Of a stretch of 38,861 nt of DNA, positions 1-38,861 are shown one piece after another. The stretch spans positions 1-38,861 of the forward strand of contig LFLC01000055.1 in NCBI GenBank assembly GCA_001543015.1, in the 5' to 3' direction. How positions within the stretch are numbered: position 1 is the stretch's first letter; each line of letters opens with the position of its first letter. The notes below the pieces were generated by a model. It was not told the origin of the DNA. It saw nothing but the letters and a program-made list of their open reading frames with translations, and did no database searches. Source of the stretch: Nitrosopumilus sp. LS_AOA (lineage in GTDB: Archaea > Thermoproteota > Nitrososphaeria > Nitrososphaerales > Nitrosopumilaceae). The position numbers and the translations under genes are program-made.

Positions 1-729
1 AAATTTTTCATATAATTCGTTTATTTTTTTAATCATATCTAAATTTTCATATTCTACTAAACTTAGATTTGGAATTACACAATGTCCTCCAATTATGCCT
101 GGATACATTTTTGGTCGATTACCCAAATTCTCATGAATTTCATCTGCAAATTTCCACATTTCATCAAAATCAACACCTTCCTTTTTACAAATCATTTTTG
201 TAATTTGAGCATAATTGATTAACCATCCATAATATGTTGTATCAACTAATATTTTTGCAAGTTCTGCTGTTTTAGTCGTAGACATCCAGTTGACTTTTTC
301 AAATCTTTTTTCCAAGTCTATTTTTATTTTTGAATCTACTTGTTTATCATCTGAAGAAATAAATTTTGTATATTTTTTGATATCATCTAAAAATCTTTTA
401 TGCACTCCACGAACTGGTGAAAACAAAATTGGAATATTTAATTTTTCTTGAATACTTTTAGTTGTTCCAGGTTTTACAGTTGAATGAACTACAACAACTT
501 TTATCCCTTCAATCTTATTAATCCAATTCACTGTAATATCTACAAATTGTGATAATTCTCCAGGCAGACAAACATGAAGATATTCTAGATTTTCAATTAT
601 TGTATTCTCAGAATAATTTTTACATTTTGAACTATCTAGATCTATTCCTACACAATCAATACCCCTTTCAACAAGTAAATCAAATAGGGTTTCTCCAACT
701 TCACCCATTCCTAATATGATGTCTGTCAT
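1..729 (-). CDS. Nucleotide-sugar dehydrogenase-like protein, C-terminus cut off by the window edge
   Basis: The frame is open from an ATG at 729 to the first base, giving 243 residues with the C-terminus missing. The N-terminus is a Rossmann fold with a GMGEVG nucleotide-binding loop followed by an acidic residue pair (GIDLD), and 'HSTVKPGTT' matches the conserved strand of the UDP-glucose/GDP-mannose dehydrogenase family. Residues 214-218 read GGHCV, with C217 where the family has its catalytic Cys in GGxCxPxD, although the usual following P-x-D is changed to IPN. The spacing from N-terminus to this Cys is shorter than in normal family members (about 260), so the first domain is compact. 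Substrate is unknown. It may oxidise a sugar nucleotide for surface glycan, or be a divergent dehydrogenase. The next gene upstream on the same strand is tRNA-Gln. Confidence 0.75.
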   Translation of the reverse strand, partial: MTDIILGMGEVGETLFDLLVERGIDCVGIDLDSSKCKNYSENTIIENLEYLHVCLPGELSQFVDITVNWINKIEGIKVVVVHSTVKPGTTKSIQEKLNIPILFSPVRGVHKRFLDDIKKYTKFISSDDKQVDSKIKIDLEKRFEKVNWMSTTKTAELAKILVDTTYYGWLINYAQITKMICKKEGVDFDEMWKFADEIHENLGNRPKMYPGIIGGHCVIPNLSLVEYENLDMIKKINELYEKF

Positions 730-797
730 GTATCTAATTTTAGAAAAATTATCTTCATTATATTCGTGTTACAGTATTCCTTGATTTTTAGATACAG

Positions 798-870
798 TAG
801 CCCGGGCCAGACTCGAACTGGCGTCACGGGCTTCAAAGGCCCATATGCTTGACCTCTACACTACCGGGCT
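798..870 (-). tRNA. tRNA-Gln, anticodon UUG
   Basis: The reverse strand folds into a complete 73-nt cloverleaf. The 7-bp acceptor AGCCCGG pairs with CCGGGCT, the D arm is GTGT/GCAT, the anticodon stem TGGGC/GCCCG encloses the loop CTTTGAA (anticodon TTG), and the T arm is GCCAG-TTCGAGT-CTGGC, followed by discriminator A. No CCA is encoded. The first pair is A1-U72, which is known to mark archaeal tRNA-Gln for the amidotransferase GatDE. In archaea this tRNA is first charged with Glu and then amidated; both GatDE subunits are encoded at 7774-10988. No intron is seen. Confidence 0.95.
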
Positions 871-928
871 ACTAAATCGAACACCCTCATTCCCTTAATG
901 AACTTTTTATTTTATTTGATTCTTAAAA

Positions 929-1960
929 TTAAATTGCTCTGATTATTTTCAATAATTTTTCTATGGGATCTTCCATTTCACCAACAATTTTTTTTGCCCT
1001 TTTTTGATTCATTTTATTTGTTGATTCAAAAGTTTTCTTGATATAATTGGAAATTTTTTCTACATTTACTTCTCTTTTCACTAATTGTTTTTTTACTAGA
1101 AAATTTTCAATAATATTTGGAATTGCATTATATGATATAGTTGGAATTCCCATTAAAGCAGATTCAGCAGTCATAGTACCACCAGATCCTATAAAAATAT
1201 CTGTATTATTTAACAAATGTTTTCCATCAAATGACATTTTTACAATTTTAGCTTTTTTACCAAATATTTTTTGAAGATTTTGAATTTGTTTTGTGTATCT
1301 ACCTAAAATTACAATATTTTCATTATTGTATTGATTTACAATTTTTTTAATAATTGGAATTATTTTACTTGATTTTGATGTATATGATGCCTCTTCTTCT
1401 TCTATTCTAATCAAAATATTTTTTCTTTTGTTGTCTTTAAATGGCAATAATTCTTTTTGATTAATTTTTCTTTTAATGGTTACAACTGCATCGATTGCTT
1501 TGTAAGTAATAATATTTTTTTTGTCTATACCATATTTAGAAAACTCACTTTTTGAGATTACAAAAGGAATCAATAATTTTTGAATTAACGGTAATGTTAA
1601 TCGCATTACAGCACTTGCATGAGGTGAATCACAAAATGCTATATGCTTTATTCCTAAACCAAACGAAATTCTTGCAGCTTCTGGAGAGCAATAACTTATT
1701 ACTAAATCTGGTGAAAAAGTCTTAATTTTTCTGGATAATTTTTCCATTCTGTCAATACTAGCCATTAGTTTAGATTTCTTATCATTTCCACCATGTCTTC
1801 CAACGATAATAAGGTCAAAATCACGTATTTTTGCTAATTTTATTACTTCATCATAATCCCTTGAAGTGCATAAAAGATCATGTTTTTTCCTTAATTTCTC
1901 AATTATTGGTTCAGAAAACAATAACTGCTTTGGTGTAAGAATATCTATCCATATTTTCAA
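929..1960 (-). CDS. DUF354 family protein (GT-B glycosyltransferase-like)
   Basis: This 343-residue protein starts at a TTG and opens with the signature of the DUF354/COG1817 family (MKIWIDILTPKQ). The family is archaeal and bacterial, and its fold resembles GT-B enzymes such as MurG and UDP-GlcNAc 2-epimerase. Visible elements are the N-terminal strand-helix unit, VGRHGGN near residue 54, and a C-terminal glycine-rich sugar-nucleotide-like loop, GSGGTMTAESALMG (about 257-270), typical of the donor-binding half of GT-B proteins. Its role is probably in glycan synthesis, but no member has a firm reaction known to me. It is divergently transcribed from the gene at 2023 with a 62-nt gap. Confidence 0.8.
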   Translation of the reverse strand: MKIWIDILTPKQLLFSEPIIEKLRKKHDLLCTSRDYDEVIKLAKIRDFDLIIVGRHGGNDKKSKLMASIDRMEKLSRKIKTFSPDLVISYCSPEAARISFGLGIKHIAFCDSPHASAVMRLTLPLIQKLLIPFVISKSEFSKYGIDKKNIITYKAIDAVVTIKRKINQKELLPFKDNKRKNILIRIEEEEASYTSKSSKIIPIIKKIVNQYNNENIVILGRYTKQIQNLQKIFGKKAKIVKMSFDGKHLLNNTDIFIGSGGTMTAESALMGIPTISYNAIPNIIENFLVKKQLVKREVNVEKISNYIKKTFESTNKMNQKRAKKIVGEMEDPIEKLLKIIRAI

Positions 1961-2022
1961 GTAATTCTTCTAATTGATGTGCTTCAATAAGTTTTTCTTA
2001 GTCTATTACTGCTGTTAATGTA

Positions 2023-3162
2023 ATGGGGGGAATCAAAGTTGTTGTTTACGGACTTAGTACTGAAGGATATGCAATTGCATCACAAATGGCAATCAAAGGA
2101 GCAGATGTTTACATAATTGATGAATCTACTCCTTCAGCAATTTCACTTAAAGCAGAAATTGCTAAAACTTATCCAAATGTTTCTTCTCTAAAAGAAGATG
2201 AACCATTATTAGCAATGGAACCAATTGATGTAGCTATTTCTAAAGCAAAATATCTTTTTTTTACTCCAAGAATTCGAAAAACAGGACAAGATGTCAAAAC
2301 AGAAATTCATTCGAAATTTAAGGATGCAGTAACATCATTAAAAAAAAATAGCTCAGTAATTTTTACACTCCCAACAGGATTTGGAGGTAACAATGAAAAT
2401 ATTTCATTACTAGAACATGTAACAGGTTTTGAGGTTGGAAAACAAATATCATATTTTTATTTTCCACTAGAAGATCTTAAACAACAACCTAAAACCATTG
2501 GATCTTTTAATGGAAAAGAAGATTCTACATTATCTGATTTATTAACTGTAGATAAAAATAAGAAAAAATTTGTTGCACTTTCTTCAGCAGAACATTTTCA
2601 TGCAATTGACACTTTATCTAGATTTTCAAGTTTATGTAGTGTTTTAGAAGTGTGCAAATACGCTCAAGATGAAATTACTAAAAATGACTTATCATCAGAT
2701 GACTTTCAAGAAATATTTCTAGATGATATGGTTGGTGGTTTGCTAGACCTAAAATCATTAGGTTCCTCATTTGAAGGTGCAAATACGCTCATGTATCTAA
2801 TTAATGGAAGTGTAAAGGGAATTGATGGATATGTTAAACGACTAATTGATGAAATTCGTTCTACATTAAAGAAAAATGATCTTAAAGCAAGTAGAACTAA
2901 AATTGCATTATCCTGGACACTTGATCAACATGTAATGCGTGGAGATAAAATTGAAATGCTTCAAAATTTGACTACACGACTGCGTGACTATATTGGTGAT
3001 GTGGAAGCATATGAAGATCCAAACTTTGATCTATTTCACAGTGACAAAACTACTATTGTTGTAGCATGCTCAAAATCTGATTTTGAAAATATTAAAAAAT
3101 CTAAAGAAGATTCTAATTTAATTATTGTAAAAGCTAATCCTTTATGTGAAACAATCCAATAA
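2023..3162 (+). CDS. Degenerate nucleotide-sugar dehydrogenase-fold protein, conserved hypothetical
   Basis: A 379-residue protein with the three-part layout of UDP-glucose/GDP-mannose dehydrogenases. It has an N-terminal Rossmann domain (VVVYGLSTEGYAIA, about 6-19), a central helical dimerisation-like segment (about 188-275), and a C-terminal domain with a TKIALSWTLDQHVMRGD motif resembling the family's 'GLAFKPxTxDxR' strand. The active-site loop that should read GxGxGGxC is GSSFEGAN (247-254): the nucleophilic Cys is missing, as is the following P-K/N-D. It is therefore probably not a dehydrogenase. The gene ends 35 nt before grpE, whose TATA box starts 4 nt after its stop. I cannot name a function. 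The fold assignment is an inference from motif order. Confidence 0.65.
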   Translation: MGGIKVVVYGLSTEGYAIASQMAIKGADVYIIDESTPSAISLKAEIAKTYPNVSSLKEDEPLLAMEPIDVAISKAKYLFFTPRIRKTGQDVKTEIHSKFKDAVTSLKKNSSVIFTLPTGFGGNNENISLLEHVTGFEVGKQISYFYFPLEDLKQQPKTIGSFNGKEDSTLSDLLTVDKNKKKFVALSSAEHFHAIDTLSRFSSLCSVLEVCKYAQDEITKNDLSSDDFQEIFLDDMVGGLLDLKSLGSSFEGANTLMYLINGSVKGIDGYVKRLIDEIRSTLKKNDLKASRTKIALSWTLDQHVMRGDKIEMLQNLTTRLRDYIGDVEAYEDPNFDLFHSDKTTIVVACSKSDFENIKKSKEDSNLIIVKANPLCETIQ

Positions 3163-3165
3163 TAG

Positions 3166-3172
3166 TATAAAT
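3166..3172 (+). promoter_or_regulatory. TATA box for grpE-dnaK
   Basis: TATAAAT lies 26-32 nt before the TTG start of grpE and just after the stop codon of the preceding gene. This spacing predicts a transcript that begins at or next to the start codon (leaderless). No separate promoter is visible for dnaK, which overlaps grpE. Confidence 0.55.
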
Positions 3173-3197
3173 TAGCTTAATTATTATTTTCTTTGAA

Positions 3198-3803
3198 TTG
3201 TCAACTGATAATAATTCTGATGAAATTCCTGTTAATGTAACATCTGAAAAACAAATTGAAACAAATGAAACTTCTGTTTCTGAAGAATCTGAAAACAATA
3301 GTACTTCTGAAGAATTAAAATCATCTCAACTAAATGTTGATGAAATATCAAAATTATTAGATTTAGAAAAACAAAAAGTGAAAGAAATTGATGAAAAATT
3401 AAAACATGCCTTAGCTGATTTCCAGAATCTAAATAGAAAAACATTATCTGATATACAAAATGGTGTTAATGCAAAAGTAGATGAATTTATTCTGGATTTT
3501 TTAAAAATATATGATGATTTTATAAGAGCCAAAGAAGTTTTTTCTGGAAGTAAGATTAACACTGATGGTCTAGATTCAATTTTGAAAAATATGGATTCAA
3601 TATTGAAAAAATATCAAATAACTCCTATTGATGCATTGGGTGAAATTTTTGATCCAAATTCTCATGAAGCAATTTCTATAATTACAGATTCTGATCTAGA
3701 TGACAATACAATTACAAAAGAGATCAGGAAGGGATATATTTCTCAAACTAGGATTATTAGACCTACTCTGGTAGAAATTTCAAAAAAGAATGATAAAAAA
3801 TGA
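3198..3803 (+). CDS. grpE: Nucleotide exchange factor GrpE
   Basis: GrpE stimulates ADP release from DnaK in the cytoplasm. The 201-residue product has an acidic, low-complexity N-terminus (about 1-45), a long helical coiled-coil (about 45-100), and a C-terminal beta domain with the family's '[15 protein letters not shown]' motif (about 150-165) and a [17 protein letters not shown] strand. The TTG start is chosen because a TATA box lies 26-32 nt upstream and no ATG exists before the conserved region. The stop overlaps the dnaK start in ATGA, so the two are translationally coupled. Archaeal Hsp70 systems are generally regarded as acquired from bacteria; this one keeps the grpE-dnaK-dnaJ order. 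Confidence 0.95.
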
Positions 3804-5764
3804 CTAAAATAATTGGTATAGATTTAGGAACAAGTAACTCTGCAGCAGCAGTAGTAATGGGTGGAAAACCTACAATTATTCCAGCTGCTGAAGGTGCAAC
3901 TGTGGGTGGAAAAGCATTTCCATCAGTTGTAGCATTTTCAAAAGATGGTGCACTTTTAGTTGGAGAACCAGCACGAAGACAGGCAGTCACAAATCCTGAT
4001 AATACTATTGTTGCAGCAAAAAGAAAAATGGGTTCAGATTTTATTTATAAAATTCAAGATAAAGAATACAAACCTCAGCAAATATCATCATTTATTCTAC
4101 AAAAAATCAAAAAAGATGCTGAAGCATTTGTTGGTGAATCCGTAGAGAAAGTAGTAATTACTGTTCCTGCATATTTTGATGATAATCAACGTCAAGCAAC
4201 AAAAGATGCTGGAATCATTGCAGGTCTTGATGTTGTTAGAATTATTAATGAACCAACAGCTGCAGCATTAGCATTTGGATTAGACAAATCAACAGAAGAT
4301 ATGAAAATTCTTGTATTTGATTTTGGTGGTGGTACCTTAGATGTAACTGTCATGGAAATGGGTGGTGGTGTTTTTGAAGTAATGAGTACCTCTGGAGATA
4401 CTCAATTGGGAGGTACTGATATGGATAAAGTTCTAATTGATTTTATTGCTGATGAATTCAAGAAAAAAGAAGGAGTTGATCTCACTCAAGATTCAACTGC
4501 AATGACTAGGATTAGAGAAGCTGCTGAAAAAGCAAAAATTGAATTATCAACTGTAATGGAAACTGATGTTAATTTACCTTTTATCTCACATGATCCATCA
4601 TCGGGTGCAAAAAATCTTGAATTAAGACTTACTAGATCTAAACTAGATGAACTAGTTGGACCAATAGTTCAAAGATGCAAACCATCTATTACAAAAGCAC
4701 TTGAGGATGCAAAATTAACAAATTCTGATATTAATAAAATAGTAATGATTGGTGGACCTACAAGAATGCCTCTAGTTAGAAAATTTGTTAGTGATGTTGT
4801 TGGCAAAGAGGGTGAATCAGGAGTTGATCCAATGGAGGCAGTTGCAATGGGTGCAGCAATACAGGCAGGAATTATTGCAGGTGATGTTACAAGTGATATT
4901 GTTTTACTTGATGTAACTCCACTAACATTGGGAATTGAAACTCTGGGTGGAGTTCGAGAACCACTAATTGAAAGAAATACTACTATTCCAACATCTAAAG
5001 CTAAAGTTTTCACAACTGCTGCTGATAATCAAACGGCAGTAACTATTCATGTTGTTCAAGGTGAACGACCGATGGCAACAGACAATGTGTCTTTGGGAAG
5101 CTTTAATCTAACAGATGTACCACCCGCTCCAAGAGGAGTTCCTCAAATTGAAGTCAAATTTGATATTGATGCAAATGGAATAATTAACGTAACTGCAAAA
5201 GATCTTGGAACACAAAAAGAAGCAAAAATAACTATAGAATCATCATCAAAACTATCTAAAGAAGAAATTGAAAAACTAAAAGCAGATGCAGAAAAATTCT
5301 CAGATGAAGACAAAAAGAAAATGGAGAAAATTGATCTTAAAAATGAAGCAGAAAGTTTCATCTACACTACTGAAAAATTAGTAAACCATGATCTTAAAGA
5401 TAAAATTTCTCAAGAACAAGGAATTAAAGTTACTGATGCAGTTAAAGAAGTCAGAGAGGTTTTAGATAAAGAACCTGAAGAATTAAAACCAAAACTTGAT
5501 GCATTACAAACAATAGTTAATGAAATTACAACAGAACTTTACAAAAATACAGCACCATCTCCAGGTGCAGAAGGACAACAAGGTGCAGAAGGACAACAAG
5601 GTGCAGAAGGACAACAAGGTGCAGAAGGACAACAAGGTGCAGAAGGACAACAAGGTGCAGAAGGACAACAAGGTGCAGAAGGACAACAAGGTGCAGAAGG
5701 ACAACAAGGTGCAGAAGGACAAAAAACAGAATCATCTTCAACTGATGAAACAAAGAACAATTAA
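3800..5764 (+). CDS. dnaK: Molecular chaperone DnaK (Hsp70) with repeat tail
   Basis: This is an ATP-driven chaperone of 654 residues. The ATPase domain (about 1-365) shows the phosphate-binding loop [22 protein letters not shown], and [11 protein letters not shown]. The linker [15 protein letters not shown] leads to the substrate-binding domain (about 375-490), followed by a helical lid. The extreme C-terminus is unusual: nine copies of the hexapeptide GAEGQQ (residues 589-642, the last one GAEGQK) lie between the lid and a short polar end. The start overlaps the grpE stop by 4 nt, and dnaJ follows after 49 nt with its own TATA box. No cochaperone-binding EEVD end is present, as expected for a DnaK. 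Confidence 0.97.
5564..5725 (+). repeat. Nine tandem 18-nt repeats inside dnaK
   Basis: The unit ggtgcagaaggacaacaa is repeated head to tail. Eight copies are identical at every base, and the ninth differs at one position in its last codon (aaa for caa). The units encode Gly-Ala-Glu-Gly-Gln-Gln. Identity at third-codon positions indicates very recent expansion, by slippage or unequal exchange. The repeat also makes other frames open on both strands, which should not be called genes. Confidence 0.98.
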
Positions 5765-5782
5765 TTTTTCAAACTTAATCAT

Positions 5783-5788
5783 TTATAC
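5783..5788 (+). promoter_or_regulatory. TATA box for dnaJ
   Basis: TTATAC lies 26-31 nt before the dnaJ ATG, in the gap after dnaK. It would give a transcript with a leader of only a few bases. A purine-rich stretch (aaagga, 5801-5806) could also act as a weak ribosome binding site on a readthrough transcript. Confidence 0.45.
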
Positions 5789-5813
5789 AGTAAATAGAAT
5801 AAAGGAATGATTC

Positions 5814-6902
5814 ATGTCTGCAAAACGAGATTACTATGAAGTTTTAGGAATTTCTAAATCATCTTCAGTTGATGAATTAAAAAAACAATATAGAAAATTA
5901 GCATTAAAATTTCATCCTGATCGAAATAATTCTTCAGACGCACCAGAACATTTCAAAGAAATTTCTGAAGCATATGCTGTATTATCAGATCCTGAAAAAA
6001 GACAACTCTATGATCAACATGGTCATGCTGGTGTTGATGGGCGATATTCTAGTGAAGATATTTTCCAAGGTGCCCGTGGAGATTTTAGTGATATATTTGG
6101 TCGTGGAGGCGGAGGTTTTGACTCTATTTTTGAATCAATTTTTGGTCGTGGAGGCGGAGGAGGATTCAGTTTTAATCAAGAACGGGGTTCTGATATTCTT
6201 TATCAAACTACAGTAACTTTGGAGGATGTTTTACATGGGAAAAAAATGGAAATTGATTTACAAAAACAAATTCAATGTGATGTTTGTCATGGATCATGTT
6301 GTAAACCTGGTACTAACAAGAAAACATGTGCTACTTGTAATGGTCAAGGACAAATCCGTCAAACTCGTAACATGGGATTTGCGTCATTTGTAACTGCTGC
6401 CACATGTCCTGCTTGTAGAGGCCAGGGCTCAATCATTGAGACTCCATGTAGTGATTGTAAAGGACAAGGAAAGAAAAAAGGTTCTAAAAAAGTTACATTT
6501 GAGATACCACCAGGAGTTGATTCAGGTGATTATACTGTTCCAAATGAGGGAAATGAAGTCTCTTCTGGTACTAATGGCGATTTGATTGTTAGAATACATG
6601 TTCAACCTCATTCTCATTTTAATAGAGATGGAAAAGATATTTTCTATGATCAAGATGTTACTATGATTGATGCTGCATTAGGTTGTGAAATTACTGTTCC
6701 AACATTAGAGGGTACAGAAAAAATTAAAGTTGATTCGGGCAGTCAACCAAATACTATAATCAAATTAAAAGGAAAAGGGGTTTCACATATCAATTCTCGA
6801 GGCAAGGGGGATCAATATGTTAGAATTGTGGTTAATATTCCAAAAAAACTCAGTAAACATCAAAAAAACCTTCTTGATGAATTTCAAAAAACTAGAGATT
6901 GA
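5814..6902 (+). CDS. dnaJ: Chaperone protein DnaJ (Hsp40, type I)
   Basis: DnaJ delivers unfolded clients to DnaK and triggers its ATPase. The 362-residue protein has a J domain (about 1-70) with the essential HPD (in KFHPDRNN), a Gly/Phe-rich linker (about 85-125) containing an in-frame duplication, a zinc-binding centre with four Cys pairs (about 155-220), and a C-terminal substrate-binding domain. Three of the four zinc repeats are CxxCxGxG; the first reads CDVCHGSC, so its last Gly is replaced by Cys, but both metal-binding Cys pairs remain. The gene follows dnaK and is followed after 9 nt by the HAD gene. Confidence 0.96.
   Translation: MSAKRDYYEVLGISKSSSVDELKKQYRKLALKFHPDRNNSSDAPEHFKEISEAYAVLSDPEKRQLYDQHGHAGVDGRYSSEDIFQGARGDFSDIFGRGGGGFDSIFESIFGRGGGGGFSFNQERGSDILYQTTVTLEDVLHGKKMEIDLQKQIQCDVCHGSCCKPGTNKKTCATCNGQGQIRQTRNMGFASFVTAATCPACRGQGSIIETPCSDCKGQGKKKGSKKVTFEIPPGVDSGDYTVPNEGNEVSSGTNGDLIVRIHVQPHSHFNRDGKDIFYDQDVTMIDAALGCEITVPTLEGTEKIKVDSGSQPNTIIKLKGKGVSHINSRGKGDQYVRIVVNIPKKLSKHQKNLLDEFQKTRD
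6096..6160 (+). repeat. Direct repeat in the Gly/Phe region of dnaJ
   Basis: The 20-nt string tttggtcgtggaggcggagg occurs at 6096-6115 and again at 6141-6160, 45 nt (15 codons) apart. It doubles the peptide FGRGGGG in the flexible linker of DnaJ. The offset is a multiple of three, so the frame is kept. Confidence 0.9.
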
Positions 6903-6911
6903 TTTAAAAAA

Positions 6912-7445
6912 ATGAAAATTGCACTAGATGTTGATGGAGTACTTGCAGATGTTATTCAATCGTGGTTGAATTATAGCAATTCAATTAGAGACAAAATCTC
7001 AAAACATGAAATTACTGATTGGGATTTTTGGAAGAAACATCAAATTAATCGCTATGATTTTTACGCGGAATTAAGTTCATGTTGGAAAAATTGGAAATCT
7101 ATACCTCCAACTGAGGATAATCTATCATTAGTAACACAAAATCTCTCAGAAATTGGCCAGGTAGATATTGTTACTGCAAGAGAGCGTTCAACTGATTCTT
7201 TTGTAAAAAATTGGCTTGAATATTATGATGTATCATATGACAACTATGTGTCAGTAATTGATGGACCAATGAAAGCTGATTTAGATTATGATGTGTTTAT
7301 TGACGATTCTCCCCTAAATGCATTAAAAATTATTCAACAAAATAAAAAAATGATTCTATACTCTCAACCATGGAATAAACATATCACAGACAAACAAATT
7401 TGTAGAGTTTCAAATCTTTCTGAAGCAGTTGATGAAATAAAATAG
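6912..7445 (+). CDS. HAD-family hydrolase, 5'(3')-deoxyribonucleotidase-like (NT5C type)
   Basis: The 177-residue protein begins MKIALDVDGVLAD, with D6 as the likely nucleophile and D8 as the acid/base of the HAD superfamily. It continues with a helical cap (WDFWKKH, about 35-65), motif II around VDIVTARE (about 92-99), a lysine in motif III (KADLDYD) and motif IV FIDDSP (about 131-136). This arrangement matches the NT5C nucleotidase family, which removes phosphate from deoxynucleotides, though the substrate cannot be read from sequence. It starts 9 nt after the dnaJ stop, so it is probably co-transcribed with dnaJ; the reason for that association is unclear. Confidence 0.75.
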   Translation: MKIALDVDGVLADVIQSWLNYSNSIRDKISKHEITDWDFWKKHQINRYDFYAELSSCWKNWKSIPPTEDNLSLVTQNLSEIGQVDIVTARERSTDSFVKNWLEYYDVSYDNYVSVIDGPMKADLDYDVFIDDSPLNALKIIQQNKKMILYSQPWNKHITDKQICRVSNLSEAVDEIK

Positions 7446-7446
7446 A

Positions 7447-7611
7447 TTAATCTTTAACAAATTTTCTTATAACTATGTGATGTCCATTTTTTATGTGCTC
7501 TGAATGAGTTGTGTTTAGTACTTCAGCAATTTTGATTTCATCGTAGAATTTAATATTATAGCGCCCAACCACTTTTTTACAATTGGTACAAAATAGTTCC
7601 TTGAATTCCAT
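7447..7611 (-). CDS. Small CxxC protein, 54 residues, unknown function
   Basis: A short open frame runs from an ATG at 7611 to a TAA at 7447-7449. The product begins MEFKELFCTNCKKVVGRYN and is rich in Lys and charged residues, with one CxxC pair (C8, C11) and several His (HSEHIKNGHH) in the second half. The C-x-x-C knuckle followed by basic residues resembles half of a zinc ribbon; the His cluster could supply other ligands. It lies convergent to the HAD gene with a 1-nt gap and fills otherwise empty space. It is too small for a secure call by length alone, but the CxxC and the fit between neighbours support it. Confidence 0.55.
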   Translation of the reverse strand: MEFKELFCTNCKKVVGRYNIKFYDEIKIAEVLNTTHSEHIKNGHHIVIRKFVKD

Positions 7612-7688
7612 ATTCTCACTTTGGTAAGTTGTAAATTGTAATACAGTATAATAAAGAAACTTATTCTTGATTTTGATTTTTTTAAAAT

Positions 7689-7773
7689 GCGGGAGTCACC
7701 CAGCCTGGTCAACGGTGTAAGGTTCAGATCCTTATCTTCTAGGAGTTCGTGGGTTCAAATCCCACTTCCCGCA
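7689..7773 (+). tRNA. tRNA-Leu, anticodon CAG
   Basis: A class II tRNA of 85 nt. The acceptor GCGGGAG pairs with TTCCCGC (one G-T pair), the D loop contains GCCTGGTC, the anticodon stem TAAGG/CCTTA holds the loop TTCAGAT (anticodon CAG), a long variable arm (TCTTCTAGGAGTTC) follows, and the T arm is GTGGG-TTCAAAT-CCCAC with discriminator A. No CCA is encoded and no intron is seen. A TATA-like stretch (tataata, 7647-7653) lies upstream. Its 3' end abuts, without a single base between, the stop codon of the convergent gatE gene. Confidence 0.95.
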
Positions 7774-9687
7774 TTAATCAAAATTTTCTAACTTCTTTTT
7801 GATATTTTTTAAAAGAAGGTTGTTTACTAATTCACCTGATGCTTTACCTCTTAATTCTTTCATGGCGATACCCATTAGTGGTCCAACCGCTCGTTCTTTT
7901 TGATTTTTAACAATTTCTTGATTATTTTCAACTATTTTTTTAATAATTTCCTCCACGTCTGATTCATTTACAGCCTCAATTGATGCATTTTTCATTGCTT
8001 CTTGAGTTGATTGTGATTTTCCAGCCATTATATTTTCAAAAATTATTTCAATTGATTCTTTGGCAATTTTTCCCTCATCTAATAATTGAAATGATTTCTC
8101 AATTTCTTCATTTTTTAATAATTTTGAATTTAAACCATTTCTCTCAAAACTTGTAATTGTTGAACATAAAATTGACACAATAAATGTTGGATTGATTTTA
8201 ACTTTTCCAACTATTTTTTCAAATAATTCAATATAACGTGAATCAAAAATTTGTTCTGATAGTTGGGGATTTAATGTATATTTTTTTTGTAATTCTAAAA
8301 GTGATTCATCCCATGATTTTGGAATATTTTTTTTAGCATTTTCTAGTTCTTCATTTGATATGATGATTGGTGGAATATCTGTTTCAGGATACATTCTTGC
8401 TGCTCCTGGTCTTGGACGTAGGAATTTTGTTTCTCCATTCATAGTAGCTAATCTTGTATCAATTGGGATTCCATTATTTTTTATGAATTCAATTCTTGAA
8501 ATTATTTGATCAATGACTATGTGAATTTTTTCTTTTGTTGTAGCTAGTATCAAAAAAGCATCTTTTTCATTAATTTTTAAAAACTCTTTTAGATTTTCAA
8601 TATCTATTTTCTCTATCCCATAATTTGGAAGTTCATCTGAATGAAATACTCCTCCAATTCCAAAAAATCGAACTAATTCTGCAATTTCTTTTCCTAATCT
8701 AATTCCATCATATGGTGTATATCCAAATATTTCACCCATATTGATAAATGAAACCGCAAAAATTTTCTGCTGTTTTTTAATTGCACTTTGAATTATTTTT
8801 GATTTACATTTAGTAAATAATTCTGTAATGTCTTTTCTATCCTTTTCTTTATCATGAATCCAATTTCTTTTTTTTAATTCTTTTGAAATTTCTAATAATC
8901 CTTGTTGCCTTTTAGCCTCATATTCTACTACTTTTTCTAATTGATCTAGTTGTTGAACCCCTTTTACCTCAATTACTACTCCTCCTCCATCTTTAACTGA
9001 AACATTGACATCTTGTCTAATTGATCCTAAACCTCTCTTCACTTTTTTTGTACTTCGTAAAATTCGTCCTAATGCTAATGCAATTTTTTTAATGTGTTGT
9101 GGTTTTACTTCAAAAGGTTCTGTAGCAATTTCTACTAAAGGAATTCCTAGACGTTCTAATCCAAATTTTCTAATGGTTCCCTCATCTCCTAAATTCTTTG
9201 CAGCATCTTCTTCAAGACAAATGGATTGAATTCCTATTGTTGTACCTTCTACTTCAAAATTACCTCCTTGTGAAATTAACATTGTACGCTGAAATCCTGT
9301 TGTATTGGAACCATCAACTACTGTTTTTCTCATAGGATATATTTCACTAAAAATATTTGATTTCAATGCAGAAGCAATGATTAAAGAAATTTTTTTAGCA
9401 TCTTCATCTAATTTATGAGGTGGTTCTTCATCTTGTTCTACTAGACAACTACTATCAGGATTTGCATAATACATTATTGATTTTGATTTTGATTTTTCAA
9501 ATAATGCTGCGGGATCATATTCACCTAATTCACTTTTTGCTGCACGTAATTTTCTTTGAAATTTTATAGAATATTCTTCAGTATCTGCTGGGATACAATT
9601 ACAAAATAATTTTTTGTTAGTTGCTAATTGTTGATGAATCTCTAATCCAACTTTAACTCCCACATCATTTATTGAAAATTCTGACAT
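7774..9687 (-). CDS. gatE: Glutamyl-tRNA(Gln) amidotransferase subunit E
   Basis: GatE binds misacylated Glu-tRNA(Gln), activates the glutamate with ATP and amidates it to Gln-tRNA(Gln) using ammonia from GatD. The 637 residues match the normal archaeal length. The N-terminus (VGLEIHQQLATNKKLFC) and the motif region DGSNTTGFQRTMLISQGG (about 120-137) are typical of the GatB/GatE core, EIATEP and RQDVNVSV follow, an AspRS-like insertion sits around 320-410, and a helical tail domain (about 490-637, ending near GKASGELVNNLL) binds tRNA. It is the second gene after gatD, 11 nt apart, with a Shine-Dalgarno site in between. Its presence implies that this organism uses the indirect route for Gln-tRNA. 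Confidence 0.97.
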   Translation of the reverse strand: MSEFSINDVGVKVGLEIHQQLATNKKLFCNCIPADTEEYSIKFQRKLRAAKSELGEYDPAALFEKSKSKSIMYYANPDSSCLVEQDEEPPHKLDEDAKKISLIIASALKSNIFSEIYPMRKTVVDGSNTTGFQRTMLISQGGNFEVEGTTIGIQSICLEEDAAKNLGDEGTIRKFGLERLGIPLVEIATEPFEVKPQHIKKIALALGRILRSTKKVKRGLGSIRQDVNVSVKDGGGVVIEVKGVQQLDQLEKVVEYEAKRQQGLLEISKELKKRNWIHDKEKDRKDITELFTKCKSKIIQSAIKKQQKIFAVSFINMGEIFGYTPYDGIRLGKEIAELVRFFGIGGVFHSDELPNYGIEKIDIENLKEFLKINEKDAFLILATTKEKIHIVIDQIISRIEFIKNNGIPIDTRLATMNGETKFLRPRPGAARMYPETDIPPIIISNEELENAKKNIPKSWDESLLELQKKYTLNPQLSEQIFDSRYIELFEKIVGKVKINPTFIVSILCSTITSFERNGLNSKLLKNEEIEKSFQLLDEGKIAKESIEIIFENIMAGKSQSTQEAMKNASIEAVNESDVEEIIKKIVENNQEIVKNQKERAVGPLMGIAMKELRGKASGELVNNLLLKNIKKKLENFD

Positions 9688-9694
9688 ATCACAT

Positions 9695-9700
9695 CTTCCT
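9695..9700 (-). promoter_or_regulatory. Shine-Dalgarno site of gatE
   Basis: On the reverse strand AGGAAG lies 7 nt before the gatE ATG and overlaps the gatD stop codon. It stands out because most first genes here have no such site and look leaderless; internal operon genes need one. Confidence 0.6.
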
Positions 9701-10988
9701 AATTTGATAATTCTGATGCAATATTTTTAAGCATAATTTTCTTTACTTCTTCAATATTTTGATAGTTTCCTATGGCCCACATTGCTTTAACTAATGCTAC
9801 TTCTGGAATCATATTTTCTAGAGGAATAATGCCTAAATCAAGTAAATCACGACCACTTTCGTAAACTGTCATGCCTATTCTTCCATCAATGCATTGAGAT
9901 GTCATGCCTAGAAAAATTCCTTTTTCATTTGCTTTTTTAACATTTTCATACATTACTTTTCCAATATGACCTAATCCAGTACCCTCAAAAATTATTCCTT
10001 TATACCCATTCTCAATTAATTGATTAAGTAAATCTGGATCATATCCTGGATGATATTTAACTAATGCAACTTTTGTATCTAGATTAATTTTAGGTTGAAA
10101 CTCATTTACTTTGAAAAAATCTTTAGAAATATTTTTTTGAATTTGATTTTCTACAATTAAAAATGCAGGATTGTCTCCAATAGTTTGAAATGCTCCTCTT
10201 TTACTTGTATGATTTTTTCGTACTCTAGTTCCAATATGACATGCAATTGTATCATCATTTTCATCTTGATGCATTACAACATAGATTCCTTTAGTATTGC
10301 TTTCAATGATGAATTTAGTAGCACCTATCAAGTTTAATGCTGCATCTGATGATGCCCTGTCTGATGATCTTTGTGAACCTACTAGTACAATTGGAATTGG
10401 AAATCCTGCAAGTGCAAATGAAAGAAAAGATGAGGTATAATGCATTGTATCTGTTCCATGTGCAATAATTATTCCAGAATAGTCTGATTTTGAAAACTCT
10501 TTAATTTTTTCTGCAATTTTTAACCAATGTTCTGGCATTATATTTTCAGAATACTCTGAAAATAAAACTTCAGCATCAATGTTAGCAATTGTTGCAAGTT
10601 CTGGAACTGAAGAATTCAATTCTTCTGCTGTTAGTACTGGAGTTACTGCACCCGTTCTGTAATCAATTTTACTTGCAATTGTTCCACCAGTTGATAATAA
10701 CAAAATTTTTGGTAAACCTTCAACTTTCTCAATTTTTTTATCTGTTTTTATAATTTTTATTGTTTCTTGATTTTTCTCAATCTTTTCAATCTTTGCAATT
10801 TCTAAACCAATATTGTAACCACTCTTTAATTTCAAAACAATATGTTTATCATCACTGTGTTCATATCTTGGCATAATTATGCCTGAAAACGTGATTTCTG
10901 CTAAAATATTCACTGAATCTCCTACCGAAATTTGATTTGTTTTTAGAAATTCTAATGAAATTCCTTGATATCCTCTATATTCTGACAT
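9699..10988 (-). CDS. gatD: Glutamyl-tRNA(Gln) amidotransferase subunit D
   Basis: GatD is the asparaginase-like subunit that releases ammonia from Gln or Asn for GatE. The 429 residues comprise an N-terminal barrel-like domain (about 1-85) and an L-asparaginase-type domain with both threonine motifs: LLSTGGTIASK (about 91-101) and IIAHGTDTMHYT (about 176-187). The later VALVKYHPGYDPDLL and GTGLGHIG segments complete the asparaginase fold. It starts at an ATG with a TATA-like element 23-32 nt upstream, just after the cdc48 stop. It is placed before gatE, the usual archaeal order. Confidence 0.97.
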   Translation of the reverse strand: MSEYRGYQGISLEFLKTNQISVGDSVNILAEITFSGIIMPRYEHSDDKHIVLKLKSGYNIGLEIAKIEKIEKNQETIKIIKTDKKIEKVEGLPKILLLSTGGTIASKIDYRTGAVTPVLTAEELNSSVPELATIANIDAEVLFSEYSENIMPEHWLKIAEKIKEFSKSDYSGIIIAHGTDTMHYTSSFLSFALAGFPIPIVLVGSQRSSDRASSDAALNLIGATKFIIESNTKGIYVVMHQDENDDTIACHIGTRVRKNHTSKRGAFQTIGDNPAFLIVENQIQKNISKDFFKVNEFQPKINLDTKVALVKYHPGYDPDLLNQLIENGYKGIIFEGTGLGHIGKVMYENVKKANEKGIFLGMTSQCIDGRIGMTVYESGRDLLDLGIIPLENMIPEVALVKAMWAIGNYQNIEEVKKIMLKNIASELSN

Positions 10989-11010
10989 TCACGAGATTTA
11001 GATTTATTAT

Positions 11011-11020
11011 TTAATTAAAA
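11011..11020 (-). promoter_or_regulatory. TATA box for gatDE
   Basis: The reverse strand reads TTTTAATTAA, centred about 27 nt before the gatD ATG, in the 32-nt gap after cdc48. It indicates that gatDE has its own leaderless promoter rather than depending on cdc48 readthrough. Confidence 0.45.
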
Positions 11021-13207
11021 CTACCTGTAATAGGATGCAACTAGTTTTTCACCTAACTTGAGGTCTTTTTGTTCTCGCACTTTCTTTACAGCTTCTTCAA
11101 AGTGTTTCATTTCTACTTTAGCAGTATCGGCGTGTTTTTCAACATCTTTGACATCTGGATTTTCATCTAAGAATCTATGAATAACTATTGAAACTGCAGT
11201 ATTTGCTATAGCTGCTGTATCTGCACCACTAAGACCATCAGTCATTTCAGATAATCTATCGAAATTAACACGATTAGGATCACTTTCTTCAGTGACTGTA
11301 GGTATTTTTTTAGCAGTAAGTTTCAATATACTCTTTCTACTTTCTTTATCTGGAAGTGGAATTTGAATAATTTTATCAAATCTTCCTGGTCTTAATAGTG
11401 CTGGATCAATCATATCTGCTCTATTTGTTGCAGCCAACACTACAACACCATGCATGTTTTCCATCCCATCTAATTCTGTTAGTAATTGACTGACAACTCT
11501 TTCAGAAACAGCTGTTTCTCCACCTGCTCCACGTATTGGTGCAATTGAATCAATTTCATCAAAGAATATCACACATGGTGAAGAAGTACGTGCTCTTTTG
11601 AAAATTTCTCTAATTCCTCTTTCTGATTCACCAACCCATTTTGATAACAGTTCAGGACCTCTTACTGAAATAAAGTTTGCTTCACTTTCTGTTGCAACAG
11701 CTTTTGCAAGTAATGTTTTACCTGTACCGCTTGGACCATGAAGTAATATGCCTCTTGGCATAGTATGTCCTAGTTTATCATAAAGACCTGGATATTTCAT
11801 TGGCCATTCAACAGCTTCTTGCAACTCTTGTTTTACTTCTTTTAGTCCTCCTACATCATCCCATTGTACATCTGGACTCTCTATGAAAACTTCTCTCATT
11901 CCTGAAGGAGTTACTTCAACTAATGCTTTAGTAAAATCATCATTATTTACAATCAATTTATCTAAAGTTTCTGGGGATAGTTTCTCTTCTTCTAAATTCA
12001 AAACAGGTAATAATCTCCTCAAACATTTCATTGCAGCTTCTTTACAGAGATATTCTAAATCTGCACCAACATATCCATGACTTACTGATGATATTTTATC
12101 TATATTGACATCATCTGCTAATGGCATGTTTCTACTATGAATCTGAAGAATGTCTTTTCTTCCTTTTTTGTCAGGAACTTTAATCTCAATTTCTCTATCA
12201 AATCTTCCTGGTCTTCTCAGTGCGGGATCAATTGCATTTGGTCTATTTGTTGCAGAAATTACAATTACTTTACCTCTTGCTTCTAACCCATCCATTAATG
12301 ATAACATTTGAGATACAACTCTTCTTTCAACTTCTCCTGTCACCTCTTCTCTTTTTGGTGCAATTGAATCAATTTCATCAATAAATATTATTGATGGAGC
12401 TTTTTCTCTTGCTTCTTTGAAAATTTCTCTTAACCTTGCTTCACTTTCCCCATAAAATTTACTCATAATTTCTGGACCTGAGATACTGATAAAATGTGCA
12501 TTACTTTCATTGGCAACAGCTTTTGCAAGTAGAGTTTTACCTGTACCTGGAGGACCGTATAACAAAACACCTTTTGGTGCTTCGATTCCAAGCTTTTCAA
12601 AAATTTCTGGATGTCTTAATGGAAGCTCTATCATCTCTCTAACTTTTTTAATCTCATTGTGTATACCACCAATGTCTTCATAGGTGACTTGTGGAACTCC
12701 ACGTAACGTTTCTCCTTTTTCTGCAATATGAAATACAGTTTTTTGTGTAACTAACACTGCATCAGCTGCAGGTGTAACACCTATTACTTGAAAAGTTAAA
12801 CGTCCACCAAAATATGGAACCATTACATTATCTCCTTTTATCAAAGGAACACTTTCTAAAGCATCAGCAAGATATCTTTCATCAATTGGTGGAATTGCTT
12901 CTAATGGTGCAACTACTATTTTTTCTGCTGCAACTGCTTTTATCTTTCTGACCGAAATTGTATCTCCAATTGCAATTCCTGAATTATTTCTACCTAGTCC
13001 ATCAATTCTGATAATACCTTTTCCTTCATCAGATGGATATAGTGGAAGACATTTTGCAACTGTTCTTCTTTTACCTTTAATTTCAATAACATCACCTGTT
13101 GAGGCATTTAATGTATCCATAGAATCGTAATCAATTCTTGCTACCCCCCTTCCAACATCTCTTGTATATGCTTCAAGAACTTTGAGAGAAAGTGCGTTTT
13201 GACTCAT
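11021..13207 (-). CDS. cdc48: Cdc48/VCP AAA+ ATPase
   Basis: A double-ring unfoldase that extracts and unfolds proteins, in archaea working with the 20S proteasome. The N-domain (about 1-180, double-psi barrel and 4-stranded barrel) is followed by D1 with Walker A GPPGTGKT and Walker [10 protein letters not shown], and D2 with Walker A GPSGTGKT and Walker [10 protein letters not shown]. Arginine fingers lie in both (RRPGRFD and LRPGRFD). The protein ends SYYR, compatible with the HbYX-type tail used to dock on proteasomes. An in-frame ATG exists at 13219, but the start at 13207 (MSQNALSL) is preferred: a TATA box lies 21-29 nt before it, which would put the transcript start downstream of the longer one. 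Length is 728 residues with that start. Confidence 0.97.
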
Positions 13208-13227
13208 ACAGAAAAACAATTTTTCTA

Positions 13228-13236
13228 ATTTTTATA
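13228..13236 (-). promoter_or_regulatory. TATA box for cdc48
   Basis: TATAAAAAT on the reverse strand begins 29 nt before the ATG at 13207. The expected transcription start is at or a few bases before this ATG and after the alternative ATG at 13219, which decides the start. Confidence 0.65.
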
Positions 13237-13272
13237 CCTTTGTGGTAATTATCCTAATCAACAATCACAAGC

Positions 13273-13279
13273 TTAAAAT
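13273..13279 (+). promoter_or_regulatory. TATA box for rpl2
   Basis: TTAAAAT lies 26-32 nt before the TTG start of rpl2 in the divergent gap with cdc48. The spacing predicts a leaderless transcript. Confidence 0.55.
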
Positions 13280-13304
13280 CCTCTATTCGTAAGAAACGAT
13301 CAAC

Positions 13305-14039
13305 TTGGGTAAAAGACCATTAGTAAGAAGACGTGGCCGTGGAGGCAATCAATTTAGATCTACATCCACTGGAAAAGTGGGTTCTAAGGCAAATTATCCT
13401 CGATTTGCACTATCTGAGCAACATGAAGGCGAAATTATAGATTTAGTTCATGAACGTGGTAGAGAAGCACCATTATCCAAAGTTAGATTTGAAGATGGTT
13501 CTGTTTCATTTGTACCGGCAGTTCTAGGAACTATCGTTGGTAAAATTTTACATTTTGGATTAAAATCAAAAATTGAAAAAGGAAATGTCATTAGTGTTCA
13601 AAACATTCCTGATGGAACTATTGTTTGTAATATTGAAAAGCATTTTGGAGATGGAGGTGCTATAGTAAAATCAGCTGGTACTGATGCAACCATTTTTTCT
13701 CATGGAGATGAAGGTGTTACTGTAAAACTTCCTTCTGGAAAATTTACTGTTTTAAATCCAAAAAATAGAGCAATGATCGGTACTCTTGCAGGCGGAGGAG
13801 CTACTGAACGACACTTTATGAGTGCAGGTAACAAATGGAGAAGCTTCAAAGCTAAAGGAAAGAAATATCCAATTGTTAGAGGTGTTGCACAAGCAGCCTA
13901 TGTTCACCCACACGGTGGTGGTCGCCATCAACACGTTGGACAAAGTTCCACTGTTTCAAGAAATGCACCTCCTGGTGCAAAGGTTGGAAGTATTGCTGCT
14001 AGAAAAACTGGTAGAGCAAGAATTAAAGAAAGAAGATAG
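13305..14039 (+). CDS. rpl2: 50S ribosomal protein L2 (uL2)
   Basis: uL2 is a large-subunit protein needed for subunit joining and the peptidyl-transferase centre. The 244-residue product begins with a TTG-encoded Met followed by GKRPLVRRRGRGGNQFRS, and has the conserved C-terminal HPHGGG loop (about 202-207) and the basic GARVGSIAARKTGR-like end. The TTG start agrees with a TATA box 26-32 nt upstream and with the family N-terminus. In most archaea this gene sits between rpl23 and rps19 in the S10-type cluster; here no other ribosomal protein gene is near, so it is transcribed alone, divergent from cdc48. Confidence 0.97.
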   Translation: MGKRPLVRRRGRGGNQFRSTSTGKVGSKANYPRFALSEQHEGEIIDLVHERGREAPLSKVRFEDGSVSFVPAVLGTIVGKILHFGLKSKIEKGNVISVQNIPDGTIVCNIEKHFGDGGAIVKSAGTDATIFSHGDEGVTVKLPSGKFTVLNPKNRAMIGTLAGGGATERHFMSAGNKWRSFKAKGKKYPIVRGVAQAAYVHPHGGGRHQHVGQSSTVSRNAPPGAKVGSIAARKTGRARIKERR

Positions 14040-14088
14040 TTTTTCTTTAGCCTAAAATTGATTAATGACTCTTTGAAATATAATTTTA

Positions 14089-14367
14089 ATGTCAAATCAA
14101 CGAATCAGAATTATTGTTACTGGTAAAGTACAAGGTGTATTTTTTCGTCAAACATTAAAAGTAAAAGCAAAGAAAAATGAAATTTTTGGATGGGTAAAAA
14201 ATCTAAAAGATGGACGAGTAGAGGCAATTTTAGAAGGAGATGAAGAAAAAATTAGTAAAATTATTGAATGGGCTCATGGCGGACCTGCAAATTCTAGAGT
14301 TGAAGATGTAGAAATACGTAATGAGAAATTTATCGGCGAATTTTCAAAATTTGATGTTTTGTATTAA
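14089..14367 (+). CDS. acyP: Acylphosphatase
   Basis: A small cytoplasmic enzyme hydrolysing acyl phosphates. The 92 residues show the catalytic loop VTGKVQGVFFRQ with the phosphate-binding Arg (in FFR), followed by GWVKNLKDGRVEAILEG with the catalytic Asn (in VKN), which is the complete family signature. The ATG is the natural start, 49 nt after rpl2. Its last 4 nt overlap the stop of the convergent gene at 14364. Confidence 0.94.
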   Translation: MSNQRIRIIVTGKVQGVFFRQTLKVKAKKNEIFGWVKNLKDGRVEAILEGDEEKISKIIEWAHGGPANSRVEDVEIRNEKFIGEFSKFDVLY

Positions 14368-14696
14368 TGAATTTCTTCAAAAGCATTTTTAATTATTTGA
14401 CTTAATTCTAAAATTTGTTGGTCTTTTTTAATCTGAATTATTTGAATCGGATCTTTTCGACTTTTCTGAATTTTAACTATAACTCCATCTTTTTCAGGTT
14501 CCACATCTGCAAACCATCTAAATGTCATTGATTTACAAAAAACAACTCTATGCATTCTAACATCCTCTATTACTTTATCACCTAAAGTAAAGCAAAATTT
14601 TCTAATGGAATCAAAAAGAGGTAATACTGAAATTGGAATTTGTTTTTTAAAGTCATCATAATTTCTTTTATTTCCAAATGATATGATTCCATCCAT
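14364..14696 (-). CDS. Conserved hypothetical protein, possibly DUF5655-like
   Basis: A soluble 110-residue protein with no signal or membrane segment. Its middle reads RKFCFTLGDKVIEDVRMHRVVFCKS followed by MTFRWFADVEPEKDGVIVKIQ, a pattern of short strands with conserved aromatic residues like the DUF5655 domain, which is described as a putative nucleic-acid-related module. The similarity is by eye and uncertain. The ATG start has a TATA-like element (taattata, 14716-14723) at the right distance, right beside the end of the SRP RNA. It converges on acylphosphatase with a 4-nt overlap. Confidence 0.6.
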   Translation of the reverse strand: MDGIISFGNKRNYDDFKKQIPISVLPLFDSIRKFCFTLGDKVIEDVRMHRVVFCKSMTFRWFADVEPEKDGVIVKIQKSRKDPIQIIQIKKDQQILELSQIIKNAFEEIH

Positions 14697-14725
14697 GAAT
14701 TTGCAAATTATTTTTTAATTATAAA

Positions 14726-15041
14726 GGTAGTAGCTCTGTTGGTTCCAGTCTAGACGAATAGCCCCATTTCAAGGCGTACAAGATCCGCCACGTTGACGAG
14801 GAAGCGTGGATGCCCCATCTTAGGATTGTTCCCTCCCGGACCTCACCCCTTTCAATGGTTCAGTCTTAGAAGTTATCCCTTCGGATAATTCTAGTCTTGC
14901 AACCACCCGCCTCGGCGTGATTTCATTTCCGCACACCAAGCGGGAATTATCCATTTAGAGATTTACCCAACAGTTACTGATCTCTGCATATAGCCGGTTT
15001 CAGAATAGGGCACGGCTGGCACCCTGATCTTACCTACTACC
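14726..15041 (-). ncRNA. ffs: Archaeal signal recognition particle (7S) RNA
   Basis: The reverse strand gives a G+C-rich RNA of about 316 nt within A+T-rich surroundings. Its ends pair (5' GGTAGTAG with 3' CTACTACC), as helix 1 of archaeal SRP RNA does. The universal SRP54-binding helix 8 is at 14823-14847: GTCCGGGAGGGAACAATCC with a GGGA tetraloop, close to the bacterial GTCCGGAAGGAAGCAGCC. A second hairpin at 14873-14888 (TTATCC-GAAG-GGATAA) has the GNAR loop expected for the SRP19-binding helix 6. The RNA scaffolds SRP54 and SRP19, which target nascent membrane and secreted proteins. No protein-coding gene is seen in 14697-15074. Confidence 0.94.
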
Positions 15042-15062
15042 ATTTTTCCTAAAACAAAGTAT

Positions 15063-15070
15063 GTTATATT
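15063..15070 (-). promoter_or_regulatory. TATA box for SRP RNA
   Basis: The reverse strand reads AATATAAC, 22-29 nt before the predicted RNA 5' end at 15041. It sits immediately downstream of the ttuA stop codon. Confidence 0.5.
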
Positions 15071-15074
15071 TGCA

Positions 15075-15989
15075 TTAGGTTTGATTTTCTTTAAGTTTTA
15101 AAACTATACTACAAACTGAGCACACATTTCCTGTACACTCATTGCCACATTTTTCACAGATTGTTTTTTGTTTGGTATTTGATTTTTTTACAATTTGTGA
15201 TATTTTTAGAATTGATTGATATAAATTATTTTTAATTCCACTATGTTGATTCTCTAATGAATTCAGGAATCCACGAATCTCTGTTCTTATTCCTTCATTC
15301 ATGTGTGGACATGGTTCTGATTGAAATGGTAAATTATTTGTGAATGCATAAAATACAATTTCTGATTCATATATTTCACAAAATGGTTTTATTTTTCTTA
15401 AAGAATTTTTAGATGTATCTGGATCCATCCAACCAATCTTTGTTGTATCTCCTGAAAGCATGTTTATCACAAATGTTTGTAATGTGTCATCTAGATTATG
15501 ACCTGTTGCAATTACATTTGCTCCTACATCTTTTGCAGCATAATCAATTGCACGTCTTCTAAGAGTACCACAAATTGAACATGAAGAAGTTTTTTCATTA
15601 TCTCTTAATTCTAATGCTTCATCTAGTGTTAATTCAAAGAGATCTTTGTAAGAGTATACCTTGTGTTTTACATTTAATTCACTACAAAATTTTTCAACAA
15701 TTTCTAATGCCTCATTTCTATATCCTGCAATCCCTTCATCTATAGTAATTACAATAATTTTAAAATGATGAGTTGATGCCATTTCATGAATGATTTTTAG
15801 TAATGCTAGTGAGTCTTTTCCTCCAGACACTGCAACTGCAACTAAATCACTGTGTTGAATCATTTTATATTTTGAAATAGTTTTAGCAGTTTTTCTTACG
15901 ATAGAATTTGAGAAACATTGTGAGCATAATTTTTGTCCTGAATACTTTCTAGTATATGCTGCCTGATTTTCACATTTATCGCATTTCAT
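15075..15989 (-). CDS. ttuA: TtuA/Ncs6-family tRNA 2-thiolation enzyme
   Basis: A PP-loop enzyme that adenylates a tRNA uridine and replaces its oxygen with sulfur. The 304-residue protein has an N-terminal zinc finger (C3, C6, C22, C25), the PP-loop SGGKDS at 55-60, the SSCSICG Cys motif (about 130-136), GHNLDDTLQT, and a C-terminal zinc finger (CEKCGNEC...CSVC). This matches the Ncs6/CTU1 (wobble uridine 34) and TtuA (uridine 54) branch; which position it modifies cannot be decided by eye. A sulfur-carrier protein partner is not in the window. The ATG start is the first Met and precedes the zinc finger. Confidence 0.88.
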   Translation of the reverse strand: MKCDKCENQAAYTRKYSGQKLCSQCFSNSIVRKTAKTISKYKMIQHSDLVAVAVSGGKDSLALLKIIHEMASTHHFKIIVITIDEGIAGYRNEALEIVEKFCSELNVKHKVYSYKDLFELTLDEALELRDNEKTSSCSICGTLRRRAIDYAAKDVGANVIATGHNLDDTLQTFVINMLSGDTTKIGWMDPDTSKNSLRKIKPFCEIYESEIVFYAFTNNLPFQSEPCPHMNEGIRTEIRGFLNSLENQHSGIKNNLYQSILKISQIVKKSNTKQKTICEKCGNECTGNVCSVCSIVLKLKENQT

Positions 15990-16060
15990 AAATATGATAT
16001 TTTTTTATAATTAATTATTCTTTGGTTAATCAATAATTTGTTGTAATTTTTTAAAAATTC

Positions 16061-16068
16061 TATATTTT
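16061..16068 (+). promoter_or_regulatory. TATA box for the oxidoreductase at 16092
   Basis: TATATTTT begins 31 nt before the ATG at 16092, predicting a transcript start just upstream of that codon and supporting it over the internal TTG at 16107. Confidence 0.5.
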
Positions 16069-16091
16069 ACAAAAACCTAATAAGCAATACT

Positions 16092-17093
16092 ATGTTGTTT
16101 TTTTGTTTGAAAATACTAATAATTGGATATGGGTCAATTGGAAAAAGACATACGAATAATTTGATATCTATTGGTAATATTGACATTATTATTTTTACTA
16201 AAAATAAAGAGGCTTTAGAATTAGAGAAAAAAGGCATTAAAATTGTTAATTCTTTATGTAACGCATTAAAAGAAAAACCTGATATTTCAATTATTTGTAA
16301 TGAGACAAGTCTTCATGTAAAAACTGCAATAAAATTGGCAAAAAATAATTCTCATTTATTTATAGAAAAACCACTTTCAAATTCATTAAAAAATATTCAA
16401 GAACTAATAAAAATAACTGAGAAAAAAAAATTGATCACAATGGTGGGATGTAATATGCGATTTCATGATGGAATAAAATTAATGAAAAAATTAATTGAAA
16501 AAAATGAAATTGGAAGAATTTTTTCAGCGATTGTTGAAAATGGCTCATATATGCCTGATTGGCATCCATGGGAAAATTATAGAAATAGCTATGCATCTAA
16601 AAAACAATTAGGTGGTGGAGTAGTATTAACTCAAATCCATGAGATTGATTATTTATATTGGTTTTTTGGAAAAATTGATGAAGTTTTTTCATATACGGAT
16701 AAGTTAAGTGATTTACAATTAGACGTTGAAGATTATTCTGGAAGTTTATTAAAATTTAAAAATAAAATAATTGCAGAACTTCATTTAGATTATTTCCAAA
16801 AACCTAATGTGAGAAATTGTAAAATTATAGGTACAAAAGGAACAATTATTTGGAATTGGGAAAATAACCACTTACAAGTTTTTAAAAATAAGACAAATAA
16901 ATTTTTGACTAAACATATTGATAAAAAATATGATAGAAATAAAATGTATTTTCAAGAAATGAAATATTTTCTAAATTGTGTTAAAACGAAAAAAATACCT
17001 ATGAATACTATAAGTGAAGCATATGAAACACAAAAAATAGCTTTAGCAATAAAAAGATCATCTAAATATGGAAAAAAAATTCTTTTAAAATAA
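16092..17093 (+). CDS. Gfo/Idh/MocA-family oxidoreductase
   Basis: An NAD(P)-dependent sugar oxidoreductase of 333 residues. The Rossmann loop GYGSIGKRH (about 13-21) and the EKPLSNS motif (about 95-101), whose Lys contributes to catalysis, define the family; the C-terminal sheet domain carries GGGVVLTQIHEIDYLYWFFG. The start is ATG with the preceding TATA box; a TTG at 16107 (MKILIIGYG) is an alternative that matches the family N-terminus better. It ends 2 nt before the neuA stop on the other strand. Genes of this family recur in nonulosonic acid clusters, so a role in making the sugar precursor is plausible but unproven. Confidence 0.85.
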   Translation: MLFFCLKILIIGYGSIGKRHTNNLISIGNIDIIIFTKNKEALELEKKGIKIVNSLCNALKEKPDISIICNETSLHVKTAIKLAKNNSHLFIEKPLSNSLKNIQELIKITEKKKLITMVGCNMRFHDGIKLMKKLIEKNEIGRIFSAIVENGSYMPDWHPWENYRNSYASKKQLGGGVVLTQIHEIDYLYWFFGKIDEVFSYTDKLSDLQLDVEDYSGSLLKFKNKIIAELHLDYFQKPNVRNCKIIGTKGTIIWNWENNHLQVFKNKTNKFLTKHIDKKYDRNKMYFQEMKYFLNCVKTKKIPMNTISEAYETQKIALAIKRSSKYGKKILLK

Positions 17094-17095
17094 AA

Positions 17096-17794
17096 TTATT
17101 TTTTGAACATCTTTTGTTTCATAATCATTTCTACTGTTTTAAATTCTAATTCAGTATCTATCATAATTCCTGTTTCAGGTTTAATCTCTAAAGGCAATCC
17201 TTTTGGAGGATATTGATTTTTAAATTTTAAAAATCTCTTAGAATTATATGTAAAAAAACCATTTAATTGAAATACTTTTGGTGCATCTTGTCTTCTTGTA
17301 GGTTTAATTTTCATTTTTTTAGAAAACTCTAGATATCCATTTTTACCCATTTCCATCATATTGAAATATGGATTAAAATGTTGAACATAAACTCCATACA
17401 CTGCATCACATTTTGTTTTTTTAAGTAACTTTATGCTTGCGGCAATATCTGAATTTTGGATAAATGGAACAGTACAATCACGATTTACAAATATATCAAA
17501 TTCATATCCAATGGATTGAAGTTTTGAAATTGCATGAATCATGACTTCTGTCATTCCTGTTGTATCTTTTGCTAAATAATTTGGTCTCATAAAAGGAACA
17601 TCTGCACCAAATTGTTTGGAAATTTTTGCAATTTCTTTATCTTCAGTTGAAACAATTACATGACTAAAAATACCTGAATCTAAGGATTTTTCAATGGCAT
17701 GGGCTATTAGTGGTTTTTTTAGTAACAGACGAATATTTTTTTTAGGAACACCTTTAGAGCCACCTCTAGCTGCAATTAGACAAATAGGCTTCAT
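17096..17794 (-). CDS. neuA: Acylneuraminate cytidylyltransferase (CMP-nonulosonate synthetase)
   Basis: It activates a nine-carbon 2-keto acid with CTP to CMP-sugar for transfer to a glycan. The 232-residue product has the CTP-binding motif AARGGSKGVPKKN at the N-terminus (about 7-19), FVNRDCTVPF (about 110-119) and RRQDAPKVFQLNGFF (about 166-180), all family hallmarks. The frame remains open upstream to 17980, but the start at 17794 is chosen because the extra 62 residues are unlike the family and would overlap the SDR gene on the other strand. The paired neuB lies 2.6 kb away. Sialic, legionaminic or another nonulosonate are all possible substrates. Confidence 0.88.
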   Translation of the reverse strand: MKPICLIAARGGSKGVPKKNIRLLLKKPLIAHAIEKSLDSGIFSHVIVSTEDKEIAKISKQFGADVPFMRPNYLAKDTTGMTEVMIHAISKLQSIGYEFDIFVNRDCTVPFIQNSDIAASIKLLKKTKCDAVYGVYVQHFNPYFNMMEMGKNGYLEFSKKMKIKPTRRQDAPKVFQLNGFFTYNSKRFLKFKNQYPPKGLPLEIKPETGIMIDTELEFKTVEMIMKQKMFKK

Positions 17795-17816
17795 AGGTTT
17801 TATATTAAATACAGAG

Positions 17817-17830
17817 TTATAATTATAATT
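17817..17830. promoter_or_regulatory. Shared bidirectional TATA region between neuA and the SDR gene
   Basis: The 14-nt ttataattataatt is a near palindrome in the 58-nt gap. It lies about 23-36 nt before each start codon, so overlapping TATA boxes on the two strands could serve neuA leftwards and the SDR rightwards. Confidence 0.45.
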
Positions 17831-17852
17831 ATTCCAAAATATATGAAGATTT

Positions 17853-18539
17853 ATGATGAAAAATAAAAGAAAAATAATTATCACTGGTTCTGAAGGAATT
17901 TTAGGTAAAGAAATTTCTAAACATTTTGAAAAAAATGATACAATACTTAAACTTGATTTAAAATTTGGAAATGATCTCACTAATGAAGAATTTGTTAAAA
18001 AATGGTTTTCTAAAAATTCTGCAGATTATTTAATTAATTGTTTTGTAACTAATGATCATATTAATAAAAAAAGAAAAAATAAAACCCTTTTTGAATATGA
18101 TCTAAAATCTTTCAAAAATTCTATGGATGTTAATATAATTTCATTATTTTCAGTTTGCAGAGAGTTTGCAAAAAATAATAAAAAAGGAACTATAGTTAAC
18201 TTTTCATCAATTTATGGAATACAATCACCTAGACCAGATATGTATGACAATTCACACAAAGATATTGGTTATTGTGTATCAAAAGCTGGAGTAATTAATT
18301 TATCTAAATATTTGGCAGCACATCTAGCTCCAGATATAAAAATAAATTGTATTGTCCCTGGTGGGGTTTTAAATAACCAATCATCAAAATTCATCAAAAA
18401 CTATTCAAAATTAACACCTCTTAAAAGAATGATGAAGAAAAATGAATTAAATGGATTGATAGATTTCTTATGTAGTAAAAAATCCACTTACATGACAGGA
18501 TCTATAATTGTTGTTGATGGTGGTTATTCTATTTGGTAA
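17853..18539 (+). CDS. SDR-family oxidoreductase
   Basis: A classical short-chain dehydrogenase of 228 residues. It has the cofactor loop TGSEGILG (about 11-18), VNFSSIYG with the catalytic Ser (about 111-118), the Y-x-x-x-K pair in GYCVSKAG (about 140-147), and the C-terminal MTGSIIVVDGGYS. Two adjacent ATGs (17853, 17856) could start it. It probably oxidises or reduces a sugar in the nonulosonic acid pathway, comparable to the SDR proteins found in bacterial legionaminic clusters; this role is inferred from neighbours. It is divergent from neuA and converges on gmd with 8 nt between them. Confidence 0.88.
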   Translation: MMKNKRKIIITGSEGILGKEISKHFEKNDTILKLDLKFGNDLTNEEFVKKWFSKNSADYLINCFVTNDHINKKRKNKTLFEYDLKSFKNSMDVNIISLFSVCREFAKNNKKGTIVNFSSIYGIQSPRPDMYDNSHKDIGYCVSKAGVINLSKYLAAHLAPDIKINCIVPGGVLNNQSSKFIKNYSKLTPLKRMMKKNELNGLIDFLCSKKSTYMTGSIIVVDGGYSIW

Positions 18540-18547
18540 AATTAATA

Positions 18548-19534
18548 TTATTCAGATAAAGGATCAGTTCTTAATTTAACATATTCCAAATCATGTTCAA
18601 CCATTTCTTTTACTAAATTTTTAAAACTTGTTTTTGGTTTCCATCCTAATTCTTTTCTTGCTTTTGATGAATTCCCAACTAGATTTTCTATATCTGTTGG
18701 TCTAAGTAGGGTTTTATCAATTTCTATTATATTTTTCCAGTCTCCCATACCCATAAATTCTGTTGCTAAAGTGAGAAATTCTTCAACTGAATGAGATTCA
18801 CCTGTTGCAATAACATAATCATCTGGATTTTTTTGTTGTAACATTAACCACATTGCTTCAACATAATCTCCTGCAAAACCCCAATCACGTTTTGCATAAA
18901 TATTTCCCAAACTAAATTTTTTTTGTTTTTTGTATTTTACCCGAGCAAGTTCATATGTAATTTTCCTTGTAACAAATTCTAACCCACGTAATGGTGATTC
19001 ATGATTAAATAAAATACCACAGCATGCAAAAATTTTGTATGCTTCTTTATAGTGATTTGTCATATGATGGGCAAAAACTTTAGCAACACCATATGGACTG
19101 CGTGGTCTGAAACAGGTTTTTTCATCTTTCTTACCTGGAAAATCTCCAAACATTTCACTTGATGATGCTTGGTAAAATTTTGCATCAGGAGCATTATCTC
19201 TTATAGAATCTAAAATTCTTAATGTTCCAAGACCTGTTACATCTGAAGTTAAGATTGGTTGCTGAAAAGAAACACCTACAAAGGATTGTGCAGCTAAATT
19301 GTATATTTCATCTGGTTTTGCCTGTCGAATTGCTGAATTTATTGAAGTTTGGTCTGATATATCAGCTTTAATTTTAGTAATATCGTCAAAAATTCCAATT
19401 TCTTCTAATCTTTCAAAACATCTATGACTAGTTCTTCTAAATGTTCCAAAAACATTATATCCTTTTTTTAGCAAAAAATCTGCTAAGTATGTACCATCTT
19501 GTCCAGTTAATCCAAAAATTAATGCGTTTTTCAT
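18548..19534 (-). CDS. gmd: GDP-mannose 4,6-dehydratase
   Basis: It converts GDP-D-mannose to GDP-4-keto-6-deoxy-mannose, the entry to GDP-linked deoxy sugars. The 328 residues are in the family range. Features are the NAD loop FGLTGQDGTYLADFLL (about 8-23), SSSEMFGD with the catalytic Ser and Glu (about 123-130), PRSPYGVAK with the YxxxK pair (about 143-151), and FNHESPLRG and KRDWGFAGDYVEAMW. The start overlaps the stop of the upstream isomerase in ATGA. A close relative acting on GDP-GlcNAc is possible because legionaminic pathways in some bacteria use such an enzyme. Confidence 0.9.
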   Translation of the reverse strand: MKNALIFGLTGQDGTYLADFLLKKGYNVFGTFRRTSHRCFERLEEIGIFDDITKIKADISDQTSINSAIRQAKPDEIYNLAAQSFVGVSFQQPILTSDVTGLGTLRILDSIRDNAPDAKFYQASSSEMFGDFPGKKDEKTCFRPRSPYGVAKVFAHHMTNHYKEAYKIFACCGILFNHESPLRGLEFVTRKITYELARVKYKKQKKFSLGNIYAKRDWGFAGDYVEAMWLMLQQKNPDDYVIATGESHSVEEFLTLATEFMGMGDWKNIIEIDKTLLRPTDIENLVGNSSKARKELGWKPKTSFKNLVKEMVEHDLEYVKLRTDPLSE

Positions 19535-20352
19535 GAAATAATCAATCCTGCTTGTTTTATCTTATCTAAAAATTCTCCGAATCCTTTTCCTCCTTGTTCA
19601 TGACCTTTCCAAACTTCAATTGCAAAACTCTTGTCTTCAAATTTATTTAAAATTGGAATAATTTTTTCAAAAGGCATATCTCCTTCACCATATTGTAATC
19701 CTTCTTCATCTTCTCCTCCTGCATCAGATAAATGAAAGTGGTCTACATATGACTCAATTCTTAATAATTCATCAATTACTGATAAATTATTTTTATTACA
19801 ATAAAGCTGTGAATGACATAAATCATAACAAACTTTTAAATCTGTTTTCAAAGAATATTTTTTTAAATCATTTGTATTTAAGAATACATTACAATTCCAA
19901 CGTCCACCAAAAAACCAAGCATATGGGGGCATATTTTCTAAAAGGAAATTCACATTTTTTAAATCTAATTTATCAACAGAATCAACAACTAATTCTTTCA
20001 TTTTATTAATTTCTGTTTGAGTAGATTCATTTAATGAATAACCACCTGGATGAACAATTAATGTTGGTGTTCCTTTGAATTGTTTGGTCAATTCAATTGT
20101 TTTGTCAATTGCTTTTTGGATCAGTTCTAAAGATTTTTCTTTAGAATGAATTTGATTTGTTTCTTTTAAACTCACAATGTCTAATAATTTTCTTTCAAAA
20201 TATTCATAACAATGAACTATTAATTTTTGATCAAAACTACCTTCTAGTTCTAAATTTATATCACTATCTGAAAAATGGAATTCCAAAATTTTAGGATTAA
20301 ATTTTAGCATATGTTCTAAATCATGCTTTCTTGTTTTCATTCCAAGAATCAT
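19531..20352 (-). CDS. TIM-barrel sugar phosphate isomerase/epimerase
   Basis: The 273-residue product resembles xylose isomerase-like TIM barrels. Metal-binding positions are suggested by TLIVHPGGY (about 104-112), NFLLENMPP (E in about 133-141), YDLCHSQLY (about 176-184), DHFHLSDAGG (about 198-207) and FAIEVWKG. The His, Glu and Asp set is complete, so it is likely active on a sugar or sugar phosphate. It overlaps neuB by one base (TAATG) and gmd by four, so the three genes form one tight operon. The exact reaction is unknown. Confidence 0.8.
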   Translation of the reverse strand: MILGMKTRKHDLEHMLKFNPKILEFHFSDSDINLELEGSFDQKLIVHCYEYFERKLLDIVSLKETNQIHSKEKSLELIQKAIDKTIELTKQFKGTPTLIVHPGGYSLNESTQTEINKMKELVVDSVDKLDLKNVNFLLENMPPYAWFFGGRWNCNVFLNTNDLKKYSLKTDLKVCYDLCHSQLYCNKNNLSVIDELLRIESYVDHFHLSDAGGEDEEGLQYGEGDMPFEKIIPILNKFEDKSFAIEVWKGHEQGGKGFGEFLDKIKQAGLIIS

Positions 20353-21410
20353 TATAAATCCTCAAATTGGATATATTCACCTGTTTTTATTTCTCTAGAT
20401 GATTTTTTCCCTAGTAATTCATAAAAATATTGAGGTGATAAACCTCTTGCAGGAGATTTAACTTCAATATTTTTTTCTGAAAATAGATCCCCTTTTTTGA
20501 TTTCACAAAAACAAACAATACTTTTCCCCAAAACCTCTCTTTGCAAAATTTCACCTCTTGTCATTTTTTTAATAGGTACCCCTTTTGCTTTTTCAGATTC
20601 TCTAACATATTTGACCATCTTCTTAAATTCTTCTGGTTCTAATGAAGCAGCCTGATCTAATCCTTCCATAGTTTTATCAAGTGTAATGTGACGTTCAATT
20701 ATTACACCACCAATATTTGCTGCCATAATGGATGGCATAATTTCTCTTTCATGTCCACTATATCCGATTGGCACATTGAATTTTTCTTGTAAAATTGGAA
20801 TTAATTTCAAATTTAATAATTCAATAGGTGATGGATATGTACTATTACAATGTAATAATACAAATGAAACATTTTCATTTTTTACAAAATTAACTGTTCT
20901 TTCAATTTCATCCATGTTTGACATTCCAGTAGAAATAATCAAAGGTTTTTTTGTTTTAGAAATATATTTTATTAATGGTAGATTTGTTAAATCTGCTGAA
21001 GCAATTTTATATGCTGGCACATTAAATTTTTCTAGAAAATCTACACTTGTAGTATCCCAAGGTGTACATAGAAAAGTAATTTTTTTTGTTGCACAATAAT
21101 CTATAATTTTTTTAAAATCTTTTTCGCCAAATTCAACTTCATTTAAAACATCAAGTAAAATTTCTGTACCTTGACTATCTAATGTTGGATTTTCTAAAAT
21201 ATGTTTTTGATATATACTTTCTAAATTACGTTTTTGAAATTTTACTGCATTTACTCCAGACTCAATTGCAGCATCGATTAATTTTTTTGCTAGAGATAAA
21301 TCACCATTATGATTTATTCCTATTTCTGCAATAATATAGCATGGTTCATCATACCCTATTGAAACACCATTTATCTCAATTTTATTTTTATAACTATACA
21401 CAATTTTCAA
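20352..21410 (-). CDS. neuB: N-acetylneuraminate synthase family protein (NeuB)
   Basis: NeuB enzymes condense phosphoenolpyruvate with a six-carbon sugar to make nonulosonic acids. The 352 residues begin at a TTG. The barrel includes IAEIGINHNG (about 27-36), AVKFQKR (about 56-62), PAYKIASAD (about 132-140), STGMSN (about 161-166), YSGHE, and ERHITLDKTMEGLDQAAS; the C-terminal SAF antifreeze-like domain spans about 290-352. It heads an operon with the isomerase and gmd. Which acid it makes (sialic, legionaminic, pseudaminic) cannot be read from sequence. A TATA-like AAATATACC (21420-21428) is very close to the start, so the true start could be a few codons later. Confidence 0.9.
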   Translation of the reverse strand: MKIVYSYKNKIEINGVSIGYDEPCYIIAEIGINHNGDLSLAKKLIDAAIESGVNAVKFQKRNLESIYQKHILENPTLDSQGTEILLDVLNEVEFGEKDFKKIIDYCATKKITFLCTPWDTTSVDFLEKFNVPAYKIASADLTNLPLIKYISKTKKPLIISTGMSNMDEIERTVNFVKNENVSFVLLHCNSTYPSPIELLNLKLIPILQEKFNVPIGYSGHEREIMPSIMAANIGGVIIERHITLDKTMEGLDQAASLEPEEFKKMVKYVRESEKAKGVPIKKMTRGEILQREVLGKSIVCFCEIKKGDLFSEKNIEVKSPARGLSPQYFYELLGKKSSREIKTGEYIQFEDL

Positions 21411-21530
21411 AAAATATGGGTATATTTAATTTGTAAACTTAAAATTATTTTAAATTTCTTGTTTTTCAAAGTTATAACGCATAATTAATTTTCATAAAAA
21501 CTTATGAATTTTATAAAATATAATTTTTCA

Positions 21531-22751
21531 TTATATTGTAAACCATCCAGATTTGATGTATGATAAAGCAATATTCAAACCAAATAATGCAAAGGTAAAT
21601 CCGTAAATTCCCCACATGATACCATTTACAGCTTTATCTGAAAACCTCTTTTCAATTATTATGTGGAGAAATTTTCCTCCATCTAAAATTGGTAAAGGAA
21701 GCATATTGATAATTCCTATGAAAAATGAAATCATCCATAGCCATAACAAAAACATTGAAATGTTGAAATCCACACTTGTCCAATCGATGAAATTCATTAC
21801 AGGGGTGTATGGAATTGAATTATCTCTCATTATTCCTATCAAACCTCTTTCAGGATCATCTGGTGATGACATTACTTCTAATCCAAACTCCAATACTTGA
21901 CCATCTCTAAGTACAGTGACACTTGCCATTTCTCCAGGATTTAAAGTGGGAAAATCAGCTGGGCCATAAATCTGCACATCGTTAATTGTAGTAATAATAT
22001 CATTAGCAAGCAATCCTGCTTGTTCAGCTCCTGAATTTTCCATAATTGAAAGTATCAAAACTCCTTGTGATAATTCATAAAATGTGTTTAAGATAACTTC
22101 ACCAAATAGTGGAATGCTTTCTAAAACCATTCCAAAAATTGGATTTGTTAACATAATTGCACCTAAAACAATTGCAAACAATACATTTGATGTAGCTCCT
22201 GCTCCAATCACTCTCAATTTTGAAATCTTTTTTGCTTTTTCAAAATCTTCCTCGTCTGGTTCTACAAATCCTGCAAATAATGCAATGAATATTGCAAATC
22301 CACCTGTCTTGATTTTTATTTTTTCTAATGCAGCTACTATGCCATGAGCACCTTCGTGCATAACTAGTACAATTGGAATTGAAAGTAAAAAGTATGTAAT
22401 AGCTGGTGCTGAAGTTAATGTAACTCCTGGAATAAGTACTGTTAATTCTGAAAACCCATCTGGAGCAACAAAATAGTTTGAAACATTATTTAACAAAAAG
22501 TAAAATGCAAATCCCATCATAAGAAAACCTGCAATTACACTTAGATCGGCAAAAACTTTGATGCCCCTTTTTGTTCTTCCAAGTACTTTGATTAAAACAT
22601 CATTGACACTTTTATTCTTGTAAACAAGGCTGTATGCCTTTAACTCAAAACCATATTTTTCCAACTTTAGGGCTTTAGCAACTACAATAATTACAACCCA
22701 TGCCATTAAGACATAGATTATTGCATTTTGAGTAATAAAATCAAGTTCCAA
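21531..22751 (-). CDS. Membrane site-2 protease, M50 family with PDZ domain
   Basis: A polytopic intramembrane zinc protease of 406 residues that starts at a TTG. About seven hydrophobic segments can be seen. The zinc motif is HEGAH (132-136) in a membrane helix, and the second motif NMLPLPILDGG (349-359) supplies the Asp ligand. Between them a PDZ domain (about 225-295) contains SGAEQAGLLANDII, as in RseP/SREBP-type proteases. It probably cleaves a membrane-bound regulator or signal-peptide remnant; no candidate substrate is next to it. It is divergent from cutA. Confidence 0.9.
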   Translation of the reverse strand: MELDFITQNAIIYVLMAWVVIIVVAKALKLEKYGFELKAYSLVYKNKSVNDVLIKVLGRTKRGIKVFADLSVIAGFLMMGFAFYFLLNNVSNYFVAPDGFSELTVLIPGVTLTSAPAITYFLLSIPIVLVMHEGAHGIVAALEKIKIKTGGFAIFIALFAGFVEPDEEDFEKAKKISKLRVIGAGATSNVLFAIVLGAIMLTNPIFGMVLESIPLFGEVILNTFYELSQGVLILSIMENSGAEQAGLLANDIITTINDVQIYGPADFPTLNPGEMASVTVLRDGQVLEFGLEVMSSPDDPERGLIGIMRDNSIPYTPVMNFIDWTSVDFNISMFLLWLWMISFFIGIINMLPLPILDGGKFLHIIIEKRFSDKAVNGIMWGIYGFTFALFGLNIALSYIKSGWFTI

Positions 22752-22763
22752 ACTAATTGTTAA

Positions 22764-22773
22764 TTTTTTAAGG
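22764..22773 (+). promoter_or_regulatory. TATA box for cutA
   Basis: TTTTTTAAGG is centred about 27 nt before the cutA ATG in the 43-nt divergent gap, again predicting a leaderless transcript. Confidence 0.45.
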
Positions 22774-22794
22774 CACGGACATTTATCGGTTACT

Positions 22795-23106
22795 ATGAAA
22801 GTAGTGATAATTATCTCAACTTATCCTAACAAAAAATCAATTTCAAAAATTGCAAAAGAATTTGTAAAAAATAGGATAGTGGCATGCGTTAATATTTCAC
22901 AAATTACTTCAATTTACTCTTGGAATAATAAAATAGAAAATACATCAGAATATCTAGCCATTTTTAAAACAATTTCAAAAAACAAGAAATTACTAAAACA
23001 AAAAATTAAAGAAACTCATCCATACGATGTTCCTGAAATAGCAGAAATTGATGTTTCGTCAATTAACAAAACATATCTTAATTGGTTAGTAGAATCTACA
23101 AATTAA
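22795..23106 (+). CDS. cutA: Divalent cation tolerance protein CutA1
   Basis: A 103-residue trimeric cytoplasmic protein of the CutA1 family, linked to metal tolerance in bacteria. The N-terminal strand VVIIISTYPNKKSISKIAK, ACVNI (about 31-35), YSWNNKIENTSEYLAIFKT and HPYDVPEI (about 82-89) are the signature segments. The usual Trp after the first beta hairpin is kept in YSWNN. Its last 4 nt overlap the pelota stop on the other strand. Confidence 0.93.
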   Translation: MKVVIIISTYPNKKSISKIAKEFVKNRIVACVNISQITSIYSWNNKIENTSEYLAIFKTISKNKKLLKQKIKETHPYDVPEIAEIDVSSINKTYLNWLVESTN

Positions 23107-24152
23107 GATTCTACTGTATATCGCAATAATGATATTATTCCGCCTAGACCCGTAACTCTTAGACCAATGTCTGTAGATGAGTCAACACTGTAAATTTTGA
23201 CTCCCTTACCTTCAACATCATTTAGAAAATCTATCATTTTTTGCTCATCATCTTGAATTGCCTTGTCTGAAAATACTAGTGATTCAACTGCACCCATTTG
23301 ATTTGCGTTAAAAGTTTCATCAAAGCCCATGGTAAATTTTTTACTCTTTTTGTTTGCAAGAACCATCACTTCATCAATTATTGATGATGCTTTGGCTAGA
23401 TTGCTATCAGACATTATTTCTCTCATTGTTTGAGATTTTGTAAAGATGTAAATTCCATCTTCACCTCCTGAATCAATTCCATCCACAATTTGAATATTAT
23501 ATTTTTGAAAATTTTGTGATTTTTGAATATAATTTGAATATCTTTTTTTGGTTTCACCAGGACCAAAAATTACTATAGAGTCTCCTTTTTTGAGAATCGA
23601 TAATGTTGCTTGTTGCACTTGATCAAAAAATTTTTCAATATTAAAACTAGTTTTGTACCTTTTGCCGCCTGAGCCTGAATAGATATTTGGCATAAACTCT
23701 AGATGTGTTCCTCTTAATCTTGCTAATCCACAATCCCCAGTATCAATTGCAATGAGAACAAAACCAATCTGATTATTACTTGATTCTAAAAGTTTTTTTT
23801 CAAATGGTAACCATTTTTTCTTTGAAATTGTAATACCATCACCAATTTTTAGAATTATTGAATGATGTGAACCATGTGGTACTGATTCATTACTTGATTC
23901 AGAAATTGTTCCACCTGCTCTTAACCTATCTAAGACATCATCAAGTGAAATTTTTTCTACTATTATTGCAATTCTTACTTTAATTCTCTCACCCTTATCT
24001 GGTCTTGAATAATCCTTATCTTGTTTTAGTACTCTGGTAGTATCTCCAATTATTTTATCATCTTTTTTAATTATTCGCCGTAAATTCAAAAGATCATCTG
24101 AATCTTCTGGTATTACAGAAATTGAATTTTCATCTATAATTTTTGTAATCAT
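23103..24152 (-). CDS. pelA: mRNA surveillance protein pelota
   Basis: Archaeal pelota (Dom34) rescues ribosomes stalled on mRNAs with ABCE1 and aEF1A. The 349 residues follow the three-domain layout: an N-terminal Sm-like domain (about 1-130, DSDDLLNLRRII; HGSHHSIILKIGD), a central domain with IAIDTGDCGLARL (about 150-165), and a C-terminal eL30-like domain with GLRVTGLGGIISLLRY at its end. It lies downstream of the hypothetical gene at 24185 with a 32-nt gap. Confidence 0.95.
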   Translation of the reverse strand: MITKIIDENSISVIPEDSDDLLNLRRIIKKDDKIIGDTTRVLKQDKDYSRPDKGERIKVRIAIIVEKISLDDVLDRLRAGGTISESSNESVPHGSHHSIILKIGDGITISKKKWLPFEKKLLESSNNQIGFVLIAIDTGDCGLARLRGTHLEFMPNIYSGSGGKRYKTSFNIEKFFDQVQQATLSILKKGDSIVIFGPGETKKRYSNYIQKSQNFQKYNIQIVDGIDSGGEDGIYIFTKSQTMREIMSDSNLAKASSIIDEVMVLANKKSKKFTMGFDETFNANQMGAVESLVFSDKAIQDDEQKMIDFLNDVEGKGVKIYSVDSSTDIGLRVTGLGGIISLLRYTVES

Positions 24153-24184
24153 GATGCTATACTATATTACAAAAAGAAAAGAGT

Positions 24185-24601
24185 TTAGTTTGTAACTTCG
24201 TTAGTTTTTGATTCTTCAGATTTTCTCTTTAGATATTTTTCAACCCAATCCAAAGTAAGTACTCCTGATTCTGATAGATTTGTAAGTGAGTTTGCAGAAG
24301 CCTCACCTGCAACTTTACCATTATTTCTTTTTATTTGACGCCATTTTAGAGATGTATTCCCACTTTTTGAATTATAAATAATTCCAAGAATATCCCTTGC
24401 ATTTACAAATGTCATATCTCTAATTTTTTTTAAAGTAACTTTGTCTGCTGCCTCTACGTAAATTGCACCAAGATCATCTTCTCTTTCTGCAAAAACTTCA
24501 GAATCTTCTAAATAACTTCTAGGAGCAAAAGATCTACATGTACTTGAAATGATGAATCTACGAAAACTTTCTACTGATGCTGGAGTATCTATTGTTACCA
24601 T
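24185..24601 (-). CDS. Conserved hypothetical protein, 138 residues
   Basis: A soluble protein without signal peptide or membrane helix that I do not recognise. It is predicted to be mixed alpha/beta, with a patch FRRFIISSTCRSFAPRSYLED near the N-terminus, an internal IYVEAADKVTLKKIRD segment, and a charged Lys/Glu-rich tail. The start ATG has a TATA-like element (GATAAATGG on the reverse strand, 24623-24631). It is the first gene before pelota, so a link to translation or RNA quality control is possible only by position. Confidence 0.6.
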   Translation of the reverse strand: MVTIDTPASVESFRRFIISSTCRSFAPRSYLEDSEVFAEREDDLGAIYVEAADKVTLKKIRDMTFVNARDILGIIYNSKSGNTSLKWRQIKRNNGKVAGEASANSLTNLSESGVLTLDWVEKYLKRKSEESKTNEVTN

Positions 24602-24676
24602 TTTGAATAATTAAATTATTAGCCATTTATCAAGCTTTTTGAAAGACTCAATAGGAATTTGCTTGAAATATGGCTT

Positions 24677-24739
24677 GCAGGCAGTGATGACCCTATCCCT
24701 CTGATTGATGATGATGAGGATCTTGAGTTCTGAGCCTGC
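24677..24739 (+). ncRNA. C/D box small RNA (2'-O-methylation guide)
   Basis: All elements of an archaeal C/D sRNA are in order. The terminal stem GCAGGC (24677-24682) pairs with GCCTGC (24734-24739), with box C GTGATGA (24684-24690), box D' CTGA (24701-24704), box C' ATGATGA (24711-24717), and box D CTGA (24730-24733). The guide regions are 10 nt (24691-24700) and 12 nt (24718-24729). Such RNAs work with L7Ae, Nop5 and fibrillarin to methylate rRNA or tRNA at the base paired five positions before box D or D'. It lies 27 nt upstream of yjbQ and could share its transcript. Targets cannot be fixed here. Confidence 0.8.
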
Positions 24740-24766
24740 TTTAGAATTTTAAAGGACGATTAAATT

Positions 24767-25195
24767 TTGAAAAGTATGAAATCACTTACTGACTATCTTA
24801 CATTTGAAGTTAAAACACGAAGAGCATTTGTCAATATTACTCCAAAGATTAGAAAACTTGTTACAAAAAGTAAAATCAAAGAAGGACTTTGTCTTGTAAA
24901 TGCCATGCATATCACTGCAAGTGTTTTCATAAATGACAATGAAAATGGTTTATTACATGATTATGAAAAATGGTTAGAGCATTTGGCACCACACGAACCA
25001 ACTAAACAATATGATCATAACAAAACTGGTGAAGATAATGCAGACGCTCATCTCAAACGACAAGTAATGGGACGAGAAGTTGTTGTTGCAATAACTAATG
25101 GCGAATTAGATTTTGGTCCATGGGAAGAAATTTTCTATGGAGAATTTGATGGAAAAAGACCAAAAAGAGTTTTAGTAAAAATTATCGGCGACTAA
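24767..25195 (+). CDS. yjbQ: YjbQ family protein (UPF0047)
   Basis: A 142-residue protein of the YjbQ/UPF0047 family, which forms trimers and has been linked to secondary thiamine-phosphate synthase activity. Family signatures are [15 protein letters not shown] (about 47-61), [18 protein letters not shown] (about 85-102), and [16 protein letters not shown] (about 113-128) with the conserved His residues. A TTG start at 24767 and an ATG at 24776 are both possible. A TTTTAAAGG element lies 12-20 nt before the TTG, and the C/D box RNA lies just upstream. Confidence 0.93.
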
Positions 25196-25360
25196 TTATC
25201 CAAAGTCTGCATCACGCTTTTGACTTTGTGATTCATTCTTTCTTGCGGAATTTCTGAATTCATCATCATGATTTTGAGGTCCATGTCCACAATCCATACA
25301 TGCTATTTTGAACCCATCCTCATTTTTTTTGTAAGTTTCACATCCACAAAAGCATGCCAT
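25196..25360 (-). CDS. Small zinc-ribbon-like protein, 54 residues
   Basis: A short open frame from an ATG at 25360 to a TAA at 25196-25198. The product begins MACFCGCETYKKNEDGFK, then has ACMDCGHGP and a charged, Gln/Asn-rich tail. Cysteines at positions 3, 5, 7, 21 and 24, plus a His, could bind zinc. Its stop abuts the yjbQ stop without a base between, filling the gap exactly, which supports it being real. No function is known to me. Confidence 0.65.
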   Translation of the reverse strand: MACFCGCETYKKNEDGFKIACMDCGHGPQNHDDEFRNSARKNESQSQKRDADFG

Positions 25361-25402
25361 GATAGAATGAATTTTCTTTATGATATATCTTTTAGGATTT
25401 TT

Positions 25403-25855
25403 CTAAGTTGATTCACAACATGCACCAAGTGGAATTTCAAGATCATGTGGACATTTTCTTGGATGCTTTAGCATTGTACACAATGCATCTGTAAATTGTT
25501 TATTCATATGGTGCTCAATTCCACATACCATTTCCTCATCAATTTCAACTTTTAGTGCACTTTCCATTAGTACTTCTAATAATCTACTATTTCTCATCAT
25601 ACTGGAACCAATTGATTGACCCTCTTCTGTGAGTTTTACACCTGCTTTGTTATATGAAACCAAATTTCTACCATTTAGTTTTTTTAGCATTTGAACAACA
25701 CTTGGTTGCCTTACATTGAGCTTTTTAGCAATTGTGCTAATTTTGATGGGCTCTTTTCTTTCTTTGAGGTGCCAAATTGCTTTTAGATACATCTCTATAT
25801 GTTCTGCTTCTGCAGTTCCTACAAACAGAATCTCTTTGTCCTCTAGTATGTCCAT
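25403..25855 (-). CDS. DtxR/MntR-family metal-dependent regulator
   Basis: A 150-residue metal-sensing repressor. The N-terminal winged helix-turn-helix (about 15-80) has HIEMYLKAIWHLKER and a recognition helix VRQPSVVQMLKKL, followed by the dimerisation domain with metal ligands: GIEHHMNKQFTDAL (about 111-124), HPRKCPHDLEIP (about 130-141) and a C-terminal CC. These are the Glu, His and Cys ligands of DtxR, IdeR and MntR. No SH3-like third domain is present, as in MntR. The start is one base after the trmB stop, so the pair form an operon. Confidence 0.9.
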   Translation of the reverse strand: MDILEDKEILFVGTAEAEHIEMYLKAIWHLKERKEPIKISTIAKKLNVRQPSVVQMLKKLNGRNLVSYNKAGVKLTEEGQSIGSSMMRNSRLLEVLMESALKVEIDEEMVCGIEHHMNKQFTDALCTMLKHPRKCPHDLEIPLGACCEST

Positions 25856-25856
25856 G

Positions 25857-26624
25857 TTAAACCAACTTTGAATCTTTTAATAAATATTCAAAATATTGTC
25901 GTGCAAATCCTGCTAATCCTGCATGATCTGCCCAAATTGCTACAACATCTGATGAACTCTCACCTGCTACTTCTGGACCTAATAGAATTACAACATATTT
26001 TTTATCAGAAATAATTCCTCCCCCAAACAAACCTTTCTTTATTTTTACTTTTGATACTCTTTTGATTGCTTTGATTGATTCTTTATCTATTTTATCTGAT
26101 GCAAGTATTGTGATTTTTACTCCTTTATCGTGAAGTGATCTCAATTTTGGTAATGCTTGTTTTACTAAATCTTCTCCAGCTTCTGGTAATGTAATCATTA
26201 TTTCATTTCTACAAGTTTCTACCATTTCTAAAATTTTAGATGCAATGTTTAATGATCCTGTTATTACCCAAATATCTGGTTTTTCACTTGTTCCACTTTT
26301 TTCATATAATGGAACTAGTTCATTTAGAATTACACTCTGATTTTTTATAAAATCATCATCTATTTTCTGCTTTGTTGATTCTAATCCTGTTGATGGTGAT
26401 TTTGCAAAATATTTTGTTGGTCTTGACTCATCTGAACTAATCCAATCTTTGTCCTCTAGTGTTCCTAGAACTTCATAAATTTTTGAGTATGGCACTCCTG
26501 ACTTTTGACTTAGATCTGATGCTGATTGCTCTCCAGTTTTGAGTAGAACAGAAAATGTTTTAATTTCGTAACTTGTGAGTCCAATTTTTTCCAAAGATTT
26601 TCTTGTTTTGTCAGATATACTCAT
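25857..26624 (-). CDS. TrmB-family transcriptional regulator
   Basis: A 255-residue regulator with an N-terminal winged helix (about 5-75), including LTSYEIKTFSVLLKTGEQ, YSKIYEVLGTLEDKDWI and a wing, followed by a linker helix and a C-terminal domain (about 110-255) with MITLPEAGEDLV, resembling the PLD-like TrmB effector domain. No sugar-binding extension is seen. It is divergent from the Tes-like radical SAM gene and cotranscribed with dtxR, so it may control one or both. Its ligand is unknown. Confidence 0.88.
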   Translation of the reverse strand: MSISDKTRKSLEKIGLTSYEIKTFSVLLKTGEQSASDLSQKSGVPYSKIYEVLGTLEDKDWISSDESRPTKYFAKSPSTGLESTKQKIDDDFIKNQSVILNELVPLYEKSGTSEKPDIWVITGSLNIASKILEMVETCRNEIMITLPEAGEDLVKQALPKLRSLHDKGVKITILASDKIDKESIKAIKRVSKVKIKKGLFGGGIISDKKYVVILLGPEVAGESSSDVVAIWADHAGLAGFARQYFEYLLKDSKLV

Positions 26625-26740
26625 GCGATCTAATCGATCAGCTTCTGTATTTAAATCCCGTATGACTATCTCCTAAATGCAACACGGGGCCAAGTGTGAA
26701 ATACATTAAATATCAATTTAGAAAAAATTCACTTGTAGGC
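26625..26740. promoter_or_regulatory. Divergent control region between trmB and the radical SAM gene
   Basis: The 116 bases contain TTTAAAT (26651-26657) and TTAAATAT (26706-26713), TATA-like stretches. The second lies 28-35 nt before the ATG at 26741. A weak inverted repeat GATC-N5-GATC lies near 26628. No strong operator is visible. Confidence 0.35.
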
Positions 26741-28405
26741 ATGGCACTGATACAGATATCAAATCAATCAACTAAAAGTTTGGGTAAAAAATCAACGATT
26801 AGATTCACTCAAAGTATCTGCCCTGACTGTAACATGATTCTTGATGCTGAAGTCTTTGAGCGAAATAGTCAGGTCTTCATGACAAAAGTTTGTCCAACTC
26901 ACGGTGAATGTGAGGAATTATACTTTGGTTCTTATGAAATGTACAAAAAATTCAGTACATACTGGATGGATGGAAAAGGTGCTCATTCTCCAAATGTGAT
27001 GATTGACAAATGTTCTTGTCCAAATAATTGTGGATTATGTTCAAATCACTTGTCTCACAGCGGACTTGCAAACATGATTGTAACTAATAGATGTGATTTA
27101 ACGTGCTGGTACTGCTTTTTCTATGTAAAGAAAGGACTAGAAGGTGCTTACATGTATGAGCCAGATCATACTCAAATTAGAGGAATGATGAAAACTCTAA
27201 GAGCAGAAAGACCAATTCCTGGAAATTCTATGCAAATTACTGGTGGTGAACCAATGCTTAGAGAAGATATTGCTGATGTTATTAAAATTATGAAAGAAGA
27301 GGGTGTAGACCATATTCAAATGAATACTAATGGTATTAGACACGCAATGGATCCAGAGGCTGCACGTGAAGTAAGACTTGCTGGATGTAACAACTTGTAT
27401 CTTTCATTTGATGGTGTTACTGCTAGAACTAATCCAAAGAACCACTGGGAGATTCCATATGCACTTGATAGTTGCAGAAAAACTGGCACATCTGTAGTAT
27501 TTGTCCCAACTGTGATCAAATCAATTAATGATCATGAATTAGGCGGAATTATTAGATATGCACAAAAGAATATGGATATAGTTCATGCTGTAAATTTCCA
27601 ACCAGTATCACTTACAGGACGAATGGGTAAAACTGAACGTGAAAAATACCGAATTACAGTTCCTGATTGTATTCAAAGAATTGAAGAACAAACAAATGGT
27701 GAGGTAACTGTTGATGATTGGTTCCCAGTTCCTAGTTGTATGCCACTAACTAATGTAATTGAAGCATTTTCAAGTAAACCAAAATATGAATTATCAATCC
27801 ACTTTGCTTGTGGTGCAGGAACATACATCTTTGAGGATGCAGATACAAAGAAGTTTGTCCCATTAACAAAATTCTGTGATATTCAAGGAATGCTTGAATT
27901 GTTTGAAGATAAAGCAGAAGAGATTCGTTCTGGTAAAAATAAGTACTTTACAATGCTTGAAGTTGTAAGAAAACTCAAAGGTTATGTTGATTCTAAAAAA
28001 CAGCCAGCAGGATTAGACTTGGCAAAAATGTTTGGTAACATACTCATGAAGAGATCATTTGATTCAATTGGTTCATGGCATGTAAAGGGATTATTCCTTG
28101 GAATGATGCATTTTCAAGACAAGTATAATGAAGATTTGGAAAGACTCCAAAGATGTGATATTCACTATGTAACTCCAGACCTTAGAATAGTTCCATTTTG
28201 TGCATTTAATGTAATTCCTGAATGGTATAGAGACAGAATTCAAAAGAAATTCTCAGTCACTGTTGAGGAATGGGAACAAAGAGAAGATGTTAAACTAGAA
28301 GATTGTCTGTATAGAGGACTAATGAGACGTGGTGCTGGTGATGAATTAGCTGCTGGTTGTGCTAAGAGTCAAATGTTCCATGATGCATCTCAAGCAACAA
28401 TGTAA
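26741..28405 (+). CDS. tes: Radical SAM protein, tetraether lipid synthase-like (Tes/COG1964)
   Basis: Tes enzymes join the phytanyl chains of two archaeal lipids to form membrane-spanning tetraethers. This protein has the radical SAM cluster motif CDLTCWYC (CxxxCxxC, at C118), the SAM-binding ITGGEP (about 167-172), an N-terminal CPDC...CPTHGEC domain and a second Cys-rich stretch SCPNNCGLCSNH just before the radical SAM motif, the same layout as COG1964 proteins such as Tes. A GTG at 26696 gives a 15-residue longer version; the ATG at 26741 fits better with the TATA box at 26706. Thaumarchaea make crenarchaeol and other tetraethers, so the role fits. Other radical SAM lipid or protein modification is possible. 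Confidence 0.65.
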   Translation: MALIQISNQSTKSLGKKSTIRFTQSICPDCNMILDAEVFERNSQVFMTKVCPTHGECEELYFGSYEMYKKFSTYWMDGKGAHSPNVMIDKCSCPNNCGLCSNHLSHSGLANMIVTNRCDLTCWYCFFYVKKGLEGAYMYEPDHTQIRGMMKTLRAERPIPGNSMQITGGEPMLREDIADVIKIMKEEGVDHIQMNTNGIRHAMDPEAAREVRLAGCNNLYLSFDGVTARTNPKNHWEIPYALDSCRKTGTSVVFVPTVIKSINDHELGGIIRYAQKNMDIVHAVNFQPVSLTGRMGKTEREKYRITVPDCIQRIEEQTNGEVTVDDWFPVPSCMPLTNVIEAFSSKPKYELSIHFACGAGTYIFEDADTKKFVPLTKFCDIQGMLELFEDKAEEIRSGKNKYFTMLEVVRKLKGYVDSKKQPAGLDLAKMFGNILMKRSFDSIGSWHVKGLFLGMMHFQDKYNEDLERLQRCDIHYVTPDLRIVPFCAFNVIPEWYRDRIQKKFSVTVEEWEQREDVKLEDCLYRGLMRRGAGDELAAGCAKSQMFHDASQATM

Positions 28406-28427
28406 AAGAATTTTTTAATCCAAGACC

Positions 28428-28433
28428 TTAAAA
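28428..28433 (+). promoter_or_regulatory. TATA box for the glycosyltransferase at 28456
   Basis: TTAAAA (within ccttaaaagt) begins 28 nt before the ATG, predicting a leaderless transcript. Confidence 0.45.
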
Positions 28434-28455
28434 GTTCTAAATTCAATTTTCATTT

Positions 28456-29406
28456 ATGAAATTTCTATTTATTTCTCCTAGATTTTCTGGAGGAATTGGT
28501 GGACATGCTGCAATGCTAGCAGATCAATTAGAAAATTCTGGACATGAAGTAACAAAAATGAAAACACCCCATATCCCAATAAAAAATCTAAAGAATCCTA
28601 GCTTTGCAGTTTTTGGAATGATCAAAGGAATACTAAATAAAGAAAAATATGACATTGTTCATGCATTTAATGTACCATCAGCTTTTGCAATGCATTATTC
28701 AAAAGGAACAAAAAAAGTTCTGTCCATACACGGTGTATTTAGTGATCAAGTTAAAAAATTACATTCAAGTACAGTGAGTTCAATAGCATCTGCTACTGAA
28801 TCTAAAGTATTGAAATGGGCTGATAAATTAACTACTGATTCAAAAATTTCAAAAAATGAATACAAAAAGAAATTAAATTTAGATTTTGAATATTTGCCAT
28901 CTGCAATTGATACTGAAAAATTAGAATCTATTCCAGAAGTTAAAAAAATTCCCAATCAAGTACTTTATCTTGGAAGAGACAGTTATGAAAAAGGAATAGA
29001 TATTCTAAGAGATGCTGAAAAATCCATTGATGGAAAAGTAGTATATTGTACAAATCTACCCTGGAATGATGCAATGAAACTACTAAAATCTTCAAGTGTG
29101 TTAGCCGTACCTTCAAGGATGGAGAGTTTACCTACAAATATCAAAGAAGCATTTTATCTAAAAATCCCTGTCGTGGCTTCAAATGTTGGGGGAATTCCTG
29201 AATTAGTAGATGATAAAAAAACTGGAATTTTAATTCCTACTGAAGACTCTAAAAAATTATCAATTGAAATAAATTTGATTTTAAAAAATAAAGGAAAATC
29301 TGAAGAATTAATACAAAATGCACATGAATTTGTAATTAATCAAATGAGTTGGAAAAAAATTCTTCCAAAATATATTACATTTTATGAAGATTTACTTAAT
29401 AACTAA
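28456..29406 (+). CDS. GT4-family glycosyltransferase
   Basis: A GT-B fold glycosyltransferase of 316 residues with the N-terminal FSGGIGGHAAMLAD acceptor-binding loop (about 10-23) and a C-terminal donor domain containing YLGRDSYEKGID (about 172-183) and the E-x7-E motif, seen in RMESLPTNIKEAFYL (about 221-235), followed by VASNVGGIPELV. It uses a nucleotide sugar to extend a surface glycan, most likely on the cytoplasmic face of the membrane. It opens the second glycan block and converges on the epimerase with a 4-nt overlap. Confidence 0.88.
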   Translation: MKFLFISPRFSGGIGGHAAMLADQLENSGHEVTKMKTPHIPIKNLKNPSFAVFGMIKGILNKEKYDIVHAFNVPSAFAMHYSKGTKKVLSIHGVFSDQVKKLHSSTVSSIASATESKVLKWADKLTTDSKISKNEYKKKLNLDFEYLPSAIDTEKLESIPEVKKIPNQVLYLGRDSYEKGIDILRDAEKSIDGKVVYCTNLPWNDAMKLLKSSSVLAVPSRMESLPTNIKEAFYLKIPVVASNVGGIPELVDDKKTGILIPTEDSKKLSIEINLILKNKGKSEELIQNAHEFVINQMSWKKILPKYITFYEDLLNN

Positions 29407-30308
29407 AATTCTGGATAAATTTTTTTCAAACCCTCATTTAATGATGTTTGAAATTTCCAATTGAAACTTTTCTCAGCTAAGGAAATATCTGCTTGACTAA
29501 ATTTGATATCACCTTCTAATGGATTTTTATGTATCATTGAAATTTTTTCTCCAGAAATTTCTATTAAAATATCTGCTAGATGTTTAATGGTAGTGCCCAA
29601 ACCTGTTCCTATGTTAAAAAATCCTTTTTTGATTTTACTTTTCATTGCAGAAATGTTAGCATCTGCAATATCATCTACAAAAATGAAATCTCTAATTTGT
29701 TCTCCATCTCCATTAATCTGCAGTTGTTTTTGTTCTTTCAATCTGTTGATGAATTTTGTTATGACTCCTGCATATGAACCGGTTTGACCAATACCAAAGA
29801 CGTTAAAATAGCGTAATCCTATCACATCTAAATTCATTTTAGAATATTTTTCTGCAAGAATTTCATCTTTTAATTTTGTAATTCCATAGGGATTAATCGG
29901 ATTTTTTGGAAAATTCTCTTTAATGGGAATTTTTGTAGCATCTCCGTAAATACTTGAACTACTAGCAAATACAACTTTAATATTATTTTCTTGAGCAATT
30001 TTAAAAATATTTTCAGCCCCAATTACATTTACATCGTTATACTCATCTTGTTTTGTAAATGATTCTTGGACAACTGTCAAAGCTGCTTCATGAAAAATAC
30101 CATCAACATCTTTGATATTTTCTTTCATCTCTTCAAAATTACGAATATCTGCTTTTACAAATTCTATCTCATTGATAATACCATCCAAATTCTCCATTTT
30201 TCCAGTGTGTAAATTATCAACTACTTTGACTGAATCCCCCTGGTTTAACAAAGATTTTACAATTCTACTTCCAATAAATCCAGCTCCTCCTGTAACAACA
30301 AATTTCAT
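29403..30308 (-). CDS. NAD-dependent sugar epimerase/dehydratase (UDP-glucose 4-epimerase-like)
   Basis: An extended SDR of 301 residues. It has the NAD loop TGGAGFIGSRIVKSLL (about 6-21), FHEAALTVVQESF, the catalytic Ser in ASSSSIYGD (about 115-123), YGITK for the YxxxK pair (about 141-145), and the LRYFNVFGIGQ substrate loop. It probably interconverts UDP-hexoses (GalE-type) or makes a related sugar. The gene is divergent from the UDP-sugar dehydrogenase; a CTTAAAG element (30331-30340) is at the right distance for its promoter. Confidence 0.85.
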   Translation of the reverse strand: MKFVVTGGAGFIGSRIVKSLLNQGDSVKVVDNLHTGKMENLDGIINEIEFVKADIRNFEEMKENIKDVDGIFHEAALTVVQESFTKQDEYNDVNVIGAENIFKIAQENNIKVVFASSSSIYGDATKIPIKENFPKNPINPYGITKLKDEILAEKYSKMNLDVIGLRYFNVFGIGQTGSYAGVITKFINRLKEQKQLQINGDGEQIRDFIFVDDIADANISAMKSKIKKGFFNIGTGLGTTIKHLADILIEISGEKISMIHKNPLEGDIKFSQADISLAEKSFNWKFQTSLNEGLKKIYPEF

Positions 30309-30379
30309 ATTTTCTCTTTTCTACTTTGGTTCTTTAAGTATTGATTACAAATTGAATATACAAAATTAAAAAGATGGCT

Positions 30380-30386
30380 ATTTAAG
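30380..30386 (+). promoter_or_regulatory. TATA box for the UDP-sugar dehydrogenase operon
   Basis: TATTTAA lies 21-27 nt before the ATG at 30407, so the transcript should begin near that codon. This favours the ATG over the TTG at 30404. Confidence 0.5.
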
Positions 30387-30406
30387 CTTCTAATCTAAAC
30401 TAGTTG

Positions 30407-31795
30407 ATGGAGAATTTGGAAATTTCAAAAATTATGAATTTGGAATCCGATCAAATTGATTCTTGTCTAAATTCTGATATCATAAAAGTTGCAGTTATTG
30501 GCATCGGTCGTATTGGACTTCCAACTGCAATATTATTTGCAAAATCTGGTTTGTCTACTATTGGTGTTGATATAAACAAAAATTTAGTTGAAAAAATACA
30601 AAACAAAATCTTTCCTTTAAATGATGAACCTGGTATGAAAGAATTATTTGATGATGTACTTTCTAACCAAAAATTTTCAGTAACCACTGACATTCAAAAT
30701 GCTTTATCTCAAACAAATGTTGTTATCTTATCCTTACCTACTCCTATGACTGATGAAAACATTCCTGATTATTCCTCACTTGAATCTGTTGGACAACAAT
30801 TACATGATTTTCTAAATCCTGGTTCTCTTGTTATAGTAGAAAGTACTGTTGAACCTGGTTTTGTTGAAAACACTTTGATTTCCATAATAGAGGGTAATGA
30901 TAAAAAATTTGAAGCAGGAAAAACTTTTGGCATAGGAGTTTGTCCCGAAACTGCAAATCCTGGTGAAATATTAAAAGATTTTAAAAATTTACCTCGACTA
31001 ATTGGAGGTATCAACAAAAAATCTCAAGAATTAATATCTTCAATTTATTCTCATGTTTTTTCAGTTGATTTAATTCCAATGCCTAATTGTAAAACTGCAA
31101 ACGCTGTAAAATTAACCACTAATGTTTTTAGAGATGTTAACATTGCTTTTGTCAATGAATTAGCAATACTATTTGAGAAATTAGGAATAGATATTTTTAC
31201 AGTTTTGGATGCGGCCAAAAGAAAATATAATTTTCAAGTTCATTATCCAGGTTCAGGTGTTGGTGGTCCATGTTTACCTGTAAATTCATATCAACTCATA
31301 AATTCTGCTCGTTCTAACTCCTTATCTATACCAAAATTAATTTCTATTTCTAGAGAAATTAATGAGAAAATGCCTTTTCATACTTTAGAATTGTTAAATG
31401 ATGCTCTAAATAGTATTAATAAAAAACTTGAGAAAAGCACGATAGGAATTCTTGGGATTTCATACAAACCTAATGTTAAAGATATACAACTAGCACCTGC
31501 AGAAAAAATTATTTCTAAATTAAAATCATTAAAATGTAACGTGAAAATTTTTGATCCATATTTCATTTCAACTAATATTTTTTCTATTGATTCTGAATCA
31601 AAATTTGAAGATATGGTTAAAAATTCTGACGCAATTTTGGTGTTGACCTCCCATCAAGAATTTTCATCCATTAATCCTGAAATTTTCACAAAATTAATGA
31701 AAATTCCTCTAATTGTGGACACTAGAGGTTTATTTGATCCTAAGGAATTAAATAAATTAAAAATAGTCTTCAGAGGAATTGGAAGACCAAATTGA
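30407..31795 (+). CDS. UDP-N-acetyl-D-mannosaminuronate dehydrogenase-like nucleotide-sugar dehydrogenase
   Basis: An NAD-dependent enzyme that oxidises the C6 hydroxyl of a UDP-sugar twice to a uronate. The 462 residues have the Rossmann loop IGIGRIGLP (about 31-39), LPTPMTD (about 110-116), STVEPGF, PETANPGEI and the catalytic Cys in GVGGPCLPVN (C289), followed by a complete C-terminal domain with GISYKPNVKDIQLAPA. It is intact, unlike the homologue at 2023. An in-frame TTG at 30404 is an alternative start. The last bases overlap the start of the asparagine-synthase-like gene (TTGA), implying coupled production. Confidence 0.88.
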   Translation: MENLEISKIMNLESDQIDSCLNSDIIKVAVIGIGRIGLPTAILFAKSGLSTIGVDINKNLVEKIQNKIFPLNDEPGMKELFDDVLSNQKFSVTTDIQNALSQTNVVILSLPTPMTDENIPDYSSLESVGQQLHDFLNPGSLVIVESTVEPGFVENTLISIIEGNDKKFEAGKTFGIGVCPETANPGEILKDFKNLPRLIGGINKKSQELISSIYSHVFSVDLIPMPNCKTANAVKLTTNVFRDVNIAFVNELAILFEKLGIDIFTVLDAAKRKYNFQVHYPGSGVGGPCLPVNSYQLINSARSNSLSIPKLISISREINEKMPFHTLELLNDALNSINKKLEKSTIGILGISYKPNVKDIQLAPAEKIISKLKSLKCNVKIFDPYFISTNIFSIDSESKFEDMVKNSDAILVLTSHQEFSSINPEIFTKLMKIPLIVDTRGLFDPKELNKLKIVFRGIGRPN

Positions 31796-32997
31796 GTTTA
31801 GAAGTTAACCCTTCTTCAATTGCTTCAATTCTAACTTTACGATATGATTTTACTGCCTCAGCACCTCTTCCAAAATTAAAATGGAATGATTTTTCTCAAA
31901 ATAAAATCATTAATCCTGAAAAAACAACTCAAGAAATAATTTCAAATTATTATATTGATAATTTAGAAAAAAAATCAAGAATCGGTATATCTCTAAGCAG
32001 TGGTGTAGATTCTACTTTATTACTAGCTCTTTTGAAACAAACTATTCCTGATCTAGATGTGGATTCTTTTTCTATTCGTTTTAGTGACAGTCTTGATGAA
32101 ACAAAAAATGCTAAAAATATTGCTGAAAGTCTAAATTCAACTCATCATATTATTGAAATTGAAAATTATTTTGAAGAACTCCCACAAGCAATTTCTATTA
32201 CAAAATTACCTTTTTGGGATATTCATTGGTATTACTTAGCTAAGTATGCTAGCTCCTATTCTGATGCCATCATTTCTGGAGATGGGGGTGATGAATTATT
32301 TGGAGGTTATACTTTCAGATATGGTTCATTTTTAGACTCTATTAACTCAAAATCCTCTAAGAGAGAAAAAACCATTGCTTATCTTAACTGCCATAATCGA
32401 GATTGGATTCCGGAACAATCTCAACTATTTGGAGAAAATCTTCCATTTGATTGGGAGAAAATCTATTCTGTTATTGATGAATATTTTGATAATTCCCTAA
32501 ATCCTTTAGATCAAGTATTTTTGGCTGATTTTAATGGAAAATTGTTGTACAATTGGTTACAACTAAATCCAAAAATAAATTCTCATTTTAATTTACAATC
32601 TGTTTCTCCATTTTTACAACCAGAATTGATTAATTTTACTTCACATATGCCAAATGAAATGAAATATGATCATCCAAAGAAACTTGGAAAGTCAATTTTA
32701 AGAAACATGCTAAAAAAATTTAATGTGGAAAAATTTGTAATGCAAAAAAAACAAGGGTTTTCTGTAGATACAAAAAGTCATTGGAAAAATTATGGAAAAA
32801 AACTATGTAAAAATTTTCTAATAGATGGTGAAATTATTAAAGATAAATTAATCAATAAAAATTGGATTCTTGAAAATATTGAAAAAGATCTTGATGTTAG
32901 ATATGTGAATAAATTTTATGGACTCTTGGCTTTAGAAATCTGGTACAGATTATTCATCATAAAAAATTTATCATCCTCGGAAAAATTAATAATTTAA
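31792..32997 (+). CDS. Asparagine-synthase-like amidotransferase without glutaminase domain
   Basis: The 401 residues correspond only to the synthetase half of class B asparagine synthases. The PP-loop SSGVDST is at 69-75, ISGDGGDELFGGY follows (about 160-172), and the terminal helices are present. The N-terminal glutaminase with its Cys2 is absent: the protein starts with what looks like the linker (SIASILTLRYDF). It adenylates a carboxylate and amidates it with ammonia, and must obtain ammonia otherwise, either free or from a separate subunit. It is translationally coupled to a dehydrogenase that makes uronic acids, so uronamide formation on a sugar is a reasonable inference. Start TTG overlaps the preceding stop. 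Confidence 0.8.
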   Translation: MSLEVNPSSIASILTLRYDFTASAPLPKLKWNDFSQNKIINPEKTTQEIISNYYIDNLEKKSRIGISLSSGVDSTLLLALLKQTIPDLDVDSFSIRFSDSLDETKNAKNIAESLNSTHHIIEIENYFEELPQAISITKLPFWDIHWYYLAKYASSYSDAIISGDGGDELFGGYTFRYGSFLDSINSKSSKREKTIAYLNCHNRDWIPEQSQLFGENLPFDWEKIYSVIDEYFDNSLNPLDQVFLADFNGKLLYNWLQLNPKINSHFNLQSVSPFLQPELINFTSHMPNEMKYDHPKKLGKSILRNMLKKFNVEKFVMQKKQGFSVDTKSHWKNYGKKLCKNFLIDGEIIKDKLINKNWILENIEKDLDVRYVNKFYGLLALEIWYRLFIIKNLSSSEKLII

Positions 32998-34089
32998 TTA
33001 TAAAACAAGTGTTGCAAAAATTTGACCTTTCTTATTAGAATATTTTTCTTCTATTATCTTAAAACCGATACTAGAAAGTTTCTCAATTAAATTTTCTGCA
33101 CTATCGTGATATTGAATAAGAATTTGTGAAAACTTCTTTAATGTAATCTCTGGTGTTTTTAGAATTACATCATATTCACATCCTTCACAATTCATTTTTA
33201 ATACTCCATCAGAAATATTGTATCTATTACATAATTCTGTGAGTGTAGTTTGCTTAATGATTTCACCTGAATCTGATTTTTCCATTTTATAGCTTAATCC
33301 TGATAAACTAGGATCAATTTGAATTTCTTCTGATTTAGAGGAGCAACCTGATAAAAGCAAATCAATCTTTTCTTCCAATGAATTTTTTTGAACATTTTCA
33401 CGCCCAAAATTAAAATTTTTGGGAAATGGTTCCAATCCTATAACCTTCCTTGCCCCTTTTACTGCAAAATAGATTGATGAATCTGCAATGTTTGAACCAA
33501 TATCTATGATCACTTTATCTTTGAAATCTAATTTACCATATACTTCACCAATAAATGCTGATGAAACATCACCTAACCACCATCCTTCAAAAACTATTTT
33601 TTTCTTTGAATCAGTTTCTATGATCAATGTCGAATAATCATTTTCAAATGTTATGGGACATTTTTCATTAAACATAAGATTTGAGAAATTCTCTAATCTT
33701 TTTATCAAAGCTAAGTTTGTTGCTTTTAATTTTTCACTAATTATATATGAGAAAAATTTGTATTTCAAACCAAGTTTTAACTCTAATTTTAAATTGATTT
33801 TAGTCTTCTCATTTTTTTCTTGAAATGTTATGTTTATTGTTGATTTTTTTAATGGGCCATCAACAATTTCAAATAAGAATGTATTATCTGATATTTTTTT
33901 ATGATTTACTTTAAATTCAAATGTTTTTTTTATTTTTTTTATTGGGATTGTTTGTCTAAACAATCCTTCATTTTTGTTTATTAACTCATTTTTGATTTGT
34001 GGTGGAGATAATTTTAGAATTAATTCAATATTTCCAAATATTTCTAACAAATGTTTTTGTTTAGATTCTGATATGTAACTAAATTCCAA
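32998..34089 (-). CDS. FkbM-family methyltransferase with N-terminal SRPBCC-like domain
   Basis: A 363-residue two-domain protein. Residues about 1-140 form a beta-rich stretch ending in a long amphipathic helix, like SRPBCC (START/polyketide cyclase) ligand-binding folds. Residues about 165-363 are an FkbM methyltransferase with the SAM loop DIGSN (196-200), the acidic residue in GLEPFPKNF, and KMNCEGCE (298-305), which replaces the usual K-x-D-x-E-G-x-E. FkbM enzymes O-methylate sugars or lipids. The SRPBCC assignment is by pattern only. Its stop abuts that of the asparagine-synthase-like gene without a spacer. Confidence 0.75.
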   Translation of the reverse strand: MEFSYISESKQKHLLEIFGNIELILKLSPPQIKNELINKNEGLFRQTIPIKKIKKTFEFKVNHKKISDNTFLFEIVDGPLKKSTINITFQEKNEKTKINLKLELKLGLKYKFFSYIISEKLKATNLALIKRLENFSNLMFNEKCPITFENDYSTLIIETDSKKKIVFEGWWLGDVSSAFIGEVYGKLDFKDKVIIDIGSNIADSSIYFAVKGARKVIGLEPFPKNFNFGRENVQKNSLEEKIDLLLSGCSSKSEEIQIDPSLSGLSYKMEKSDSGEIIKQTTLTELCNRYNISDGVLKMNCEGCEYDVILKTPEITLKKFSQILIQYHDSAENLIEKLSSIGFKIIEEKYSNKKGQIFATLVL

Positions 34090-34145
34090 TAAAGAATGGA
34101 TTTTTTATAAGTATTTTATTCTTTTTTAATTCTGAAAATTGCTTA

Positions 34146-34526
34146 TTATTTTCTTTCGATCTCTGATAGAGTTTTATGAAATTTCTCAATTTCTTCTTTT
34201 GTTGCTCTTCCAGTTTTAGCGTCTAATAATACTCTGAACATCTTTGAAAAAAATGGATTTTCAAGATATTTGATAGTATTATGTACACTTAATTGAGTTT
34301 TTCTGTGCCAATGTCCAATAACAATTGAAATAGGAATATAACTAGCCAAAAATATTATTGCAAATACCCATAAATCTGAGATTAAATTTTCAAATAATGG
34401 ATCTTTTTCAATTAAAAATCTGTATATAATTATTATAAAATTAATCATAGATAATGCAAACAACAAGTATATTGAATGCCCTGTTCTACCATCCATCCAT
34501 CTACGTCTAAACCAATAGTTGTTCAA
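34146..34526 (-). CDS. Small two-helix membrane protein, paralogue 2
   Basis: A 126-residue protein with a short basic N-terminus (FRRRWMDGRTGHSIY), two membrane helices (about 18-38 and 52-72), then a conserved WHRKTQL motif (about 73-79) and a soluble charged C-terminus with FSKMFRVLLDAKTGRATKEEIEKF. It starts at a TTG that overlaps the stop of its upstream copy. The helical hairpin with both ends probably cytoplasmic suggests a membrane-anchored regulator or scaffold. No known family is recognised. Confidence 0.8.
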   Translation of the reverse strand: MNNYWFRRRWMDGRTGHSIYLLFALSMINFIIIIYRFLIEKDPLFENLISDLWVFAIIFLASYIPISIVIGHWHRKTQLSVHNTIKYLENPFFSKMFRVLLDAKTGRATKEEIEKFHKTLSEIERK

Positions 34527-34924
34527 AGTTGTCCCTCTACGTCAAATTTCTTTTCTATTTTTAGTAAAAATCCTCTGAATTTCTCAATTTCTTCTTCACT
34601 AGCTTTTCCTGTTTGAACATCTAACATCGTTCTAAACATTTTTGCAACAAATGGGTTTTGATGCATACTTAGAGTTGTCTCAACTTTTAATTGAGTTTTT
34701 CTATGCCAAAAACCTATGATAATTGATGTCGGAATATAAAAAACTAAAAACAAAATCACAAAAATCCATAATTCGGGAATAATTTCTTGTAAGAATGCAA
34801 CTTTTTCAATAAGTAATCTATATGAAATTAAAACAAAATTCATAAAGGTTAAAATGAAAATTAAATAAGTACTATGACCCATTCGGAATTCCCACCATCT
34901 AGTTCTCACCCATCCCTCTTGCAT
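34523..34924 (-). CDS. Small two-helix membrane protein, paralogue 1
   Basis: A 133-residue copy of the protein at 34146 with about half the residues identical. Shared blocks are GHSTYLIF, YRLLIEK, LWIFVILFL, YIPTSIIIGFWHRKTQL, NPFVAKMFRTMLD and TGKASEEEIEKF. The basic N-terminus, two membrane helices and charged tail have the same order. It begins at an ATG and overlaps its downstream copy by four bases. Tandem duplication with conserved sequence in the tail implies that the WHRKTQL and KMFR segments have a shared function, which remains unknown. Confidence 0.82.
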   Translation of the reverse strand: MQEGWVRTRWWEFRMGHSTYLIFILTFMNFVLISYRLLIEKVAFLQEIIPELWIFVILFLVFYIPTSIIIGFWHRKTQLKVETTLSMHQNPFVAKMFRTMLDVQTGKASEEEIEKFRGFLLKIEKKFDVEGQL

Positions 34925-35023
34925 GTGGTCAGGTTTTCATTCAGACGTTTAAACTTTAAAGATTATTTTTAAACAATTTTTATCATATATTTTAAACAAT
35001 AGAAATATTCATTTGATTGTACT

Positions 35024-36199
35024 TTATTTTTTCAACAATTCAGAGTAAATTGAGGCTAATTTTTCTCCAAATTCTTGATATGAAAATTTTTCCAAAAATT
35101 TGATATCAAAATTTCTAAATGTATTTTCATTTTCTATGATCTTTATTATAGCATTTTTTAGTTCATTTTTTTTTGATGGTTTGATTAATATCCCATTTTG
35201 TTTTTCTTCATTGATATATTCTTTAGATGCCCCTACATCTGTAGTTATGACTGGGGTTCCAGAAGCTAATGATTCTATTATAACATTTGGTAATCCTGCT
35301 GAAAATCCTGGATTTATGAGTGCCATAGATATATTGTAATAAAAACATATTTTTTCATGTGTAAGTCTACCTTCTAAAATTATTTTTTCTTGAAGATTAT
35401 TTTTAATTACGAAATTTTTAATATAATTTGTTAGAGTACCTTCTCCAATAATTACCAATTTTACATTTTCATATTTTGATTTTAACTCATTAAAAACTTC
35501 TAAAAGTAATTCTAACCCTTTGTTTTTTGTTAATCTTCCAACATATAATAAATACCTAAAATCAGAATTTATTGAAATTTTTTTACTGGCAAAATTTTTG
35601 TTACGTTTTTGAAATAAAATTAAATCTATCGGATTTATTAATTGTGAAATTTTTTCTTTATTAATATTGAATATTTCTTGTAATACATTAATTTCATCTA
35701 TACTTGAAACTAAAATTTTATCACATTTTTGTAATGCTGATTTTTTAATTGATTTTCTTATCGGTGCAAGCCATTTGTGACTTCCTCCTGCCCATCTTGC
35801 TACTATTGGCATTTTATTATTTAATTTAAAAACAGTATAATCAAACATGTCTGGAATTTTATACATTACGTAATATCCTGATACAAAATTACAAATTTGA
35901 TAATTTTTTTTAAGATTGTTTATTAGTTTTGATGAATAAACAATTGGTTCATGTAGAAAACTAATTTTTTTTGAAGGAACTCTAATTATCTCGTGACCAT
36001 ATTTATGTAAAAATTTTTTCTCATTATTTTCTTGTGACATATAAAATACTGTAGGTTCAAAATTGACACTTGTAAGAGATTTAGCAATTCTATGATAGAA
36101 ATGATCTTCATTACAAATCACTTCTTCCATAAATTTATCAGTTAATCTTTTTTCGTAAACATCATCTTCCAAAAATGTAGATACTAAAGCTACTTTCAT
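35024..36199 (-). CDS. GT4-family glycosyltransferase
   Basis: A 391-residue GT-B enzyme. The N-terminal domain begins MKVALVSTFLEDDVY; the donor domain carries YVGRLTKNKGLELLLEVF (about 219-236), VIIGEGTL, a GRLTHEKICFYYN segment, and FSAGLPNVIIESLASGTPVITTDVG (the E-x7-E-like site, about 297-321). It probably adds a sugar to the surface glycan. The AT-rich 99-nt gap after it (34925-35023) contains no gene. A TATA-like element (36221-36230) lies at the correct distance. Confidence 0.88.
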   Translation of the reverse strand: MKVALVSTFLEDDVYEKRLTDKFMEEVICNEDHFYHRIAKSLTSVNFEPTVFYMSQENNEKKFLHKYGHEIIRVPSKKISFLHEPIVYSSKLINNLKKNYQICNFVSGYYVMYKIPDMFDYTVFKLNNKMPIVARWAGGSHKWLAPIRKSIKKSALQKCDKILVSSIDEINVLQEIFNINKEKISQLINPIDLILFQKRNKNFASKKISINSDFRYLLYVGRLTKNKGLELLLEVFNELKSKYENVKLVIIGEGTLTNYIKNFVIKNNLQEKIILEGRLTHEKICFYYNISMALINPGFSAGLPNVIIESLASGTPVITTDVGASKEYINEEKQNGILIKPSKKNELKNAIIKIIENENTFRNFDIKFLEKFSYQEFGEKLASIYSELLKK

Positions 36200-36220
36200 A
36201 ATTCAAAGAAAATTTTCAAG

Positions 36221-36230
36221 ATAATATAGT
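36221..36230 (-). promoter_or_regulatory. TATA box for the glycosyltransferase at 35024-36199
   Basis: ACTATATTAT on the reverse strand is centred about 26 nt before the ATG, in the 110-nt divergent gap. Confidence 0.5.
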
Positions 36231-36281
36231 TTAATGATAATTATTTCATTTTTTAATATCTGGGTTTTTAAGAAGTTTCTT

Positions 36282-36289
36282 AATATATT
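36282..36289 (+). promoter_or_regulatory. TATA box for the epimerase at 36310
   Basis: AATATATT lies 21-28 nt before the ATG, predicting a leaderless transcript for the epimerase and capsule-type gene. Confidence 0.5.
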
Positions 36290-36309
36290 GGTAAATTATC
36301 TCAAAATCA

Positions 36310-37314
36310 ATGACTGAGTATGATGTTGCAATCATTGGTTCAGGATTCGTGGGCTCCTCATTAGCAAAATATTTGACCAATTTTTATTCGGTAAAAACAT
36401 TTGATGTTGTAGAACAACATCCTTCTTTAGAAAATCAAGACATTGAACATACAATTTTAGATATTACGGATAAAGATACTTTATTTCAAAAACTTGGAAA
36501 CCCTAGAACAATTATTCATTGTGCAATTATTCAGATTCCTAAAATTAACGAGGACAAAAATTTGGGATATAATGTTAATGTTATTGGTACTCAGAATATT
36601 TGTGATTTTGTTACATCTTCAAATTCTACAAAAGGTGTTGTTTTAATCAGTTCTTGGCACACATATGGCGAACAAAATCTTTCTGGTCTTTTGCAAGAAA
36701 ATAGTGGGTATAGGCCAGACATGGTAGAAGATCGTGCAAGACTATATGCACTATCAAAAACAATTCAGGAATGTATAATTAGATTTTTTGATGAGAAAAA
36801 TCCAGAAAAAATTTTTGGAGCATTAAAAATTGGAACTGTTTTAGGTGAAGGGATGCCAAAAGGAACTGCTGCAAATTTGTTTATTGAAAAATCTATTGCT
36901 GGAGAAAAACTTACACCATATAAGCACAGTATGAATAGACCTATGCTATATGCTGCTATCGATGATATTTGTAAAGCATCACAAAATTTCATTAATTTGA
37001 TTTTAAATGAAAAAAAATCTCCAGGTAATAGCATTGATCATATCATGAATATTGCATATCCAAAACCAATCTCCATTTTAGATCTTGCCAATATTGTATC
37101 TGAAACTTTCAATGAACAAACTAATGGAAAAATTCATCCAGAAATATCTATTGTAGATAAGGGAATCCTTGAAACTGGAAATCCTAGTGACAAAGATTCT
37201 CTAGAATTAGATATATCTAAGATTAAGACTATTTTAAAATTAGATTCTCTTATTAGTCCTCAAGAAAAAATCCAAGAGTTAGTAAAGCAAAAGATATCTA
37301 ATTCAAATACATAA
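36310..37314 (+). CDS. NAD-dependent epimerase/dehydratase family protein
   Basis: A 334-residue extended SDR with the cofactor loop IGSGFVGSSLAKYL (about 9-22), LISSWHTYGE with a catalytic Ser (about 115-124), and YALSK (about 145-149) for the YxxxK motif. The first glycine loop is slightly unusual (GSGFVG instead of GGAGFIG). It likely acts on a nucleotide sugar. The next gene starts 7 nt after its stop, so the two form an operon. Confidence 0.82.
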   Translation: MTEYDVAIIGSGFVGSSLAKYLTNFYSVKTFDVVEQHPSLENQDIEHTILDITDKDTLFQKLGNPRTIIHCAIIQIPKINEDKNLGYNVNVIGTQNICDFVTSSNSTKGVVLISSWHTYGEQNLSGLLQENSGYRPDMVEDRARLYALSKTIQECIIRFFDEKNPEKIFGALKIGTVLGEGMPKGTAANLFIEKSIAGEKLTPYKHSMNRPMLYAAIDDICKASQNFINLILNEKKSPGNSIDHIMNIAYPKPISILDLANIVSETFNEQTNGKIHPEISIVDKGILETGNPSDKDSLELDISKIKTILKLDSLISPQEKIQELVKQKISNSNT

Positions 37315-37321
37315 AATTAAA

Positions 37322-38836
37322 ATGGAAGAAATTCATAGTGATAAGAACACTGTTTTATTATGGCTAGATAATGGACCTTATGCCTATATTCATTTTGCAA
37401 TAGCTCATGCTCTATCAAAAATTAGCAACTCTGAATTTGTTGGAATTGTTACCAACAAACAAGATGTTTCATTTTTTGAAAATCAAAAATATCTTAAGTT
37501 TAAGAAATTATTTTACTATCCAGAATGTTATCAAGAAAAATCTTCTTACGATTCAGAAAAACTTAAAGAGTTTGAAAAAAAATACGAACTAGATCTATGG
37601 TTAGATATTTTTAGTGATAGATTTTTTCATAAGTATCGTTCCGATTTCCATGTTTTTACTCCAGATGAAATTTTAACAATCATTGAAAATTCACTTCATT
37701 TTTTCATAAATATTTTGGAAGAATTTCATCCAAAATTGATACTAATGCAAACTGCTGGTGAAAATGTTGCAAATTTATTATTTTATCGTTTGGCAAAAAA
37801 ATTAGAATTCAATATTTTAATGACAAATATAGTTCATTTACATAATAGAATAGCTATTTCTGATAATTTAATTACTAGAGAAATTTCTGAAGAATTTCAA
37901 AAAATTCTATCAAGTAATCAAAATATTAGTAAAGAATATGATGAAAATTTTATAAAAAAAGAAAGTCTTGCTGAAACCGTTAGAATACAGTCTAGTTTCT
38001 CATTTGATAATTCAACGCTATCTCAGAAAATCAAACATTTTGCAAAAAGACTTTCAAATGATCCTGAATCAATTTATCAGAATTTTGGGAAAACAAAATC
38101 AAAAATGTTTAAAGCCAGATATGAGAATCATTTTAAAATTAAAAAGAGAGAACAATTCCTTAATGAAAATTCATTAAAATCAATTGGTAATGAAAAATTT
38201 CTCTATTTTCCTTTACATACTGAACCAGAAGCAAAAATCTTGGCTACTGCTCCTTTCTTTAGTGACCAAATTAGCCTTATAGAAAACATTGCTCGTTCTA
38301 TGCCTATTGATTATTTCTTATGCGTAAAGGAACATCCTACTCAGAAATCAAAATCTTGGCGTTCCATTCTTGACTATCAACGAATTCTTGCAATTCCAAA
38401 TGTAAAGTTTTTTCATCCTTCTGTAAATTCTCAAGATTTGATTTCTAAAAGTTCTGGTGTAATTGCAATTTCAGGTTCTACTGCATTTGAAACACTTTTT
38501 TTCAAAAAACCTGTGTTCCTTTTAGCTGAGGACTATTATGATGTAGTTTCAATGGTCACTAAAATTTCTGAAATCTCCAAATTACCAAAATTAATCAAAA
38601 CTTCACTGAACAATTTCAAATTTAAAAATGATGAATTAAATGCAATAATTCAAGCTACTGAAAATATCTCTATTTCTGTAAATTACTTTTCAATTATGAA
38701 AGATGGAATATACTTGTCATCCATTCAAAGAAATACAAATGACTCTAATGTTACCTTAAAACATTTTGAAAAATTTTTTAAAAATTATGAAAACGATTTT
38801 AATTTATTTGCAAAAACTATTTCTGATAAAATTTAA
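37322..38836 (+). CDS. Capsule polysaccharide biosynthesis-type protein (KpsC/KpsS-like GT-B)
   Basis: A soluble 504-residue protein with no signal peptide. The C-terminal half shows FLYFPLHTEPEA (about 294-305), CVKEHPTQ (about 333-340) and IAISGSTAFETLFFKKPVFLL, a combination seen in KpsC/KpsS capsule proteins, which are Kdo-type transferases, and related GT-B enzymes. The N-terminal half, LILMQTAGENVANLLFYRLAK, fits the acceptor domain. Residues 205-290 are charged and helical. A transferase of a 2-keto sugar would suit a window with neuA and neuB, but this is an inference. It ends 8 nt before the adapter sequence. Confidence 0.7.
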   Translation: MEEIHSDKNTVLLWLDNGPYAYIHFAIAHALSKISNSEFVGIVTNKQDVSFFENQKYLKFKKLFYYPECYQEKSSYDSEKLKEFEKKYELDLWLDIFSDRFFHKYRSDFHVFTPDEILTIIENSLHFFINILEEFHPKLILMQTAGENVANLLFYRLAKKLEFNILMTNIVHLHNRIAISDNLITREISEEFQKILSSNQNISKEYDENFIKKESLAETVRIQSSFSFDNSTLSQKIKHFAKRLSNDPESIYQNFGKTKSKMFKARYENHFKIKKREQFLNENSLKSIGNEKFLYFPLHTEPEAKILATAPFFSDQISLIENIARSMPIDYFLCVKEHPTQKSKSWRSILDYQRILAIPNVKFFHPSVNSQDLISKSSGVIAISGSTAFETLFFKKPVFLLAEDYYDVVSMVTKISEISKLPKLIKTSLNNFKFKNDELNAIIQATENISISVNYFSIMKDGIYLSSIQRNTNDSNVTLKHFEKFFKNYENDFNLFAKTISDKI

Positions 38837-38844
38837 TTTGTTAA

Positions 38845-38861
38845 AGATCGGAAGAGCGTCT
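38845..38861. other. Illumina adapter sequence at contig end (artefact)
   Basis: The 16 bases agatcggaagagcgtc are identical to the beginning of the common Illumina TruSeq-type adapter (AGATCGGAAGAGC core, then GTC). The last base is t, where the adapter continues g. A 16-base match at the very last bases is not chance. These bases are not genomic and the true sequence ends at or before 38844. Confidence 0.95.

Follow-up and report, generated by a model that had tools for sequence, protein, structure and literature searches.

The window (the whole stretch of DNA analyzed here, 38,861 nucleotides from Nitrosopumilus sp. LS_AOA) carries, within a cluster of glycan genes, a gene for an NDP-sugar 6-dehydrogenase followed by a gene for a short protein of the asparagine synthetase B (AsnB) superfamily, hereafter the short AsnB (Table 1). 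A sequence-only reading of this DNA had proposed that the two form a uronamide module, in which the dehydrogenase makes a uronic acid and the short AsnB amidates it. The reading also took the host to be an ammonia-oxidizing archaeon, and the genome indeed encodes an archaeal AmoA (match 1.8e-115).

Table 1. Features of the window discussed in the text, with positions counted from its first nucleotide
Feature	Position	Strand	Details
Radical SAM-like protein (ISNQSTK...)	26696..28405		
GT4 glycosyltransferase	28456..29406	+	Member of the conserved neighborhood
NAD-dependent sugar-nucleotide epimerase (GalE/TviC-like)	29403..30308	-	Divergent from the dehydrogenase/AsnB pair
NDP-sugar 6-dehydrogenase (UGD/WecC/WbpA superfamily)	30407..31795	+	462 aa; ATG 30407; TGA stop
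Stop/start overlap, 4 bp, TTGA	31792..31795	+	Dehydrogenase stop and AsnB-like start
Glutaminase-less Asn-synthase-fold (PF00733) amide ligase (predicted)	31792..32997	+	401 aa; TTG 31792
FkbM-family methyltransferase	32998..34089	-	Convergent, abuts the AsnB-like gene; part of the glycan cluster
Second glycan block	16092..21410		

The dehydrogenase, whose open reading frame could alternatively start at TTG 30404, covers all three Pfam domains of its type (PF03721, PF00984 and PF03720, UDPG_MGDP_dh) and scored 381.9 bits against TIGR03026 (cut-off 189.8), which makes it a member of the superfamily. For the short AsnB, a Pfam search returned PF00733 at residues 60-386 (profile positions 16-354 of 354, 132.6 bits against a cut-off of 21) and no GATase family. 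Its score against TIGR01536, the glutamine-hydrolyzing AsnB, was 93.9 bits, below the cut-off of 267.1, and it has no N-terminal class II glutaminase domain with Cys1 of the TIGR01536 type. Its open frame begins just 12 codons 5' of TTG 31792, and therefore no glutaminase can be read in frame; the DNA 5' of it is dehydrogenase coding sequence, with no frameshifted glutaminase there, and the reading frame starts at the point where the glutaminase domain of relatives stops. Two observations of the sequence-only reading, that the stop codon of the dehydrogenase overlaps the start of the AsnB-like gene and that the latter lacks the whole glutaminase half, were thus confirmed, with both reading frames as it had described them. 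Overlap or abutment of the two genes is also kept in relatives.

The pair lies in a neighborhood whose order, radical SAM protein, GT4 glycosyltransferase, epimerase, dehydrogenase and short AsnB, is conserved. The epimerase family is found near the short AsnB in most of the loci compared, and the enzyme may determine which stereoisomer of the uronic acid is made. The place of the FkbM-family methyltransferase beside the short AsnB is not kept in the compared loci. The radical SAM-like protein borders the variable glycan region in 25 of 44 sources, including the window; it may therefore lie at the boundary of an exchangeable island. A second glycan block in the window has, judging from translations, the look of nonulosonic (sialic acid-like) acid synthesis, with reading frames for a GFO/IDH/MocA oxidoreductase, an SDR and NeuB-like, CMP-sugar cytidylyltransferase-like, GDP-mannose-dehydratase-like and sugar isomerase-like proteins.

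Fold, acceptor loop and distribution of the short AsnB

AlphaFold2 modeled almost all of the short AsnB with high confidence (pLDDT 95.1, pTM 0.93), so the protein looks complete without a glutaminase half. Among solved structures, the predicted fold best matches TsnB9 (PDB 7ylz) over its synthetase half, from residue 173 on (Z 29.4, 351 aligned residues, rmsd 3.0), although TsnB9 itself is a 576-residue chain with an N-terminal half, is named a hydroxyamidotransferase and shares only about 15% identity with the short AsnB. Carbapenam synthetase, beta-lactam synthetase, human ASNS and E. coli AsnB follow. The residues expected of an ATP-pyrophosphatase are intact: the S-x-G-x-D-S loop (S-[SG]-G-x-D-S), D164, D167/E168, D246, K250 and K320 are kept across the 52-53 archaeal proteins compared. 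An apparent loss of the Arg387 equivalent proved to be a one-column alignment offset, with K250 invariant.

The acceptor side looks different. The TTIRAS loop of E. coli AsnB, which recognizes aspartate and is typical of TIGR01536, is lacking in the short AsnB; the matching segment carries a three-residue deletion. It reads PFWD---IHWYY in the window protein and PFWD-LHWYY in the main clade, whereas the divergent clade has PRWN. The segment varies in full-length relatives from other taxa as well. Different loops in different gene settings would fit different acceptors.

Such a protein might join the uronic acid to another amine (an amino acid, some other amine or hydroxylamine) and form a substituted amide, for example one like the threonine amide that occurs in Methanococcus N-glycans. 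The loss of the glutaminase domain would then reflect the use of an acceptor amine for which no channel is needed. The rebuilt acceptor loop speaks for this explanation, as does the presence among the best structural matches of TsnB9 and the beta-lactam and carbapenam synthetases, which use nitrogen nucleophiles other than ammonia. We nevertheless regard it as rather unlikely: the published AsnB relatives that we found linked to uronic acids (PGN_1234 and P. aeruginosa WbpS) make plain uronamides, and we saw no amine-making gene that consistently co-occurs in the compared loci.

Strong homologues of the short AsnB (E below 1e-40) were found in 56 of the 151 Nitrosopumilaceae genomes and were absent from 95, some of which are incomplete drafts; almost all of these homologues have an open frame of about 400-430 aa. 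Within the genus, 8 of 22 congeners carry the gene and 14 lack it. Beyond the family, no homologue at 1e-30 turned up in a sample of 300 genomes of the phylum, and scanning named genomes yielded a single source of the short AsnB, a Nitrososphaeraceae MAG (L092). The lack of a glutaminase half is therefore a trait of the family that extends well beyond the window. The archaeal short proteins form a single clade (53 of 53 tips, support 1.0, stem 0.98) in a quick FastTree phylogeny in which many inner supports are low. Their next relatives, which are bacterial apart from one nanoarchaeal protein, are full-length, with 167-313 residues 5' of the archaeal start position, where the archaeal proteins have almost none. 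A short N-terminal stretch of the archaeal proteins (...ILTLRYD...) aligns with the inter-domain segment of long relatives (for example, YFLTFEYVP), which suggests that the short AsnB arose from an ancestor with both domains that lost its glutaminase part. One apparent short form, from a KSB1 bacterium (L094), is not genuine: a separate open stretch immediately upstream, next to masked letters, encodes the glutaminase domain.

The distribution also bears on the simplest use of the superfamily, in which the protein is a plain ammonia-dependent asparagine synthetase that lies in a glycan cluster by chance. It belongs to the same superfamily (the TIGR01536 score given above, although under the cut-off), and the genome has no full-length AsnB. 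Yet more than half of the congeners and of the family genomes do without the gene (some of the latter being incomplete drafts), the gene lies in glycan clusters throughout, and the canonical aspartate-recognition loop is lost. We rejected this explanation on the patchy distribution and consider it barely credible. As a separate observation, the source genome encodes two further PF00733 proteins without a glutaminase half, one of 253 aa (L002:1468-2229) and one of 319 aa (L003:970-1929) with a zinc-ribbon-like C-terminal end; proteins of about 250-285 aa resembling the former are found in most family genomes.

Coupling to the dehydrogenase and the state of its active site

Lack of coupling in relatives had been named as a result that would count against the module. 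We counted copies of the window's dehydrogenase type at above 400 bits and found that 39 of 42 lie directly upstream of a short AsnB. The remaining three are two copies at contig ends (G111 and G116:C72) and one that lies 1.4 kb from a short AsnB on the same strand (G122). In another genome (G115), the dehydrogenase is split across two contigs, with its end preceding the short AsnB. Among 35 distinct pairs, the nearest usable start of the short AsnB overlaps the dehydrogenase gene in 29 (-4 to -17), lies just downstream in three and was not resolved in three. A 796 aa open frame in one genome (G023) resembled a fusion of the two proteins; its extra length has no match to a dehydrogenase, and we discarded it.

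The dependence runs one way, as the short AsnB is also found without this dehydrogenase type, and the cognate dehydrogenase is missing from a sizeable minority of short AsnB loci. Most such loci in the main clade are placed in nested groups of the tree, which suggests secondary loss or replacement of the cognate dehydrogenase.

The dehydrogenase had been described as intact, with its catalytic Cys. It is full-length and has this residue: C289, K235, N239 and E181, which correspond to Cys260, Lys204, Asn208 and Glu141 of SpUGDH, are kept in all 38 paired dehydrogenases. The description fails at three other positions conserved in the superfamily, where all 38 have Arg35, Asn232 and Asn293 in place of Tyr10, Glu201 and Asp264. 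In a published alignment of 229 sequences, Asp264 and Glu201 are invariant and Tyr10 is 98% conserved, an observation rather than a formal criterion of the family (PMC4794789). Asp264 is the base that activates the catalytic water, Tyr10 catalyzes hydrolysis of the thioester, and the human D280N change is called detrimental. The closest solved relative by sequence, a UDP-N-acetyl-D-mannosaminuronic acid dehydrogenase-like protein (PDB 4r16, 1e-73), retains the Tyr and the Asp, unlike the window dehydrogenase. Judging by these residues, the enzyme is not canonical and its chemistry is possibly altered.

These substitutions (Y10R, E201N and D264N) raise the prospect that the dehydrogenase makes no ordinary uronic acid, and instead stops at another intermediate or hands on an enzyme thioester, so that the product of the pair would be something other than a uronamide formed by the textbook route. 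The roles of Asp264 and Tyr10 and the human mutant favor such a change. As a control, we inspected 17 related dehydrogenases elsewhere in the phylum. Asp264 is replaced by N or Y in 11 of them, and none has N at Glu201. We therefore dropped the idea that the change of Asp264 to Asn is specific to dehydrogenases paired with AsnB: archaeal dehydrogenases away from AsnB have lost the Asp too, several of them beside GFO/IDH/MocA-type oxidoreductases (compare WbpA/WbpB), so its loss belongs to a broader archaeal lineage and is not tied to amidation. This broader lineage presumably still makes uronic acids. In addition, the dehydrogenase near one group of short AsnBs, described below, has the Asp. 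An altered product thus appears improbable to us. Of the dehydrogenases compared, only those of the paired family show the Glu201 change.

In a broad Thermoproteota lineage of dehydrogenases (L226-L242), Trp replaces Tyr10 and either Asn or Tyr replaces Asp264, and thus Asp264 is not invariant in archaea. Several members adjoin a GFO/IDH/MocA-type oxidoreductase, one confirmed by Pfam and the others read from the start of the reading frame.

Uronic acid genes and the nitrogen donor

Uronic acid biosynthesis genes, as found around WbpS, also surround the short AsnB in loci with other dehydrogenases. In the sub-clade without the cognate dehydrogenase (L199, L200, L201, L202, L205, L206 and L207), WecB and a WecC-type dehydrogenase, the setting of the UDP-ManNAcA route, lie a few kb upstream in seven of seven loci, and it is this nearby dehydrogenase that retains Asp at the Asp264 position. 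Divergent short AsnBs (L051, L052, L053, L055, L070 and others) have genes for a DegT aminotransferase, a hexapeptide transferase and an epimerase as neighbors, in many cases together with a dehydrogenase gene, a setting resembling the Wbp route to diacetamido-uronic acids. Two main-clade loci (L062 and L067) have no dehydrogenase within the stretch read. The short AsnB thus travels with uronic acid genes, a context that supports amide formation on a uronic acid as its likely role. In dehydrogenases near divergent short AsnBs (L048, L049, L051, L055, L070 and L211), Tyr occupies the Asp264 position (GGLCIPVYP) and Gly that of Asn208.

The proposal would also have been weakened by a glutaminase encoded nearby. 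We searched the window and 42 archaeal contexts with the AsnB glutaminase-domain profile and eleven host glutaminases and found none; the single match among the contexts was in the KSB1 bacterium mentioned above. The sequence-only reading had further suggested a profile search for a separate glutaminase subunit. In the genome, this search gave nine class I matches and two class II matches. The latter, 602 and 494 aa long, resemble GlmS and PurF in their length and their start. All 22 congeners have two class II matches, and class I matches average 9.1 both in the 8 carriers and in the 14 non-carriers, so no dedicated glutaminase of either class tracks with the short AsnB.

A glutaminase encoded elsewhere, either a class I housekeeping enzyme such as HisH or one of an unknown class, could still dock and supply ammonia in trans. 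Glutaminases commonly occur as subunits, the NAD synthetase of T. thermophilus relies on a separate one (PMC3376133), and the genome has the eleven matches just described. Against this stand the equal counts in congeners with and without the gene and the absence of a glutaminase near it in the compared archaeal contexts, and we see only a slim chance that ammonia arrives by this route. Since the short AsnB has neither a glutaminase domain nor an evident partner, its nitrogen most likely comes from free ammonia. The single-domain NAD synthetase NadE of M. jannaschii, another archaeal ATP-pyrophosphatase that carries out amidation without a glutaminase domain, was shown to use ammonia (PMC3376133); together with the lack of a tracking glutaminase, this precedent makes free ammonia the simplest donor. 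NadE differs in family and acceptor, and its single-domain form is ancestral, whereas the short AsnB appears to have lost a domain.

A possible uronamide pathway for surface glycans

Our preferred reading, held at about even odds, is that the two enzymes together supply a uronamide, or at the least a uronic acid amide, for incorporation into a surface glycan, with free ammonia as the most likely donor. Weighing against it are the substitutions in the dehydrogenase, the short AsnB loci that lack the cognate dehydrogenase and the absence of any hexuronamide from marine ammonia oxidizers in the glycan literature covered. The dehydrogenase would oxidize C6 of a UDP-sugar, probably a UDP-HexNAc, to a uronic acid; the short AsnB would bind ATP and adenylate the carboxylate of the uronate, and ammonia would then displace AMP to leave a C6 carboxamide. 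We infer the substrate, the order of the steps (on a nucleotide- or lipid-linked sugar), the nitrogen donor and the destination of the sugar. Of the original proposal, the coupling and the absence of a nearby or frameshifted glutaminase hold, and the uronic acid settings are in keeping with it; a fully intact dehydrogenase does not hold. A more far-reaching version, in which the dehydrogenase, lacking the water-activating residues, and the ligase form one complex that passes ammonia straight into a surface-glycan uronamide, strikes us as a long shot.

The premise that bacterial AsnB relatives amidate sugar carboxylates is established. In P. gingivalis, wbpE lies near wbpS/PGN_1234, and deletion of PGN_1234 abolishes a glucuronamide (PMC7468200). 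WbpS of P. aeruginosa O6 and WbpS/PGN_1234 of P. gingivalis resemble the short AsnB in superfamily and in their place among uronic acid (Wbp) genes. They are described as glutamine amidotransferases, whereas the archaeal proteins lack the glutaminase half; these also differ from WbpS in their acceptor loop and in that their genes immediately follow a dehydrogenase gene. The S-layer O-glycan of Tannerella forsythia contains ManNAcA and ManNAc-uronamide, and its cluster has asnB, wecC and wecB (PMC6120980), the same gene set as the archaeal WecB sub-clade. The T. forsythia AsnB, however, has 605 aa and serves an O-glycan, and its authors tentatively assign it to an acetamidino group. The use of such an enzyme in an ammonia oxidizer had been put forward as undescribed. 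This stands for the glutaminase-less archaeal form, of which we found no report in the open-licence literature, but not for uronamide synthesis by AsnB relatives, which is known from bacteria.

Surface glycans of ammonia-oxidizing archaea (AOA) have been described in a few species. N. maritimus bears 17 glycans per S-layer protein in a charged, ammonium-binding lattice, Nitrosopumilus piranensis showed no N-glycan, and Nitrososphaera (Ns.) viennensis has a nitrogen-rich hexasaccharide that includes four Hex(NAc)2(CONH2) units, each of 287.11 Da, as well as HexA(NAc)2. The AOA glycan literature covered reports no hexuronamide in marine AOA. We considered the "CONH2" sugar of Ns. viennensis as direct proof of a uronamide and rejected it: its mass of 287.11 fits Hex(NAc)2 plus CHNO, for example a carbamoyl group, and not a plain uronamide, as we calculate 257.101 for a diacetamido-hexuronamide residue (C10H15N3O5). 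Separately, one compared glycan locus encodes a carbamoyltransferase (L043:573-2276, PF02543 and PF16861), as does L050 by clustering, and enzymes of this type might produce carbamoylated sugars like the Ns. viennensis unit.

The uronamide proposal makes a prediction for mass spectrometry, a HexNAc-uronamide at 216.075 as opposed to the acid at 217.059. If true, the short AsnB would be, as far as we found, the first glutamine-free uronamide synthase of the AsnB family. Were the single-complex version correct, an ammonia oxidizer would be spending its energy substrate to neutralize charges on an ammonium-trapping surface. A patchy but widespread enzyme that neutralizes glycan carboxylates could tune the surface charge, phage recognition and nitrogen content of cells that are some of the commonest in the ocean.
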